From the NCBI RefSeq assembly GCF_002994005.1, contig NZ_POSN01000001.1, positions 186,001-250,000 of the forward strand: a stretch of DNA of 64,000 nt. Reading direction: 5' to 3'. How positions within the stretch are numbered: position 1 is the stretch's first letter; each line of letters begins with the position of its first letter. The translations under genes were made by a program, and so were the position numbers. The DNA is from Apilactobacillus quenuiae. Lineage in GTDB: Bacteria > Bacillota > Bacilli > Lactobacillales > Lactobacillaceae. Positions 1-64,000 of the stretch are shown one piece after another. The notes under the pieces were generated by a model that saw nothing but the letters and a program-made list of their open reading frames with translations, was not told the DNA's origin and did not search any database.

Positions 1-264
<264 letters not shown>

Positions 265-272
265 TTATAAAG

Positions 273-331
273 TTGTCATAATAAATATAAATGGTAAAAT
301 GAAATAATAATATATTTATGGAGGAAAAAAT
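273..331 (+). promoter_or_regulatory. Candidate plsY promoter and RBS
   Basis: TTGTCA at 273-278 and TAAAAT at 295-300 are separated by 16 bases and form a plausible sigma-A promoter. GGAGGA at 320-325 sits 6 bases before the TTG start of plsY at 332. The 172-331 gap is the divergent control region shared with parE; no clear parE promoter could be picked by eye. Confidence 0.55.
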
Positions 332-937
332 TTGAAACTAGTTATTTTATTGGTAATTGCATACTTGCTAGGTTCCATTCCTAGTGGTATATGGATTGGA
401 AAATGGTTCTTCAATGTTGACGTTAGAAAACATGGATCGGGTAATATTGGTACAACAAATACCTATAGAGTATTAGGCAAAAAAGCAGGTACTGTTGTTA
501 TGATTATAGATATATTAAAGGGAACAATAGCAACTTCATTGCCTTTACTTTTCAATGTAAATATATCACCTATCATTTTTGGCTTATTTGCAATTGTAGG
601 TCATACATTTTCAATCTTTGATAAATTTAAAGGTGGAAAAGCCGTTGCAACTAGTGCTGGAATGTTACTAGCTATTCATCCAGTATTATTTTTATGTGCA
701 TGTATTTTTGAATTATCATTTACTTATATAACAAGTATGGTAAGTTTGGCAAGCATGATTTCATTTCCATTAATTGTAATTTTATTGTTTCTAGATAAAG
801 ATCCATGGCTGGGTACAATCGGTTTATTATTAACCATCTTTATTTTTATTAGACATAGAAAGAATATTATTAGAATTAAAGATGGAAATGAAAACTTAGT
901 CCCTTTTGGTTTGATATATAATAATAAAAACAAATAA
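332..937 (+). CDS. plsY: Acyl-phosphate:glycerol-3-phosphate acyltransferase PlsY
   Basis: An integral membrane enzyme that transfers the acyl group from acyl-phosphate to glycerol-3-phosphate, the first acylation step of phospholipid synthesis in Gram-positives. The 201-residue length is normal. The family motifs are present in order: GSIPSG (14-19), GSGNIGTTN (35-43), DILKG (60-64) and GHTFSIFDKFKGGKAVAT (90-107). Several hydrophobic segments fit the known multi-spanning topology. The start is TTG, fixed by GGAGGA just upstream. It stands alone on the plus strand, divergent from parE, and ends in its own terminator. Confidence 0.96.
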   Translation: MKLVILLVIAYLLGSIPSGIWIGKWFFNVDVRKHGSGNIGTTNTYRVLGKKAGTVVMIIDILKGTIATSLPLLFNVNISPIIFGLFAIVGHTFSIFDKFKGGKAVATSAGMLLAIHPVLFLCACIFELSFTYITSMVSLASMISFPLIVILLFLDKDPWLGTIGLLLTIFIFIRHRKNIIRIKDGNENLVPFGLIYNNKNK

Positions 938-966
938 CCTTATTTTTAGGGTTATTTGTTTTTATT
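929..966 (+). terminator. plsY rho-independent terminator
   Basis: An 11-bp perfect stem (929-939 pairing with 950-960) is followed by a run of T. It starts inside the last codons of plsY. Confidence 0.85.
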
Positions 967-988
967 ATGTTTAGTTAAAGTAACTTTT
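962..988. repeat. Operator-like repeat, copy 1
   Basis: A 27-base stretch is almost identical to 15019-15044, differing by one extra T. Its core is the inverted repeat AGTTA-AAG-TAACT (973-985). Here it lies between two converging terminators, where no promoter is needed. See copy 2 and the findings. Confidence 0.5.
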
Positions 989-1005
989 AATTTATACAAT
1001 ATAAT

Positions 1006-1042
1006 AAAAAAAGAAACCTTTTAATAAAATGGCTTCTTTAAA
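1006..1042 (-). terminator. Terminator of the aldose epimerase gene
   Basis: On the minus strand AAAGAAGCC (1039-1031) pairs with GGTTTCTTT (1018-1010) with one G-U pair, followed by a T tract. It overlaps the stop codon of the epimerase gene at 1038. Confidence 0.75.
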
Positions 1043-1916
1043 AAATTCTAATCGAATAATCAGTATTAAACGTTTGTTCAGATAATAAATGTTTTATGCC
1101 ATTCTTATGAGATAAAATACCGTCAGCATTTATATCATCAGCAACTCCCCACCATGGTTCTAAGCAAACAAATGATGCATTGTTAGCTGACCATAGTCCA
1201 GCATATTCTGGATTATTAGCTTTAACTTCAACTCCATGATTAAAGTTTTGGTTTCCTAAACGACACATCACTTTATTATCATCTATTTTAATAATTTTAG
1301 CATCATCATAAAAAATTTCATGCTTTAATTGCAGCGGCTTATACAAATTAATATCATAAGCATTTCTTAAGTCAATATAAGGTGCTTTAAAAGGAATCTG
1401 TTTATAAATTTTGTTTGGAGAAACATTAATATAATATTCATCATAATTTTTCTCAGCCAGGTTACCTAAAGGAACATTAAATGCTGGATGTGCTCCTATT
1501 GAAAATAGCATTTCATTTTTACCATCGTTAGTAACACTTAAGTTAATTTTTAATTCAGAATCAGATAATAGATAATTAATTTTCAAAGTGAAATCAAAGG
1601 GATACATTTTTAATGTTGCTGCATTTGATTTTAATTGCATTGTAACGGAATCATTAGTTTTCTTAACAATTTCAAACTCCATTTCCCTAGCAAATCCATG
1701 TTGACCCATAGAATAAATTTGCCCATTATATTCATATTTGTCATTTTTTAAGCGACCCACTATCGGAAATAAAATTGGTGCATGTCTACCCCAAAAATTA
1801 CTATCTGCTTGCCAAATATATTCAATGTTTTGATCATTCTTTATACTTGTAACTTCAGCACCTTTTGTGTTGATTATGACATTCAAGTACTCATTACCTA
1901 AATTAACTAGCATCAT
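1038..1916 (-). CDS. Aldose 1-epimerase family protein (LacX-like)
   Basis: A cytosolic beta-sandwich sugar mutarotase relative. The 292-residue protein has the LacX-type features: QHGFAREMEF with His73 and Arg77, GAHPAFNVP with His143 (candidate general acid) and CLEPWWG with Glu253 (candidate base). LacX-type members act on aldoses or hexose phosphates; the actual substrate cannot be told from sequence. GGAGGG directly upstream supports the ATG at 1916, though the second of the two adjacent ATG codons is equally possible. It follows xerC by 63 bases, in the place where many relatives carry hslV-hslU. Confidence 0.88.
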   Translation of the reverse strand: MMLVNLGNEYLNVIINTKGAEVTSIKNDQNIEYIWQADSNFWGRHAPILFPIVGRLKNDKYEYNGQIYSMGQHGFAREMEFEIVKKTNDSVTMQLKSNAATLKMYPFDFTLKINYLLSDSELKINLSVTNDGKNEMLFSIGAHPAFNVPLGNLAEKNYDEYYINVSPNKIYKQIPFKAPYIDLRNAYDINLYKPLQLKHEIFYDDAKIIKIDDNKVMCRLGNQNFNHGVEVKANNPEYAGLWSANNASFVCLEPWWGVADDINADGILSHKNGIKHLLSEQTFNTDYSIRIF

Positions 1917-1979
1917 AACCCTCCGAAAATTCGTAATATATTAATTTTACAATAAAAATAATTAAAAATAAAACAAATA

Positions 1980-2891
1980 CTAAGCCCTAGGGAAAAATTT
2001 GTTATAGTTTTTTAACAAATTATCACTAGTAACATGCGTATATATTTGAGTTGTTGATAAACTACTATGACCCAATAATTCTTGTACAGTTCTTAAATCA
2101 GCACCATTATTAAGCATTTCAGTAGCAAATGTATGACGTAACATGTGCGGATGAATTTTAGTTGTCAATGAAGTGTTTCTTATAATTTCATTCATGGCAT
2201 ATTCAATTCCACGACTAGTGATGTGTTTTCCATATTGGTTAACAAAAACAAAATTATGGTTTTGATTATACTTATGCATCAAAGGATTACGACAATACTT
2301 AGCGTAATCATCTAGGGATTGAATCAGATATTTTCCAAATGGTAAATATCTTTGTTTATTTCCCTTACCAATAACAGTGATAATCTTATTTTCGAAATCA
2401 ATTTCATCATAAGACAAGTTAGCACATTCACTAACACGCATTCCTGTATCATAAAGAGCTTCCAACAAAGCATAATTACGATAATTTAACATCTTATTAT
2501 TACCTAATTTGGCTCCTTTGAATAACTCAAATAATTCCTGTTGATAAAGGAATCTAGGTAAATGTCCACTATGTCTTTTTAAATTAACAAAACTAAAAGG
2601 ATTTTCATTAATTAACTCATTCTTCATAATAAAATTATAAAATGAGCTTAAAGATGATATTTTTCTGGAGATAGTATTTCTACTATCATCATTTTTGCGA
2701 AGATGATTTAAATAAGTTTCAACATCTAAATCATCTATTTGTAACAGTTTGCGATCATTATCATGCATTCCATTAACAAATTGATCTATATCATTTTTGT
2801 AAGCGATGGCTGTATTATCAGAATATTGTCGTTCATCTTTTATATATTCCATAAACCAATTAATTAATTTTGCATCATCATACTTTTTCAT
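1980..2891 (-). CDS. xerC: Tyrosine recombinase XerC
   Basis: One half of the XerC/XerD pair that resolves chromosome dimers at dif during division. At 303 residues it has a SAM-like core-binding N-terminus and a complete catalytic set: Arg152 (GMRVSEC), Lys176 (GKGNKQR), His249 and Arg252 (HMLRH), His275 (LLGHSS) and the nucleophile Tyr284 (TQIYTHV). It is assigned XerC rather than XerD because it lies directly downstream of topA, the usual xerC context, while a second full-length recombinase at 27384-28271 lies in the xerD context. The RBS is weak (GAGTGAT). Confidence 0.93.
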   Translation of the reverse strand: MKKYDDAKLINWFMEYIKDERQYSDNTAIAYKNDIDQFVNGMHDNDRKLLQIDDLDVETYLNHLRKNDDSRNTISRKISSLSSFYNFIMKNELINENPFSFVNLKRHSGHLPRFLYQQELFELFKGAKLGNNKMLNYRNYALLEALYDTGMRVSECANLSYDEIDFENKIITVIGKGNKQRYLPFGKYLIQSLDDYAKYCRNPLMHKYNQNHNFVFVNQYGKHITSRGIEYAMNEIIRNTSLTTKIHPHMLRHTFATEMLNNGADLRTVQELLGHSSLSTTQIYTHVTSDNLLKNYNKFFPRA

Positions 2892-2910
2892 TTTTAATCA
2901 CTCAATCTAA

Positions 2911-2941
2911 TAAAAAGAGCTCTTAAGTGTATTAAGAGCTA
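2911..2941 (-). terminator. topA terminator
   Basis: A 9-bp stem (AGCTCTTAA at 2918-2926, TTAAGAGCT at 2932-2940) is followed on the minus strand by CTTTTT. It lies between topA and xerC, so xerC may depend on readthrough or a promoter in this short gap. Confidence 0.75.
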
Positions 2942-2946
2942 CATTA

Positions 2947-5049
2947 TTATTTTTGGACATCCTCTTTATAGTCACCATTAGGGCAAACAACTTGAATGCC
3001 GCCTTTAACTTTTTTCTCAACTAAATATTCACCATCTTTAGGACAATTTCTCCCAATTGGCTTATTCCAAGTAACAAAATCACAATCGGGATATCTTGAA
3101 CAACCATAAAAGATTCTATTTTTCTTAGATTTACGTTCAATAACATCGCCCTTTTTACATTTAGGACAAGTAACCCCAATTTTCTTAACTATGGCTTCTG
3201 TGTTACGACAATCTGGGAAACGAGAGCATGCATAAAATTTACCATAACGCCCCATTTTAATAACCATTGGAGCACCACAGATTTCACAATTATATCCTGC
3301 TGGCTCATCTTTAATTTGCACATCTTCCATATTTTTTTCAGCATTTGAAACTTCTTTGGCAAATGGTTTATAGAACATATCCACTACCTTGATCCAATTT
3401 TGCTTAGCTTCTTCTATCTCGTCAAGGTTGTTTTCCAAATCAGCCGTAAAGTCTATGTTAATAACATCAGGAAAGTACTTTTCAATAATATCATTAACAA
3501 TTTCACCTAGTTCAGTCGGTTCAAACTTACGACCAACTAATTTTACATAATAACGACGTTGAATTGTACCAAGGGTTGGTGCATATGTTGATGGACGACC
3601 AACACCATTTTGTTCAAGCGCATGAATCAACTTAGCTTCACTATATCTTGCAGGTGGTTGAGTAAAATGTTGATCAGGATTATCCTTCAACATTTTAACT
3701 TGATCACCGTTTTTAATATCGGGTAATATGTTATCTTTTTCTTTACCTCGTTTATAAACCTTTAGGAATCCATCAAATTTTAGCTTAGATCCGTTTGCTC
3801 TAAAATCGACACCATTCTGATTCATATTAACAGTCATAGTATCCATAACAGCTGGAGTCATTTGACTTGCTAAAAAGCGACACCATATCAAGTTATAAAG
3901 CTTATATTGATCATTACTTAAATATTTTTTTAAACTAGAAGGTGTTCGATGAACTGAGGTAGGGCGAATAGCTTCATGGGCATCCTGAGCTCCTTCAGGC
4001 AATTTACCTTTAATTGGCTTAACTGCTGCATATTGAGCTCCATAATTTTCATGTAAGAAATTAGATGCTTCATGTTTAGCAACCATAGAAATTCTAGTAG
4101 AGTCAGTCCTCATATAAGTAATCAAACCTTGATTACCCTCTTTACCAATATTAATTCCTTCATATAACTGTTGAGCATTCATCATTGTTTTTCCAGTTTT
4201 GAAGTTTAATTTATTATTAGCATCTTGTTGCATTGTACTAGTTGTAAACGGTTGTTGTGGTTGACGCTTACGCTCTTTCTTAATAACACTGGTAACGTCA
4301 AAGGGCTTTCTTTTATCAATTTTATTTAAAATTGACTTTACTTCTTCATTATCATGAATTTCAGTTTTTTTATCATTCAAACCATAGAAATTAGCTTTAA
4401 AATCATCACTATCTTTTTTCATATCAGCATCAATGGTCCAATATTCTTTAGGAACAAATTTCTTTATTTCACGTTCTCTTTGAATAATCAACCATAATGC
4501 TATTGATTGAACACGGCCAGCACTCAAACCTTTTTTAACCTTTTTCCATAATAGTGGTGATATTGAGTAACCAACTAAACGGTCTAATACTCGACGAGCT
4601 TGTTGAGCATCTACTAAGCTCATATCAATCGTGCGAGGATGCTTAAACGCTTCTTTAACCGCATCTTTAGTAATTTCATGAAAGGCAACTCGATTTTCAT
4701 TGTTTTCATCTAATCCTAATAAATGAGATAAATGCCAAGCAATGGACTCACCTTCACGGTCAGGATCAGATGCTAGATAAACGCTTTTAGCTTTTTTGGC
4801 TTCTGAACGTAATTCTTTGATTGTATCGCCCTTACCACGAATAGAAATGTAATGAGGAGAATATTCATTTTCAATATCTACACCCATTTTGCTTTTTGGC
4901 AAGTCACGAACATGCCCTTTACTTGCAATCACACGATATGTTCTCCCAAGATATTTTTGAATTGTTTTAGCTTTAGTAGGCGATTCAACAATAACTAATT
5001 TTTTCTTGGGTGATCTTCTTTTTTTCTTTTTAGTTGTTTTTGTAGTCAT
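2947..5049 (-). CDS. topA: DNA topoisomerase I (type IA)
   Basis: Relaxes negatively supercoiled DNA through a transient 5'-phosphotyrosine link. At 700 residues it is close to the B. subtilis enzyme. A lysine-rich N-terminus leads into the Toprim domain ([13 protein letters not shown], about 18-30, and DPDRE at 95-99). The catalytic Tyr312 lies in YMRTDSTR. Two C-terminal four-cysteine zinc fingers are intact (CEICG...CSRFPDC and CPKCK...CSRYPDC). A third repeat (NCPKDGEYL...CPNGDYK) keeps only two of four cysteines, so it probably binds no zinc. The ATG at 5049 has a GAGGG site upstream. Confidence 0.97.
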
Positions 5050-5089
5050 CCATATCCCTCATTAATTTATAATCTTAAATCAAAATATT

Positions 5090-5971
5090 TTATTTATAAT
5101 AAAATTCTTCAATAATATCTTTGGCAGATAAAACTGGTTTTGTTCCTGCCAGAATTAACTCATTACACCCTACAGAAGCCAAACTATCTATTCTTCCAGG
5201 AACCGCTAAAACATTGCGATTGTTTTGCAATGCTAAATTTGCAGTAATTAAGCTACCAGATTTATTTTTTGCTTCTATAACCAATAATGTATCAACTAAA
5301 CCAGCAATAATACGGTTTCTCTCAGGAAAATGAAAACGTAACGGCTTACTGCCAACTGGATATTCACTAATTAACAAATGATTGATTGCAATATTACGCT
5401 GCAACTTCTCATTTTCCTTGGGGTAATATATATCTAGCCCAGTTCCAATCACAGCCACCGTTTTTCCCCCATTAGCAATAGTACACTGATGGCTTAATTT
5501 ATCAACCCCATACGCCAATCCAGAAACTACTACAATATCTGATTTCGCTATTTGAGGAATTAAAATATTTAAAATATTAACAGAATAATCAGTATTGTTT
5601 CTGGATCCAACAATACCTAACATTTTATTTTCTATTAAAGAAATATCGCCAAAATAAAAAACAATGATTGGTGGTAAATATGATTCTTTTAATCCAAGCG
5701 GATAATTATCATCCAAAATAGAAATAAAATTAACATGCTCCAAATGATAAGATAAACTATCAGCGACCTTTTCGCTATTAAAAGATTCACAAAATTTATC
5801 ATAATATCGATTAGATAGATTAATAGAATTGGCTATATCTTTTGCATTCAATTTAATTTCGTTAGGTATAATCTTATATTTGTTTATTAACCATTTATAA
5901 AATGCATATTCTGATTTAATACCAAAGCCACTGGTAAGTTTTAGTTTAAGCAATAAATTACGTAGTTTCAT
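5090..5971 (-). CDS. dprA: DNA processing protein DprA (Smf)
   Basis: A Rossmann-like protein that loads RecA on incoming single-stranded DNA during natural transformation. The 293-residue protein has an N-terminal helical domain, then GSRNNTDY, VVSGLAYGVDKLSH, VAVIGTGLDIYYP, FPERNRIIAGL and GSLITANLAL, the usual DprA/LOG series. No C-terminal winged helix is evident, which is common in short DprA forms. It sits between rnhB and topA, a conserved order in lactobacilli. It does not by itself show that the strain is transformable. Confidence 0.95.
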   Translation of the reverse strand: MKLRNLLLKLKLTSGFGIKSEYAFYKWLINKYKIIPNEIKLNAKDIANSINLSNRYYDKFCESFNSEKVADSLSYHLEHVNFISILDDNYPLGLKESYLPPIIVFYFGDISLIENKMLGIVGSRNNTDYSVNILNILIPQIAKSDIVVVSGLAYGVDKLSHQCTIANGGKTVAVIGTGLDIYYPKENEKLQRNIAINHLLISEYPVGSKPLRFHFPERNRIIAGLVDTLLVIEAKNKSGSLITANLALQNNRNVLAVPGRIDSLASVGCNELILAGTKPVLSAKDIIEEFYYK

Positions 5972-6011
5972 TTTAAAATCTCCTAATTGGGGTTTTAAAC
6001 TAATTACGTAT

Positions 6012-6788
6012 TTAATAATTAGTTAAGTCTAAAACCGGTTTAAAAGATTTGCGATGAATAGGTGTTGCACCATATTTGCTCAGTGCTTTTAAGTGTTTTT
6101 TAGTTCCATATCCAGCATTATGAATAAAGTCATATTCTGGATATTTCTTATCATACTCATCCATTAAATGATCACGATATACCTTAGCCAAAATACTTGC
6201 AGCTGATACACTTGCACTTTTAGCATCACCCTTAATTAATCTAACCTGTTTATTAGGGATATCAATATTCATTGCATCAACGATTACAATTTTAGGCTCA
6301 ACATCCAAATCATTAACTGCATCTTTCATTGCTAATCTAGTGGCCTCATAAATATTAATTTTATCAATTATTTTGTTTGATGCAACACCAATACTATAAT
6401 ATAAGGCTTTTTGTTTAATAATTTTAGATAATTCAAGGCGTTTTTTAGGTGATAATTTTTTCGAATCATTAACTTCATAAGCATCAAAGTCATGAGGTAA
6501 TACGACTGCAGCAGTTACTACCGGGCCAGCCAACGGGCCTCTGCCAACTTCATCTACTCCAGCAATATATTCAATACCTTCATTCCAAAAATATTTTTCA
6601 TATTTAAGTCTTTTTTGAAAATCTGATTTATCTTTTTTCAATTTTCTTAATTGATTTATTCTATGATTTAATGCAACTTGAATTCCTTTACGAGAATCAT
6701 CTTTATACTCATTAAAAATACCGTCCGATAAAGTTGTAACTTTATCAACTACTTTTTTGAAATCATTAATGGATAATTTATTATTCAT
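6012..6788 (-). CDS. rnhB: Ribonuclease HII
   Basis: Cleaves RNA in RNA-DNA hybrids, including single ribonucleotides in DNA. The 258-residue protein has the type 2 signature GVDEVGRGPLAGPVV with Asp79 and Glu80, then Asp171 (IVDAMN) and Asp188 (KGD), spaced as in characterised RNases HII, and SAASILAKVYRD. The about 75-residue N-terminal extension is typical of Firmicute RnhB. Its start overlaps the end of rbgA by 8 bases and its RBS (AAGGA) lies inside rbgA, suggesting translational coupling. Confidence 0.96.
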   Translation of the reverse strand: MNNKLSINDFKKVVDKVTTLSDGIFNEYKDDSRKGIQVALNHRINQLRKLKKDKSDFQKRLKYEKYFWNEGIEYIAGVDEVGRGPLAGPVVTAAVVLPHDFDAYEVNDSKKLSPKKRLELSKIIKQKALYYSIGVASNKIIDKINIYEATRLAMKDAVNDLDVEPKIVIVDAMNIDIPNKQVRLIKGDAKSASVSAASILAKVYRDHLMDEYDKKYPEYDFIHNAGYGTKKHLKALSKYGATPIHRKSFKPVLDLTNY

Positions 6789-7632
6789 TTTGATTTTCCT
6801 TATCTAAACTATCTAACGTAAACAAACCTATTTTACCTTTACGACTATCCAAAATTAAACGCATGGATGCTCTTTCATAATCATCGCGCATTCCAATATT
6901 TTTGGTTATTTTTAATAATAGATTAACATCACTTAATGCCAAATCTTCTTTAGTTAAACGATATCTTTTAATTAAGCCCTCACGATTATGTTGTCTAAAG
7001 AATTTTAATGCAAACAAGGCTACATCATCGCTAGCATAAATACTGTCTTTTATAGCACCAGTTAAAGCTAATTTATTAGCAATTTCTTCGTTTTCAAATT
7101 TAGGCCATAGAATACCAGGAGTATCCAATAATTCTAATTCATTACCAGCTTTTAACCATTGTTGTCCTTTTGTAACACCAGCACGATTACCGACTTGAGC
7201 AGCGCGTCTCTTAACAATTTGATTTAGTAATGTTGATTTCCCCACATTAGGCACACCTACACAAATTGCCCGAATAGCCTTGTTATCAAGGCCTTTATCT
7301 TTACTAGCAGCAATTTTATCTCTTAATAGATCTTTTACTACTTTTGTGATGTATTTACCCGTAGTATTATTTTTAGAATCAACTGAAATAGCAGCATATC
7401 CTTTATTTCTAAAATAACTTAACCATTGATTAGTAATATTAGGATTAGCTAGATCACTTTTAGTTAATATCATTAAACGCGGCTTATCTTTACTAATTTT
7501 TTCAACTTCCGGATTAATAGAACTAAAAGGACATCTAGCATCTACTAACTCAAAAACAATATCTACTAAATGAATGTTTTCTTCAAACTGACGAATGGCT
7601 TTAGCCATATGTCCTGGAAACCATTGAATCAT
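6781..7632 (-). CDS. rbgA: Ribosome biogenesis GTPase RbgA (YlqF)
   Basis: A GTPase needed for late 50S subunit assembly. The circularly permuted motif order is visible: G4 TKSD (57-60) comes before G1 GVPNVGKST (126-134), and G3 DTPG (170-173) follows. The N-terminal IQWFPGHMAKA is the YlqF signature. At 283 residues it has the normal length. AGGAG precedes the ATG at 7632. It is coupled to rnhB, as in Bacillus. Confidence 0.96.
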   Translation of the reverse strand: MIQWFPGHMAKAIRQFEENIHLVDIVFELVDARCPFSSINPEVEKISKDKPRLMILTKSDLANPNITNQWLSYFRNKGYAAISVDSKNNTTGKYITKVVKDLLRDKIAASKDKGLDNKAIRAICVGVPNVGKSTLLNQIVKRRAAQVGNRAGVTKGQQWLKAGNELELLDTPGILWPKFENEEIANKLALTGAIKDSIYASDDVALFALKFFRQHNREGLIKRYRLTKEDLALSDVNLLLKITKNIGMRDDYERASMRLILDSRKGKIGLFTLDSLDKENQNE

Positions 7633-7689
7633 ATATATTCGCTCCTATCTATAATTTTTATTGTACTATATTTTTTATCTTATTAGCAT

Positions 7690-7728
7690 AAAAAAATAAA
7701 CCTAAATCATAATCTAGGTTTATTTTTG
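7690..7728 (-). terminator. yozE terminator
   Basis: A 13-bp AT-rich stem (7692-7704 with 7715-7727) is followed by T residues on the minus strand. It ends the ypmR-ypmS-yozE run ahead of rbgA. Confidence 0.75.
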
Positions 7729-7729
7729 T

Positions 7730-7948
7730 TTAATTATTGTGATCCTTAAAAGTTTGCCAAGCTTCATCAAAAATAGTCATACTAGGTAAATAACTTGCGT
7801 TTTCTTCTAAATATTCAGAAATATCATCATAATAAATTGATTGTTTAGGAAAAGATTGATCATAAAATGCATTGTTGGCAAATTGAGCAATTGGATCATT
7901 ACTACCAGAATTACGCTCTGTCATCAAAAATTGATAAAAAGTTTTCAT
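7730..7948 (-). CDS. YozE family protein (UPF0346)
   Basis: A 72-residue acidic protein that matches the YozE_SAM_like family (MKTFYQFLMTERN at the start, FANNAFYDQSFPKQ in the middle, YLEENASYLPSM later). The fold is a small helical SAM-like bundle and the function is unknown. A strong GGAGGAG precedes the ATG. It lies just downstream of ypmS, so it is probably co-transcribed with the ypmR-ypmS pair. Confidence 0.85.
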   Translation of the reverse strand: MKTFYQFLMTERNSGSNDPIAQFANNAFYDQSFPKQSIYYDDISEYLEENASYLPSMTIFDEAWQTFKDHNN

Positions 7949-7962
7949 TAAACTCCTCCAAA

Positions 7963-8559
7963 TTAATCATTAGGAACTAATGCTTTAAATCTAAAGTCTC
8001 CATCACCATTCATATCAATTTTATTAGCTTGATATGAAACCTTGTTTTTTCCACCTAATTCATTAATGTGTAATATAATTTTGCTTTCTTTACTATTAAG
8101 TTCTATCCAATTAGGAATATGATATTTTTTACCAACATACGCTATCACAAACTTGGCCGGAATATCAAGACGACCAACTTCAAGATTTTGAGTATCTAAT
8201 TCAATATTTCCATCATTTAATAATTTAGGATTCATAGATAAAATATAATTAACACTAGATCCTAAAATTTTAATATTCCCATAAATATAAGCTTTCTTAT
8301 CCAAAATAAATTTATAATTCATCGATGAATTATGATATTTGTCAAAGTTTTTTAAATAATAAGAAGAAAGGGAATTAATTTGATTTTTATTAAGTTGAAC
8401 AGCAATAGGTGTACCATCCTTAGAGGTATTGTTATTTTGAACAGAATTAACAGTACTATCGTGAATTTGTAACCATAAATATCCTAATCCTAATATTATT
8501 AATATGATCAAAATAAAAAATAAATATTTAAAAATATTATGTTTTCTAGATTTATGCAT
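7963..8559 (-). CDS. ypmS: YpmS family membrane-anchored protein (DUF2140)
   Basis: A 198-residue protein with a single N-terminal membrane anchor (about residues 11-31) and an extracytoplasmic domain of the YpmS type, recognisable from PIAVQLNKNQINSLSSYYLK and the VGRLDIPAKFV region. The biochemical function is not established. It follows the SGNH hydrolase gene by 20 bases, the same pairing as B. subtilis ypmR-ypmS. That suggests a joint envelope role, which is an inference. Confidence 0.82.
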   Translation of the reverse strand: MHKSRKHNIFKYLFFILIILIILGLGYLWLQIHDSTVNSVQNNNTSKDGTPIAVQLNKNQINSLSSYYLKNFDKYHNSSMNYKFILDKKAYIYGNIKILGSSVNYILSMNPKLLNDGNIELDTQNLEVGRLDIPAKFVIAYVGKKYHIPNWIELNSKESKIILHINELGGKNKVSYQANKIDMNGDGDFRFKALVPND

Positions 8560-8579
8560 TTAAATAATCCCCTTGAATT

Positions 8580-9461
8580 TTAATACCATTCATTATATTT
8601 TTTCATTGCATTAAATAATTGATTAGTCATAAAATCATATCCTAATGAGTTAGGATGAAAATGATCTTTTGAAGATAAATATTCATTTAATTCTTTTTTA
8701 TTGTCATATAAGCTATCTAAAGACAAAGGATTAAAAGAATCATCACTAGATTTGAGTAATCTATTTTTTTGGTTATTAGTCCTGTATTGTCCATATGATA
8801 ATGAATTAATATTAACAAAATGGATTAGCTTATGATTATAACTTATATTATAAATAATATTATTATATTTATTAACATACTCTTCAATTATATGCACCTT
8901 AGGAAAGTATACATAAAATGGATTATATATGCTAAAAATATAAATAGGTATTTCGTTATTTATATTACGAATGTTCTTAATTAAACCATCAAGATTATTT
9001 TTATAATTTTCAATGTCAGCACTCATAATTTTATCAAATCTATTTTTATCATTAACTAATGCGTTTTTTTGTAGTGCTTGTAATAAATCATTACCACCAG
9101 CAGTTAAAATAACCGCATTAGAATGTTTAATATGGTTGGACAAATCTTTTGTATTATTAGTAACTCTTTGATCAATTTGATCAGTTCGTTGTCCAGCAAT
9201 GCCATAATTATAAACATTTAAATTAACATCTTTAAATTTCACAAACTTATCTCTGATTCTATTAACATATCCGTCATTATTATTGTTGTCACCAACACCT
9301 TGTGTTAAAGAATCCCCAATTGCTGTAAAAGTAAGGACTTGTTTAGAATTATAATTTTTAGATGAATTATAATGTTTATATGCATATAAACCGGATATTA
9401 ACAAAATGAATAAAATAAGGAGTAGCAAAATATATTTTAATATTCTTTTCGTTTTAATCAC
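8580..9461 (-). CDS. SGNH/GDSL hydrolase, membrane-anchored (YpmR-like)
   Basis: A probable surface esterase or lipase anchored by an N-terminal hydrophobic segment (about 10-27). The four SGNH blocks are visible: Ser51 in IGDSLTQG, Gly in YGIAGQR, Asn124 in GGND, and Asp266/His269 in KDHFHP. The substrate is unknown. The reading frame begins with GTG at 9461, directly abutting GGAG, which is too close for a normal RBS, so the true start is uncertain by a few codons. It pairs with ypmS downstream and follows degV. Confidence 0.85.
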   Translation of the reverse strand: MIKTKRILKYILLLLILFILLISGLYAYKHYNSSKNYNSKQVLTFTAIGDSLTQGVGDNNNNDGYVNRIRDKFVKFKDVNLNVYNYGIAGQRTDQIDQRVTNNTKDLSNHIKHSNAVILTAGGNDLLQALQKNALVNDKNRFDKIMSADIENYKNNLDGLIKNIRNINNEIPIYIFSIYNPFYVYFPKVHIIEEYVNKYNNIIYNISYNHKLIHFVNINSLSYGQYRTNNQKNRLLKSSDDSFNPLSLDSLYDNKKELNEYLSSKDHFHPNSLGYDFMTNQLFNAMKKYNEWY

Positions 9462-9478
9462 TCCAAATAAAATTTATA

Positions 9479-10333
9479 TTATTCACTATAATACATTAAA
9501 GCAAATGCCCCTAAACCACCATAAGTTGCTATGATAGGTACAGTTTCACGCATTACTATTTTGACATTTGGACAAATAGATTCTACTTCAGCTTTGATTT
9601 TATTAGTGAAATCAGTTGAACCAACATATGAAATACCAATATTTTTTATATTTTTGTTTTTAAGAGTTTCCTTCATTTCAGGATAAACATATTGAATAAA
9701 ATATTTATGAATTGATTTCAAGCCACGACCTTTAGAATCAACTGTTATATCGCCATTAATTAATTTAACTACTACTTTAATATTTAATAAATTAGATATT
9801 GTTCCTGCCCATGGTTTTAGACGACCGCCCTTAACAATATTGTCTAAGTTTAAAATGCCCATATAAAGTTTCGTATTTTTACGAACATCATAAACTGCTT
9901 GAATAATTTCTTCCATATTTTTTCCTTGTTTTGACATTTCAGCTGCTTTTAATACTTGAAAAGCTAATGAACGATCAGTAGTTAAGCTGTCAATAACTTT
10001 AACATTAGATTTTGATAAATTAGCTGCTTCACAAGCGGTTTTATAAGTTCCACTAATTTTACTATCTAAATTTATTGATAAAACATCACTACCATCAGCA
10101 CCTAATTTATCAAATTTTTCAATGAATTTTCCTAAAGGTGGCTGACTGGTCTTTGGCAGCCCCTTAGAAGTTTGCATTTTTTCATAAAATTCTTCATTAG
10201 TTATAGTTTCACGTTCTGTGTAAACAGTATCATCAATCATAACTGATAAAGGCACGATACTAATATCATAATTAGTAATTTCTTCATCGGTTAATCCTGC
10301 TGTTGAATCAGTAACAATTTTAATCTTTGACAT
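9479..10333 (-). CDS. DegV family fatty acid-binding protein
   Basis: Binds fatty acids; in Gram-positives some members (FakB) present fatty acid to the kinase FakA. The 284-residue protein opens with KIKIVTDSTAGLT, then TSQPPLG, the ISGTY stretch with DSKISGTYKTA, and VVKGGRLKPW, all DegV features. An upstream in-frame GTG at 10348 would add five residues, but AAGGTGAT lies 5 to 6 bases before the ATG at 10333, so I use that start. Whether this copy works with a fatty acid kinase cannot be told here; no fakA is in the window. Confidence 0.9.
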   Translation of the reverse strand: MSKIKIVTDSTAGLTDEEITNYDISIVPLSVMIDDTVYTERETITNEEFYEKMQTSKGLPKTSQPPLGKFIEKFDKLGADGSDVLSINLDSKISGTYKTACEAANLSKSNVKVIDSLTTDRSLAFQVLKAAEMSKQGKNMEEIIQAVYDVRKNTKLYMGILNLDNIVKGGRLKPWAGTISNLLNIKVVVKLINGDITVDSKGRGLKSIHKYFIQYVYPEMKETLKNKNIKNIGISYVGSTDFTNKIKAEVESICPNVKIVMRETVPIIATYGGLGAFALMYYSE

Positions 10334-10359
10334 TACTATCACCTTCACTGAAAGTTAGA

Positions 10360-10851
10360 TTATTTTCTTTCAAATACATCAAATTTATGTGGATATATAT
10401 TTTTACTATCTACTTTCCCTAATTTTTCTTTAATTAAATTAAACTTATCATAATTTATTTCAGGCATTTTTGTATCACCATCAAATTCATGATCAATCAA
10501 AGTACGGTATAGTCTATCAACATATGGAAGCAGTAGTTTAAATATTTGGGAACCACCAACCACAAATATTTCTTTATCTTTATTATCATTAGCAAATTTC
10601 AAAAAGTCATTTACATCATGAACAACCATTACTTCATCTGGGAAATTATTATCTGCTTGATGTGTTAGGACAACATTTAAACGATTAGGCAATGGTCTAC
10701 CAAAGCTTTTGTAAGTCTTGGCACCTGCTAATATTATATTATTGGTAGTCGTTTGCTTAAAATAATGCATATCTGCTGGCAATCTCCAAGGTAAATTACC
10801 ATTTACACCAATAATATGGCCTTTTGATTCAGCCCATAAATAAGAAATCAT
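10360..10851 (-). CDS. folA: Dihydrofolate reductase
   Basis: Reduces dihydrofolate to tetrahydrofolate with NADPH. The 163-residue protein resembles the L. casei enzyme: LPWRLPADMHYF carries the catalytic acid Asp27, and VVGGSQIF and the FEGDTKMP-like DGDTKMPEI follow. One oddity is the cofactor loop, which reads AGAKTYKS where most DHFRs have GR(K/R)TYES, so the usual cofactor-contacting arginine is Ala44. It lies directly downstream of thyA (15 bases), the classic thyA-dfrA pair that regenerates the folate oxidised in dTMP synthesis. Confidence 0.95.
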   Translation of the reverse strand: MISYLWAESKGHIIGVNGNLPWRLPADMHYFKQTTTNNIILAGAKTYKSFGRPLPNRLNVVLTHQADNNFPDEVMVVHDVNDFLKFANDNKDKEIFVVGGSQIFKLLLPYVDRLYRTLIDHEFDGDTKMPEINYDKFNLIKEKLGKVDSKNIYPHKFDVFERK

Positions 10852-10866
10852 ATTATCATCTCCATT

Positions 10867-11817
10867 TTAAACTGCAACTGGTGCTTTAATTGGATCATGA
10901 TGCTTATAATCGATAACTTTAATATCATTAATATCATAATCAAAAATGCTCTTTTTATCAGGATTCAACCACAATTTAGGTGCTTGATAAGGTTCTCTGG
11001 ATAGTTGTGTTTCAATTTGTTCAATGTGATTAGAATAGATATGTGCATCGCCCAAAGTATGAATAAAATCACCTGGTTTTAATCCACATTCCTTAGCAAT
11101 TAAAGATGTCAATAGTGCATAACTAGCAATATTAAATGGTACTCCTAAAAAGACATCACCTGAGCGTTGATATAATTGGCAGCTTAATTTACCATCATTG
11201 ACGTAAAATTGAAACATTGTATGACATGGTGGCAATGCCATTGAAGGAATATCTTCTGGATTCCAAGCAGAAACAATTAGTCTTCTAGAATTAGGATTCG
11301 TTTTGATTTGTTTAATAACATTTTTAATTTGGTCAATAGTACCACCTGTAGATTTCTTCCAATGACGCCATTGACTTCCGTAAACTAGTCCTAAGTCACC
11401 ATATTTATCAGCAAATTGGTCATCCTCTAAAATTTTTTGACAAAATTTCTTTTTTTCTGCTAAATAAACTTTTTTAAATTCCTCATCTTCATTTGCACGT
11501 AAACCAAAATTAGTCATGTCAGGGCCATCATAATCTTTTGACTCAACAAAAGATTTAAATGCCCATTCATCCCAAATATGATTCTTATGCTGTAATAAAT
11601 ATTTAATATTAGTTTGTCCATGTAAGAACCAAAGCAGTTCACTTTTAATTAATCCAAAAGGAACTTTTTTGGTTGTAAGCAATGGAAAACCTTGGCTTAA
11701 GTCAAAACGCATTTGATAACCAAATGTACTAATCGTTCCAGTACCCGTGCGATCTCCTTTTTTATGCCCATTTTTTAAAATGTATTTTGCTAAATTCAAA
11801 TAAGTATCTTCAAGCAT
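10867..11817 (-). CDS. thyA: Thymidylate synthase
   Basis: Makes dTMP from dUMP with methylene-tetrahydrofolate. Starting at the ATG at 11817 gives 316 residues, the length of L. casei thymidylate synthase, with the catalytic cysteine at residue 198 (ALPPCHT) exactly as in that enzyme. The lactobacillus-type insertion (about residues 90-140) is present. A longer in-frame reading to 11859 is rejected because AGGAG lies 8 bases before the 11817 ATG and the extension would run into the preceding gene. It is followed by folA. Confidence 0.97.
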
Positions 11818-11828
11818 TCTATAAACTC

Positions 11829-13727
11829 CTATTCTGCAAATTGACTTAAATATTCCCAACGTTGCATTTTTTGATTAGATTGTTTGTTTAATTTATCAAC
11901 TTGTGATTGTAAATCAGCCAACTTATCATAGTCATCACCATAGTTTTGCATTTCTGATTGAAGAGATGAACTTTTAGAATCCAATTTATCAATTTCATCT
12001 TCTAACCCATCAAACTCAATCTGTTCAGCATAAGTTAGCTTTGTTTTCTTATTTGCATTACTTTTCTTTAACTTATTATCTTCATTAGATTTTTTATTAT
12101 TTTTATCATTAGTTTTATTGCTAGTATCATTTTTCAAACTAGCTAAATAATCAGTAAATAATCCAACATGTTGTTCAATTTTACCGTTACCATCAAAGAT
12201 TAATAGCTTATTAGAAACCTTATCTAAGAAGTAACGATCATGGGAAACTGTAATAACTGTTCCAGCAAAGCCTTTAATATAATCTTCAAGAACTGTTAAT
12301 GTCGATATATCCAGGTCATTAGTAGGTTCATCTAGTAACAATACATTAGGTTGTTGCATTAATAATTTTAATAAATATAAACGGCGCTTTTCCCCACCTG
12401 ACAATTTACGAATCAATGTTCCATGCATAAACTTAGGAAATAAAAATTGTTCTAATAAATCAGTAACACTAATTTTATTTCCAGTATTATCAGTAACATT
12501 TTCTCCAACATCCGTTAAATATTTAATCACTCTTTTATCATCAGGAATAGGTTCGGTTTGTTGAGTATAATATGCCATTTTAACAGTTTCACCAATTTCA
12601 ACAACCCCACTATCTGGCTGAATTTTACCAGCAATAACATTTAATAATGATGATTTTCCAGCTCCGTTTTCTCCACTAATACCAATTCTTTCATTAGGTT
12701 GTACTAACAGACTAAAATCATTTAATATTTTTTTATTATCTAAAGTCAAATTAGTATCTTTCAATTCAATAACCTTTTTACCCAAGCGTTGTTGACCAAG
12801 GGTAATGTCAACATCTTCATCTGTTTGTAGGTTTCCAACATTATTTTTTAAATCATTAAAACGATTAATACGAGCTTGTTGCTTAGTAGAACGAGCTTTA
12901 GCTCCCTTTTTCATCCAAGCTAACTCTTGCTTGTATAATCGTTGCTTTTTATGTTCAGCATTAACTTCAAAATCAACGCGCTCAGCTTTTTGTTGTACAT
13001 ATTTTTCGTAATTACCTTCATACTCATATAGTTTTCCAAAAGATAATTCCCAAATATTATTAGCAATATTATCTAGAAAGTAACGATCATGAGTTACAAA
13101 GAGTAATGATCCTTTATATTTAGCTAATAAATCTTGTAGCCAATCGATAGAATCAAAATCCAAATGATTAGTAGGCTCATCTAAAATTAACAAATCTGGA
13201 GATTGTATCAATACTTGCGCTAATCCTACACGTCGTTTTTGACCACCTGATAGTGTTGATACTTTTTGATTCATATCATTAATTTTAAGTTGCGTTAAAA
13301 TAGTTTTAACGTCACTTTCAGCATTCCAAGCATCTTCTTCGTTCATTTTTTCTTCAGCAGACAAATATTGATGCTCTGCTTTTTCATCTTCTGGATGTTT
13401 CGAATAAACATCTAAAGTATGTTCATAATGTCTAATTGTATTAAAAATATCTTGACTACCAGCAAAGACAGCATCAAGAACTGTCAATGATTCATCCAAC
13501 ACTGGCTCTTGCTTCAAATAACCAATTGTATATGTCTTGGAAGTAATAATATTACCAGTGGAATCATGGTCAAACCCAGAAATAACATTTAATAAAGAAG
13601 TTTTACCACTACCATTAGTCCCAATTAATCCAATTCGATCGTGCTCTTTAATAATGAAATTTAAATCTTTAAAAAGTGTTTTCTCACCATACGTTTTAGT
13701 TAAGTTTTCCGCTCTTAAAGTTTGCAC
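11829..13727 (-). CDS. ABC-F family ATPase, Uup/YfmR-like
   Basis: A soluble tandem ABC protein with no membrane domain, of the ribosome-acting ABC-F family. Two nucleotide-binding domains show Walker A ([11 protein letters not shown] and [11 protein letters not shown]), signatures LSGGQ and LSGGE, and Walker [14 protein letters not shown] and [12 protein letters not shown]. The Lys/Asn-rich linker and C-terminal coiled coil (about 555-630, from [17 protein letters not shown]) resemble Uup/YfmR. YfmR-type proteins are linked to relieving stalled ribosomes. It is not obviously an antibiotic resistance ABC-F. The start is GTG, with its RBS inside the end of cca, 4 bases upstream. Confidence 0.9.
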
Positions 13728-13731
13728 AAAA

Positions 13732-14943
13732 TCACTCTTTCAAATATTGTTTTGTAAAATTAATTATATCATCAGTATCATTATCTATATTGCCAATAAT
13801 AACTTGTTTTTCAATCTCATCTAGTACTTTGCCAAGCATTGGTCCAGGCTTTATAATTCCATTTTTAATTAAAATCCCACCATTAATTGATAATTGTTTT
13901 TTATTTTTTATTGGTAAACAATTATATTTATCTTTCAACAATTCATTGTCGATTGAGAATCCATAAAAAGATGCAATGTAATTTGCTTCAATTAAAAGAT
14001 GTTTGCCGGTTTGATACATTAGGAATTCACTCATCTCATCATTTTTAATAGAATTTAATGCACGACAACAAATTTGAGTACTTTTTATAATATCATTAGA
14101 AGCTTTCCAAGCTTTCAATAAATTACTGATTTGTTCTTTACCAAAATTAAATTCAAAACAAATTAAGCTCCATACTTCTACTTCATTATTTAAGTTAAGA
14201 TTTTTCAAATGTGAAATGTCAGATAATTGTTTTCTGTAATTATCAAAAAAAGGAACATGCAAATACATATCAGTGCTTAACATGTCATCAATTCCCTGTT
14301 TGGGTCTTAATCCTTTCATCATCTTAATAAATTCTACATAAATTCTTTCAATAGCGATTTTTTCTAATAGTGAACTATGTCTTTTGATAGCATTAAAAGT
14401 GTCGCTTTCAATATTAAAATCCAATTTACTAGCAAATCTCACTGCACGCATCATTCTTAATGCATCTTCATTAAATCTTTCATTAGGATCACCAACAGCT
14501 CGAATGATTTTTCTTTCTATATCTTTAATTCCACCAAATAAATCAGTAACTTCACCATTTTCGCGCATTGCTAAAGCATTAATCGTAAAATCACGTCGTT
14601 TTAAGTCTTCTTTTAAAGAACGAACAAATGTTACCTTATCTGGTCTACGATAATCTTGGTAACCGGATTCTGTTCTAAAAGTTGTAATTTCATATCCTTT
14701 TTTATTATCAAGAACCATCACTGTTCCATGTTCAATTCCAGTATCAACAGTTCTTTTAAATAATCTTTTTATTTCTTCAGGATAGGCACTAGAAGCAATA
14801 TCCACATCATGAATATTTTCGCCTATTAGTGTATCTCTAACACTTCCCCCCACAAAGTAAGCTTCATATCCAGCCTCTTCAATTGTCTGCATAACAGGGC
14901 GAGCTTTTTCAAATTCATCAGGTAAATTTTTAATCTTTATCAT
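13732..14943 (-). CDS. cca: CCA tRNA nucleotidyltransferase
   Basis: Adds or repairs the 3' CCA end of tRNAs without a template. The 403-residue protein has the class II nucleotidyltransferase head (FVGGSVRDTLIG, then HDVDIASSAYPEEI with the catalytic aspartates), the RRDFTINALA motif and the EDALRMMRAVRFA motif that reads the incoming base. AGGGG precedes the ATG. It is the first gene of a minus-strand run that reaches at least thyA-folA and is divergent from the recombinase-like gene. Confidence 0.96.
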   Translation of the reverse strand: MIKIKNLPDEFEKARPVMQTIEEAGYEAYFVGGSVRDTLIGENIHDVDIASSAYPEEIKRLFKRTVDTGIEHGTVMVLDNKKGYEITTFRTESGYQDYRRPDKVTFVRSLKEDLKRRDFTINALAMRENGEVTDLFGGIKDIERKIIRAVGDPNERFNEDALRMMRAVRFASKLDFNIESDTFNAIKRHSSLLEKIAIERIYVEFIKMMKGLRPKQGIDDMLSTDMYLHVPFFDNYRKQLSDISHLKNLNLNNEVEVWSLICFEFNFGKEQISNLLKAWKASNDIIKSTQICCRALNSIKNDEMSEFLMYQTGKHLLIEANYIASFYGFSIDNELLKDKYNCLPIKNKKQLSINGGILIKNGIIKPGPMLGKVLDEIEKQVIIGNIDNDTDDIINFTKQYLKE

Positions 14944-14972
14944 TGTTTATACCCCTATCTTTACTATATAAA

Positions 14973-15001
14973 TATTAACAGATAAATAGTATTATTTACA
15001 A
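14973..15001 (-). promoter_or_regulatory. Candidate cca promoter
   Basis: On the minus strand TTGTAA (15001-14996) and TTAATA (14978-14973) are 17 bases apart. The -35 overlaps a possible plus-strand -35, TTTACA (14995-15000), whose partner TATTAT (15020-15025) is 19 bases away, so the two divergent transcripts may share control. Confidence 0.4.
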
Positions 15002-15018
15002 AGTTTTATATTTTTATG

Positions 15019-15044
15019 TTATTATGTTAGTTAAAGTAACTTTT
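15019..15044. repeat. Operator-like repeat, copy 2
   Basis: Nearly identical to 962-988. The inverted repeat AGTTA-AAG-TAACT is at 15029-15041, just downstream of the candidate -10 and 24 bases before the start of the recombinase-like gene. That is a position fitting a repressor site. The regulator is unknown. Confidence 0.5.
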
Positions 15045-15064
15045 GACATTTTAGAGGTGCAAAA

Positions 15065-15898
15065 ATGACTACAAATAATTATCCTTATCAAAAAAGCTTT
15101 GAAAAATACTTAAACATTAACGGACTGGCTAAGGTCACAATTAAAGAATATACAAGCACTTTAATTGATATGTTTGAATATTTATCCAATTTTAATATTG
15201 GTTACCAAAAGAACCACCATGTTAATCAATTGTTTGATCGTGATATCCAACAATACATGAACATGTTAGTTGAAAAAAGACAGATTAATAATTCCACATA
15301 TAACAAAATATTGTCACATATAAATATTTATTTTAAATATTTATTTAGTCATGATTTTTCGGAAAAATTGCCTACTTTAACATTAAAAGGTAGAGATCGT
15401 AACAAGAAATCTAAAATCAACATCAAATGGATCGCAGATATGCCAAAAATTTTAAACAATCCAAATATTCATCCATATACTAAAATGACATTATTATTAA
15501 TAAGCAAAGGTTTTAAGTCTTCGGAATTTTTACAAAGCAATTTTTATAAAATCTTCTTAAAAATCAAATTCAATAATTATGAATCGAAATTTGTCGAACA
15601 ATTTAATGACTTTATTAAACCTATTCAAAATAAACAATCTTCAAAAGATATATTTTTAAAGCAGCGGCTTTCCAATGATCCTCATTTAACTTTACCTGGA
15701 CTGCATAAATATCTAAAACCAAGTGAAGAATATCTATCATTTAGTCTAAGCCCAACTGATCTATTTCAAGGTTATATTTTAAATTATGTAGTAAAAAATC
15801 CAGGAGAAAATGAATTTGAGCTTTCAAATCATCTTAATCTGGATTTAGCATCAGTTCTTTATTATAAAAAATTATCAACAAAAACAATAGAAGACTAA
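15065..15898 (+). CDS. Degenerate tyrosine-recombinase-like protein
   Basis: A 277-residue protein. Its first about 95 residues look like the SAM-like core-binding domain of XerC/XerD (SFEKYLNINGLAKVTIKEYT). The region aligned to the catalytic domain has lost most key residues: the first arginine block reads SKGFKSSEF with Lys151 instead of Arg, and the HxxR block reads SPTDLFQGY with neither His nor Arg. A possible His256 and Tyr266/267 remain. It is therefore unlikely to recombine DNA and may be a domesticated DNA-binding protein. AGAGGTG precedes the ATG. It is the only plus-strand gene in a long minus-strand region and overlaps the TPR gene tail-to-tail by 4 bases. Confidence 0.75.
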   Translation: MTTNNYPYQKSFEKYLNINGLAKVTIKEYTSTLIDMFEYLSNFNIGYQKNHHVNQLFDRDIQQYMNMLVEKRQINNSTYNKILSHINIYFKYLFSHDFSEKLPTLTLKGRDRNKKSKINIKWIADMPKILNNPNIHPYTKMTLLLISKGFKSSEFLQSNFYKIFLKIKFNNYESKFVEQFNDFIKPIQNKQSSKDIFLKQRLSNDPHLTLPGLHKYLKPSEEYLSFSLSPTDLFQGYILNYVVKNPGENEFELSNHLNLDLASVLYYKKLSTKTIED

Positions 15899-17157
15899 TA
15901 GTCGCGATAATCTTCTAACATTAATGCAGCTTCATCATCGGACGGTACAGCTTGAACATATATTTCAAGCAATGATATAGCATTGTTAATATCTCCACTT
16001 TCTCTAAAGAATAAAGATGCAGACTTTAAGAAAGTTGTATTATCCATAAAGTATGGTTTCGCAGCCAAATAATATTTATGAGCTTCATTAATATCATCAA
16101 TTGCAGCATAAGATTTAGCTAAATTCCAATAAAATTGAGGATCCATCTCATGATCATCTAAATATGAAGATAATAAGTTAATGTTGTCTTCATATTTTTC
16201 TTCAGAAACAAATAAGTTAGATAACTCAAGAACAATTTCAATATCATCAGGATTAATTTTATTACCTTGCACTAAATAGTTCTCAGCAAGTTCTTTATTA
16301 TCCACCTTGGTTGCCGTACGGGCACTTAACAAATACAATTTTTCATTATATTGATCAACGCTAAGTCCTTCTTGATATACTAATAAAGCATCTTCTTCCT
16401 TATTCTGTTTTTCTAATGCTTGTCCTAAATAAGGATATAAAGTTGCATATTGAGGATCACTTTCACGAAGTTCTTGAAATAAATCAATTGATTTATCATA
16501 GTCTTTTAGCTGTAAATAAGTAAAAGCAGTTTCAAATTTAACATCAGAAGTCATATCAATTGTTTTAATTTGCTTTAAATAACCAATTGCATGTTCAAAC
16601 TTACTATCATTAGCATAAGAAATTCCAACTCTTTCAACTAGATTAACTGAAGAAATATTGGTTACCCCTTCTTTAATTAGTCCTAAATACAATGGAATTG
16701 CTTTGTTATACTCACCCATAGTAAATAAAAGTTCAGCTAAAGCAAACGTTATAACATTTTCATGAGGCGCTAATTCTTTAGCTTTCAGTAGCTTTTCTCT
16801 ACTTACGTCTAACAAACCTTGTGTTTGATATAAATCTGCTTGAGTCACTAAAGATTGTAAATAAGCATCAGAATCAGCAGAAATAATGCTTAATTGGGAT
16901 AATGCTTCATCTGTTTTGCCTTCACTAATTAAAATATCTGAAATATCAACTCTTAAACTATCTTCATCAGGAAACTTTTTTAGCAATTTTTGATATATTT
17001 TTTTAGCCTGTTCACTAAATCCATATGAATATAATTCTTCAGCTAGTGAATAAAGCATATCATCACTATCATGATGATATGCTAAATTATATTGTTTATT
17101 AAAATCATCAATTTTACCAGATTCTAAAAATTCTAATGCTTTTTCAGAATAACTCAT
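15895..17157 (-). CDS. Tetratricopeptide repeat protein
   Basis: A 420-residue, almost entirely helical protein made of consecutive 34-residue TPR units from residue 1 to the end, with repeated patterns such as YNKAIPLYLGLI, YDKSIDLFQEL and INNAISLLEIY. There is no signal peptide or membrane segment, so it is probably cytosolic and acts as a protein-binding scaffold. The partner is unknown. A TPR protein downstream of hup is common in lactobacilli. GGGAGGA precedes the ATG. Confidence 0.88.
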   Translation of the reverse strand: MSYSEKALEFLESGKIDDFNKQYNLAYHHDSDDMLYSLAEELYSYGFSEQAKKIYQKLLKKFPDEDSLRVDISDILISEGKTDEALSQLSIISADSDAYLQSLVTQADLYQTQGLLDVSREKLLKAKELAPHENVITFALAELLFTMGEYNKAIPLYLGLIKEGVTNISSVNLVERVGISYANDSKFEHAIGYLKQIKTIDMTSDVKFETAFTYLQLKDYDKSIDLFQELRESDPQYATLYPYLGQALEKQNKEEDALLVYQEGLSVDQYNEKLYLLSARTATKVDNKELAENYLVQGNKINPDDIEIVLELSNLFVSEEKYEDNINLLSSYLDDHEMDPQFYWNLAKSYAAIDDINEAHKYYLAAKPYFMDNTTFLKSASLFFRESGDINNAISLLEIYVQAVPSDDEAALMLEDYRDY

Positions 17158-17194
17158 ATAAAATTCCTCCCATAATAAAATTTGGAGATAATAT

Positions 17195-17239
17195 AAAAAA
17201 GAGTCAGTTCGACATCATTAGCCGAACTGGCTCTTTTTA
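17195..17239 (-). terminator. hup terminator
   Basis: A 15-bp stem (17197-17211 with 17223-17237, one G-U pair) flanked by A and T tracts lies between hup and the TPR gene. The flanking tracts would allow termination in either direction. Confidence 0.85.
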
Positions 17240-17257
17240 TCAATAAAGTCAACTGTT

Positions 17258-17533
17258 TTATTTAACAGCATCCTTTAAAGCTTTACCTGGCTTGAATGCA
17301 GGTACTTTACTTGCAGGAATTTGAATTTCTGCACCAGTTTGAGGGTTACGACCCTTACGAGCGGCACGTTCACGTACTTCGAAATTACCAAAACCGATTA
17401 GTTGTACCTTTTCGCCTTTAGCCATGTTGTCTTGGATTGAACCAAAAACAGCATCTACAGCAGCAGTTGCATCCTTCTTAGTTAAACCAGTTTTTTCAGC
17501 AACATTACTTACTAATTCTGCCTTGTTAGCCAT
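17258..17533 (-). CDS. hup: Nucleoid protein HU
   Basis: The 91-residue HU dimer subunit, which bends and compacts DNA. It begins [20 protein letters not shown] and has [20 protein letters not shown], the beta-arm region whose proline intercalates in DNA, then [13 protein letters not shown]. The codon use is GC-richer than its neighbours, as expected for a highly expressed gene. GGGAGGTG precedes the ATG. It is transcribed as a single gene ending in a strong terminator. Confidence 0.97.
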
Positions 17534-17620
17534 GTGTTTTCACCTCCCAATAGTTCGGAAAACAATCAATGCTTTTCGACATATGTAATAACAACATTTT
17601 TGGTGTCATTACATTTATTC

Positions 17621-17649
17621 AAGATATCACATAAAGCCCTACAATTCAA
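17621..17649 (-). promoter_or_regulatory. Candidate hup promoter
   Basis: On the minus strand TTGAAT (17649-17644) and TATCTT (17626-17621) are 17 bases apart. That would leave a leader of about 85 bases before the hup ATG. Confidence 0.35.
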
Positions 17650-17685
17650 TCATTTAATGGCTATTTTAATAAAAAGTCTGCAAAA

Positions 17686-18993
17686 CTACTTACGTTTTCT
17701 AGTAATAAGTTTAATTGGAGTTCCAGAAAAATCAAAATGCGTCCTAATTTGATTATCCAAATATCTTTCATAAGAAAAGTGCATAAGTTCTTCATCATTT
17801 ACGAAAATTACAATTGTAGGTGGCGCAGTTCTGATCTGAGTAGCATAATAGATTCTAAGCTTTCTACCTTTAATACTAGGAGTTGGCGTCATCGCAATGG
17901 CATCCATAATCACATCATTTAAATTGGAAGATGAAATTCGCTTAGAATGATTTTCATTAACCTTTTTAATTAAAACTGGCAACTTGGTTAATCTTTGCTT
18001 AGTTAGTGCTGAAACAAAGATTGTCGGTGCATATGATAGATATTGAAATTGAGTTCTAATTCCAGCTTCAAATTCACGTTGAGTTGAACTTGTTTTTTTA
18101 AGGGTATCCCATTTATTTACAACAATGATTACCCCTTTGCCACCTTCATGGGCATAACCAGCAATCCGTTTATCTTGTTCACGTATACCTTCTTCAGCAT
18201 TAATCACAATTAGTGCAACATCACTATTATCAATCGATCGCATAGCACGCATTACAGAATAACGTTCAGTATTTTCATATACTTTTCCACGTTTTCTTAA
18301 ACCAGCAGTATCAACCATCGTATATTCTTGACCATCTTGAATAAATTTCGTATTAATTGCATCTCTAGTTGTACCAGCAACATCAGAAACAATTACTCTC
18401 TTTTCACCCAGAATAGCATTTACTAATGATGATTTACCAACATTAGGACGTCCAATCAAGCTAAACTTAATACTATCATCATCATTATTATCTGTTTGTT
18501 CAGAAAAGTTTTTAATAACTTCATCTAATAAATCACCCAGTCCTAACCCATGTGCTCCAGAGATTGGATATGGATCACCAAAACCTAATGAATAAAAGTC
18601 ATATATATCAGCACGAGCTTCAAAATTATCTACTTTATTAACTGCTAATACAACAGGTTTATTAGTTCTGTATAAGATTCTAGCAACGTTATCATCAGCA
18701 TTTGTGATGCCTTCTTTACCATTAACCATAAATATAATAACATCTGCTTCATCAATAGCAATTTCAGCTTGAGCTGTAATTTGTTTAACGAACGGTTGAT
18801 TATTAATTTCAATTCCACCAGTATCAATCATACTAAATTCATGACCCAACCATTCTCCATGAGAATAAATTCTGTCTCTTGTAACACCTGGAGTATCCTC
18901 AACAATAGATATTCTTTCTCCAGCAATTCTATTAAAAATTGTAGACTTACCTACATTAGGACGTCCAACAATTGCAACAACGGGTAATCCCAT
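17686..18993 (-). CDS. der: Ribosome-associated GTPase Der (EngA)
   Basis: A double-GTPase needed for 50S subunit assembly. Both G domains are complete: [13 protein letters not shown] and NKVD in the first, [13 protein letters not shown] and NKWD in the second, followed by a KH-like C-terminal domain ending in the basic tail LITRKRK. The 435-residue length is standard. AAAGGGTGA precedes the ATG. It is 78 bases downstream of the rpsA-like gene, from which it is separated by a terminator. Confidence 0.97.
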
Positions 18994-19020
18994 CTAAAAG
19001 TCACCCTTTCTATTAATAAT

Positions 19021-19058
19021 AAAAAAATATCCTTCAACAAAAAGAAGGATATTTTTAA
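19021..19058 (-). terminator. Terminator of the rpsA-like gene
   Basis: A perfect 13-bp stem (19023-19035 with 19044-19056) ends in a T tract on the minus strand, between the rpsA-like gene and der. Confidence 0.85.
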
Positions 19059-19071
19059 AGATTATAAACTA

Positions 19072-20292
19072 TTATTGATTATCTTTGTCTAATCCTTTAC
19101 CTACAATGTCACCTAAAGTAAATCCGTTTTCTTCTTCAGGAGCATCTTCAGTAGAATTATCAGAAACCTTAGCATTTTCCTTTGAAGAATCATCACCATT
19201 TTCAGGCTCTGGTTCAAGTGCTCTCATTGATAAAGCTAAACGATGATTTTCAGGTTGAACATCAAGTACTTTAGCTTTAACAGTTTGACCAACTTTTAAT
19301 ACATCAGCAGGTGTATTAACATGTTCATGAGAAATTTGTGAAATGTGAATTAATCCTTCAACACCAGGAATTACTTCAGCAAAAGCACCAAAGTCAACTA
19401 AACGTTTGATGGTAACTTCAACAATGCTACCTTGTGGGGCTTTTTCTTCAATTTCATCCCATGGTTGAGGCATAGTTTGCTTAATTGATAATGAAATACG
19501 ACCCTTATCCTTATCTAAAGCAATAACCTTAACTTTAACTTCTTGACCATTCTTTAATACATCAGAAGGCTTATTAACACGTTCATATGAAATTTCTGAA
19601 ACGTGAACTAATCCGTCAACTCCGCCTAAATCAACAAATGCACCAAAATTAGTCATACGTGCAACCTTGCCTTCAACAACGTCACCAACACTTAATTTAC
19701 TCATAACTTCTTCAAGAGCTTTTTCTTGTTTTTGTTCCATTACATCACTATGTGATAGAACTAAGCGGTTCTTTTCAGGAATGATTTCAACAATCTTGCA
19801 TTCAAATTGTTGACCATCATATTGATTTAAGTTTCTTACAAAATGATTAGTAATCATTGAAGCAGGAATAAATCCACGAACACCAGCATCAACAACTAAT
19901 CCACCACGAACTGCATTTTTAACAGTTACATTGATAGTTTCATCATTCTTAGATTTTTCTTGTAATTCATCCCAAATTTTACGTTCTTGTAAGCGACGAA
20001 CAGAAAGTAGAAAACTTCCACCTTCTTTATCATCACCAATTCTTGAAAGAACAACAAATTTGCCCTTATCGCCCACTTTGTATTGTGAGTCTTCATCATT
20101 GTTAGAACTTGATGAAATTTCGTGACGAGGAACAACACCTTCGACACCAGCATTATCAATTCCAATGATTAATTGATGATCGTTATCAATGGCTAAAACT
20201 TCACCACTAACTACATCATTAATATTGACTTGGTCCACACTATCCAAGGCTTCTAATAAATCTTTATTTGTTTTTTCATCTGATTCACTCAT
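19072..20292 (-). CDS. rpsA: Ribosomal protein S1 homologue (four S1 domains)
   Basis: A 406-residue RNA-binding protein with four S1 domains, recognisable from repeats such as VGDVVEGKVARMTNFGAFVD, VDGLVHVSEIS and VEGLIHISQIS. Firmicute S1 homologues have four domains against six in E. coli, and their attachment to the ribosome is looser. An acidic, Glu/Asp/Ser-rich tail (about 350-406) lacks structure. The RBS is strong (AAGGAGGA). It follows cmk, the conserved cmk-rpsA order. Confidence 0.93.
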   Translation of the reverse strand: MSESDEKTNKDLLEALDSVDQVNINDVVSGEVLAIDNDHQLIIGIDNAGVEGVVPRHEISSSSNNDEDSQYKVGDKGKFVVLSRIGDDKEGGSFLLSVRRLQERKIWDELQEKSKNDETINVTVKNAVRGGLVVDAGVRGFIPASMITNHFVRNLNQYDGQQFECKIVEIIPEKNRLVLSHSDVMEQKQEKALEEVMSKLSVGDVVEGKVARMTNFGAFVDLGGVDGLVHVSEISYERVNKPSDVLKNGQEVKVKVIALDKDKGRISLSIKQTMPQPWDEIEEKAPQGSIVEVTIKRLVDFGAFAEVIPGVEGLIHISQISHEHVNTPADVLKVGQTVKAKVLDVQPENHRLALSMRALEPEPENGDDSSKENAKVSDNSTEDAPEEENGFTLGDIVGKGLDKDNQ

Positions 20293-20369
20293 CTGATAAT
20301 TCCTCCTTGAGACAACTATAACTAATATTCTAGACTAACTTTTAAAGAAAATCTAGTTATATGACTAAG

Positions 20370-21044
20370 TTATCCGTTATTTTTAATAATTTTAGATATT
20401 TCACGAACTACGTCATTTATCGACATTGAAGTAGTATCGATTTCAATAGCATCATCAGCTTTAACTAATGGTGAAATTTCACGATGTGAATCTTTATAAT
20501 CACGATCTTCAATTTCATTTTTTAGCTGATCTAATGGAACATGAATATTCTTTTCTTTGTTGTCTTTAAAACGACGTTCAGCTCTTTCTTGAACACTAGC
20601 AATTAAAAATATTTTTACTTCAGCATCTGGTAAAACAGTAGTACCGATATCTCTACCGTCCATTACAATCCCACCATCACTAGCAATTTGCTGCTGTCGC
20701 TTAACTAAATCAGATCTAACACCACTTAAACTAGCTATTTCAGAAACTGAATTAGTTACATTTTCTTGACGAATATCGTCAGTAACTTCTTTTCCATCTA
20801 AAAACACTTTTTGCTGTTCTGCATTAGGTTCAAATGAAATATCAGTATCTTTCAACATTTTTACTATTTTTACTTCATCACTTAAATCATAACCTAATTC
20901 CATGGCTTTAAGTGTGATAGAACGATACATTGCACCAGTATCACAATAAATATATGAAAAGTTGTTAGCAACTAATTTAGCCACTGTACTTTTACCAGCA
21001 GACGCTGGACCATCAATTGCCACTTGTAATTTTTTTAAACTCAT
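20370..21044 (-). CDS. cmk: Cytidylate kinase
   Basis: Phosphorylates CMP and dCMP. The 224-residue protein has the P-loop [14 protein letters not shown] near the start, then [28 protein letters not shown] and the [13 protein letters not shown] lid segment. It lies between the LysM gene and the rpsA-like gene, with only 20 bases to the former. Start at ATG 21044 behind GGGG. Confidence 0.96.
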
Positions 21045-21064
21045 TTAACATACCCCAGTCAGTT

Positions 21065-21652
21065 TTATCTTACTCTGATTTTTTGATTAATTGAAACATT
21101 ATCACTAGTTAATCCATTTAGTCGTTTTAATTGATCAACAGTAAGACCACTATTTTTTGCAATTCTGTATAAATCATTTTCACCATTTTGACCAACAATA
21201 GCATAATCTCTATTATTACTGTTATCAGATGATGAATTACTTACAGAACTACTACTCGATGCATTAGAATCTTTGCTTGCAGATGAACTTTCGCTAGAAG
21301 ACTTTGAAGAACTATTAGCATTTTTTTTAGAATCTTCGTTATCATCATTCTTAGTGGTATAAGAACTACTTTGATTAGTATTATCAGAGCTTGAAGTAGA
21401 TTTTTTAGTAGTTTTATTCTTTTTAGCAGAGTCTTTTTTCCTATTAAATTTTATCATACTTGAAGATGAACTTGAAGATTGATTCTGACCATTGTCACTA
21501 GGATTGCTCATCATTCCAAAAACAAGTGTAAATAGCCCTATAACTATGATGATAGTAATCAATATAATAGCTATTACTTTATGGCCGCGACTTTTTTTTC
21601 TTAATTCCATTCTTGATAAATCATTAGATTCATCTTTATTGTTATTATTCAA
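21065..21652 (-). CDS. Membrane-anchored LysM protein (YpbE-like)
   Basis: A 195-residue protein with a short cytoplasmic start, one membrane segment (about 25-47), a long low-complexity Ser/Asn/Lys linker (about 50-148) and a single C-terminal LysM domain (about 150-195, YAIVGQNGENDLYRIAK to INQKIRV) that binds peptidoglycan. The layout fits an envelope protein spanning to the wall. LysM, RecS and YpbB genes lie together in B. subtilis (ypb locus), which supports orthology to YpbE. The start is TTG with GGAGGG 8 bases upstream. Confidence 0.85.
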   Translation of the reverse strand: MNNNNKDESNDLSRMELRKKSRGHKVIAIILITIIIVIGLFTLVFGMMSNPSDNGQNQSSSSSSSMIKFNRKKDSAKKNKTTKKSTSSSDNTNQSSSYTTKNDDNEDSKKNANSSSKSSSESSSASKDSNASSSSSVSNSSSDNSNNRDYAIVGQNGENDLYRIAKNSGLTVDQLKRLNGLTSDNVSINQKIRVR

Positions 21653-21688
21653 AATAACAACCCTCCTAATCTATTGTTAATAAAGATT

Positions 21689-21717
21689 ATTATACATTAT
21701 TTAATGTAATTTGTTGA
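21689..21717 (-). promoter_or_regulatory. Candidate promoter for LysM-cmk-rpsA
   Basis: On the minus strand TCAACA (21717-21712) and a consensus TATAAT (21694-21689) are 17 bases apart, just downstream of the recQ stop codon. Confidence 0.55.
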
Positions 21718-23137
21718 AAAGAGAATTAATTATAGAATGCCAATCATAATTATCCTTATAAATTATTTTATCATTATTTGATCTAATTAAATTAGATGCC
21801 TGCAAATTTAGCTTAGTATGATTACCATCGCAACAATACTCATTATGATCATCAAAAGCTTCATCAAAATGTGTTAAAAGTTTTTTGCGACGACAATGAT
21901 TGTTCAAAACATACGATAACATTTCTGCTAAACTATCTTTTTGCTCTAGTCGTCTAGCTTGAAAAATATTAGTAACATCATCTTTCGAGTAACCATTATC
22001 GTAATAATATTTTAGTAATTTAGTTTGTTCATCATTATTATCCAATTTGTTATAGTTTTGATAATAAAAAGAAATCATATCATCATCTGGAATATTATCC
22101 ATTAATAAATTATACTGAAGAATTTCATCATTTTTTTGATAAAGAATAATAGAAATACTCTCGTCCATATCTCGTCCTGCGCGTCCCATTTCTTGAACAT
22201 ATGATTCAATATTGGAAGGCATATGATAGTGAATAACATATCTAATATTATTTTTATCAATTCCCATACCAAAAGCACTAGTAGCACATATAACATCTAT
22301 TTGATTATCCATAAATTGATGCTGAATGCGATAACGATTTTCATTATTTAAATCTGAATGGTAAGCTTCAACTCTCAAATGAGCTTCTTTTCTTAAAAAG
22401 ATTGTAACCATATTGGCCATTTTTTTACTAGAAAAATAAATAATTCCTGGACTACGTAATTTATTAACTAATGATAGTAATTTATTATTTTTATCATTAG
22501 AATCATCACAATATTCAACAGATAACATTATGTTAGAACGATTAGTAGACTTAACTATATTTTTAACATTATGCAATCCCAATTTATCAACAATTTCATA
22601 ACGCACTTTTTTGGATGCAGTGGCAGTTAACATTAATACTTTAGGGTTATTTAAGTAATTAATTATCCTATGTAAGTTAAGGTATTCAGGTCTAAAATCA
22701 GTTCCCCATTGAACAATACAATGAGCTTCATCAATGACAAAAAGTCCAATATCAAGTTTTTTAAAAGATTCTAAAATATCAGATTGAGATATCATTTCAG
22801 GAGAAATATATATATAACTATATTTACTTAAATTCTTTAAAATTCTTTTTTTCTCTATAAAATTCAAATTAGAAGTTATGGCAACTGTATTTTTTGATCC
22901 TAAATATCTCATACGATCAACTTGATCTTGCATTAATGAAATCAATGGCGAAATAATAACAACTGGCTTTTTTATCATTAAACCAAACAACTGATATATA
23001 AGTGTTTTACCAGTACCAGTTGGTAACATGCCAAAAGTATTTTTTCCCTGATTCAAAGCAGCTAATACTTCGGATTGACCTGGACGAAAATCGTCAAATC
23101 CAAACCACTTTTTTAAATTCTGACGTAAATAATCCAT
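21701..23137 (-). CDS. RecQ family DNA helicase, short RecS type
   Basis: An SF2 3'-5' DNA helicase. Walker A is TGTGKT (40-45) and Walker B DEAH (136-139), and motif VI is QEMGRAGRDM. At 478 residues it is close to B. subtilis RecS (YpbC) and much shorter than full RecQ; no HRDC domain is present. The zinc-binding region is partial (CRRKKLL then YCCDGNH), so metal binding is uncertain. It starts 2 bases after the YpbB-like gene, with its RBS inside that gene, so the two are translated together. Both lie downstream of ribU. Confidence 0.9.
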   Translation of the reverse strand: MDYLRQNLKKWFGFDDFRPGQSEVLAALNQGKNTFGMLPTGTGKTLIYQLFGLMIKKPVVIISPLISLMQDQVDRMRYLGSKNTVAITSNLNFIEKKRILKNLSKYSYIYISPEMISQSDILESFKKLDIGLFVIDEAHCIVQWGTDFRPEYLNLHRIINYLNNPKVLMLTATASKKVRYEIVDKLGLHNVKNIVKSTNRSNIMLSVEYCDDSNDKNNKLLSLVNKLRSPGIIYFSSKKMANMVTIFLRKEAHLRVEAYHSDLNNENRYRIQHQFMDNQIDVICATSAFGMGIDKNNIRYVIHYHMPSNIESYVQEMGRAGRDMDESISIILYQKNDEILQYNLLMDNIPDDDMISFYYQNYNKLDNNDEQTKLLKYYYDNGYSKDDVTNIFQARRLEQKDSLAEMLSYVLNNHCRRKKLLTHFDEAFDDHNEYCCDGNHTKLNLQASNLIRSNNDKIIYKDNYDWHSIINSLFNKLH

Positions 23138-23139
23138 AA

Positions 23140-24165
23140 CTATTTACTCCTCATTATTTGATATAATCGAAATTTAAAAAAATCTATATTAGAATCATTT
23201 AATTTACTAAATTTCCATAAATCAATTGGCTGCTGCAAATATGTTTTATTTAAATAAGATATATTTGCAGTAGATAAAAGCTTGTTATATGGAAATTCTG
23301 TTGCACTTAAAAAAATTGCATTTTCTAATAAATGTTCCTTAATTGTAGATTCCTTAAGGTTGTATTTTTTGGCAATACTAGAAATTTTAAGTCCACTATT
23401 AAGTTCATTGAATGTTCTTTTGGCACTTTCATTAATTTTATTTTTCACTATATTCTTCAGTAAAATTTTCAAAAAGGAACTATTATTTTTAATAAAACGG
23501 ATAAGCAAAATCCATAAATCTATATTAATAAAATATATTTCCAATTGGGAATAATTATATTGTTTTGATAATTGTTCATAAGTTAAGCCATAATTATCAT
23601 GTCCAATCATTAAATTAGCAAAGATACTAGCCCTTTCTTTATCTAAAGTAGCTAAAAAAGAATTAATAATATTATAGATTTTATCAACAAAATTATCATT
23701 TTTATGTTTGTGAAAAAAAGCTTTGATTAAGTTAGTATCATAAAAGTCTGCTTGAACAGGATAATAGCTACTATTATTATAACTATATTCTGAAGCAACT
23801 TGTATAAGTAATAAAAATCTTGATTTAAACTCTTCAATATCATAATCAAAACCATAAGATAATTCTTTAGGTAAATAAAAGGATTCAATTAATGAATCCT
23901 TTTTTGTTTTACCCTTATTGGTTAATTTATATTGATATTTATCATATGGAAAAACATAACCATATTTGATTAATTCATTTATTATTTTATCTTCATTTTT
24001 AATGGAATCAAAATGTTTCATAATTCCTGAATAATCTAACATATGATAACGACTACCCCAAAATAAAGTTGAAACGGTTTTTTTACCATCTAATAAATTT
24101 TTAATTAATTTTAGTCTTCTGGGTTGTTTATTAGATAACATTAAAAGTAAAAGCTTCTTATTCAT
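23140..24165 (-). CDS. YpbB-like helix-turn-helix protein
   Basis: A 341-residue protein of unknown function. Its C-terminal part has a helix-turn-helix-like segment (LNSGLKISSIAKKYNLKEST) of the kind found at the end of YpbB next to RecS in Bacilli. The remainder is helical and rich in Lys, Asn and Ile, with no membrane segment. The tight coupling to the helicase gene (2-base gap) suggests the two proteins act together on DNA, which is an inference. The start is 3 bases after the ribU stop, and the only RBS is a weak AGAGAT inside ribU. Confidence 0.72.
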   Translation of the reverse strand: MNKKLLLLMLSNKQPRRLKLIKNLLDGKKTVSTLFWGSRYHMLDYSGIMKHFDSIKNEDKIINELIKYGYVFPYDKYQYKLTNKGKTKKDSLIESFYLPKELSYGFDYDIEEFKSRFLLLIQVASEYSYNNSSYYPVQADFYDTNLIKAFFHKHKNDNFVDKIYNIINSFLATLDKERASIFANLMIGHDNYGLTYEQLSKQYNYSQLEIYFINIDLWILLIRFIKNNSSFLKILLKNIVKNKINESAKRTFNELNSGLKISSIAKKYNLKESTIKEHLLENAIFLSATEFPYNKLLSTANISYLNKTYLQQPIDLWKFSKLNDSNIDFFKFRLYQIMRSK

Positions 24166-24168
24166 TAA

Positions 24169-24744
24169 TTAATCTCTTTTCTTATAAGTAGACCAAACTT
24201 TACTACGACTTAAGATTATCACAAATACAATCCCGATAAAAATGCCCTTAATGATATTAAATGGAATTACGACATATAGAATGGAATCTGCAAGGCTAAA
24301 ATTAAAATGAAATCCAGCAAGATTGATATATAGCGGAGTTATAACAAAATAATTTGCTAAGCTCATGATTAAAGTTAAAGATATAGTTTCAAATAAAACC
24401 ATCAAAATATACTTAAGTTTATTAGAGAATATTTTATCGATAACTGCCATTGAAAGGACAATGGTTAAACTAGCAAGCAATAGTGAAGAAACACCAATCA
24501 AATTAATTATTGAAGGCCCCGTAAAAATAAAATATAAAAATGCCCTCATAAAAGCAACAACAATTCCACTACTAGTCGATAACAAAATTGTTGCTAGTAA
24601 AATTGGAATATCACCAAAATCTAATTTCATATAAGGTGCGATAGGAATAATTGATACTGAGATGTAGGATAATAAATAAGCTAACCCACTTAATATTGAA
24701 ATTTGAACAATTCTTTGTAGACTAATTTTTTTTGCATTAAACAT
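24169..24744 (-). CDS. ribU: Riboflavin ECF transporter S component
   Basis: The substrate-binding membrane subunit of the energy-coupling factor transporter for riboflavin. The 191-residue protein has about six hydrophobic segments, and the N-terminal block YISVSIIPIAPYMKLDFGDIP is the RibU signature. The upstream FMN riboswitch supports the substrate directly. The ECF ATPases and T component are not in the window. GGAGG lies before the ATG, just downstream of the riboswitch terminator. Confidence 0.95.
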   Translation of the reverse strand: MFNAKKISLQRIVQISILSGLAYLLSYISVSIIPIAPYMKLDFGDIPILLATILLSTSSGIVVAFMRAFLYFIFTGPSIINLIGVSSLLLASLTIVLSMAVIDKIFSNKLKYILMVLFETISLTLIMSLANYFVITPLYINLAGFHFNFSLADSILYVVIPFNIIKGIFIGIVFVIILSRSKVWSTYKKRD

Positions 24745-24772
24745 AAAAATTCCTCCAAATGAGGATTATCTT

Positions 24773-24812
24773 CAAAAAAAGGCCTCTGCTAAATAAATAA
24801 CAGGGACTTTTC
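24773..24812 (-). terminator. Attenuator of the ribU FMN riboswitch
   Basis: On the minus strand AAGTCCCTGTT pairs imperfectly with AGCAGAGGCCTT (one mismatch, one bulge) and is followed by seven T residues. It lies between the aptamer and the ribU start codon and would end transcription when FMN is bound. Confidence 0.8.
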
Positions 24813-24826
24813 CACACTAAAAAATA

Positions 24827-24946
24827 GATCTTCTTTATACCAGACTTTACTGTCGGCTTTGGAATTTAACCAAATCAACCATCATAAAATGGGTAGCGGG
24901 CTGTACCGCCGGTCGGGAATCTAACCCTGCCCTGAAGATAAACCAT
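24827..24946 (-). ncRNA. FMN riboswitch (RFN element)
   Basis: Read on the minus strand, the conserved blocks occur in order: ATCTTCAGGGCAGGGT, ATTCCCGACCGGCGGT, AGCCCGC, TTGATTTGGT, AATTCCAAAGCCGACAGT, AGTCTGG and AAGAAGATC, with the first and last closing stem P1. This is the classic RFN aptamer that binds FMN. It governs ribU and probably the two genes that follow without a gap. Confidence 0.97.
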
Positions 24947-24995
24947 ATAATATTATTTATACTAATGTACCAAAATATTAAGCAAAAAACAATAA

Positions 24996-25727
24996 TTAAG
25001 ATTTCTTATCGGTAATTTCATAAAGTTTTTCAACTTCCATTTTCTTTAATGACCTAAATTCACCTGATTGTAAACCTCTTAAATTCAAAAATGCATATGA
25101 TTCACGTTTTAACTTTTTAACTGGGTGATTAATTGCTTTAAACATATTTTTAACTTCATGGTTTTTGCCTTCATGAATTGTTAATTGAACAACTGCAGTT
25201 TTCTTTTTAGGATCAGTTTCCAAGACATTAGTTTTGGCTGGACTTGTTTTTTTACCGTGAATTTTAATTCCTAATCGCAACTGTTTTAGTTCATCATTTG
25301 TTGGAATCCCATCAATTTTAGCTACATAAGTTTTTTCTACTTCATATTTTGGATGAGTAAGACGATTGTCTAAATCACCATCGTTCGTTAATAATAACAA
25401 TCCAGAAGTATCATAGTCCAATCTACCAACTGGATAAATTCTTTCTGGAATATCTGCAAAAAAATCTACAACTGTTTTTCTGTTTTTTTCATCAGATACT
25501 GATGAAATAATTCTCCTAGGTTTGTAAAAAAGAAAATAAACTTTCTTTTCTTTACCACCAATGGGTACCCCATCAACTTCAATCGAATCAGAAACTTTAA
25601 CCTTAGTTCCCAGCTCAGTTACAACTTTACTATTAACTGTAACTCTTCCTGAAGCAATAATTTCTTCTGACTTTCTTCTAGAAGCAACTCCAGCTTTTGC
25701 CATTACTTTCTGTAATCTTTCAGCCAT
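24996..25727 (-). CDS. rluB: rRNA pseudouridine synthase RluB
   Basis: Makes a pseudouridine in 23S rRNA (the RluB family modifies the 2605 region). The 243-residue protein has an N-terminal S4 RNA-binding domain (RLQKVMAKAGVASRRKSEEI) and the catalytic block PVGRLDYDTSGLLLLTNDG with the active aspartate in RLDYDT. It overlaps the end of scpB by one base (TAATG) and has a GGGAGGA site inside scpB. The scpA-scpB-rluB order is conserved in Firmicutes. Confidence 0.94.
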   Translation of the reverse strand: MAERLQKVMAKAGVASRRKSEEIIASGRVTVNSKVVTELGTKVKVSDSIEVDGVPIGGKEKKVYFLFYKPRRIISSVSDEKNRKTVVDFFADIPERIYPVGRLDYDTSGLLLLTNDGDLDNRLTHPKYEVEKTYVAKIDGIPTNDELKQLRLGIKIHGKKTSPAKTNVLETDPKKKTAVVQLTIHEGKNHEVKNMFKAINHPVKKLKRESYAFLNLRGLQSGEFRSLKKMEVEKLYEITDKKS

Positions 25728-26260
25728 TATTTTTCCTCCCTAGTAAGTAAATTTTTATCGATTTTTGGTAATTCATCTAAGCTAGATATTCCAAACAGTT
25801 TGAAAAAGTTACCAGTAACTTCATAAAGCTTAGGGTTACCAGGTACTTTTTTGTGTCCATTTACTTTAATTATTTCTTGCTTTATCAATTTTTGAATTGT
25901 TTTATTACTATTGACGCCTCTTATATCATCAATCTCGACTCTAGTAATTGGTTGATTGTAAGCAATAATAGTTAAAACTTCTAAAGAAGTTTGAGTTAGT
26001 GAAAATTCTCCATCATCCACTATGTAATCTTTTATAATTGAATCTAATTCATCTTTAGTAGCAAAAGTATATTTATCATCATATTTTATTATTGTAAAAG
26101 GACTATCAGAATCATCAACTAATCTATCATTTAGTTTATCAATATTAATTAAAAGTTCTGCTTCACTTATATTTAATAATTTCGACATATTTGATAGTGA
26201 AATACCATCATCACCAGCAATATAAATTAAGCCACTAATTTTCGCTAAATTACTTACCAA
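25727..26260 (-). CDS. scpB: Segregation and condensation protein B
   Basis: Part of the Smc-ScpA-ScpB condensin that organises the chromosome. The 177-residue protein has two winged-helix regions. The block SLTQTSLEVLTIIAYNQPIT leads into RVEIDDIRGVNS, the ScpB signature. The start is TTG with GGAG 10 bases upstream. It is 17 bases downstream of scpA. Confidence 0.95.
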   Translation of the reverse strand: MVSNLAKISGLIYIAGDDGISLSNMSKLLNISEAELLINIDKLNDRLVDDSDSPFTIIKYDDKYTFATKDELDSIIKDYIVDDGEFSLTQTSLEVLTIIAYNQPITRVEIDDIRGVNSNKTIQKLIKQEIIKVNGHKKVPGNPKLYEVTGNFFKLFGISSLDELPKIDKNLLTREEK

Positions 26261-26277
26261 TCAATATACACTCCAAT

Positions 26278-27012
26278 CTATTTTTTACGAATATATATTT
26301 TATTATCAATTTGTTCAACAACAATAAAATGTTCCTTCATTAACTCCAAAATTGACAAAAAAGTGGTTATAATTTTTTCTAAGTTATCATTTTCATTGAA
26401 TAAAGAATTAAATTCGATAACATCTTTATTTTCTATTTTTGTAATAATCCAATTAGATTGTTCTTTTACAGTGTAATGCCATTCATTAATTTCATGAACG
26501 TAAGGTTTATGATAATGATGATTTTTTTTAATGATTGCATCAAAAGCATCCTTGATTAAGTCAACATTCATTATTTTATCGCCATTAAAGTCTAATATTT
26601 CACTAACTGTTGGTAATCTAGCTGGAATACTATGATGCATACTACTTCGTTTTTTAAACTTTTTTAATACTTTTGAAGCTTCTTTATATTGTTGATAAAC
26701 AATCAACTGATTAACAAGTTCGTTTCTGGGATCTTCATAATCATCATTTTCATCAGCTAAATCATCTTTTTTAGGTAATAATAATTTAGACTTAATTACC
26801 ATTAAATTTGAAGCCATAACAAAATATTCACCAATTACATTAACATTTAATTCTTTCATTTTATTTAAATATTCAACATATTGATTAGTTATTTTTTCAA
26901 TTTCAATATCATATATGTCCATCTGAGATTGTTTAATTAAATGCAACAATAATTCTAATGGCCCATCAAAATCATTTATATGAATATTCATAGCATTATT
27001 GCTTGGTTCCAT
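26278..27012 (-). CDS. scpA: Segregation and condensation protein A
   Basis: The kleisin subunit that links the Smc heads and ScpB. The 244-residue protein begins the conserved domain at FDGPLELLLHLIKQSQMDIY, includes YFVMASNLMVIKSKLLLP and ends in a winged helix. An in-frame ATG at 27060 would add 16 residues that lie within ribT. The ATG at 27012 has GGGAG about 8 bases before it and is preferred. It overlaps ribT by 17 bases, suggesting coupled translation. Confidence 0.94.
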   Translation of the reverse strand: MEPSNNAMNIHINDFDGPLELLLHLIKQSQMDIYDIEIEKITNQYVEYLNKMKELNVNVIGEYFVMASNLMVIKSKLLLPKKDDLADENDDYEDPRNELVNQLIVYQQYKEASKVLKKFKKRSSMHHSIPARLPTVSEILDFNGDKIMNVDLIKDAFDAIIKKNHHYHKPYVHEINEWHYTVKEQSNWIITKIENKDVIEFNSLFNENDNLEKIITTFLSILELMKEHFIVVEQIDNKIYIRKK

Positions 27013-27358
27013 TGCGTTTCTCCCAAATCTCACAAATTTTAGTTGTATCCATGGTTCCAATTATTCGTTTGTTCATATATAAGTCTGATAACTGATTTAA
27101 CATAACACAACAATTGTTCATGTTCCAAGAATCAGGAGTTAGTATAATTCTACGAACAACTAATAATGAATTGTTAGATTCAATTGATAACATTCCAGCC
27201 CAGTTATTATTTTCATTCTTCCATAAATAGATCACTCGATTGTCTGAATTCTTATACCAATCTAATTCAGACTTCAGAAGTTCATTATTCATATCAGGTA
27301 TTAAGGAAAGCATATCCATAACTATTTTTTCATATTCACTACGATATTTTAATAACAT
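26996..27358 (-). CDS. ribT: RibT-like GNAT family protein, degenerate CoA loop
   Basis: A 120-residue protein that matches RibT of Bacilli at the start (MLLKYRSEYEKIVMDMLSL), around the WKNENNNWAG strand and in VRRIILTPDSW. In B. subtilis RibT the last block is followed by the acetyl-CoA pyrophosphate loop (R/Q-x-x-G-x-G). Here the same place reads NMNNCCVMLNQL, with no glycine, so acetyl-CoA binding is doubtful. RibT is named for its riboflavin operon link, but its reaction is not firmly known. It lies between xerD and scpA, its usual place in lactobacilli. Confidence 0.8.
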   Translation of the reverse strand: MLLKYRSEYEKIVMDMLSLIPDMNNELLKSELDWYKNSDNRVIYLWKNENNNWAGMLSIESNNSLLVVRRIILTPDSWNMNNCCVMLNQLSDLYMNKRIIGTMDTTKICEIWEKRNGTKQ

Positions 27359-27383
27359 TATAAAACTCCTCTTTAATAAAAAA

Positions 27384-28271
27384 TTATGCTCTTGGATGAT
27401 ACTTATTAAACGACTTGTTTAAATGTTCATGCGAAATATGTGTATATATTTGAGTAGTAGAAATATCAGAATGCCCCAACAATTCTTGAACAATTCTTAA
27501 ATCAGCACCATTTTCTAAAATATGAGTCGCAAAAGAATGTCTCAAGGTATGTGGCGTTACATCTTTTTTAATACCTGCCAAAGATACATACCGTTTTATT
27601 TTTTGCCAAATACTTTGCCGACTTAAGCCACTACCATGAGCATTTAAGAATAAATAGTCACTACGACGATTTTTTAATAGCTTAGAACGACTATTACTTA
27701 TATAAAAATTAATCCATTTAATTGCTTGAGTTCCTATCGGAATAATTCTCTCTTTATCACCCTTACCTAGGGTTTGAATAATTCCCATTTCTAAATGTAA
27801 GTTATCCATTTTCAGATGAACCATTTCGCTTACACGTAAACCAGTCGCATACATAACTTCAAATATAGCCCGATCACGAATTCCATACTTATCATTAGTA
27901 TTAGGAACACTCAACAATTTATCTACTTCTTTTATAGTTAAAACCGACGGAAAATGTTGAGCTTGCTTAGGAGTATCTATCTTAACCATAGGATCATTTT
28001 TAATATAATGAAATCTCAATAAGTACTTAAAAAACTTTCTCATTGTTGAAATAAAACGGATGATGGAATTCCTAGCTTTACCATGTTCTTTCATACTTTT
28101 CATATAATCTAATATAATAAGCGAATTAACATCATTAAGGTTGTTTATACTTTTGTTAGAAAGATAATTGGCAAATTCTTCCAAATCTTGATGGTAACTT
28201 TTAATCGTATTTCCAGATAAGCCACGCTCAATTAATAAGAAATGTAAATAATCCTTAATTATCTCATCCAT
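27384..28271 (-). CDS. xerD: Tyrosine recombinase XerD
   Basis: The partner of XerC at dif. The 295-residue protein carries the full catalytic set: Arg146 (TGLRVSE), Lys170 (GKGDKER), His241 and Arg244 (HTLRHSFATH), His267 (LLGHSD) and Tyr276 (TQIYTHI). The call of XerD rests on context: it lies in the cvfB-xerD-ribT-scpAB block typical of Firmicute xerD. AGGTGA precedes the ATG. Together with 1980-2891 the window holds both recombinases of the dimer-resolution pair. Confidence 0.94.
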   Translation of the reverse strand: MDEIIKDYLHFLLIERGLSGNTIKSYHQDLEEFANYLSNKSINNLNDVNSLIILDYMKSMKEHGKARNSIIRFISTMRKFFKYLLRFHYIKNDPMVKIDTPKQAQHFPSVLTIKEVDKLLSVPNTNDKYGIRDRAIFEVMYATGLRVSEMVHLKMDNLHLEMGIIQTLGKGDKERIIPIGTQAIKWINFYISNSRSKLLKNRRSDYLFLNAHGSGLSRQSIWQKIKRYVSLAGIKKDVTPHTLRHSFATHILENGADLRIVQELLGHSDISTTQIYTHISHEHLNKSFNKYHPRA

Positions 28272-28281
28272 AATTAATCAC

Positions 28282-29169
28282 CTATTCTTCAATGTTAAAT
28301 TCAATACCCTTTTCAGTTAGCTTAAGTTCCCCATTGTTTTTTTCAACTAAACGCTTCTTTAGTAAATTTCCAATAGCACGTTTAAATTGCCCTTTACTTA
28401 TACCAAAATACTTTTTAATATCATCTGGTTTGCTTTTGTCAGTATACGGTAATTTATAATCATCAGAATGTTTTAAAACTGCAAATAACATTTTAGCATC
28501 ACCATCAATGGCCTCATAGCCACGTGGCTTCATCGACAAATTCAAAGTTCCATCACGTAATATCCCAATTACTCTCACATTAACATGCTTACCAAGATTA
28601 GGTTCAATATCGCGTTCACTAGGATGGATAAAACCTAAATGATAGTCGTCAGTAATAACTCTAGTCCCCGCCAATTTAAGACGATAAGTAGTAGCTTTTA
28701 AATTATGATTCATTAAATTTTTACTGCCTGGAGTAGAAATATCTTTAAACACTTCTTCATCAGCTAATTCTCCCCATATACGACCTTTTTTATCTATTTT
28801 CAAAGAAATCATAAGATAGTCCCCATACTTAGGCCATAATTTAGTCAGCTCAGGTAAATCATCAATTGATACAGCAATATCTTTATTAGGCAAACCAATA
28901 TCAACAAATACACCTAGGCCATATTTACTTTGTACAACTTGCCCAAAAGCAAAATGATCAACTTGAACCTTAGGTACATCTCTTGTAATTTGCATTTTAT
29001 GGTCCTCATTTTCATAGGAAAAACCACTAAACTTACTTCCAATATGCAATGGTTTAACAATTTCTGATTTATCTAATAAAAATGTTACCCCTTCAATTTG
29101 AACAAAATAACTTTTATCATTTTCATCAGTAACTTTTCCAGAAACTATTCTACCTAATATATTGTTCAT
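28282..29169 (-). CDS. cvfB: CvfB/YitL family S1 RNA-binding protein
   Basis: A 295-residue RNA-binding protein made of S1-type domains (GQVVQSKYGLGVFVDIGLP is the clearest, and LGKHVNVRVIGILRDGTLNLS another) with a C-terminal winged helix (ISKGQFKRAIGNLLKKRLV). Staphylococcal CvfB affects virulence gene expression, and its role in lactobacilli is unknown. It lies 10 bases upstream of xerD and is probably co-transcribed. GAGGT precedes the ATG. Confidence 0.88.
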   Translation of the reverse strand: MNNILGRIVSGKVTDENDKSYFVQIEGVTFLLDKSEIVKPLHIGSKFSGFSYENEDHKMQITRDVPKVQVDHFAFGQVVQSKYGLGVFVDIGLPNKDIAVSIDDLPELTKLWPKYGDYLMISLKIDKKGRIWGELADEEVFKDISTPGSKNLMNHNLKATTYRLKLAGTRVITDDYHLGFIHPSERDIEPNLGKHVNVRVIGILRDGTLNLSMKPRGYEAIDGDAKMLFAVLKHSDDYKLPYTDKSKPDDIKKYFGISKGQFKRAIGNLLKKRLVEKNNGELKLTEKGIEFNIEE

Positions 29170-29234
29170 TAATATACCTCATTTCGATTATTTATATTAT
29201 AATTTTACACTAATTTCCATAATATTTCGATAGC

Positions 29235-29266
29235 AAAAAAGGATACGCAAAATGCGTACCCTTTTT
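29235..29266 (-). terminator. pyk terminator
   Basis: A stem of AAAAAGGGTACGCA and TGCGTATCCTTTTT with a short loop lies between pyk and cvfB on the minus strand (one G-U pair), ending in T residues. Confidence 0.88.
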
Positions 29267-29289
29267 ATCAAATAATTATTATTTAATTA

Positions 29290-31050
29290 TTATAATGAAT
29301 TAGCAGCACCACTGTAAACGATACCACGACGAGCATCAACAGTGATTGTTTGTCCATCAGAAATTTCTTCAGTTGCGCCAGTTGCACTAACGATAACTGG
29401 AATACCTAATGAAATACCAACTACCGCTGCATGTGATGTCATTCCACCATTTTCAACGATAATTGCGCTAGCTTTCTTCATTGCTGGTAAGAAGTCTTTG
29501 TTAGTGTTCTTAGCCACTAACACGCCACCGTCTACAGCTTTGCTGTTTGCGTCGGCAGCGTTACTTGCTAAAAAAGCCTTACCAATAACAGTCTTATCAC
29601 CGATTCCTTGTCCTTGTGATAATTCTGAGCCGATTAATTTAACACGCATAACGTTAGTAGTACCTTTTTCGCCAACTGGAACACCAGCAACGATCAATAC
29701 TAAGTCACCTTCATTAGATAAGCCTGATTCAACAGCCTTTTTAGCAGCAAAATCAAACATACCATCTGTAGTTTCTGGCTTGTCAACAACAATTGGTTGA
29801 ACACCCCAGTTAACCATTAGACCACGACGTACACGATCATCAAAAGTTAATGCTAAAATATCAGCATTTGGATGATATTTAGAAATCATACGAGCTGAGT
29901 AACCAGTAGTAGTAGTAGTAACAATTGTCTTAATGTCTAAGTCTTTAGCCATTTGAGCAACTTGTTTACCAAAAGCTTCAGTTACATCACCATTTTTGAA
30001 TTCAGGACGTGCGTCACCATATTCAGCATAATGGTTTTCAGCTTTAATATCTAATTTGTTCATCATTCCAACAGCTTTAGCTGGGTAAGCACCATTAGCA
30101 CTTTCACCTGAAAGCATAGTAGCATCAGTACCACTTAATACAGCATATTCAACATCTGAAGCTTCAGCACGTGTAGGACGTGGATTTTCAATCATTGAAT
30201 CTAGCATTTGAGTAGCAGTGATAACTGGTTTACCCATTTCATTACATCTGTGAATCATATGTTTTTGAACGATTGGAACATTTTCAGCAGGAATTTCAAC
30301 AGCCATGTCTCCACGAGCAATCATTAAACCGTCAGAAACCTTCATGATTTCTTCAAAGTTATCAATTCCTTCTTGTGATTCAATCTTAGGGAAAATTTGA
30401 ACATCTTCCATATGTTCTTCTTCAAGTAATTTACGAATATCTAAGATATCTTGAGGTTTTCTTACGAATGAAGCGGCAATGTAGTTAATGTTCATCTTTG
30501 ATAAACCAAAGCGAATATCACTTGAATCTTTTTCAGTGATACCTGGTAAATTAATTGATACTCCTGGAGCATCAACAGTTTTACGTGAACCTAAAGTTGC
30601 GTTGTTTTGAGCAGTAACAATTAATTCCTTGTTATCAGCATCTTTGTCTTCAACAACAGCATCTAAAATACCATCATCAAATAAAACATGTCCGCCAACT
30701 TTAACATCATCAAATAGGCCTGGGTAAGTAACAGCAATTTTGTCCTTAGTACCTTCTAGGCTACTGTCCATTGAAATTCTGAATTGGTCATCAGTGTGAA
30801 AATCAATCTTACCATCTTTTTGCTTAGAGGTACGGATTTCAGCACCTTTAGTATCAAGCATGATACCCATTGATTTACCTGTTTTCTTTTCAGCTTCATG
30901 AACCTTGTCTAAACGACCTAAATGTTCTTCATGATCACCATGTGAAAAATTAAATCTGAAAACATTAGCTCCTGAGTTAATTAAACTAGCAATAGTTTCA
31001 ACATCATTACTAGCAGGTCCTAATGTACTTACGATTTTTGTTTTTTTCAT
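29290..31050 (-). CDS. pyk: Pyruvate kinase with C-terminal PEP-utilising domain
   Basis: Converts phosphoenolpyruvate and ADP to pyruvate and ATP. The 586-residue protein opens KKTKIVSTLGPASNDVETI, and has MLDTKGAEIRT, the active-site block FPKIESQEGIDNFEEI and MIARGDMAVEIP, and MLSGESANGAYPAKAV. The last about 110 residues add the PEP-utilising swivelling domain seen in Bacilli (MTSHAAVVGISLGIPVIV). Codon use is biased to GC-richer codons, as in highly expressed genes. It follows dnaE directly; no pfkA separates them. Confidence 0.97.
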   Translation of the reverse strand: MKKTKIVSTLGPASNDVETIASLINSGANVFRFNFSHGDHEEHLGRLDKVHEAEKKTGKSMGIMLDTKGAEIRTSKQKDGKIDFHTDDQFRISMDSSLEGTKDKIAVTYPGLFDDVKVGGHVLFDDGILDAVVEDKDADNKELIVTAQNNATLGSRKTVDAPGVSINLPGITEKDSSDIRFGLSKMNINYIAASFVRKPQDILDIRKLLEEEHMEDVQIFPKIESQEGIDNFEEIMKVSDGLMIARGDMAVEIPAENVPIVQKHMIHRCNEMGKPVITATQMLDSMIENPRPTRAEASDVEYAVLSGTDATMLSGESANGAYPAKAVGMMNKLDIKAENHYAEYGDARPEFKNGDVTEAFGKQVAQMAKDLDIKTIVTTTTTGYSARMISKYHPNADILALTFDDRVRRGLMVNWGVQPIVVDKPETTDGMFDFAAKKAVESGLSNEGDLVLIVAGVPVGEKGTTNVMRVKLIGSELSQGQGIGDKTVIGKAFLASNAADANSKAVDGGVLVAKNTNKDFLPAMKKASAIIVENGGMTSHAAVVGISLGIPVIVSATGATEEISDGQTITVDARRGIVYSGAANSL

Positions 31051-31082
31051 AAGTAAAATCTCTCCTTTTATTTTGTATCAAA

Positions 31083-31111
31083 TATACAATTCAATACATA
31101 ATGGATTTCAA
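31083..31111 (-). promoter_or_regulatory. Candidate pyk promoter
   Basis: On the minus strand TTGAAA (31111-31106) and TGTATA (31088-31083) are 17 bases apart, placing the start of transcription shortly before the GGAGAG ribosome binding site of pyk. Confidence 0.5.
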
Positions 31112-31177
31112 TGTAAATTGTATCACTTTTTAAAATCTATGTCTGCTATTTTCTTTATAGTTTCCATAATAAAATTA

Positions 31178-34100
31178 TCATTTATAAACAACGTTACCAT
31201 TTCCTAATATATGAATTAGTTTTTTGAATAATTTTGAATCATAACTTAAATTATAATTCTGATTAAGTAGAGTTGTTTTATCGCTTTTTGTCCGGTAAAT
31301 AATAACCCGATTGTTTCCATAATTGCTTTTTATTTCTTTATATAGCATATTAATATTTGCATTTGAGTCATGATCAGCATCTATTCTTAAATACCATTTT
31401 TTGGTAGAAACATTTTTGCCATTCTTCAAAAGATTACTTTTAACGTTTGCTGCGGGATATATTTTGTTGGCAATAATTTGAGCACCATCTCGTTGCTCTG
31501 ATTTTCCTTTGATTAAAACAACAATGCCATTTTTCAACCAGCTTTTATTCACACTAAAAACATTAGGAAAAATAGTAACGCTGAGTCCGCCAGCTAAATC
31601 AGTTCCATGAGCAAAAGCCATTTTCTTACCATTTTTAGTTCTAATCCGCTTGATAGAATCCAAATATAAAATTGTATATATGTCATCGCTATATTCCAAT
31701 ACACTATCAGATGAAACAATCTTAATATCATTAAAAAAGTTTATATATTGTTCTACAGGATGTCCGGACAAATATACACCTAAATATTCATTTTCTTTTT
31801 GTAATTTTTCATTTAAAGAAATTTCATCTAAATGTTTTATTTTAGGTTTTAGTGCATCAAATAGTTCCATTGAATTACCACTTAAATTAATAGAATCAAT
31901 AAATTCAGGAATTGATGCTAATAGTTCTGAACGATTATATCCAAAATCATCCATTGCACCTGAATAAACTAGTGAACTAATCAATTCTATTTTTCTATAT
32001 TTAGGATCAATTCTTTGAATGAATTGCTCTAAATTATTAAATAATCCATTTTTGCTTCTCTCATCAATTAAATCTCTGATAAAGTCACTACGAAGACCCT
32101 TAATGGATCCTAGGCCAAATAAAATGCTATTATCATATATTCTAAACTCTTTATTGCTCGTATTAATATTGGGACCGTTAACATTTATATTGCGTTTTTT
32201 TATTTCAGTTAAATAGATCTTAGTTTTTTTACTATTATTCAAAACTGAATTTAATATACTAACAAAGAATTGCATACTATAATGGGCTTTTAAATATGCC
32301 AAATCAAATGCCATTTTGCTATAAGCAACCGCATGAGATTTATTAAACCCATAGCTAGCAAATTGATCAATATAATCAAACGTTTGTTGAGCAGCTTTTT
32401 TACTATATCCTTTTTCTAAGGCACCACTAATGAATTTAGTTTCCATTGAGTCCATTACATCATGTTTTTTCTTACTCATAGCTCTTCTAAGTAAGTCGGC
32501 TTCACCCAAAGTAAACCCCCCCATTGTAGATGCAACTCGCATAACCTGCTCTTGATAAACAATTATCCCAAATGTTGGTCCTAAAATAGGCTTTAATGTT
32601 TCATCAGCATAAGTAACATGTTCTTGTCCCTTTTTACGTTTAATAAAAGACTCAATATTTCCCATTGGTCCTGGGCGATACAAAGCATCAACTGCAGCAA
32701 CTAGATTAAAATTATCTGGATGTAGCAACTTTAAGACTCTTTTAATACCAGCAGACTCAAATTGAAATACACCATTAGTATCACCCATTTGAAATAACGA
32801 TAAAGTTTTTGGATCATTTAAATTAATTTGTCTAATACTAAAATTACTATTTACTTCTTTTTTTACATGATTAACAATATCTGCAAGCAATGAGAGATTC
32901 CTTAACCCCAAAAAATCAATTTTTAAAAGGCCTATCTCTTCAACATAATTTTTAGAATATTGGGTCATCAAAATACCCTCACTACCATTTTGCAAAGGTG
33001 AAGTTTGAACTAATTTATTTTTACTTAAAATTAAGCCAGCAGCATGGGTTGAATAGTGTCGTGGCAGGCCCTCTAATTTTTTAGCAGTGTTAAATAGCAA
33101 ACGATTAAGCTGATTATCACTCACTAAATTTTTTAGCTTTTGTGACTGATCATAAGAAGCATTTAAAGTAATATGCAACTGATTATTAGGAATCGCATTA
33201 CTCCAGTCGCTCATTTGATAAGGAGATAAACCAAAAGTTCTACCGACGTCTCTTAAAACTTGTTTTGCTGCCATTGTGCCAAAAGTAACAATTTGTGCAA
33301 CATGGTCATTACCATATTTATCATGAACATAATCCAAAACTTGTTCCCTTTTATCATCTGGTATGTCTAAATCAATATCTGGCATTTGAGCACGTTCTTC
33401 ATTTAAAAAACGCTCAAAAATTAAATCATAACCAATTGGATCAACATCAGTGATATATAGGCAATATGCTACCAAAGATCCAGCAGCAGATCCTCTTCCC
33501 GGGCCAGTCATAATATTAGATTTATGTGCATAATTAATAACGTCCCAAACGATTAAGAAATAATCATCAAAATTCATACGATCAATAACTGATAGCTCAT
33601 ATTTTAATCTTTCATAGTATTTTTTTTGAGCTTCTTTAGGTATATTTAATTCATTAAAACGAGCCAATAATCCTTTTTTACACAATTGATTTAAATATTT
33701 TTTAGATGATAATCCGTAATCATTATTAAACTTAGGTAATTGTGGCTGTTTTTTATCGATTTTCACTTTAGAATCTTGAATTATTCTTTCATTATTTTGA
33801 ACAATATTTTGATGACCAGATGAAATAAAACTATTAATCAAATCATTTTTAGGCTTTAACCAATTATTATCTTCTAAATTACTTTCTTCTAAAGGATTAG
33901 CAAACTTTTCTCCATTATCAACATATCGCAAAACCTTTAGAGCAAAAGAATCATCTTTATCTATATTTTGCACTTTAGAGAAAGCAACAAGATTAATACC
34001 TAATTCTAATTGAATTATAGAATCGTAATATCCATTACTAAAGTCTTGATCACTAACGCCAAAATATAGATTATTACTGTGCTTAGAAAATTTAGTTAAA

Positions 34101-34534
34101 AGATTTGAAATTTGATCTAAATTATTTTGCTTAATATAATTTGCAATCACGCCATAATTAGGAATAATAATAAATAAATCATCTAGGAATGAGTTGATAT
34201 CAAGTAAAGTTAATTTATCAGCTTCATTGGTCATCTTTTTGGTAGATATCGCCATTAGATTTTGATAACCACTATTATTTTTTGCAAGTAAAACTAGTTG
34301 AAATTTCTCATCATCAGTTAATCCACTAAGCTCAATCGTTAAACCAATAATCGGATGAATATTATTTTTTATGCACTTATTATAAAATTCAATAGCACCA
34401 TACATAACGTTCTCATCAGTTAAGGCTAAAGAATTATATCCTCTTTGCTTAGCTGCTGAAATTAAATTATCAATTGAAATAGTACTTTTTAATAAACTGT
34501 ATGAGCTTATTATATTTAAAGGTACATAATCCAT
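31178..34534 (-). CDS. dnaE: DNA polymerase III alpha subunit DnaE
   Basis: The second replicative polymerase of Firmicutes, thought to extend primers before hand-off to PolC. The 1118-residue protein has the palm motifs GPGRGSAAGSLVAYC and MPDIDLDIPDDKRE, and the HAAGL and GFNKSHAVAYS blocks. The N-terminal PHP domain starts YVPLNIISSYSLL, where metal-binding His residues (HxH) are missing, so this domain is probably not a nuclease. The C-terminal part holds an OB-fold. AAAGGGATG precedes the ATG. Confidence 0.96.
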   Translation of the reverse strand: MDYVPLNIISSYSLLKSTISIDNLISAAKQRGYNSLALTDENVMYGAIEFYNKCIKNNIHPIIGLTIELSGLTDDEKFQLVLLAKNNSGYQNLMAISTKKMTNEADKLTLLDINSFLDDLFIIIPNYGVIANYIKQNNLDQISNLLTKFSKHSNNLYFGVSDQDFSNGYYDSIIQLELGINLVAFSKVQNIDKDDSFALKVLRYVDNGEKFANPLEESNLEDNNWLKPKNDLINSFISSGHQNIVQNNERIIQDSKVKIDKKQPQLPKFNNDYGLSSKKYLNQLCKKGLLARFNELNIPKEAQKKYYERLKYELSVIDRMNFDDYFLIVWDVINYAHKSNIMTGPGRGSAAGSLVAYCLYITDVDPIGYDLIFERFLNEERAQMPDIDLDIPDDKREQVLDYVHDKYGNDHVAQIVTFGTMAAKQVLRDVGRTFGLSPYQMSDWSNAIPNNQLHITLNASYDQSQKLKNLVSDNQLNRLLFNTAKKLEGLPRHYSTHAAGLILSKNKLVQTSPLQNGSEGILMTQYSKNYVEEIGLLKIDFLGLRNLSLLADIVNHVKKEVNSNFSIRQINLNDPKTLSLFQMGDTNGVFQFESAGIKRVLKLLHPDNFNLVAAVDALYRPGPMGNIESFIKRKKGQEHVTYADETLKPILGPTFGIIVYQEQVMRVASTMGGFTLGEADLLRRAMSKKKHDVMDSMETKFISGALEKGYSKKAAQQTFDYIDQFASYGFNKSHAVAYSKMAFDLAYLKAHYSMQFFVSILNSVLNNSKKTKIYLTEIKKRNINVNGPNINTSNKEFRIYDNSILFGLGSIKGLRSDFIRDLIDERSKNGLFNNLEQFIQRIDPKYRKIELISSLVYSGAMDDFGYNRSELLASIPEFIDSINLSGNSMELFDALKPKIKHLDEISLNEKLQKENEYLGVYLSGHPVEQYINFFNDIKIVSSDSVLEYSDDIYTILYLDSIKRIRTKNGKKMAFAHGTDLAGGLSVTIFPNVFSVNKSWLKNGIVVLIKGKSEQRDGAQIIANKIYPAANVKSNLLKNGKNVSTKKWYLRIDADHDSNANINMLYKEIKSNYGNNRVIIYRTKSDKTTLLNQNYNLSYDSKLFKKLIHILGNGNVVYK

Positions 34535-34561
34535 AATATAGTCATCCCTTTCTAGTTGAAT

Positions 34562-34570
34562 ATTATAACA
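34562..34570 (-). promoter_or_regulatory. dnaE extended -10 element
   Basis: On the minus strand TGTTATAAT (TG-N-TATAAT) lies 28 bases before the dnaE ATG. There is no good -35, as is usual for extended -10 promoters. Confidence 0.5.
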
Positions 34571-34606
34571 AATAATTTTATCATGCTCATATGATTATAT
34601 TTATAA

Positions 34607-34636
34607 TTGTATTTAAAGATAGATATGTGATAAAAT
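34607..34636 (+). promoter_or_regulatory. Candidate promoter of the DUF2929 gene
   Basis: TTGTAT (34607-34612) and TAAAAT (34631-34636) are 18 bases apart, with a TG one base before the -10. Confidence 0.5.
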
Positions 34637-34662
34637 TTTTATGAATTGCGAGGTGGATAGTA

Positions 34663-34851
34663 ATGAAATTTCTTACAAAAAATTTAACAGTTGTTTTTTG
34701 GTCAGCTATTTTTGGTGAAATTATCGGATACATCGTAGGTCAATTGGAGAGTCAAACTTATTCTTCAACTAGTATCGCAGTTGTAACAGTAATTACTGCA
34801 CTTATTTTAGTTAACTGTGTAACTTTAATTTCTGGTAATGCAAATAAATAA
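34663..34851 (+). CDS. DUF2929 family small membrane protein
   Basis: A 62-residue protein with two hydrophobic segments (about 8-27 and 37-56). The first includes the family pattern FWSAIFGEIIGYIVG. It fits the DUF2929 (YjzD-like) family, commonly found divergently upstream of dnaE in lactobacilli. The function is unknown. GAGGTGG precedes the ATG at 34663, and a terminator follows directly. Confidence 0.82.
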   Translation: MKFLTKNLTVVFWSAIFGEIIGYIVGQLESQTYSSTSIAVVTVITALILVNCVTLISGNANK

Positions 34852-34857
34852 GCAAAC

Positions 34858-34897
34858 AAAAAAGAGTTTAAGCTATAAAAGCTTAAACTCTTTTTAT
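34858..34897. terminator. Bidirectional terminator between DUF2929 gene and clpB
   Basis: A perfect 13-bp stem (34861-34873 with 34881-34893) has A residues before and T residues after, so it can serve both the plus-strand DUF2929 gene and the minus-strand clpB gene. Confidence 0.9.
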
Positions 34898-37480
34898 CTA
34901 TTTAAATGATAATTTATCCCCGTCTAAATTAATGTTAACAGTTGATTTAGGCTTTATTTTATTACCAATAATTAATTTAGCTAATGGCGTCTCAACATGA
35001 CGGGTCACAAATCTTTGTAATGGTCGAGCACCATATTGTGGTTCGTATCCATTTTTAGCAATCCAATCTAATGATTCATCGCTAATTTCAATTTTAATTT
35101 GTTGATCTTGTAGACGTAAAGTTAGTTTGTCAATTAATTTTTTAACTATCAACTTCACATCATCAATTGATAATGGTTTAAACATAATTACATCATCAAT
35201 ACGATTTAAAAATTCAGGCTTAAAGCTTGTCTTTAACAAATCATTAACTTGGCTTTTAGCTTTACTACTAATATCACCATTTTTATCAGTACCTTCTAAT
35301 AACAAATCTGATCCTAAATTAGAAGTCATAATTAAAATAGTGTTTTTAAAGTCAATCGTACGTCCTTGGCCATCAGTTAAACGACCATCATCTAAAACTT
35401 GTAATAAAATGTTAAATACATCTGGATGGGCCTTTTCAATTTCATCAAATAAAACAATTGTATATGGATTTCTTCTAACAGCTTCTGTTAATTGGCCACC
35501 CTCTTCATATCCTACATATCCAGGTGCTGCTCCTACTAGCCTCGATACAGAAGCTTTTTCCATATATTCTGACATATCAATTCTAACCATGTGATCTTCA
35601 GAATCAAATAAATTAGCAGCAAGTGACTTAGCCAATTCGGTTTTACCTACACCAGTAGGTCCTAAGAATAAGAAAGATCCTAAAGGTTTACTTGGATCTT
35701 GTAAACCTGCACGAGACCTTAAAACTGCATTGGAAACTGCTTCAACAGCTTCATTTTGACCAATTACACGTTTGTGCAAGTTATCATCTAAATGAAGTAA
35801 CTTAGCACGTTCGCCTTGCATTAATCGGTTAACTGGAATCCCAGTTTCTCTACTTAACACATTTCCAATTTCATTTTCAGTAACAGATTCACTAACTAAC
35901 CAATCATCATTATGATTTTGGCTTTCCATTTGCTTAAGTTCTTCTTCTAGCTTAGGAATAGTCCCATGTTGTAAGACCGCAGCTTTATTTAAATCATAAG
36001 AACTTTCAGCTTGTTGTAAATCATTCTTAGCTTGATCTAATTCAGATTTTTTATCTCCTAATTTTTGAATAGAATTTTTCTCTTGTTGCCATCTAGCATT
36101 TAAATTATTAACAGTTTCCCTTAAATTAGCCAACTGAGGTTTCAATTCTGACAAACGCTTTTTAGATTCATCATCACTTTCATTTTTTAAAGCAGCTTCC
36201 TCAACCTCAGCGCGAATAAGCTTGCGATGAGCTTGATCTAATTCAGTAGGACTAGAATTCATTTCAACTTCAATAGTAGAAGAAGCTTCATCAACTAAAT
36301 CAATAGCTTTATCCGGTAAAAATCGATCAGTAATGTATCGATCAGATAATTTAGCTGCGGCTACTAATGCATTATCGTGAATTCTTACCCCATGATGAAT
36401 TTCTAAACGTTCTTTAATTCCTCGTAAAATGGTAATAGTATCATCAACACTTGGTTCATTAACATGGACTCTTTGGAAGCGACGTTCGAGTGCTTTGTCT
36501 TTTTCTAAATATTTACGATATTCATCTAAAGTAGTAGCACCAATTAAATGCAACTCACCACGTGCTAACATTGGTTTTAACATATTACCAGCATCCATAC
36601 TACCTTCAGATTTACCGGCACCAACAATATTATGAATTTCATCAATAAACATGATGATTTTACCCTCAGATTTCTTAACTGCTTTTAAAACCGCTTTTAA
36701 TCGTTCCTCAAATTCACCACGATATTTAGCACCAGCAATTAATGAACTCATATCTAATTCAAATAATTGCTTATCCTTTAAATTATCTGGAACATCATTT
36801 ACAGCAATTCTCTTAGCTAAACCTTCAACAATCGCAGTTTTTCCAACACCAGGATCACCTAATAAAATTGGATTATTTTTAGTCATACGCGAAAGAATTC
36901 TAATAACATCTAATATTTCTTCATCACGACCAATAATTGGACCTAGTTTACCAGCACGAGCTTCTTTAACTAAATCAACCCCATATTTTTTCAATGCTTG
37001 AAAATTATCTTCTTGATTCTTAGAAGTCACTTTTTCACCTCCACGAATTTTTTCTACTTCATTAATTACTTTTTGTTTAGTAATATCATTTTCTTTTAAA
37101 TAGTCACTTAATTTGTCACCACTAACATCCATCAAAGCAATTGTTAGTGTATCAACGGAAACATATTGGTCGCCTAATTTACCTTTCATTTGATTGGCAT
37201 TTTGCATTAACTGATACATATTTGATGAAATATTTTGTCCATAAGAGACATTACTGCCCTCAACAGTCGAAATACTATCTAATTCTTTATCAATTTCTGC
37301 TTCTAACTTCTTTATGTCTAAACCTAATTCAGAATAAATTTGGCGAGCTAGTTCACCCGGCTGAATCAAAAATTTAAATAAATGAGCAATCGTAATTTCT
37401 TGATGTTTACGGTTAACTGCAACTTTTTGAGCTTCAGCCAATGCTTTTGTTACCGCTTCTGTTAAATTATCTGGATTCAA
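34898..37480 (-). CDS. clpB: ATP-dependent disaggregase ClpB
   Basis: A hexameric AAA+ chaperone that rescues aggregated proteins with DnaK. The 860-residue protein has the Clp N-domain, a first AAA domain with Walker A GDPGVGKT, a coiled-coil middle domain (about 410-525) and a second AAA domain with GPTGVGKT and [15 protein letters not shown]. The coiled-coil linker separates ClpB from ClpC/ClpE. The start is TTG behind GGGTGG. No CtsR heptad repeat or CIRCE element is visible in the 111 bases to pepT, so heat control is unclear. Confidence 0.96.
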
Positions 37481-37502
37481 TATATTCCACCCACTTTATA
37501 TA

Positions 37503-37543
37503 ATAAAAAATACTTATAAGTTGACTAATCAACCTATAAGTAA
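37503..37543 (-). terminator. pepT terminator
   Basis: On the minus strand a 13-bp stem (37541-37529 with 37524-37512, one G-U pair) is followed by ATTTTTT. It ends only about 20 bases before the clpB start. Confidence 0.82.
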
Positions 37544-37591
37544 ATTTTACCAAAACACTAATTTAATTAAAAACAATTTGACCATTGTTGA

Positions 37592-38830
37592 CTAATCGTT
37601 TTTAGCATTTAAATTAGCAATTTCAATTAACAAATCGCAGGCCTTTTCCATAGTTTGCAAGGAAACATATTCAAAACGCCCATGCATATTTTCACCACCA
37701 GCAAAAATATTAGGCGTAGGCAATCCCATGAATGATATTTTAGATCCATCTGTCCCACCACGAACTGGAAAAATATCAGGCTCTATATCAACGTTTTGCA
37801 TTGCCCCTTTGGCCAAATCAATAACGGTCATATCTTGGTTAATAACTTCTGCCATATTATAATATTGATCTTTTATATCAACATTAATTCGTAATTCATC
37901 AAATTGTTTATTCATTTCATCTGCAATCTTATTAAAATATTTTTTTCTAGCAGCAAAACGATTCTTGTCATGATCTCTAATAATGTACTTTAATTTGGTA
38001 TGATCTACCGTTCCATTAAAACTAGTTAAGAAATAAAATCCTTCTCGTCCATCTGTAAATTCTGGACGTTCATACTTAGGCAAACTTTCATTAAATTTTA
38101 TGCCAAGTAATGAAGAATTAACCATCACTCCCTTGGCCTCTGCAGGATGCACATCTGTTCCTTTAATATCAATATGTGCTACAGCGGCATTGAAAGTCTC
38201 ATATTGCAATTGGCCTAACGACCCGCCATCAACTGTGTATGCAATATCAGCACCAAAATCTTTAGTATCAAAATTATCAGCACCAGTGCCAATTTCTTCA
38301 TCTGGACCAAAACCAATTTCAATTTCACCATGTTTAATTTCTGGATGATTAATTAAATAATCCATAGAGGTTATGATTTCAGCTACTCCTGCCTTATCAT
38401 CAGCTCCTAATAAGGTATTACCATCGGTAGTAATTAAGGTTTGCCCATTATACTTTTTTAAACTAGGAAATACCTTTGGATCTAATTTGTATTCTCCGTC
38501 ACCTAAATTAATTACTGAATTACCATCGTATTTTTCAATTATTTGCGGATTTACGTTATCAGAATTAAAGTCAGCAGTGTCAACATGTGAAATAAAGCCA
38601 ATCTTTTTTACATCTTTATTAATGTTTGAAGGTAAAGTTGCAAATACATACCCACTTGATTCATTAGTTCTAACATTTTTTAAACCAATTGAATGTAACT
38701 GATCTTTTAAGTCATTAAGAAAACTAACTTGTGCCTTAGAAGAAGGTATTTTATTAGTAGTTTCATCAGAACGAGTGTTAACTTTTACATAGCTTAGGAA
38801 TCTTGGTAATAAGGATTCATATTTGTGCAT
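37592..38830 (-). CDS. pepT: Peptidase T (tripeptidase)
   Basis: A zinc-dependent aminopeptidase that releases the N-terminal residue of tripeptides. At 412 residues it is the usual length. The M20 features are present: [28 protein letters not shown] with a metal-binding Asp, [14 protein letters not shown] with the catalytic Glu, [10 protein letters not shown] and near the end [14 protein letters not shown]. It would help supply amino acids from peptides, useful for an auxotrophic lactic acid bacterium. AAGGTGG precedes the ATG. Confidence 0.95.
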
Positions 38831-38846
38831 ATTAATTAGCCACCTT

Positions 38847-39650
38847 TTAAATAAATGTAAATGGATCTGTATTTATATTAGACTCTATCACTTCTATATT
38901 CCAATTCAATTGTTTTGACCATTTTTTAAACATTGCTGCTAAATAAGGCTTACAAATGCTTTCAATATGATGACCTGGGTCAACAACCGAAAAATCAGAA
39001 GCTAGCATATCGTGACCCGTGTGATAATATACATCTCCAGTAACGTAAATATCAGCACCTTTATTTTTAGCGATATTAAAGAATTTACCACCATCACCAC
39101 CTAAGATTGCTACTTTATTAACTAGTTTATCTGAATTGTTACTAATTAATCGAAGGCCATTGACATTAAATTGCTTTTTACAAAATTTGGCAAATTCATA
39201 AACTGTCATAGTATTAGAAAGTCTTCCAATTCTTCCCATAAAGTATTTATGATTGTTCGTTTTAGTCTGATAAACCAGTCCCTTAGTATCTTTTAATTGC
39301 AAGCTATCTGCTAACCAATCATTCATCCCATTAACAGCATTATCTAAATTGGTATGAGCTGAATAAACCGTAATATGATTTTCAATAATTTTAGCGTACA
39401 TTTTATTTTGCGGATTATTAAGATCTAAGTTTTTAGCTGGACGAAACATAACTGGATGGTGAGAAAAAATAAAATCAACATGATTATTAATTGCTTCATC
39501 AACTACTTCAGGTCTTACATCTAGGGTAGTCATAACTTTATGGATTTCTTGATTTAATGAACCAATTTGCAATCCAATTGGATCTCCATCAACAGCAATA
39601 TCTTTAGGGGCAAATTTTTCAAACCTTTTTACTAAATCAACTACTTTCAT
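38847..39650 (-). CDS. Nif3-like dinuclear metal centre protein
   Basis: A 267-residue YqfO/Nif3 relative with metal ligands in [22 protein letters not shown] and the C-terminal [12 protein letters not shown]. Bacillus YqfO has an inserted PII-like domain that makes it about 370 residues; that insert is absent here. The function is not settled. Its ATG begins right after the trmK stop codon, and trmK-nif3 adjacency next to rpoD is conserved in Firmicutes. Confidence 0.9.
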
Positions 39651-40346
39651 TTATAAAACTTCCTTAATTTCTTTAATTTCTTTCTGCATTTTATGGATCT
39701 TACTTATTGGCTTAGGTCCTTTCATATTATCCATATTAGAAATAATATTTTCTAAACGTTTAATTTCATTTTGCCATTTTTCAATAAAAACAGATGATTT
39801 TTTCTCTAATAATATTGGACCAAATTTTAATTCCTCTAGCGTATAAATAATTTTATCATTAACTTTTTGCGCTTCAATTATTTCATAATTGTGACCATCT
39901 TCTCTAAGAATCTGCTCATTCTTTATTACATAATTATTATTCATTAACCAATTCCTTAAAATATCTTCACCAACATTCGGTTGAAGCACCAATATCTCTT
40001 TACCACTAAGATGATTTTGACCATTTTCCAAAATATCACGAATCAAAATTCCACCCATTCCTGCTATTACAACACAATCAATTTCATCTTCTTTTCCGAT
40101 AGAAAGTAAGCCATTAGCCAATCTTGTATCAGTTTTATCTGCTAAATTTTCTTTTAAAATTTCATTCTTTGCATTCTGTAAAGGTCCTTTGGCAACTTCA
40201 CTGGCAATAGCATATTTGATTAATCCTTTCTTCAATAAATAAACCGGCAAGTAAGCATGATCAGAGCCAATATCTGCTACTCGGCTATTATTTGGAACAT
40301 AATTTGCAACTGCTTTTAAACGTTGTGATAAGTGATTGGAATCCAT
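39651..40346 (-). CDS. trmK: tRNA (adenine(22)-N(1))-methyltransferase TrmK
   Basis: Methylates A22 in the D-loop stem of some tRNAs with SAM. The 231-residue protein has the Rossmann motif VADIGSDHAYLPVYL, the ASEVAKGPLQNA block and VVIAGMGGILIRDIL with VLQPNVGED, followed by a coiled coil near the C-terminus. AAGGTG precedes the ATG. It is immediately followed by the Nif3-like gene. Confidence 0.93.
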   Translation of the reverse strand: MDSNHLSQRLKAVANYVPNNSRVADIGSDHAYLPVYLLKKGLIKYAIASEVAKGPLQNAKNEILKENLADKTDTRLANGLLSIGKEDEIDCVVIAGMGGILIRDILENGQNHLSGKEILVLQPNVGEDILRNWLMNNNYVIKNEQILREDGHNYEIIEAQKVNDKIIYTLEELKFGPILLEKKSSVFIEKWQNEIKRLENIISNMDNMKGPKPISKIHKMQKEIKEIKEVL

Positions 40347-40387
40347 TTAAACACCTTTTTCTAAAATTTTATTTAATAATTAATTAT

Positions 40388-40424
40388 AACAAAAAACAGG
40401 TAGTAATTAATCTACCTGTTTTAG
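40388..40424 (-). terminator. rpoD terminator
   Basis: An 11-bp stem (AAAACAGGTAG and CTACCTGTTTT, 40393-40403 with 40412-40422) is followed on the minus strand by further T residues. Confidence 0.85.
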
Positions 40425-40429
40425 TAAGT

Positions 40430-41539
40430 CTATTCTAAAAAGTCTTTCAATTGCTTACTACGTGAAGGATGACGTAATTTACGCAATGCTTTTGCTTCAA
40501 TTTGTCTAATTCTTTCTCTAGTAACACCAAATACCTTACCAACTTCTTCAAGTGTTCTAGTTCTACCATCATCTAAACCAAAACGAAGTCTTAGTACATT
40601 TTCTTCACGATCAGTTAAAGTATCAAGAACACCTTCTAGTTGTTCTTTTAATAATTCATATGCAGCGTGATCAGCAGGACTAGTTGCCTCTTGATCTTCG
40701 ATAAAGTCTCCTAAGTGAGAATCATCTTCTTCACCAATAGGAGTTTCAAGTGAAACCGGTTCTTGAGAAATTTTAAGAATACCACGAACCTTTTGAGTTG
40801 GCATATCCATTTCAGCACCAATTTCTTCTGGCGTAGGTTCACGTCCTAAATCTTGAAGTAGTTGGCGTTGAATTCTAATCAATTTGTTAATGGTTTCAAC
40901 CATATGAACAGGAATTCTAATTGTTCTAGCTTGATCAGCTATAGCACGAGTAATAGCTTGTCTAATCCACCAAGTAGCGTAAGTTGAAAATTTGAATCCT
41001 TTACGATAATCAAACTTTTCAACCGCTTTCATAAGTCCCATGTTTCCTTCTTGAATTAAGTCTAAGAACTGCATTCCACGACCTACATAACGCTTAGCGA
41101 TTGAAACAACTAAACGTAAATTAGCTTCTGCTAATTCTTGTTTAGCTTCTTCATCACCTTTTTCAATTCTTAAAGCCAATTCAACTTCTTGATCAGCAGT
41201 TAGAAGTGATACACGACCAATTTCCTTAAGATACATTCTAACAGGATCATTAATTTTAACTCCTGTAGGTGCTGAAGAAGAATTCTTTAATTCTGATTGA
41301 GTAACTTTTTTGGCAGCTTCTAGTGCTCTTGGGTCAGGATCACCATTTTCGTCTACAACACTAATTCCTTTATCTTCAACTTTTTCTAAAAGATTGTACA
41401 TTTGTTTCTTTGTTAACTTAAACGGAACAGCAATACTATCATTTAAGTCATCATAAGTTACATGTCCAACTTTCTTTTGTTTTTTAATTAGTGCATTAAC
41501 TGATTCTTTTAGTTCTTTTTTATTAGATTTTCCAGCCAT
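40430..41539 (-). CDS. rpoD: Primary sigma factor RpoD (SigA)
   Basis: The main sigma factor. The 369-residue protein has a region 1.1-like N-terminus, region 2 with [20 protein letters not shown], region 3 and region 4 with the helix-turn-helix [17 protein letters not shown] that reads the -35 element. The protein suits the many TTGACA/TATAAT-like promoters found in this window. It follows dnaG by 22 bases, the dnaG-rpoD operon core conserved among Firmicutes. GGAGG precedes the ATG. Confidence 0.97.
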
Positions 41540-41561
41540 TAAACTGCCTCCTAAATTAAGC

Positions 41562-43385
41562 TTAATTACTAATTTGTTTCTTACGCTGTAAATTAATAAT
41601 GTCCGTGGTTATATCAATTTGGCGATCAACATCGCCTAGCTTTTTAGCCTCATCTAATTCAGCCTGTTTAGTCTTAAGCTGTTTTTCAATGGGAGCATCA
41701 TTCATTATTATATTAACATAATCATCTATCTCTGAGTTAGTAGGTTCACCTGATAAGTCAATTAAATCAACATTTATTAACAATTGTTGCAAATCTTCTT
41801 CTTTAACAAAATCTTGGAAAGCATCCGCCTTATATTCTGAATGATTTCTAAAATATTCTTGAGCCAAAATATAAATTAATTGATATTTCTCATCAGCAAA
41901 GCAAAAGCCATCTTTCCCCAATAACCTTAACCACATTTCATGATCATTTAAAATACGATTTAGCAAACTTCTTTCAGCCATTTCAACTCGTCCAATGGAT
42001 TTAACATTACCAATTAAAGCCGAATTAACATGACTAGTATCAATACCTGACTTATAGTCATTAGCTTTTTTACCTAAATTATTCCTATTAACTAATTTAT
42101 TCAATTGATTAGTTAAATCCAGTTTGTTTAGATTAAATTGTCCAGAAATCTGATTAATATATATATCACGTTCAATAGGTTGAGAAACTTTAGCAATTTC
42201 ACAAAGCACATCATTTATATAATTAATTTTATCATTTTCATTATCTAAGTTACGGTTTAACTTTAAGAAATGCATTTTAAATGAAATTACAGATTCTAAA
42301 GCCGAACTCATATATGATTTAAATTTGGCTTCGCCGTTTTGCTGCCGATATTCGTCGGGATCAATTCCACTTGGCATTTGAATAATACCTAATTTTAATT
42401 TGGTTTGTTCCAAAATACCTATAGATCTGTTAATAGCATTTTGTCCAGGAGCATCACCATCATAACAAACATATAAATTAGTAATATTTCTTTGCAATAA
42501 ATATATTTGCTCATCGGTTAAGCTTGTTCCCATTGAAGCAATTCCGTTTTGAATCCCCGATTGATCTGCTGAAATAACGTCCATAAATCCTTCATACAAA
42601 ATAGCTGTCTTTTCTTTTCTAATTGTTTTCCTAGCATTAGAAAAGTTAAAAAGTACTTTTCGCTTGTTAAAGATTGAAGTTTCAGGACTATTTAAATATT
42701 TAGCCTGATTATCATCCTTATTTAAGACTCTCCCAGAAAATGCAATAACGTTTCCAAATTCATTAGTAATTGGATAGATTATTCGATTGAAAAATCGATC
42801 TTTTAAATCGCCATTGTCATCCTCAAAAAATAAACCAGATTTTCTTAATTCTTGATATTGATATTTTTTTTGAGATAAAAAAGTTTTTAAAATTGAATTG
42901 CTTGGAGCAAAACCTAATTGATATTTATTGATTACTTCATCTTTCAACCCACGATTGTGAAGATAGTCTAACGCTTGTTGCCCAATCTCAGTATTCATCA
43001 AGATATGGTGATATAAGTCGGTTGATTGAGTATGCATATCAATTAAAACTTGCTCATTAGAATCAACTTTTTTATTATTTCGGGATTGTAAATAATTATT
43101 ATCTATCTTAATACCTTGCATATCAGCAACTTTTTTAACTGCTTCAGGATATGATAAATTTTGTAATTCCATTAAGAACTTAAAAACATTTCCTCCACGA
43201 CCACAACTAAAGCAATGGAAGATCTGTTTTTGCTCATTTACTGAAAAAGATGGTGTGTTTTCTTCATGAAAAGGACATAATCCAAATAGGTTTTTTCCAG
43301 ATTTATGCAATGACACAAATTGACTTACAACATCAGAAATATTGGTTTGATCTCTTACTTTATCAATAACATCTTCAGGAATCAT
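41562..43385 (-). CDS. dnaG: DNA primase DnaG
   Basis: Makes the RNA primers for replication. With the ATG at 43385 the protein has 607 residues: an N-terminal CHC2 zinc finger ([11 protein letters not shown] then [10 protein letters not shown]), the Toprim core ([25 protein letters not shown]) and a C-terminal helicase-binding region. An in-frame extension to 43451 adds 22 hydrophobic residues but crosses the glyS terminator, and AGGGGTGAT lies 4 bases before the 43385 ATG, so the shorter start is chosen. Confidence 0.96.
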
Positions 43386-43407
43386 ATTTATCACCCCTTT
43401 TGCAGAT

Positions 43408-43445
43408 ATAAAAGTCGCACTTAAAATAAAAAGTGCGACTTTTAT
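43408..43445 (-). terminator. glyS terminator
   Basis: A perfect 13-bp stem (43410-43422 with 43431-43443) has the sequence AAAAGTCGCACTT and its complement, with T residues after it on the minus strand. It separates glyS from dnaG. Confidence 0.87.
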
Positions 43446-43508
43446 CCTCAATCATCACGTACAAGTAACTAACATTTTAACAATCTATTATTATTTTGTC
43501 TAACTATA

Positions 43509-45584
43509 TTACTTAACAATTAATTTATCTAAATTAGCAAACCAATTAATCATGTTAGCGATAATTGTTAATTGTTTTAAATGATTATTTTTAATATTTT
43601 CATCTTTTGCCATTACCATTGTTTCATCGAAGTAATCATTAATATAATCTTTCAATGACATTAATTTATCAAATTCAGCATTTGCATCTAATGCATAATA
43701 ATCTTCACCAATAGAAGAAACTTTATTATATAAATTCTTCTCAGAATCATTTTCAAATAATGATTCATTAATAGTCAAATCATTGTTAAAACTTTGTTTT
43801 TTAGAAATTCTTAATACTCGAGTTAAAGCTTCAATAGATTTTTTAAATTCTTCATCATCTTTATGTTTATTTAAAACATTTGCAACTTCAAAAATGAATA
43901 AAATATTATGATTTTTCGTTCCTGCAATCGCATCAATAATATCATGTCTTAATTTATCATCCTTTAATACCTTCCAAATACGGTCGTTAATAAAGGCAAC
44001 GATATCATTAAATTCTTTAGTTTGGTCTAATGCTGGAGCAACTTTATGTTCAGCCTCATTATTAACAAATGAACTCATCATTTTTTCTAAATTAAAGTCC
44101 CATTTTTGATCTTTGATAATTCTTACAATCCCATTTGCTTGTCTTCTTAAAGCATATGGATCATTAGATCCACTAGGAATCATACCAGCAGCAAAGAAAG
44201 TTAAAATACTATCAAATTTATCAGAGACAGCTAACACCGCACCAACTTTTGTTTGTGGTAAATCACCATTAGCTGAAATAGGCATATAATGTTCACGAAT
44301 TGCAGTTGCTACTGATTTATTTTCACCCTTAAGTAATGCATATTTTTCACCCATTACTCCTTGTAGTTCTGAAAATTCACCAACCATACCAGTAACTAAA
44401 TCAAATTTATAAATTTGAGCAGCTCTTTTAACATCAGAAAGCTCAGTATCATTTAGTCCCACATATTTACCTAAAACTTGAGTAATGATTTCAACACGTT
44501 GCATTTTTTCATACATAGTTGAGATTTTATCATGAAAACTAACTTTTTTAAGTTTATTTACATAAAAATCAATATCCCTAGATTGATCTTCTTTGTAGAA
44601 AAACATTGCGTCTTCTAGACGAGCAGTTAAAACTTTTTCATTACCCACAGCAACATTTTCAATGTAATCTTTGTTTCCATTTCTTACAGAAATGAAGTAA
44701 GGTAAAATGTTTTTGTCATGATCTTGTACATAAAAGAACCTTTGATTGTCGCGCATTGAAGTAATAAGAACATCAGCCGGTAATTCTAAATACTTCTTGT
44801 CAAAATTACCATAAAATGCAGTTGGCCATTCAACTAAGTTATTAACTTCTTCTAATAGAGAAGGATTAATATTGACAATCCAATTATTATCCCTACTTAT
44901 TTTTTCAATTTGGTCTTTGATCAATTTTTTACGTTTGTCAGCATCAACAATAACAAATTGATCATATAAAGATTTTTCATAATCAGCGGCATTGTTAATA
45001 CTAGTATTATGTCCCAAGAAACGATGTCCACGGCTAACATTACCAGCAGTCACATCAAGAATCTTAATTGGTAATACTTGACCATCTAATAATGCAACCA
45101 TCCATCTAATTGGACGAATAAATTCTAAGTCATAGACATTCCATTTCATAAGAGTTGGGAAAGTCATACTAGTAATAACATCTTTCATTCCCATTAATAC
45201 TTCACTGACAGGTTTACCATCAATATGTTTTTCGACAAATACATATTCAGTACCCTTTACTTCTTTAAATGTAATATCATCAGTTGTAGCGCCTTGGCCC
45301 TTAGTAAAACCGATGGCAGCTTTACTCCAATTACCATCATCATCCTGAGCAATTTTTTTAGCAGGTCCTTTAACAGATTCATCAATATCTTCTTGTTTAT
45401 CTGCTAAACCAGTAATTTGAATTGTTAAACGACGTGGAGTTGAAAAAGGTTTAATATTGTCAAATTCAATTCTTTGATCTTTTAAATAATCTTTAGTTCT
45501 TTTGACTAATTGTTTAATACTTGGAGTAACCACATGAGCTGGCATTTCTTCAAGACCAACTTCTAATAAAAATGTATGTGCCAT
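43509..45584 (-). CDS. glyS: Glycyl-tRNA synthetase beta subunit
   Basis: The beta subunit of the alpha2-beta2 glycyl-tRNA synthetase used by most lactobacilli. The 691-residue protein starts FLLEVGLEEMPAHVV and contains MRWNVYDLEFIRPIRWM-like sequence (KWNVYDLEFIRPIRWMVAL), RGHRFLG and, late, GSNDPYALRRQANGIVRI, with an anticodon-binding C-terminus. It overlaps glyQ by one base (TAATG), ensuring equal subunit synthesis, and shares the T-box upstream of glyQ. Confidence 0.96.
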   Translation of the reverse strand: MAHTFLLEVGLEEMPAHVVTPSIKQLVKRTKDYLKDQRIEFDNIKPFSTPRRLTIQITGLADKQEDIDESVKGPAKKIAQDDDGNWSKAAIGFTKGQGATTDDITFKEVKGTEYVFVEKHIDGKPVSEVLMGMKDVITSMTFPTLMKWNVYDLEFIRPIRWMVALLDGQVLPIKILDVTAGNVSRGHRFLGHNTSINNAADYEKSLYDQFVIVDADKRKKLIKDQIEKISRDNNWIVNINPSLLEEVNNLVEWPTAFYGNFDKKYLELPADVLITSMRDNQRFFYVQDHDKNILPYFISVRNGNKDYIENVAVGNEKVLTARLEDAMFFYKEDQSRDIDFYVNKLKKVSFHDKISTMYEKMQRVEIITQVLGKYVGLNDTELSDVKRAAQIYKFDLVTGMVGEFSELQGVMGEKYALLKGENKSVATAIREHYMPISANGDLPQTKVGAVLAVSDKFDSILTFFAAGMIPSGSNDPYALRRQANGIVRIIKDQKWDFNLEKMMSSFVNNEAEHKVAPALDQTKEFNDIVAFINDRIWKVLKDDKLRHDIIDAIAGTKNHNILFIFEVANVLNKHKDDEEFKKSIEALTRVLRISKKQSFNNDLTINESLFENDSEKNLYNKVSSIGEDYYALDANAEFDKLMSLKDYINDYFDETMVMAKDENIKNNHLKQLTIIANMINWFANLDKLIVK

Positions 45585-46513
45585 TATTTTTCCTCCTTGT
45601 TATAATCAGCTAATAACTCTTTACGTTTCTTATCATCTTTGATTAATGGGAATCCACGTTTGGCACGTTCTTCAATAAATGCCTTTGCAATAGATCTAGC
45701 CATTCTTCTAATTCTAGATAAATAACCTGCTCTTTCAGTAACTGAAACTGCTCCTCTAGCATCTAATAAATTAAAAGTATGACTACACTTCAAAACATAA
45801 TCGTATGCAGGGTGAACTAAACCATTTGCAATTTGTTTCTTAGCTTCTGTCTCAAAATTATCAAACATCTTTAATAGCATTTCTTGATTGCTTTCCTCAA
45901 AACTATATTTTGAATGTTCATATTCTGGTTCTTTAAAAATATCCCCATATTTAACGTTATCATTCCAATTTAAATCAAAAACATTATTAACATCTTGAAT
46001 ATATGATGCTAATCGTTCAAGACCATAAGTAATTTCTGATGCAACAGGATTCATTTCCTGTCCACCAACAATTTGAAAGTAAGTAAATTGGGTAACTTCC
46101 ATACCGTCTAACCAGATTTCCCAACCAACACCAGCACAACCCATTGAAGGATTTTCCCAGTTATCTTCAACAAATCGAATATCGTGTTCAATTGGATTGA
46201 TTCCTAATTCTTTTAAACTATCTAGATAAAGTTCTTGAATATTTTCTGGTGATGGTTTCATAATAACTTGAAATTGATGATGTTGATACAAACGGTTAGG
46301 ATTTTCACCATATCTACCATCAGCAGGTCTTCTAGAAGGTTCAACATATGCAGCATTCCATGGTTCTGGTCCCACTGCTCTTAAAAAAGTGTAAGGACTC
46401 ATAGTTCCTGCACCTTTTTCTGTATCATAAGCTTGCATCAACATACAACCCTTAGATGACCAGAATTGTTGTAATTTTAAAATAATTTCTTGCATAGACA
46501 ACTTCTTTGTCAT
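45584..46513 (-). CDS. glyQ: Glycyl-tRNA synthetase alpha subunit
   Basis: The catalytic subunit that activates glycine. The 309-residue protein has the class II features [39 protein letters not shown] and [19 protein letters not shown] precedes the ATG. It heads the glyQ-glyS operon and lies behind a glycine T-box leader that lets uncharged tRNA-Gly switch on the genes. Confidence 0.97.
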
Positions 46514-46544
46514 AAATAATTCCTCCTATTGATTGGGTGAGACA

Positions 46545-46735
46545 CAAAAAATCCCTACTGTAAAAAAGCATAATAAAATGCAAATTTACAGCAGGGACGA
46601 ATTTATTCGCGGTTCCACCCTACTTCTAGCCCTAATCAGAACTAGCAGCTTAATTAGTTTGGTTCAAAAAGCGCCAATTATTATAGACTATTAATGACTA
46701 GCTTGCACTATCCTAGACTCGCTAATAAACAATCT
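46545..46735 (-). ncRNA. Glycine T-box leader of glyQ-glyS
   Basis: On the minus strand the T-box sequence AGGGTGGAACCGCG lies at 46621-46608. It is followed by a terminator whose stem pairs 46597-46585 with 46564-46552 and ends in six T residues. Upstream, a stem I region runs from AGCGAGTC to GGCGC, with a likely specifier GGC (46675-46673), a glycine codon. Leader length and order fit a class-typical short glycine T-box. Confidence 0.93.
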
Positions 46736-46780
46736 TATAATAAAATTCTTTTATCTTTACCTATTAATTCATTTAATTTA

Positions 46781-46809
46781 ATAATAATTTAGCAAACTGA
46801 AAAAGTCAA
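46781..46809 (-). promoter_or_regulatory. glyQ-glyS promoter
   Basis: On the minus strand TTGACT (46809-46804) and TATTAT (46786-46781) are 17 bases apart, upstream of the T-box. The -35 lies just past the recO stop codon. The whole 46514-46811 gap is thereby explained by promoter and leader. Confidence 0.75.
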
Positions 46810-46811
46810 TT

Positions 46812-47573
46812 CTATAATTTCAAATCATTAATTTGATCCAAAAAATGTTTACTTTTTAGATTTATACCCACAGTATCTTGATATAACTTATCTAAAACAC
46901 TTCTTAAACTTTTTTTAGTATATTTATTAACATTTATATTATTAATTTTTTGAATATCAATCACTGAAAATTTTCTTAAATAAAATACTGTCTTAGCACT
47001 CAAATTAAGTCGATGTGGATCCAGATGATAGTGCTTGGCGCAAATTAATCCACCATATGCTTCAGAATAATCCATCGACAAATCATTTCGACCACAAATT
47101 GCACAACCTCTGAGTTCTGGCTTAACACCAAAAACATTAAGAAGTTGTATTTCAATGATATTAGTAATAATTGCTGCATCAATACCGCTATCAATTAATT
47201 TTAAAGATGTAAAAAGTTTATTAAACCAAGCTAATACTGGAGTTGAATCTGGAAAAGCAACATCAATTAAAGACATTATATAAGTTGCATATGCATTTAA
47301 ATAAATATCTTGGCTAATATTCTCGTAATGGTCTGTATCAAGTGCACTATAAATGTAAGACAAGTTATCTCTACTTATTTTTCCGGAATATAATCCATAA
47401 GTAAATGGTAAAATATCAGGCATCATTTTAAAACCTCTTTTACGTGCACCTCGAATAAAAAACATTTTTTTGCCGGCTTCAGCTGTCATAAACTTAACCA
47501 ACATATCACGTTCTTTAAAATTTTTACGATATAATAAAATTCCGTGAAAATTCATGTATGTTTGTGCATTCAT
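46812..47573 (-). CDS. recO: DNA repair protein RecO
   Basis: Helps load RecA onto SSB-coated DNA with RecR. The 253-residue protein has an N-terminal OB fold (GILLYRKNFKERDMLVKF), a helical middle and a cysteine cluster (CAICG followed by GGLICAKH) that in many RecO proteins binds zinc. The first possible codon is a TTG at 47576; the next ATG at 47573 has GGTGA 6 bases upstream and is used. It sits between era and glyQ, the conserved era-recO-glyQS order. Confidence 0.93.
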   Translation of the reverse strand: MNAQTYMNFHGILLYRKNFKERDMLVKFMTAEAGKKMFFIRGARKRGFKMMPDILPFTYGLYSGKISRDNLSYIYSALDTDHYENISQDIYLNAYATYIMSLIDVAFPDSTPVLAWFNKLFTSLKLIDSGIDAAIITNIIEIQLLNVFGVKPELRGCAICGRNDLSMDYSEAYGGLICAKHYHLDPHRLNLSAKTVFYLRKFSVIDIQKINNINVNKYTKKSLRSVLDKLYQDTVGINLKSKHFLDQINDLKL

Positions 47574-47594
47574 CAATATTCACCAACCAAATCA

Positions 47595-48506
47595 TTAATA
47601 GTTCTCTTTCTTGTTATATCCTAATGATTTTAGAATTGAAGGATTGTCTCGCCAACCAGTTTGAACTTTCACCCACAATTTTAAATAAACTTTGCTACCT
47701 AACAAATCTTCAATATCCTTACGTGCTAAAGTACCTATTTTCTTAAGCATTGATCCTTGCTTACCAATTAGAATTCCCTTTTGGCCAGGACGATCTACTA
47801 AAATATCTGCTTGTATATCAACGTTACCATTGTCTTTATTTTTCATACTTAAAATATCAATGGCTACTGAATAAGGAATTTCTTGACGAGTCAAGGAAAG
47901 AATTTTTTCTCTAATCAGTTCAGCTACAATAAATCGTTCCGGATGATCTGTTACTTCATCTTCAGGATAATATTGAGGCCCTACTGGTAATTTATCTTTT
48001 AAGTTATCCATCAATTCATCAATATTGTTACCTTGAAGTGCAGAAATAGGAAATACTTCATTCCAATTAAGTGCTTTTTTATAAGTATCCATAATTTCTA
48101 ATAATTTATTAGGATTAATTTCATCAATTTTATTAATAATTAAATAAACTGGTTTATCAATCTTTTTAAGTTGATTAATAATAAAGTTATCACCAGCACC
48201 TCTAGTTTCAGTGGCACTAATCATGAATAAAACTGCATCAATATCCTTTAAAGCAGAAAAGGCAGATTTATCCATAAAATCATCCAATTGGTTGCTTGGC
48301 TTATGAATACCAGGAGTATCTAAGAAAACAATTTGTGAATCATCATCTGTATAGACTCCTTGTATTTTATTTCTGGTTGTTTGAGCTTTATCACTCATAA
48401 TAGCAATTTTTTGACCAATAATACGGTTTAAAAATGTTGATTTTCCAACATTAGGTCTCCCCACAATTGCTACAAATCCTGAATGAAAATTAGGATCTAA
48501 ATCCAT
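47595..48506 (-). CDS. era: Ribosome assembly GTPase Era
   Basis: A GTPase that binds the 3' end of 16S rRNA in late 30S assembly. The 303-residue protein has [17 protein letters not shown] and NKID in the GTPase domain and a C-terminal KH domain ([19 protein letters not shown]). An in-frame ATG at 48515 overlaps the SD sequence itself, so the ATG at 48506, 9 bases after AGGGG, is chosen. It follows dgkA by 16 bases. Confidence 0.96.
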
Positions 48507-48522
48507 AAAGTACATCCCCTAT

Positions 48523-48918
48523 TTAATTTAATTTTTGTAAAATGATTGGTAAAAATATAATTAAACCTATTAATATCGAAAATAATGAAGCAATTAATAC
48601 ACTACCAGCAGCAACATCTTTTGCTTTTTTAGCTAAATTATTATATTTATCACCGACAAATAAGTCTACAACTGTTTCGACAATTGTATTAACAGTTTCA
48701 GATAAAATAACTAAAAATAATGCTAATAATATCCAAAGCCATTCGTTCAAGTCTATATGCAAACAAAATGAAATGATGATTACAATTAAACTACTAAATA
48801 AATGAAACCTAAAATTACGTTCGTCTTTAATTAAGATTAAAATACCATTTAAAGCATGCAAAAAAGACACGATAAAGTGTTTGTTTTTGTGAATCTGTTT
48901 TTTATCTTTTAAGCCCAT
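48523..48918 (-). CDS. dgkA: Undecaprenol/diacylglycerol kinase
   Basis: A small membrane kinase; Gram-positive members phosphorylate undecaprenol, feeding the lipid carrier of wall synthesis. The 131-residue protein has three membrane segments and the family block ILSETVNTIVETVVDLF with the catalytic Glu residues, preceded by FHLFSSL. It overlaps the end of ybeY by 17 bases, and the phoH-ybeY-dgkA-era order is conserved in Firmicutes. The RBS is weak, consistent with coupling to ybeY. Confidence 0.92.
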   Translation of the reverse strand: MGLKDKKQIHKNKHFIVSFLHALNGILILIKDERNFRFHLFSSLIVIIISFCLHIDLNEWLWILLALFLVILSETVNTIVETVVDLFVGDKYNNLAKKAKDVAAGSVLIASLFSILIGLIIFLPIILQKLN

Positions 48919-49381
48919 AGCTATCCATTATTTTTCTTTGTAAAGGAAACATAACAGCTTCATCCTCAGGTTTCATATGGTCATATCCATTTAAGTGTAA
49001 GAATCCATGAACTACTAAGAATCCCAATTCTCTTTCATATGAATGATTTAAAAATTCAGCTTGTTCTGCCACCTTATCGATTGAAACAAATATGTCACCA
49101 ATATTTTCAGGTATTTCATTAGCCATTTCATCATCCATAATCACAGGAAAATCATCATCACCATCTTCAATTGCAAAACTAATCACATCAGTAGCTCGAT
49201 CTACGCCACGATATTCTTTATTAATATCCTTAATTTTATCATTATTAACAAAAGTAACTGACATTTCTGTGTTTTCTTTTAAATCAAGATATTTACCAGC
49301 ATACTCTAAAACATCTTGAACTAAAGAGGTATCCTTTTCAGAGACTCCATTATTTGTATTATCATAAATTTCTAAATCCAT
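48902..49381 (-). CDS. ybeY: rRNA maturation endoribonuclease YbeY
   Basis: A zinc protein involved in 16S rRNA 3' end maturation and ribosome quality control. The 159-residue protein has the metal motif HGFLHLNGYDH with three histidines, and RGVDRATDVISFA earlier. An upstream ATG at 49399 overlaps the phoH stop (TAATG) but has no SD; AGGA lies 6 bases before the ATG at 49381, so that start is used. Both are possible. Confidence 0.94.
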   Translation of the reverse strand: MDLEIYDNTNNGVSEKDTSLVQDVLEYAGKYLDLKENTEMSVTFVNNDKIKDINKEYRGVDRATDVISFAIEDGDDDFPVIMDDEMANEIPENIGDIFVSIDKVAEQAEFLNHSYERELGFLVVHGFLHLNGYDHMKPEDEAVMFPLQRKIMDSYGLKR

Positions 49382-49398
49382 ATGATTTCCTACTTTCA

Positions 49399-50373
49399 TT
49401 ATTTTTGCTTGTCAGCATAGTTTTCATAAGCATCGATTATCTTAGCAACTACTGGATGTCTTACTACATCATTAGAATTAAATGTAACAAATCTTATTTT
49501 CTTTACATTCTTTAAGATCTTTTGTGCTTGAACTAATCCGCTACTTGCATGTCTAGGCAAATCAATTTGGGAAATATCACCATTAACGATCATATTAGAA
49601 CCAAAGCCTAGACGTGTTAAAAACATTTTCATTTGAGCAGTCGTTGTATTTTGAGCTTCATCTAAAATGACAAAAGCATTGTCTAATGTACGACCACGCA
49701 TATATGCTAATGGCGCAATTTCAATAACTTCTCTTTCCATCAAACGAGCAGTATGTTCGCGACCTAAAATTGCATGTAAAGCATCATAAATTGGTCTTAA
49801 ATATGGGTCAACTTTTTCTTTTAAATCACCAGGCAAGAAACCTAAGCTTTCACCAGCTTCAACAGCTGGACGTGTTAAAATAATTTTATCAACGTCTCCG
49901 TGTTTTAAGGCTGCAATAGCCATAACAACAGCCAAGTATGTCTTACCAGTACCAGCAGGACCTATTCCAAATGTTATATCATTACGCTTTACTGACTGCA
50001 CATATTGTCTTTGACCAAAATTTTTAACCCTTACAGGTTTCCCTTTGGCATCTTTAATTAAGATTTGATTATATAAATCTCTAAAATATTTTAAAGTACC
50101 ATTTTTTGCCATATTAATAGCACTAACGAAATCACTACTATTTAATGTTATACCATCTTGTAATAACTTTACTAAATTATCTAAAATTGAAATAACCAGA
50201 TTAACATTATCCTCATTACCTGAAACTTTGATTTTAGTTCCGAAGGCATTAATAGAAACATTCATACCTTCTTCAAGAATTGAAATATTTTTATTTTGTG
50301 GGCCTAATAGTATTGGCTCAAAATCTAAATTATTTAAAGTAAATTCTTTTTTTGCTGAAGTATTTTCTGTCAA
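49399..50373 (-). CDS. phoH: PhoH-like ATPase
   Basis: A PhoH family protein with a KH-like N-terminus and an ATPase domain with Walker A GPAGTGKTYLAV and Walker B FVILDEAQN. The family is linked to RNA metabolism, though its exact role is unknown. The start is taken as TTG at 50373, giving 324 residues, because AAAAGGAG lies 8 bases upstream. A further in-frame start at 50415 lacks an RBS. ybeY follows directly. Confidence 0.92.
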   Translation of the reverse strand: MTENTSAKKEFTLNNLDFEPILLGPQNKNISILEEGMNVSINAFGTKIKVSGNEDNVNLVISILDNLVKLLQDGITLNSSDFVSAINMAKNGTLKYFRDLYNQILIKDAKGKPVRVKNFGQRQYVQSVKRNDITFGIGPAGTGKTYLAVVMAIAALKHGDVDKIILTRPAVEAGESLGFLPGDLKEKVDPYLRPIYDALHAILGREHTARLMEREVIEIAPLAYMRGRTLDNAFVILDEAQNTTTAQMKMFLTRLGFGSNMIVNGDISQIDLPRHASSGLVQAQKILKNVKKIRFVTFNSNDVVRHPVVAKIIDAYENYADKQK

Positions 50374-50451
50374 TATAGCGACTCCTTTTATAATATAATA
50401 ATCAAATCTTAGCATAGTTTATAATTTAAAAAAAGCTATGCATTATGTATG

Positions 50452-50478
50452 ACAAGATTAATCAACAGTTAATCTTGT
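50452..50478. other. Hairpin between yqeY and phoH
   Basis: A perfect 10-bp inverted repeat (ACAAGATTAA at 50452-50461, TTAATCTTGT at 50469-50478). On the transcribed minus strand no T tract follows directly, so it is not a classical terminator of yqeY. It may be a processing or stability hairpin in the phoH leader. Confidence 0.5.
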
Positions 50479-50488
50479 TTTAAAAAAA

Positions 50489-50932
50489 TTATTTTAAATT
50501 GTTTTTAACTGATTTCTGTACTAAAGATCCATCAGCTTTTCCTTTAACCTTAGGCATTACAGCACCCATAACTTTACCAAAGTCAGACATATTGGAAGCA
50601 CCTACTGATTTTATGGTTTCAGAAACAATTTCGTCAATTTCTGTTTGTGACAATTGCTTAGGAGCATATTTTTCTAAAACTTTCATCTCAGATTCTTGAG
50701 TTTCTACTAAGTCATCACGATTAGCCTTTTTAAAATCGCTAATCGATTCTTTATGCTGCTTAACTTCACGACTGATAACGGTTAATTCTTCGTCTTCAGA
50801 TAAATCATGACCCAATTTAATTTTCTCATTCATTAAATCAGTCTTAATCATTCTGATGACTGTTAAGCCAACCTTATCATGTGACTTCATTGCATTCTTT
50901 AAATCATTATTAATACTACTTGAAATACTCAT
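50489..50932 (-). CDS. yqeY: GatB/YqeY domain protein
   Basis: A 147-residue helical protein with the YqeY fold, the same tail domain that in GatB binds tRNA. The YAPKQLSQTEIDEIV and MGAVMPKVKGKADGSLV blocks are typical. As a stand-alone protein its function is unknown. It follows rpsU, the conserved rpsU-yqeY-phoH order. GGGGGA precedes the ATG. Confidence 0.93.
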   Translation of the reverse strand: MSISSSINNDLKNAMKSHDKVGLTVIRMIKTDLMNEKIKLGHDLSEDEELTVISREVKQHKESISDFKKANRDDLVETQESEMKVLEKYAPKQLSQTEIDEIVSETIKSVGASNMSDFGKVMGAVMPKVKGKADGSLVQKSVKNNLK

Positions 50933-50964
50933 ATTTATAATCCCCCACGTTGATCATTGCTAGT

Positions 50965-50999
50965 AAAAAAACGTTCCTGAAATAACAGGAACGTTTTTT
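50965..50999 (-). terminator. rpsU terminator
   Basis: A perfect 14-bp stem (50965-50978-region AAAAAACGTTCCTG with CAGGAACGTTTTTT) lies at the end of rpsU, with T residues after it on the minus strand. Confidence 0.9.
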
Positions 51000-51001
51000 A
51001 A

Positions 51002-51196
51002 TTAAAAGCGACGTCTTTTCTTCTTGTTGTTACGCTTTCTTGCTGCTTCAGATTTTAATTTACGTTTAACACTAGGTTTTTCGTAGAATTCTCGCTTACG
51101 ATATTCACGTAAAGTACCATTTTTGGAAACTGTACGTTTGAAACGACGAAGAGCATCATCAAGAGATTCGTTTTTGCGAACGACTGTTTTTGACAT
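51002..51196 (-). CDS. rpsU: Small ribosomal subunit protein bS21
   Basis: A 64-residue basic ribosomal protein ([19 protein letters not shown], then a strongly basic C-terminus KKKRRRF). Needed for initiation on the 30S subunit. A GGAGGGAGGG site precedes the ATG. It has its own consensus promoter and terminator, so it can be expressed at high level independently of yqeY. Confidence 0.98.
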
Positions 51197-51274
51197 ATGA
51201 AAATTCCCTCCCTCCGAGCTCGAAATATAACTGTTTCAATTGCTATGTAGCATTAATTAAAACTGTTCTTAATA

Positions 51275-51303
51275 ATTATACAAAACAATATATAACACGT
51301 CAA
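51275..51303 (-). promoter_or_regulatory. rpsU promoter
   Basis: On the minus strand TTGACG (51303-51298) and TATAAT (51280-51275) are 17 bases apart: the best sigma-A promoter in the window. Confidence 0.85.
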
Positions 51304-51316
51304 TATCACAATAGAA

Positions 51317-51359
51317 AAATAATTGTAATTGTTTTATGATAAAATGATTACAATTATTT
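51317..51359. promoter_or_regulatory. 43-bp palindrome over the ppsR promoter
   Basis: Perfect 13-bp arms (51317-51329 and 51347-51359) flank an inner TTTTA-TGA-TAAAA (51332-51344), so the whole stretch is nearly symmetric. An extended -10, TGATAAAAT (51337-51345 region), lies at its centre. It ends 10 bases before the ppsR SD sequence AAAGGAG. It looks like an operator; no regulator is assigned. Confidence 0.65.
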
Positions 51360-51384
51360 AAAATAACTAAAGGAGTTTGTTTAT

Positions 51385-52194
51385 ATGGATAAATTACATA
51401 TATTCGCAATATCTGATTCTAGTGGTGAAACTGCTATGCAAGTAGCTAAAACTGCTGGCTCTCAATTCAATAAAACTAATTTAAACTATGAAAGATATCC
51501 CTTTATAACAACCGAATCAATATTAAATGGAATTTTAAAAATTGCTGCTGAAAAACAAGCAGTTATTTTTCATACCTTAGTCAATCCAAAATTAAGTGAT
51601 ATTATAGAAAATTTTGCCGAAGAAAATGATTTACAAAGTGTTGATTGTATACAGTCACCTATGAAGGCAATTAGTAATCGGTTAGGAAGTAAACCTGAAA
51701 GAGTCAGTGGAATGGTTCATGACCTAAATGAAGAATATTTCAAAAGAATTGCGGCAATGGAATTTTCAGTAGAAAATGACGATGGTAATAATCCTCAAAA
51801 CCTAAAAGATGCTGATGTAGTGATTCTAGGAATCTCAAGAACTTCAAAAACTCCATTATCACTATATTTAGCAAACAAGAAACTAAAAGTATCTAACGTG
51901 CCAATTGGTCCAGAGACTCAATTACCAGAAGAAATTTGGCAAATTAACAATGAAAAAATTTTCGGACTAACAAGTGATATCTCTAAAATTCAAAAAATAA
52001 GAAAAGCAAGGATGCTTTCTTATGGCTTAGAAGAAGAAACTCCTTATTCAAATTCATATAATATAAAAAAAGAATTAGAGTATGCCAAAAATTTATATAA
52101 TAAATTAAATTGCTTACAAATTAATGTTGCTGATAAATCAATTGAAGAAACCGCAACAATAATAATGGAAAGTTTAAATATAGATACAAAATAA
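51385..52194 (+). CDS. ppsR: PEP synthase/PPDK regulatory kinase-pyrophosphorylase
   Basis: A DUF299 protein that, in characterised members, both inactivates and reactivates pyruvate phosphate dikinase or PEP synthase by ADP-dependent phosphorylation and pyrophosphate-forming removal. The 269-residue protein has ISDSSGETA near the start, then DLNEEYFKRIAAMEFSVEND and the P-loop-like GISRTSKTPLS (149-159). Its target enzyme is not in the window. AAAGGAG precedes the ATG. It is divergent from rpsU, a common arrangement. Confidence 0.92.
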   Translation: MDKLHIFAISDSSGETAMQVAKTAGSQFNKTNLNYERYPFITTESILNGILKIAAEKQAVIFHTLVNPKLSDIIENFAEENDLQSVDCIQSPMKAISNRLGSKPERVSGMVHDLNEEYFKRIAAMEFSVENDDGNNPQNLKDADVVILGISRTSKTPLSLYLANKKLKVSNVPIGPETQLPEEIWQINNEKIFGLTSDISKIQKIRKARMLSYGLEEETPYSNSYNIKKELEYAKNLYNKLNCLQINVADKSIEETATIIMESLNIDTK

Positions 52195-52222
52195 AAAAGA
52201 GCTTTAAAGGCTCTTTTTTATT
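52190..52222. terminator. Bidirectional terminator between ppsR and nfo
   Basis: A 10-bp stem (AAAAAAGAGC at 52193-52202, GCTCTTTTTT at 52210-52219) overlaps the ppsR stop codon and the nfo stop codon and is flanked by A and T tracts, so it can end both convergent transcripts. Confidence 0.87.
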
Positions 52223-53126
52223 GATTAATAATGTCATCCATCAAATTAGGATTAAACTTTTCATTTTTCAACATTTGAACTTCAAAATAATGAGGAGAAA
52301 CTTTTTTCTTTTTGTCTTTATCTATAACAACAGCTGGAGTTTCCATAATTTTAGGCACATTCACTAAATCTTTATGATGAGCTACATAATTAAGACAATC
52401 AAATCCTAATTCACCCAATCCAATAATTTCATGTCTATCTTTATGACTCCCCATCGGATTCTTAGAATCATTTAGATGAACAACTTTTAGTCTATTAAGA
52501 CCAATAATATGATCAAATTCATTTAAAACTCCATCAAAGTTATTCTTGATATCGTATCCGGCATCACTAGTATGACATGTATCAAATGTAACTGATAATT
52601 TATCGTTGTCTTTAACCCCATCAATGATTTGAGCTAACTCATCAAAATTACGACCTACTTCAGTTCCTTTGCCAGCCATAGTCTCTAAAGCTATTTGAAT
52701 CTTTTGATCTGGTTCAATAACTTCGTTTAAACCTGCTGAAATTTGTTTAATAGCCGCATCTGCTCCAGAACCAACATGTGATCCCGGATGCAAAACAATT
52801 TGTGTTGCCCCTATTGCTTCTGCACGTTTTATTTCATCATGCAAAAAGTTAATTCCAAAATGAAAATTACGTGGTTTATTAACATTACCAAGATTAATAA
52901 TATAAGGAGCGTGGACAACAACCTCTTTCAAGCCGTTTTCTTTCATATAGGCTTTACCGTCATCAGCTCTTAATTCACCGATTGACTTTCTTCTAGTATT
53001 TTGAGGGGCACCTGTGTAAACCATAAAAGCATTTTCATCATAACTTTTAGCCTCTTCAGCTGATCCTAAAAACATTTTAGAACCGTTCATACTAACATGT
53101 GAACCAATTAAGAAATTATCTTTCAT
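52218..53126 (-). CDS. nfo: Endonuclease IV (AP endonuclease)
   Basis: Cuts DNA at abasic sites in base excision repair. The 302-residue TIM-barrel protein has the zinc-binding series: [74 protein letters not shown] precedes the ATG. Its first 11 bases overlap the end of the upstream teichoic acid gene, so it may be read from that transcript. Confidence 0.96.
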
Positions 53127-54339
53127 TATTAATCCCCCTCATAACTTTTACAAAATTTTTAGACGAATTAGAAGATTCCCAAGAACAAAACTTATCATAA
53201 AAATAATTAAATTGTTTATCATATCCCTTAAAATTACCAATTTCATTAAATTCATGAATTTTATTATAAAAAGAATTAACATCTTGAACCAATGGTCCAG
53301 GAACATCCCTTTTATAATCAAAATAAAATCCCCTTAGTTCTTCTTCATAATGATCTAAATCATAAGCAAAGAAGAGCATTGGACGTCTGAGATTAGCATA
53401 ATCAAACATTACAGAAGAGTAATCAGTAATTAGTAAATCAGAAATCAAATATAAATTACTAATATCCTCTTCTGCCATAATCTTCACTCTTTTTTCATAT
53501 CCGCTAATATTAATAGCATCTTTAACTAAATAATGTGGTCTTATGATCAAAATAGTATTTTCATCAACATTATTAAAAAACTCTTTAAGACTAAATGGCA
53601 ATTCAAAATTATAAATACCTCTAGTTTTATAATCATCATCACGCCAAGTAGGAGCATAAGTTACTACATTAGCATTTTTATTGCCAATCAAACGATCCTT
53701 TAATTTTTCAATATTTTCAGAATTATCATTATTATATAAAACATCATTTCTAGGATATCCAATATCTAAAAATGTATTATTGAAATCAAAAGCCCTAGCA
53801 AAAATTTGATGGGAATATTGATTAGGAGCAATTAAATAGTCCCAACGATGAGCTTCATTAACAAAGCGTTTTTTATAATGATCAGTATCAGTCCCTGGCA
53901 TTTTTACATTAACAATATCAATTCCTAATTTTTTTAATGGTGTTCCATGCCAAGTTTGCATATAAGTAGTACCCTTGTTTTTTTTCCACCAATTAGGTGT
54001 TCTAGAATTAAAAATCCAAAAATTAGCCCTAGCCATCAGCCAAACCCATTTTGGTAAAAATCTTCTTACCATCTGAACATCCGGATATTTTTCTTTTAAT
54101 TTCTTGAATTCAGAAACCTTAACAGCAAAGTAAGCTAAATCTTTATTTTCTGGGTACTTTTTAGTCCATTCATTATAAATAGCTGCTGGATTATCATTAA
54201 TATCTTTGCCCTTAAAGCTTTCAAATACAACTAAATTCTTCTTAACAGGAAAAATAATAAAGATATCATTTAAAATAATTAAACAAAATCTTATTAAAAG
54301 TTTAATCATTTTAATTATTTTGCTTTTTATTTTACTCAT
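53116..54339 (-). CDS. CDP-glycerol glycerophosphotransferase family protein (TagF-like)
   Basis: A membrane-associated enzyme of the TagB/TagF/TarL family, which builds teichoic acid backbone from CDP-glycerol or CDP-ribitol. The 407-residue protein has the conserved blocks [33 protein letters not shown] and [14 protein letters not shown], then [12 protein letters not shown], which favours a polymerase-type (TagF/TarL-like) over the primase. An N-terminal hydrophobic stretch may anchor it. A TTG 12 bases further upstream is an alternative start. It lies downstream of tagG and overlaps nfo. Confidence 0.85.
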
Positions 54340-54363
54340 AAAGATAACCAATTCCTTTTAGAA

Positions 54364-55182
54364 TTAAATGTAGTCAACAAATCTTGCTCTAAACTTATAA
54401 TGTAAATGTGAACCTACAAGCAAGAAGAACAATACCATTAGCCAAAAAATTAGCATTAATAGTGGCTTTTGCCAGAACCAATCTTGTCCTAACATTGATT
54501 CTCTAAATCCAGAAACAATATAGAAGAATGGATTTAATTGTAGAATTCTAACAAAGAAAGCTGGAAATGCATTTGTTTCAAAATTGAATAGTACCCCTGA
54601 CATGTAAAATAGAACACGCATTAATGATTGTAAGAAAATACGATAGTCACGAACTAAGATGGTAACTGTAGAATTGAAAGTACCAAATGCAACTAACCAA
54701 CAAATCATTGCAAAGAAATAGTAGAACCATTGTAGCCAATAAACGTTAGGAACAATACCACCCTTTACATATGCTATAAAGATAGAAAAAATAAGCATTG
54801 CCCAAAATGAACTTAAGTTAGAAATAACTTTAATTGTAGGTAAAACACTAACCGGAAACTTCATCTTAGAAACCATACCTACTTGTTGATAGATACTTTT
54901 TGATGAATCAAGTGTGGTGGCGTTCATATAAAACCATGGAGTGATTCCAATTACCATCCATGTTAAATAGTCAATCCCATTAGAAGTACCCTTTTTAAGA
55001 CCAATTCCGAAAACCAACCAATAAATACCAATTTGAATTAATGGGTATAAATATTCCCACACCAAGCCTAAATAATGACTTTGATAATCAGACTTATCTT
55101 GGTATTTAGAGATTCTAAACATAATTCCTATATTACTAATTTGTTCTTTAATTAATGTAATGACTTCCTTCAAGCCAATCAC
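54364..55182 (-). CDS. tagG: Teichoic acid/polysaccharide ABC exporter permease
   Basis: The membrane subunit of an ABC-2 type exporter of polyol-phosphate polymer or polysaccharide. The 272-residue protein has about six membrane segments; YLGLVWEYLYPLIQIGIYW is the usual TagG/RfbA-type opening and FNPFFYIV-like LNPFFYIVSGFRES comes later. The start is GTG, with AAGGA only 3 to 4 bases before it, so the exact start is unsure. The matching ATPase (tagH) is not next to it in this window, which is unusual. Confidence 0.88.
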   Translation of the reverse strand: MIGLKEVITLIKEQISNIGIMFRISKYQDKSDYQSHYLGLVWEYLYPLIQIGIYWLVFGIGLKKGTSNGIDYLTWMVIGITPWFYMNATTLDSSKSIYQQVGMVSKMKFPVSVLPTIKVISNLSSFWAMLIFSIFIAYVKGGIVPNVYWLQWFYYFFAMICWLVAFGTFNSTVTILVRDYRIFLQSLMRVLFYMSGVLFNFETNAFPAFFVRILQLNPFFYIVSGFRESMLGQDWFWQKPLLMLIFWLMVLFFLLVGSHLHYKFRARFVDYI

Positions 55183-55189
55183 ACTTCCT

Positions 55190-56341
55190 TTACTTTAAAG
55201 TTTTTATATATCTTTCTATTACCCGATTTGTAGCAAAACCATCATTATATTTATTCCAAATATTATTAAATTTTTTCAAATCAGTTTTTGCATTTTCTTT
55301 AATTGCATTTTCTAAATCATCTGTAGTTTGAATTGGATTATTTGGTAGCCAATTAAGCATGTCATCTTGGATACCTGGATGCTTTTGATATTGGTCAATA
55401 TCAAACATATAAAATAGCAGCGAATGTGCATTAGGTAATAAAGAATAATCAAATGCTATTGAAGAATAATCAGTAACCAAAGTATCGGTTACAACTAATA
55501 AATCAGTAGTAGATAATTGACTGCAAAATAAAACATTATTAGATGTAGCTTCTCTTTGCATTTTTTGTTCTATTTTATTCAAAAGTGGATGTAGTTTAAT
55601 AATTACAATTGCATTAGGATCCGCTGTTAAAGCTGAAATAACTTTTTTAGGTGGGTTAAAAGATTTACCATCATTACGATAAGTTGGTGCATATAAAATG
55701 ACTCGCTTACCTTTTAATTGCGGAGCAAAATGATAGACTCTTCTTTTAGCTATATCGCGCCATTTATCTTTAAAAAGACGATCAGATCGTGGATAACCCA
55801 GCATCTTCATCCTATTAAATGGCACATGATAGCTTTTTTCAAAAACCTGCCCCATCGTTTTAGATGCAACTACATAATCATCAAAGTGATTATAAACTTT
55901 TTGAAAACGACGTTTGTCACTTTTACTACGTTCATTAGTTGAAGGATCTTCCCAACCAAATTTTTTGATTGCACCATTAGCATGCCATAATTGAACAATT
56001 TTAGTCTTATTACTATGAATAATTCCACCAATAAAGGCAAAATAATTATCGCAAAAAATAATTTGACCAGTCATAATTTTAGGAATCACATTAAATATAA
56101 GATTGATTCCATCTTTAAATTGAATTGTCTTAATGCCATAAGCTGCTAAATCAGTTGCAACCGCTTCATTATCAGACTGATAAAAAACAATTAATTTTTT
56201 ACCGCTTGGTAAATTTCTAGCCATTGATTTAATCAAGCCTGGATTGTTATCAAAACTCATTATGTAGATAACATTTTCTTTTTTTCTAAATAAACATAAT
56301 AAAGAAACTATTTTTATTAAAAATAAATATATAACCTTCAA
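55190..56341 (-). CDS. CDP-glycerol glycerophosphotransferase family protein (TagB-like)
   Basis: A second member of the same family. At 383 residues it has nearly the size of B. subtilis TagB (the primase that adds the first glycerol phosphate to the linkage unit). The blocks are KIVQLWHANGAIKKFG, VILYAPTYRNDG, IKLHPLL and TLVTDYSSIAFDYSLLP. It begins with a hydrophobic segment (VIYLFLIKIVSLLCLF). The start is TTG with GGTGGGG upstream. It heads the three-gene tagB-tagG-tagF-like operon. TagB versus TagF role is an inference from size and position. Confidence 0.83.
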   Translation of the reverse strand: MKVIYLFLIKIVSLLCLFRKKENVIYIMSFDNNPGLIKSMARNLPSGKKLIVFYQSDNEAVATDLAAYGIKTIQFKDGINLIFNVIPKIMTGQIIFCDNYFAFIGGIIHSNKTKIVQLWHANGAIKKFGWEDPSTNERSKSDKRRFQKVYNHFDDYVVASKTMGQVFEKSYHVPFNRMKMLGYPRSDRLFKDKWRDIAKRRVYHFAPQLKGKRVILYAPTYRNDGKSFNPPKKVISALTADPNAIVIIKLHPLLNKIEQKMQREATSNNVLFCSQLSTTDLLVVTDTLVTDYSSIAFDYSLLPNAHSLLFYMFDIDQYQKHPGIQDDMLNWLPNNPIQTTDDLENAIKENAKTDLKKFNNIWNKYNDGFATNRVIERYIKTLK

Positions 56342-56389
56342 AACTTACCCCACCATATTACTGTTAATTGGAACCTTATACAAACAATT

Positions 56390-56398
56390 ATTATAACA
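56390..56398 (-). promoter_or_regulatory. Extended -10 promoter of the teichoic acid cluster
   Basis: On the minus strand TGTTATAAT (TG-N-TATAAT) lies about 50 bases before the TagB-like gene. TTGACG occurs too close to serve as its -35. Confidence 0.5.
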
Positions 56399-56428
56399 CA
56401 TTCGTCAATTAACAATTAATTCAACATC

Positions 56429-57307
56429 CTATTTTAATTTATGCTCGTAAAAGTGTCCCAAAATATTTTCGGCTTCTGTAATACTTGCAAATGCTTGTGG
56501 ATCAGACTCAGCTAAAGCCTCTTCTAATTCAGACATTTCATATCTCGAGATAGTTGTGAACAATATTTCTTTTTTATTATGATTATAAGCACCCTCGGCA
56601 TTGTGAATAATAGTAATCCCTCTAGGCATATGGCTTTGAATGCTATCAATCACTGTTTTAGGATGATCTGTTACTATTAAAACTTGCATTCTTTGTTGCC
56701 TAGTATATGCAAAATCAATGGCCTTGGCATTAACAACGATTCCAATCGCAGAATAAAATGCATAAGGCCAACCATATTCAAACCCAGCAGCCGTAATTAT
56801 AAAGACGTTAAATGCTATATTGATAGTTCCAATACTACGACCTGTTTTTCGTCGGATCACTATTCCTAGTATATCCAATCCACCAGTTGAAATTTCATTT
56901 TTTAAACTCATCCCAGTTCCCAATCCATTTACGACACCACCAAAAATGGCACATATCATTGGATCATGAGTTAGATAAACTGGATGAATAGCTTTAATCA
57001 TAAAACTAGCTAAGAAAACAGTTAAAATCGTAAAAAAAGTAAACTGATGGCCAATTTGTTTCCAAGCTAAAACAAAGAAAGGAATGTTTAGCATAAATAA
57101 ACCAATTGAAGGTGTTATTGTAATTGGAAAATATCTAGTTGATAAGGTATTTATTAATTGTGACAAACCAGTAAAACCAGATGAATAAATATTACCTGGA
57201 GTCCAAAAGAAATTCATAGCAATTGACACCATAATTCCATACATGACTGCTGTAGAAGCTTTTGCTACATATTGATGTCTTTTTAAAATCCGTTGAACAT
57301 CATCCAT
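56429..57307 (-). CDS. YitT family membrane protein
   Basis: A 292-residue protein with about five membrane segments and a C-terminal cytoplasmic DUF2179 domain (from about residue 215, VLIVTDHPKTVIDSIQSHMPRG to the KKEILFTTISRYEMSELE block). Signature stretches include GTGMSLKNEISTGGLDILG. The transport role is unknown. An ATG at 57316 is only 2 bases after AGAGGAG; the ATG at 57307 is 11 bases after it. I use the latter, with low certainty. Confidence 0.87.
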   Translation of the reverse strand: MDDVQRILKRHQYVAKASTAVMYGIMVSIAMNFFWTPGNIYSSGFTGLSQLINTLSTRYFPITITPSIGLFMLNIPFFVLAWKQIGHQFTFFTILTVFLASFMIKAIHPVYLTHDPMICAIFGGVVNGLGTGMSLKNEISTGGLDILGIVIRRKTGRSIGTINIAFNVFIITAAGFEYGWPYAFYSAIGIVVNAKAIDFAYTRQQRMQVLIVTDHPKTVIDSIQSHMPRGITIIHNAEGAYNHNKKEILFTTISRYEMSELEEALAESDPQAFASITEAENILGHFYEHKLK

Positions 57308-57381
57308 AATTCTCATTACTCCTCTTATAAAGATGCAAATAGTATAACATTAATAATAAATTAATCATATTTTATTTAAGA

Positions 57382-57418
57382 TAAAAAGAACTTCCTCAAA
57401 TAGGAAGTCCTTTTTAAA
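57382..57418 (-). terminator. hisS-aspS operon terminator
   Basis: A 13-bp stem (57383-57395 with 57403-57415, one G-U pair) ends in T residues on the minus strand, just after the aspS stop codon. Confidence 0.88.
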
Positions 57419-57420
57419 TT

Positions 57421-59199
57421 TTAATCTTTATAAGTATCTTCGCTTTCAAGTCCTAAATCATCCAATTGTTTTTGTGATACAGGAGCAGGAGCATTAGTCA
57501 TTGGTTCAGTTGCTTTAGAGTTCTTAGGGAATGCAATAACATCACGAATATTTTCAGTTTGTGCTAATAATCTAGCAAAACGATCTAAACCTATAGCTAA
57601 ACCGCCATGAGGTGGAAAACCATAATCTAATGCATCCAAAAAGTAACCAAATCTTGCTTGAGCTTTTTCACGATCAAATCCTAATGCTCTTAACATCTTC
57701 AATTGTAGTTCTTTATTATGAATACGGATAGAACCGCCGCCTAATTCCAAACCATTTAGAATAATATCATAGCTTTGTGCGTGAGCAGCATGTGGATTTT
57801 CGCCTTCATTAAGATAATGTTCATCGCCTTCATTAGGCATAGTAAATGGATGATGAGCAGGTACCCATTTTTCAGCACCTTCATCATATTCAAACAATGG
57901 CCAGTCAACTACCCATAAGAAATCAAATACATCTTTTGGAATCATATCTAATTCTTCAGCAATTGCACAGCGTAAATAACCTAAAGTATCAGCAACAACT
58001 TTATCGCGATCTGCTGCAAATAATAATAAGTCACCAGATTTAGCACCCATACGTTCTTTAATTGCTTCTTCAGTAGCATTATCAAAGAACTTAGCAATTG
58101 GTCCTGTAAAGCCATCATCGGTTATCTTCATCCATGCTAATCCCTTAGCACCAAAACGTTCGATATATGAAGCATATTTATCTATGTCTTTTCTAGAGTA
58201 TTTTTCAGCACCATCAGGTACAGCAATTGCCTTAACCTGACCACCATCTTTAATAGTATTTGAGAATACTTTGAAGTTAACATCTTTGACAATGTCTGAT
58301 AAATCTTTTAGTTCCATACCAAATCTAACATCTGGTTGATCAGTACCAAAACGATCCATTGATTCTTGCCAAGTAATACGTTTAAAAGGCGCTTTAATAT
58401 CTAATCCTAGAGTATCTTTCATAACCTTAGAAATTAAACCTTCAGTTAGTTTTTGAATATCTTCAGCATTTAAGAATGAAGTTTCCATATCAATTTGTGT
58501 AAATTCTGGTTGACGATCACCACGTAAATCCTCATCACGGAAGCAACGAGCAATTTGATAATAACGGTCAAATCCAGCACCCATTAACAATTGTTTAAAT
58601 AGTTGAGGTGATTGTGGTAAAGCATAAAATGACCCATGATATAGTCTTGAAGGAACTAGATAATCACGAGCTCCTTCAGGAGTAGAAACAGTTAAATTAG
58701 GAGTTTCAATATCAATAAATCCATTATTATCAAAATAACTATGAACAGATTGCATAATTCTGTTTCTTAACATAATTCCTTTTTGTACTTCTGGACGTCT
58801 TAAGTCTAAGTAACGATACTTTAATTTAGTTTCTTCAGAGGCATTGATATTGTTTTTAATATCAAAAGGAGGATTCTTAGCTTTATTGAAGATCTTTACA
58901 TCATTAACATCTACTTCAATTTTACCAGTTTTCATGTCTTCATTAATTTCATTTTCAGCTCTAGCAACTACAGTTCCCTTAACTTGAATTACATATTCAT
59001 TTCTTAATTGATCAGCCGTTTCCAATGCTTTTTGACTGTATTCATCACTAAATACCAGTTGAACAAGACCTTCTCGATCTCTTAAATCAATAAATATTAA
59101 TTTACCAAGGTCTCTTCTTCTTGAGACCCATCCATCTAGACAAATTTCTTTGTTCAGATATTTTTCATCAACTAGTCCGCAATAAGTTGTGCGTTCCAT
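57421..59199 (-). CDS. aspS: Aspartyl-tRNA synthetase
   Basis: Charges tRNA-Asp. The 592-residue bacterial-type protein has an N-terminal OB anticodon-binding domain ([21 protein letters not shown]), the class II motif 2 region ([22 protein letters not shown]), the bacterial GAD insertion and motif 3 ([13 protein letters not shown]). It follows hisS by 18 bases with a GGGGAGG site. The pair is controlled by the upstream T-box. Confidence 0.97.
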
Positions 59200-59217
59200 A
59201 ATCTTTTCCTCCCCTTG

Positions 59218-60507
59218 TTATTCGAAGTTTTCTTCGATTAACTTTCCAAAATTATTTTTTACATCTTCTAATTTAAAAGTAACTTCTTTTCCAGTTTCCA
59301 TATGTTTAACATGAACTGTGCCATTTTCAATTTCTTGATCGCCAATAGTTAATGTAAAGTTAGCATTAAGTTTATTAGCACTCTTAAATTGAGCTTTAGG
59401 TTTACGACTTAAATAGTCACGATCTGCAGCAAAGCCGTTCATTCTCAATGATTGAACAACCTTTAGAGTTTCTAGGTTGGCTTTATCCCCAATACCTACA
59501 ACGTAAGCATCCAGAGGATTAAATGCTGGAAATTCTACTTTTTCAGATTCCATAAGAAGTAATAATCGTTCAACTCCTAAACCAAATCCTACTCCTGGCA
59601 TTTCCGGACCGCCTAGTTCTTCAACTAAACCATCATAGCGTCCACCAGCACAGATTGTAGTATAGCCTTCACCTAAAGCTTTTGAATTAGCCATAATTTC
59701 AAAAATAGTGTGATTATAGTAATCTAATCCACGAACAATAGTATGATCAATGCTATATTTAATTCCCAGTTCATTCAATAAAGTAGTAACTTTATTAAAA
59801 TGTTTTTTAGCATTTTCTGATAAATAATCCAAAATTGAAGGAGCATTATCAACAAAAACTTGATCTGCAGGATCTTTACTATCTAAAACACGTAATGGAT
59901 TTTTATTAAGTCTTTCCTTAGAATCTTCACTTAAACTATCAAAATGAGGTGTTAAATAGTCTATAAGTGCTTTGCGATAGTTTTCTCTAGTTTCCTTATC
60001 GCCTAAAGTGTTAATGGCTAATCGTAAATCATGAATTCCATAGTGTTGTAATAAATCCATTGCCATTGCAATAATTTCTACATCTAATTCAGGAGCTTCA
60101 CTACCAAAAGCTTCAACTCCAATTTGATGAAATTCTCTTAAACGACCAGATTGTGGTCTTTCATATCTAAACATTGGTCCCATATAAAAAACTTTCACAG
60201 GCTTTTGCGTATCAGGACCATAAAGTTTGTTTTCGACAAATGAACGAACTACTCCAGCAGTTCCTTCTGGTCTTAATGTAACGTGACGATCACCTTTATC
60301 ATAAAAATCATACATTTCTTTAGTTACAATATCTGAAGTTTCTCCTGATGTTCTTGAAAATACATCAAAGTTTTCAAACATTGGGGTTCTAATTTCTTGA
60401 TAACGGTAATCAGAAAATATCATTCTAGCGGTTTCTTCAATATATTGCCATTTTTCTGATTCTCCAGGCAAAATATCTGCAGTTCCTTTTGGACGTTGAT
60501 ATCTCAT
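59218..60507 (-). CDS. hisS: Histidyl-tRNA synthetase
   Basis: Charges tRNA-His. The 429-residue protein has [48 protein letters not shown] (motif 2), the histidine A block [14 protein letters not shown] and [12 protein letters not shown]. An in-frame extension to 60591 would add 28 residues but runs through the T-box terminator; GGAGG lies before the ATG at 60507, so that start is used. Confidence 0.97.
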
Positions 60508-60542
60508 TAGCAATACCTCCAATTTAAAATTAAAAACAGGTC

Positions 60543-60785
60543 GAATAAAAAAGCCCTTGTCTAATATTATAAAATATAGACAAGGGCGCAAAAAAGCACG
60601 GTACCACCTTTACTTTGACTATTATGTAACGTATAAAACGAATGATCTATTAATAAAAAGACCATTAGCCTCCAAAGTGTCATTTCTGGAATTTTAACAG
60701 TCGTCATTTCACCACATTGACGCTCTCTTTTTTCAGAAAAATTCCGTACTTTTCTTTTTCATCAGCGAACTATTCTATTCAATTT
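60543..60785 (-). ncRNA. T-box leader of hisS-aspS
   Basis: On the minus strand: an AAAGTA box region, then the specifier area GACACTTTGGAGG (specifier at 60681-60677), the T-box AGGTGGTACCGTGC (60609-60596), and a terminator pairing 60587-60578 with 60562-60553, ending in T residues. The specifier pentamer contains both CAC (His) and GAC (Asp). This leader and its promoter explain most of the 370-base gap at 60508-60877. Confidence 0.93.
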
Positions 60786-60787
60786 TT

Positions 60788-60816
60788 AGATTAATGTAAT
60801 TATACTGAAAAGTCAA
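60788..60816 (-). promoter_or_regulatory. hisS-aspS promoter
   Basis: On the minus strand TTGACT (60816-60811) and TAATCT (60793-60788) are 17 bases apart. A consensus TATAAT (60804-60799) lies between them but has no -35 at proper distance. Confidence 0.6.
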
Positions 60817-60849
60817 GGCTTACTTGTAAGCATTTATAAATTTATTTAC

Positions 60850-60855
60850 TATAAT
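60850..60855 (+). promoter_or_regulatory. Candidate -10 of the fructosamine-kinase-like gene
   Basis: TATAAT at 60850-60855, 22 bases before the ATG. The best -35-like match, TTGTAA (60824-60829), is 20 bases away, so it is uncertain. Confidence 0.35.
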
Positions 60856-60877
60856 GTAAGTATTGGGGGTAATAATT

Positions 60878-61729
60878 ATGAAAAAATTAGATAATAAATG
60901 GTTGTCTCAACTACCTTTTAATAAAATTGAAAAATTAACTCCAGTAAGTGGTGGCGACATTAATGATTCATATTTATTATTAGCAGATAATAATAAATAT
61001 TTTATGAAAGTACAACCTAATAGAGGTAAAAAGTTCTTTGAACATGAAGCACAAGGAATTCATCTTCTATCTAAAGCGGCTAGAGTTCCAAATATAATAC
61101 AGTATGGACAAATAGATAATGACGGATTTTTAATCCAAGATTGGATTAATGTTAAAGTCAATGGAAACCAATATGATTTAGGTAAAATGGTTGCAAAAGT
61201 CCATGAAATTCATAACTCAAAATTCGGCTTAGATAAAAACTTTGACCTTGGTAAAATACCAAAAAATAATCAGTGGAATAATAGTTGGACTGACTTTTAT
61301 ATAAATCAAAGATTAAATCCATTAGTAAATATGGCTCAAAAAAATGGTCTATGGAATAAATTTAGACAAAAAGGATATGAACAATTAAAAAATAATTTCA
61401 TTTCAAACTTTAATAAAAGAAACATAACTCCTTCTTTATTACATGGTGATTTATGGTCAGGTAATTTTATGTTTAACGAAAAAGGATTACCTTTACTAAT
61501 TGATCCCGATGTATTTTACGGCGATCGTGAAATGGATATTGGTATAACTACTGTTTTTGGTGGATTTAATGAACAATTCTATCAAGGATATAACGAGGAA
61601 TATCCACTGGAACAAGGTTGGAAACAAAGATTGATATATTATCAATTTTATTACTTAATGGCTCATTTAAATCTATTTGGAGAAACTTATGGCTTTGCAG
61701 TTGATAATATTTTAGACAAATTTATTTAA
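60878..61729 (+). CDS. Fructosamine kinase family protein
   Basis: An APH-fold kinase of the fructosamine-3-kinase family, which phosphorylates sugar-amine adducts so that they fall off proteins. The 283-residue protein has SGGDINDSYLL, the long block FGLDKNFDLGKIPKNNQWNN, the catalytic LLHGDLWSGNFMF and DPDVFYGDREMDIGIT, and FGGFNEQFYQGY. The substrate in bacteria is not proven; ribulosamines or erythrulosamines are candidates. GGGGG lies 8 bases before the ATG at 60878 (a TTG at 60863 is less likely). It overlaps the HAD gene tail-to-tail by 8 bases. Confidence 0.9.
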   Translation: MKKLDNKWLSQLPFNKIEKLTPVSGGDINDSYLLLADNNKYFMKVQPNRGKKFFEHEAQGIHLLSKAARVPNIIQYGQIDNDGFLIQDWINVKVNGNQYDLGKMVAKVHEIHNSKFGLDKNFDLGKIPKNNQWNNSWTDFYINQRLNPLVNMAQKNGLWNKFRQKGYEQLKNNFISNFNKRNITPSLLHGDLWSGNFMFNEKGLPLLIDPDVFYGDREMDIGITTVFGGFNEQFYQGYNEEYPLEQGWKQRLIYYQFYYLMAHLNLFGETYGFAVDNILDKFI

Positions 61730-62360
61730 AATATTCTTGCAAAAAATCATAATAATTATTAATTTGTATTTCAGGATTGCCTTTTGATTCAATTAAATTA
61801 TTGTTATCAAAAAGACATCCCTCAATTGATGCATTGTGCGCAGCATCAATATCTAACTTACGATCACCAATCATTATAGAATCAGAGCGAATAATATTAT
61901 GCTTTTTAATTAAATAGTTTAAGGATTCTGGATCAGGCTTTCTCTTGAAGGCCTGATTTTTTGTAACAACATCCGCAAATAAATTTCTTAAATTAAAATC
62001 TTGTAATAACTTTAAAGAAGATTTATCTCGATGAGTTAATAAATAGTTTTTTCCTCCATTCTCAGTAATTTTCTTTAAAACTTTTTCAACATTCAAAAAT
62101 GGCTTGGCATATATAATATCTTCTTTTTCAAAACTATGATAAATATTGGATAAATCATCTTTATTGATACTAAATTCAGCAGCAAATTTTTGTAGCGCTG
62201 TTCCTAAAGAATGTTGGCGCATTGTTAATAAAATATCATACTTATCAATTTCCACTTCATCAATGCTCATTTCTTCTAGTGAATCCGCAAAGCTATCAAC
62301 CATAATTGGATAAGTATTAAATAAAGTTCCATCAAAATCCCAAAAAACATTTTTTTGCAT
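61722..62360 (-). CDS. HAD family phosphatase (Gph/PgmB-like)
   Basis: A 212-residue HAD hydrolase with FWDFDGTLFNTYP (nucleophile Asp), LLTHRDKSSLKLL, FKRKPDPESLNYLI and MIGDRKLDIDAA, plus a helical cap. The substrate is unknown; small phosphorylated sugars are typical for this subfamily. An upstream in-frame start at 62393 would lie in the dtd terminator; AGGAG 10 bases before the ATG at 62360 supports the shorter form. Confidence 0.88.
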   Translation of the reverse strand: MQKNVFWDFDGTLFNTYPIMVDSFADSLEEMSIDEVEIDKYDILLTMRQHSLGTALQKFAAEFSINKDDLSNIYHSFEKEDIIYAKPFLNVEKVLKKITENGGKNYLLTHRDKSSLKLLQDFNLRNLFADVVTKNQAFKRKPDPESLNYLIKKHNIIRSDSIMIGDRKLDIDAAHNASIEGCLFDNNNLIESKGNPEIQINNYYDFLQEYFK

Positions 62361-62378
62361 AATTAAAGATCTCCTATC

Positions 62379-62410
62379 ATAAAAAGGGAGCAAAATAGCT
62401 CCCTTTTTGT
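62379..62410 (-). terminator. dtd terminator
   Basis: A perfect 11-bp stem (62381-62391 AAAAAGGGAGC with 62398-62408) with T residues on the minus strand, separating dtd from the HAD gene. Confidence 0.88.
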
Positions 62411-62411
62411 A

Positions 62412-62861
62412 TTATTTATTTTCAGTATCAAAAACAAGTGTAAATGGACCATCATTTTGCAAATCTATTTGCATGTCAGCACCAAATTGACCAGTTTTAA
62501 CTTGATTACCAGCATCTGATAACTTTTGATTGAACAAATCATACATTTTAGATGCAAATCTTGGTTCTCCAGCATCAATAAAAGATGGACGATTTCCATG
62601 TTTGGTATTAGCGTATAAAGTAAATTGAGAAATAGATAGTATTTCACCGTTTACAGATGATAAGCTTAAATTTGTTTTTCCATCATTATCTTCAAAAATT
62701 CTTAGATTAGTAATTTTACGTACTAAATAGTCAATATCATCTAAAGAATCGCTATTCTTAACACCGACTAATAATAAGTATCCATTATTTATTTTATTAA
62801 ATAAATGATTATCAATGGAAACACTCGCATTATTTACCCTTTGCAAAACAACTTTCAACAC
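62412..62861 (-). CDS. dtd: D-aminoacyl-tRNA deacylase
   Basis: Removes D-amino acids (and glycine from tRNA-Ala) from tRNA. The 149-residue protein has MLKVVLQRVNNASVSI, GYLLLVGV, LSISQFTLYANTKHGNRPSF and QVKTGQFGADMQIDLQNDGP, the complete DTD set including the SQFTL and NDGP motifs. The start is TTG with AAAGGAG 8 bases before it. It follows relA by 12 bases, the conserved relA-dtd pair. Confidence 0.96.
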   Translation of the reverse strand: MLKVVLQRVNNASVSIDNHLFNKINNGYLLLVGVKNSDSLDDIDYLVRKITNLRIFEDNDGKTNLSLSSVNGEILSISQFTLYANTKHGNRPSFIDAGEPRFASKMYDLFNQKLSDAGNQVKTGQFGADMQIDLQNDGPFTLVFDTENK

Positions 62862-62873
62862 TAAAACTCCTTT

Positions 62874-64000
62874 TTATTTAAATGGTCTTTTAACAAAATA
62901 AACATCATGAACATTCTTAACATGATTCATAACCATTTCCAATTGTGATAAGTTTTTAACACTTATTTTCAAAGAAATAGTCACAGTTTTATCGTGATCA
63001 ACCTTGCCTTCTACTGAATTAATCTGCTTACATACTGCACTAATATTCTTAATCACATCATTAAGCATACTATTTCTGTTGTAACCCTCAACTTGAACAT
63101 ATGCATTAAATAATGTATGAGAATCATCAGGAATATCCCAGTTAACGTTTACTAATCGATCATCATCCTCTATAACATTAGGACAATTAGCACGATGTAC
63201 CGAAACACCTCTTCCTTTGGTTATATATCCAACAATTTTATCTCCAGGAACAGGCGCACAACAATGACTTAAACGGATTAATAAGTTATCAACATCTTTA
63301 ATAACAACTCCATCAGACGGTTTATTTAATTTACTATTTTTATTATTGGGATGATCATTACTTTTTTCAATAGTTTGATGATTTTCTAAAATGTCTTTTT
63401 GTTCCTGCTCTTGACGCTTTTTCTCAGCATCATCACGAATTTGTAAAGTTAGAATATTAACTAATCCATTTGGTTGCTTATTGCCAAATCCTAATTCGGC
63501 ATACATATCATCAACATTTTTATAATAAGTTTTATTCAATAACCTATCCATATTGGTCTTTGTTAGAACATCGTTAATGTTATATCCATTATCTTTTATA
63601 GCTTGATTTAACAGTTCTTTACCTGCAATAATATTTTTTTCGCGATTTTTATGTTTAAAAAATTGCCTAATTTTATGCTTGGCCCGACTAGTAGTAACTA
63701 AGTTTTCCCAATCTTGACTGGGTCCAGTTGAACTAGCAGATGTCATAATAGTAACTATATCACCAGTTTTAATCTCATAATCTAAAGGCTCAATAACTCC
63801 ATTAACTTTAGCTCCAGTGGTTTTATTTCCAATATCCGTATGAATTAAATAAGCCATATCTAGAGGCCCTGCACCCTTAGGTAACTCTAAAACATCTCCT
63901 TGAGGCGTGAAAGCATAAACATGGTCACCAAATAATTCACCTTTAACACCATCCATAAATTCAGATGCATTATCAGTATCTTCTTGAATTTCAATAATAC
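62874..64000 (-). CDS. relA: Bifunctional (p)ppGpp synthetase/hydrolase RelA, 3' part
   Basis: The reading frame runs to the window edge, so only about the C-terminal half is present; the hydrolase and synthetase domains would lie beyond. Visible are the TGS domain (DVLELPKGAGPLDMAYLIHT), a helical region, the conserved RLSHCCAPVPGDKIVGYITK and a C-terminal ACT domain, all part of the regulatory half that senses uncharged tRNA on the ribosome. relA-dtd-hisS-aspS is a common Firmicute order. Confidence 0.95.
   Translation of the reverse strand, partial: IIEIQEDTDNASEFMDGVKGELFGDHVYAFTPQGDVLELPKGAGPLDMAYLIHTDIGNKTTGAKVNGVIEPLDYEIKTGDIVTIMTSASSTGPSQDWENLVTTSRAKHKIRQFFKHKNREKNIIAGKELLNQAIKDNGYNINDVLTKTNMDRLLNKTYYKNVDDMYAELGFGNKQPNGLVNILTLQIRDDAEKKRQEQEQKDILENHQTIEKSNDHPNNKNSKLNKPSDGVVIKDVDNLLIRLSHCCAPVPGDKIVGYITKGRGVSVHRANCPNVIEDDDRLVNVNWDIPDDSHTLFNAYVQVEGYNRNSMLNDVIKNISAVCKQINSVEGKVDHDKTVTISLKISVKNLSQLEMVMNHVKNVHDVYFVKRPFK

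What the first reader, a model, noticed from the sequence alone, without database searches (positions are those of the whole stretch)
15065..15898. Tyrosine-recombinase-like gene that has lost its catalytic arginines
The N-terminal core-binding domain looks like XerC/XerD, but the positions of the two catalytic arginines read Lys151 (GFKSSEF) and a Gln/Phe in SPTDLFQGY, and the histidine of the HxxR motif is also gone. A terminal His and Tyr may remain. The frame is intact, has a good RBS and a possible operator, and is the only plus-strand gene within a long minus-strand block, so it looks maintained rather than decaying. It may be a domesticated DNA-binding protein, perhaps acting with the XerC/XerD proteins encoded on either side. 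I have not seen a function described for it.
Basis: partly seen in the sequence, partly recalled or inferred. Interest (0 to 1): 0.7.

Follow-up and report, generated by a model that had tools for sequence, protein, structure and literature searches.

The report
Dead recombinase, probable replication-fork trap
A gene that looks like a dead DNA-recombination enzyme seems to have become the protein that stops DNA copying at the far end of the chromosome in lactobacilli, which would be a third, independently evolved system of this kind in bacteria.

Summary
The 277-aa ORF is a full-length homologue of XerD (profile-profile E 1.7e-11) that has lost ArgI (now K151), the catalytic-Lys hairpin and the HxxRH triad (now T231/F234/Q235); only the Tyr position (Y266) remains. 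It is not decaying: the family is in 106 of 251 Lactobacillaceae genomes, and dN/dS is 0.02-0.10 in 14 pairs.

Its DNA site shows what it may do. GTTAAAGTAAC lies in the gene's promoter (window 15030-15040) in many genera, often even where the gene has moved. The same site recurs at a few places around the dimer-resolution site dif, often in gaps between convergent genes. It is polar: left of dif on the minus strand, right of dif on the plus strand, for 54 of 55 sites in 21 genomes. In two Levilactobacillus genomes the gene lies far from the terminus, yet sites flank dif as predicted.

This is the layout of a replication fork trap (Tus-Ter, RTP-Ter). RTP is absent from 100 of 100 genomes searched. 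I propose a third trap, built on a pseudo-recombinase. DNA binding and fork arrest are inferred, not shown.

The parts
15065..15898 (+). Gene of the pseudo-tyrosine-recombinase (277 aa), proposed terminator protein of the fork trap
   Evidence: ORF; domains; lost catalytic residues; conserved family; dN/dS
15027..15049 (+). Proposed Ter-like site in the gene's own promoter region (core GTTAAAGTAAC at 15030-15040), 28.6 bits, 42.6 kb right of dif, plus strand as the polarity rule demands
   Evidence: Conserved upstream element; exact match; PWM score; distance
971..993 (+). Second proposed Ter-like site (core 974-984), 26.3 bits, in the convergent gap plsY(+)/galM(-), 28.5 kb right of dif; identical to the first over TTAGTTAAAGTAACTTTT
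   Evidence: same gap occupied in G007, G009, G010 and in five genomes of genus g55
921..968 (+). Terminator-like hairpin behind plsY (332-937 +), directly before the second site, so the site lies in a gap that is probably little transcribed

Best explanation
The gene encodes the terminator protein of a replication fork trap in Lactobacillaceae. A XerD-like recombinase lost its active site but kept the two-domain DNA-binding fold. It binds an asymmetric site of about 18-23 bp (core GTTAAAGTAAC, consensus TTAGTTAAAGTAACTTTTTACAA). A few such sites flank dif, in opposite orientation on the two chromosome arms, so that a fork coming from the origin passes the sites of its own arm, crosses the terminus, and is stopped at the sites of the other arm, which it meets from the GTTAAAG side. 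One site sits at the gene's own promoter, so the protein controls itself. Shown here: the dead active site, the maintained gene, the conserved promoter site, and the polar dif-centred array. Inferred: that this protein is what binds the sites, that it represses its own promoter, and that it arrests forks.
For: 1) Dead active site in a full-length XerD homologue, under purifying selection. 2) Promoter site: in 80 loci, 42 of 44 copies of GTTAAAGTAA[CTA] lie 20-100 nt upstream of the gene on its strand, in 40 loci, expectation 0.007; kept in relocated genes of Levilactobacillus and Lactiplantibacillus and in 4 of 5 members of the diverged genus g54. 3) The same site recurs around dif and is polar: 54 of 55 sites, 21 genomes, 14 genomes with the strand flip across dif (or, in G113, across the GC-skew peak), median distance 31.6 kb (dif). 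In the window's genome GC-skew peak (158.0 kb), gene-strand switch and dif (158.4 kb) coincide. 4) Sites in convergent gaps, where no transcription direction can explain polarity, are polar in 19 of 20 cases (my count). 5) Prediction met: Levilactobacillus G263 and G232 have the gene 1.0-1.3 Mb from dif (circular distance, positions), yet the only hits of 17 bits or more in 200 kb are one minus-strand site left and one plus-strand site right of dif. 6) Extended site pattern in 47 of 106 genomes with the gene and 8 of 145 without it, p 1.3e-13; reversed control 16 of 106 and 19 of 145, p 0.71. 7) The gene is head-on to replication in 23 of 23 genomes where gene and terminus could be placed (my count). 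8) Both known traps have a ter site in the promoter of an auto-regulated terminator gene (PMC10331603 passages).
Against: No binding or fork-arrest data. The protein-site link is by conservation and association, which shared descent inflates. Polarity within one genome is not rare: 16 of 72 permuted words with 5 or more copies are fully polar, and 48 of 614 repeated non-coding 11-mers, because genes are co-oriented. One of 55 sites breaks the rule (G074, 4 kb across dif). 59 of 106 genomes with the gene have no exact extended pattern, partly because their sites vary (Limosilactobacillus, Levilactobacillus). Companilactobacillus-like G018 has the gene but no clear site within 80 kb of dif. The A. 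kunkeei group has lost the promoter site though it keeps the fni site. One of the five sites of the window's genome (C1:46787) lies in coding DNA (mutM-like).
Confidence: 0.7

Rival explanations
1. Terminus organiser or segregation factor: the protein binds the polar sites around dif to guide FtsK/XerCD action or sister-chromosome separation (closer to the reader's idea of acting with XerC/XerD), not to stop forks.
For: Sites centre on dif; the protein is a XerD homologue; in G107 and G256 the gene starts 0.4 kb from dif.
Against: The few strongly polar sites and the site in the promoter match the two known fork traps. KOPS-type guides are, from recall, far more numerous per genome, and MatS is not polar.
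Confidence: 0.14
2. Auto-regulated transcription factor like MrpR with a small regulon; the positions near dif are incidental.
For: The site is just upstream of the gene in many genera; MrpR shows a recombinase fold can be a repressor (PMC10516654 passages); some sites are near starts of other genes (lspA, L322; YdjM-like gene, L184).
Against: Many sites lie in convergent gaps, not promoters; strand flips at dif in 14 genomes; sites stay at the terminus when the gene leaves.
Confidence: 0.08
3. The polar site array is real, but another, unidentified protein binds it; the gene is only one of the promoters that carry a site.
For: No binding data; the kunkeei group keeps gene and fni site without the promoter site; Secundilactobacillus-like genomes keep a site at the old locus after the gene moved.
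Against: Gene and site co-occur (47 of 106 against 8 of 145); the promoter site follows the gene through relocations; the gene encodes a DNA-binding fold.
Confidence: 0.07
4. Decaying recombinase gene.
For: Catalytic residues lost; two interrupted copies among 80 loci; a truncated copy in G061.
Against: dN/dS 0.02-0.10 in 14 pairs; reads through in the other loci and keeps its ancestral neighbours in many genera.
Confidence: 0.01

Closest known systems
Tus-Ter replication fork trap (E. coli and relatives)
   Same: A few non-palindromic sites of opposite orientation on the two sides of dif; a site in the terminator gene's promoter; plasmid-borne relatives
   Different: Protein unrelated by sequence family (neither Tus nor RTP among Pfam matches); other site sequence; fork arrest not shown
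RTP-Ter replication fork trap (Bacillus subtilis)
   Same: Bacillota; site in the promoter of the auto-regulated terminator gene
   Different: RTP family absent in 100 of 100 genomes searched, found in the B. subtilis control; RTP binds as dimers to two half-sites, which was not tested here
MrpR (YopR), master repressor of prophage SPbeta
   Same: Tyrosine-recombinase fold that lost R and H residues, kept the Tyr, and works as a DNA-binding protein (passages)
   Different: MrpR also keeps the Lys; it is a prophage repressor; its sequence was not compared here
XerD, chromosome dimer resolution at dif
   Same: Full-length profile homology; works around the same locus
   Different: Active-site residues lost; sites flank dif instead of being dif
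XerD-like protein XerDL of streptococci (recalled)
   Same: Degenerate Xer paralogue in Lactobacillales (recalled)
   Different: Not aligned here; no hit of this family in 23 of 23 genomes of other families of the order in a single-sequence search

Membership tests
Active tyrosine recombinase (Xer, PF00589) | Homologous two-domain fold | tested here: met
   SAM-like N-terminal domains and full-length profile alignment to XerD; no structure model
Active tyrosine recombinase (Xer, PF00589) | Catalytic R, K, H, R, H/W and Y | tested here: not met
   Only the Tyr position is kept; PF00589 not matched
Replication fork trap (functional class) | Few asymmetric sites flanking dif, opposite orientation on the two arms | tested here: met
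   54 of 55 sites, 21 genomes; prediction met in two Levilactobacillus genomes; negative in G018
Replication fork trap (functional class) | Site in the promoter of the terminator gene | tested here: met
   absent in some clades, e.g. the A. kunkeei group
Replication fork trap (functional class) | The protein binds the sites | not testable with these tools
   Inferred from co-occurrence and from the promoter site following the gene
Replication fork trap (functional class) | Polar fork arrest | not testable with these tools
   Needs 2D gels or marker-frequency analysis
Tus family (PF05472) | Sequence profile | tested here: not met
   Protein scanned against all of Pfam, E up to 1: Tus not among the four matches. 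Genomes were not searched for Tus
RTP family (PF02334) | Sequence profile | tested here: not met
   Not among Pfam matches of the protein; 0 of 100 genomes have a match
MrpR | Sequence homology to MrpR | not tested
   MrpR sequence was not compared; phmmer against PDB sequences gave no match at E 1 or better

The most novel reading that the evidence does not exclude
Lactobacillaceae have a third, independently evolved replication fork trap, whose terminator protein is a dead XerD relative that has swapped dimer resolution at dif for polar fork arrest around dif. Relatives on megaplasmids may run traps of their own.
Probability: 0.65. Interest if true: 0.93.

Novelty: new variant of a known kind. 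Interest (0 to 1): 0.87.

Why it matters
[quoted passage not shown] A third, unrelated trap in a large family of food and gut bacteria would show that the solution was invented again, from an enzyme family that acts in the same chromosome region. It offers natural gains, losses, relocations and site changes for testing what a trap is for, and would give a function to genes that plasmid records annotate as 'site-specific integrase'.

Tried and rejected
Operon or functional partner: neighbours were clustered in 80 loci; no constant partner (cca/ypiA ancestrally; adenosine-deaminase-like and polysaccharide-deacetylase-like genes in Levilactobacillus, a lipoprotein-like gene in Secundilactobacillus; these names are by my reading of the sequences). 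Rejected.

Simple auto-regulated repressor: first idea after the promoter motif. Dropped as the whole explanation when other sites proved to lie in convergent gaps; kept as a rival.

Changed site in the A. kunkeei group: its galM and fni gaps were searched for another motif shared with the promoter. The fni gap holds the ordinary site; the galM 3' side shows none.

Other databases: no match in the phage collection, no relative in viral contigs by the single protein, none among PDB sequences. HTH_24 is hit weakly at the C-terminus in 9 of 20 members (best E 9e-4); I read it as the recombinase C-terminal helices, not as a separate domain.

Plasmid trap: on megaplasmid pHN3 two intergenic GTTAAAATAAC sites (18.6 and 18.3 bits) lie on one side of the GC-skew peak; too few to judge. 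An exact 18-mer search of viral contigs gave 7 stretches, not followed up.

Single-genome polarity as proof: rejected by my own controls. The consensus scan found no convincing sigma-70 promoter on the plus strand before 15065, so 'just after the -10' is by eye only.

Literature: searches listed no report that I recognised as a fork trap in lactobacilli or a recombinase-fold terminator. I saw listings and the passages named, not whole papers. The library holds open-licence PMC papers only. One search used whole-word matching, so its term 'lactobacill' could hardly match and it tells nothing; one search was swamped by the word Lactobacillus.

Selection of sites in the 55-site table: for the genomes, the matches of the extended pattern on the contig that holds dif. 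For G263, G232, G217, G195 and G236, PWM hits of 17 bits or more in the stretches fetched. For G113, the two hits above 20 bits, against a GC-skew peak because no canonical dif was found. For G203 and G074 (other right flank), exact 11-mers in non-coding DNA chosen by context, out of 13 and 8 exact copies in those genomes. Left out: weaker PWM hits, mostly coding and not all polar (listed); G134, whose dif was not found in 59 kb, with two minus-strand sites; G009 and G219, with consistent order but no dif search; G018, with no clear site. In G000 the next hit (18.4 bits, C1:333,961, +) also fits; two coding hits of 17.3 bits do not. A Markov-1 random sequence of 400 kb gives 0-1 hits of 20 bits or more, against 5 seen. 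The PWM was trained on promoter sites, including those of the genomes' own relatives.

Full report
What was claimed. A gene at 15065-15898 (+) resembles XerC/XerD at its N-terminus but has lost its catalytic residues, looks maintained, and has a possible operator.

The gene. The ORF is present as described. Pfam gives integrase SAM-like N-terminal domains and no catalytic domain; NCBIfam gives weak partial matches, best to XerD (E 1.1e-7, far below its cut-off). A family alignment of 47 sequences against an alignment of Lactobacillaceae XerD gives 258 aligned columns with hhalign (prob 97.6, E 1.7e-11, global mode, a single comparison): ArgI is K151, the Lys hairpin meets gaps, H/R/H of the HxxRH motif are T231/F234/Q235, and the nucleophile is Y266. 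The ArgI position varies in orthologues (K, S, P, R, Q, T or N in 20 sequences). In the diverged genus g54, four of five members (L136, L138-L140) keep the second Arg but not the His (TPGKLRLSY), and L137 keeps both (TTHKLRMSF); the second copy in G060 (L142) keeps the Arg. This suggests stepwise loss. Y266 and Y267 are invariant in the 47 aligned sequences.

Maintenance and history. A profile search of 251 Lactobacillaceae genomes is bimodal: 106 genomes at E 1.8e-27 or better (one, G061, a truncated copy), then matches at 6e-10 and weaker in open frames of mostly about 300 aa, ordinary Xer-like proteins (list counted). They fall in 17 of the 40 genera by my reading. None of 23 genomes of other families of the order matched in the single-sequence search. 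Of 80 named loci kept from 103 found, two have an interrupted frame. dN/dS is 0.02-0.10 in 14 pairs, some with saturated dS; for the window against A. micheneri it is 0.048, against 0.124 for cca and 0.055 for ypiA. The slot between cca and ypiA is kept in Apilactobacillus (not in A. xinyiensis and A. ozensis), Philodulcilactobacillus, Fructilactobacillus, Limosilactobacillus, Ligilactobacillus and Paucilactobacillus, with an extra gene in some, and on the ypiA side in Loigolactobacillus; it was left in Levilactobacillus, Secundilactobacillus, Lactiplantibacillus and Companilactobacillus.

The promoter site. Upstream regions share GTTAAAGTAAC, mostly 27-60 nt before the start codon. In the 80 loci, 42 of 44 copies of GTTAAAGTAA[CTA] lie in the 20-100 nt upstream of the gene on its strand, in 40 loci; expectation 0.007. 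Many Levilactobacillus and both Lactiplantibacillus loci have it (0-2 mismatches) although the gene has moved, as do four of the five g54 members (exact). It is not found upstream in the A. kunkeei group, A. xinyiensis and A. ozensis, several Secundilactobacillus and Levilactobacillus, L102 and Companilactobacillus.

Other sites. The window holds a second exact copy at 974-984, between plsY and galM, identical over 18 bp and just behind a terminator hairpin. The genome holds 10 exact copies against 2 of the reversed control; five are in non-coding DNA by my ORF calls. Across genomes, most non-coding copies share a T-rich left and an A-rich right flank, and many lie between convergent genes: rsmF/fni (Apilactobacillus, including the kunkeei group, and G195; 3' of fni also in g54), plsY/galM (Apilactobacillus and five genomes of g55), yitT/ypiA (four Secundilactobacillus-like genomes and G232), dnaD/pbp (Fructilactobacillus); others lie between tandem genes, e.g. 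topA/xerC (Fructilactobacillus). Some copies lie on small contigs beside conjugation- or phage-like genes.

Terminus and polarity. dnaA was placed in 20 of 20 genomes and a dif-like site in 22 of 24 (0-3 mismatches to a recalled consensus; other 3-mismatch hits are noise). In the window's genome dif is at C1:158,441, the cumulative GC skew peaks at 158.0 kb and gene orientation switches there. The sites lie at -111.7 and -28.2 kb (minus strand) and at +20.1, +28.5 and +42.6 kb (plus strand) from dif; the window's two are the last two. The outermost left one lies in a mutM-like coding sequence. Over 21 genomes 54 of 55 sites obey the rule, and 14 genomes show the flip. The exception is the fni-side site of G074, 4 kb across dif. 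Many of the 55 are orthologous; I count about 20 distinct loci. The gene itself is head-on to replication in 23 of 23 genomes where gene and terminus could be placed (my count), which explains why it is the only long plus-strand gene in its block.

A prediction. If the sites serve termination, they should stay at dif when the gene leaves. In Levilactobacillus G263 the gene is at 0.40 Mb and dif at 2.08 Mb of 2.99 Mb; in G232 they are 1.02 Mb apart on the circle. In 200 kb around dif the only hits of 17 bits or more are 2050.9(-) | dif 2084.5 | 2108.1(+) and 766.5(-) | dif 786.4 | 820.0(+) (kb). Limosilactobacillus-like G113 gives 225.4(-) | skew peak 345.0 | 393.1(+). Companilactobacillus-like G018 gave no clear site, a negative result.

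Controls. Within one genome polarity is not rare, because genes are strongly co-oriented: 16 of 72 permuted words with at least five copies are fully polar, and 48 of 614 repeated non-coding 11-mers. The weight therefore lies on the convergent-gap sites (19 of 20 polar, my count; such gaps are 0.8% of the 400 kb around the window), on recurrence in many genera at partly different loci, on the Levilactobacillus prediction, and on association with the gene: 47 of 106 genomes with it against 8 of 145 without it carry the extended pattern, p 1.3e-13, while the reversed pattern shows no association, p 0.71. Of the eight without the gene, six matches are in coding DNA, one is in a convergent gap (G072) and one is near a contig end (G131). 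The p-values ignore shared descent.

What it works like. Two unrelated fork traps were described, Tus and RTP, in four clades; both use non-palindromic sites around dif that stop forks leaving the terminus (PMC6549158, abstract and passages). Both genes are auto-regulated with a ter site in the promoter, and plasmid R1 carries ter sites (PMC10331603, passages). In type I traps one of the innermost sites lies next to tus, and two sites can suffice (PMC8707476, passages). The present system has this kind of layout; in the window's genome the innermost sites are 48 kb apart. RTP is absent in 100 of 100 genomes searched, its B. subtilis control rings. MrpR shows that a dead tyrosine recombinase can be a specific DNA-binding protein (PMC10516654, passages). 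A recombinase clamp on one asymmetric site offers a simple cause of polarity, but that is inference.

Membership. It is a homologue of tyrosine recombinases but fails their catalytic test. It is not a member of the Tus or RTP families. It meets the sequence-level features of a fork trap; protein binding and fork arrest were not testable. Hence 'new variant of a known kind', confidence 0.7.

Noticed in passing
plasmid NC_017499.1 197726-198547 (L416:47726-48547): Ligilactobacillus salivarius megaplasmids carry a diverged homologue (about 29% identity; 46 plasmid records of lactobacilli in all, 32 of them Ligilactobacillus). pHN3 also has an annotated xerS at 82.4-83.5 kb beside its GC-skew peak (85 kb) and two intergenic GTTAAAATAAC sites, both plus strand, at 92.4 and 160.0 kb.
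   Followed up: partly
G107 C1:476286 and G256 C1:163221 (genus g55, Lactiplantibacillus-like): A dif-like site lies only about 0.4 kb upstream of the gene.
   Followed up: no
L190, L193, L209, L213, L218, L220; G000 C1:333961: Site copies on small contigs or beside conjugation-like and ArpU-like phage genes, as if mobile elements carried Ter-like sites, as plasmid R1 does for Tus.
   Followed up: partly
L309, L310 (Ligilactobacillus-like genomes G267, G126): A site lies between a metallophosphatase-like gene and a gene for another tyrosine-recombinase-like protein of about 307-309 aa; whether that protein is active was not checked.
   Followed up: no
G018 (Companilactobacillus-like), C1:1915223-2055222: Gene present 7.5 kb from dif and head-on, but no recognisable site around dif: the site may have changed with the diverged protein.
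   Followed up: partly
A. kunkeei group (L031-L038, L040): The promoter site is gone although the gene is intact in all but L040 and the fni site is kept in the three genomes looked at.
   Followed up: partly
G000 C1:351295-351861 (L003), outside the window: A third tyrosine recombinase with a PF00589 domain in the window's genome, open frame 384 aa.
   Followed up: no
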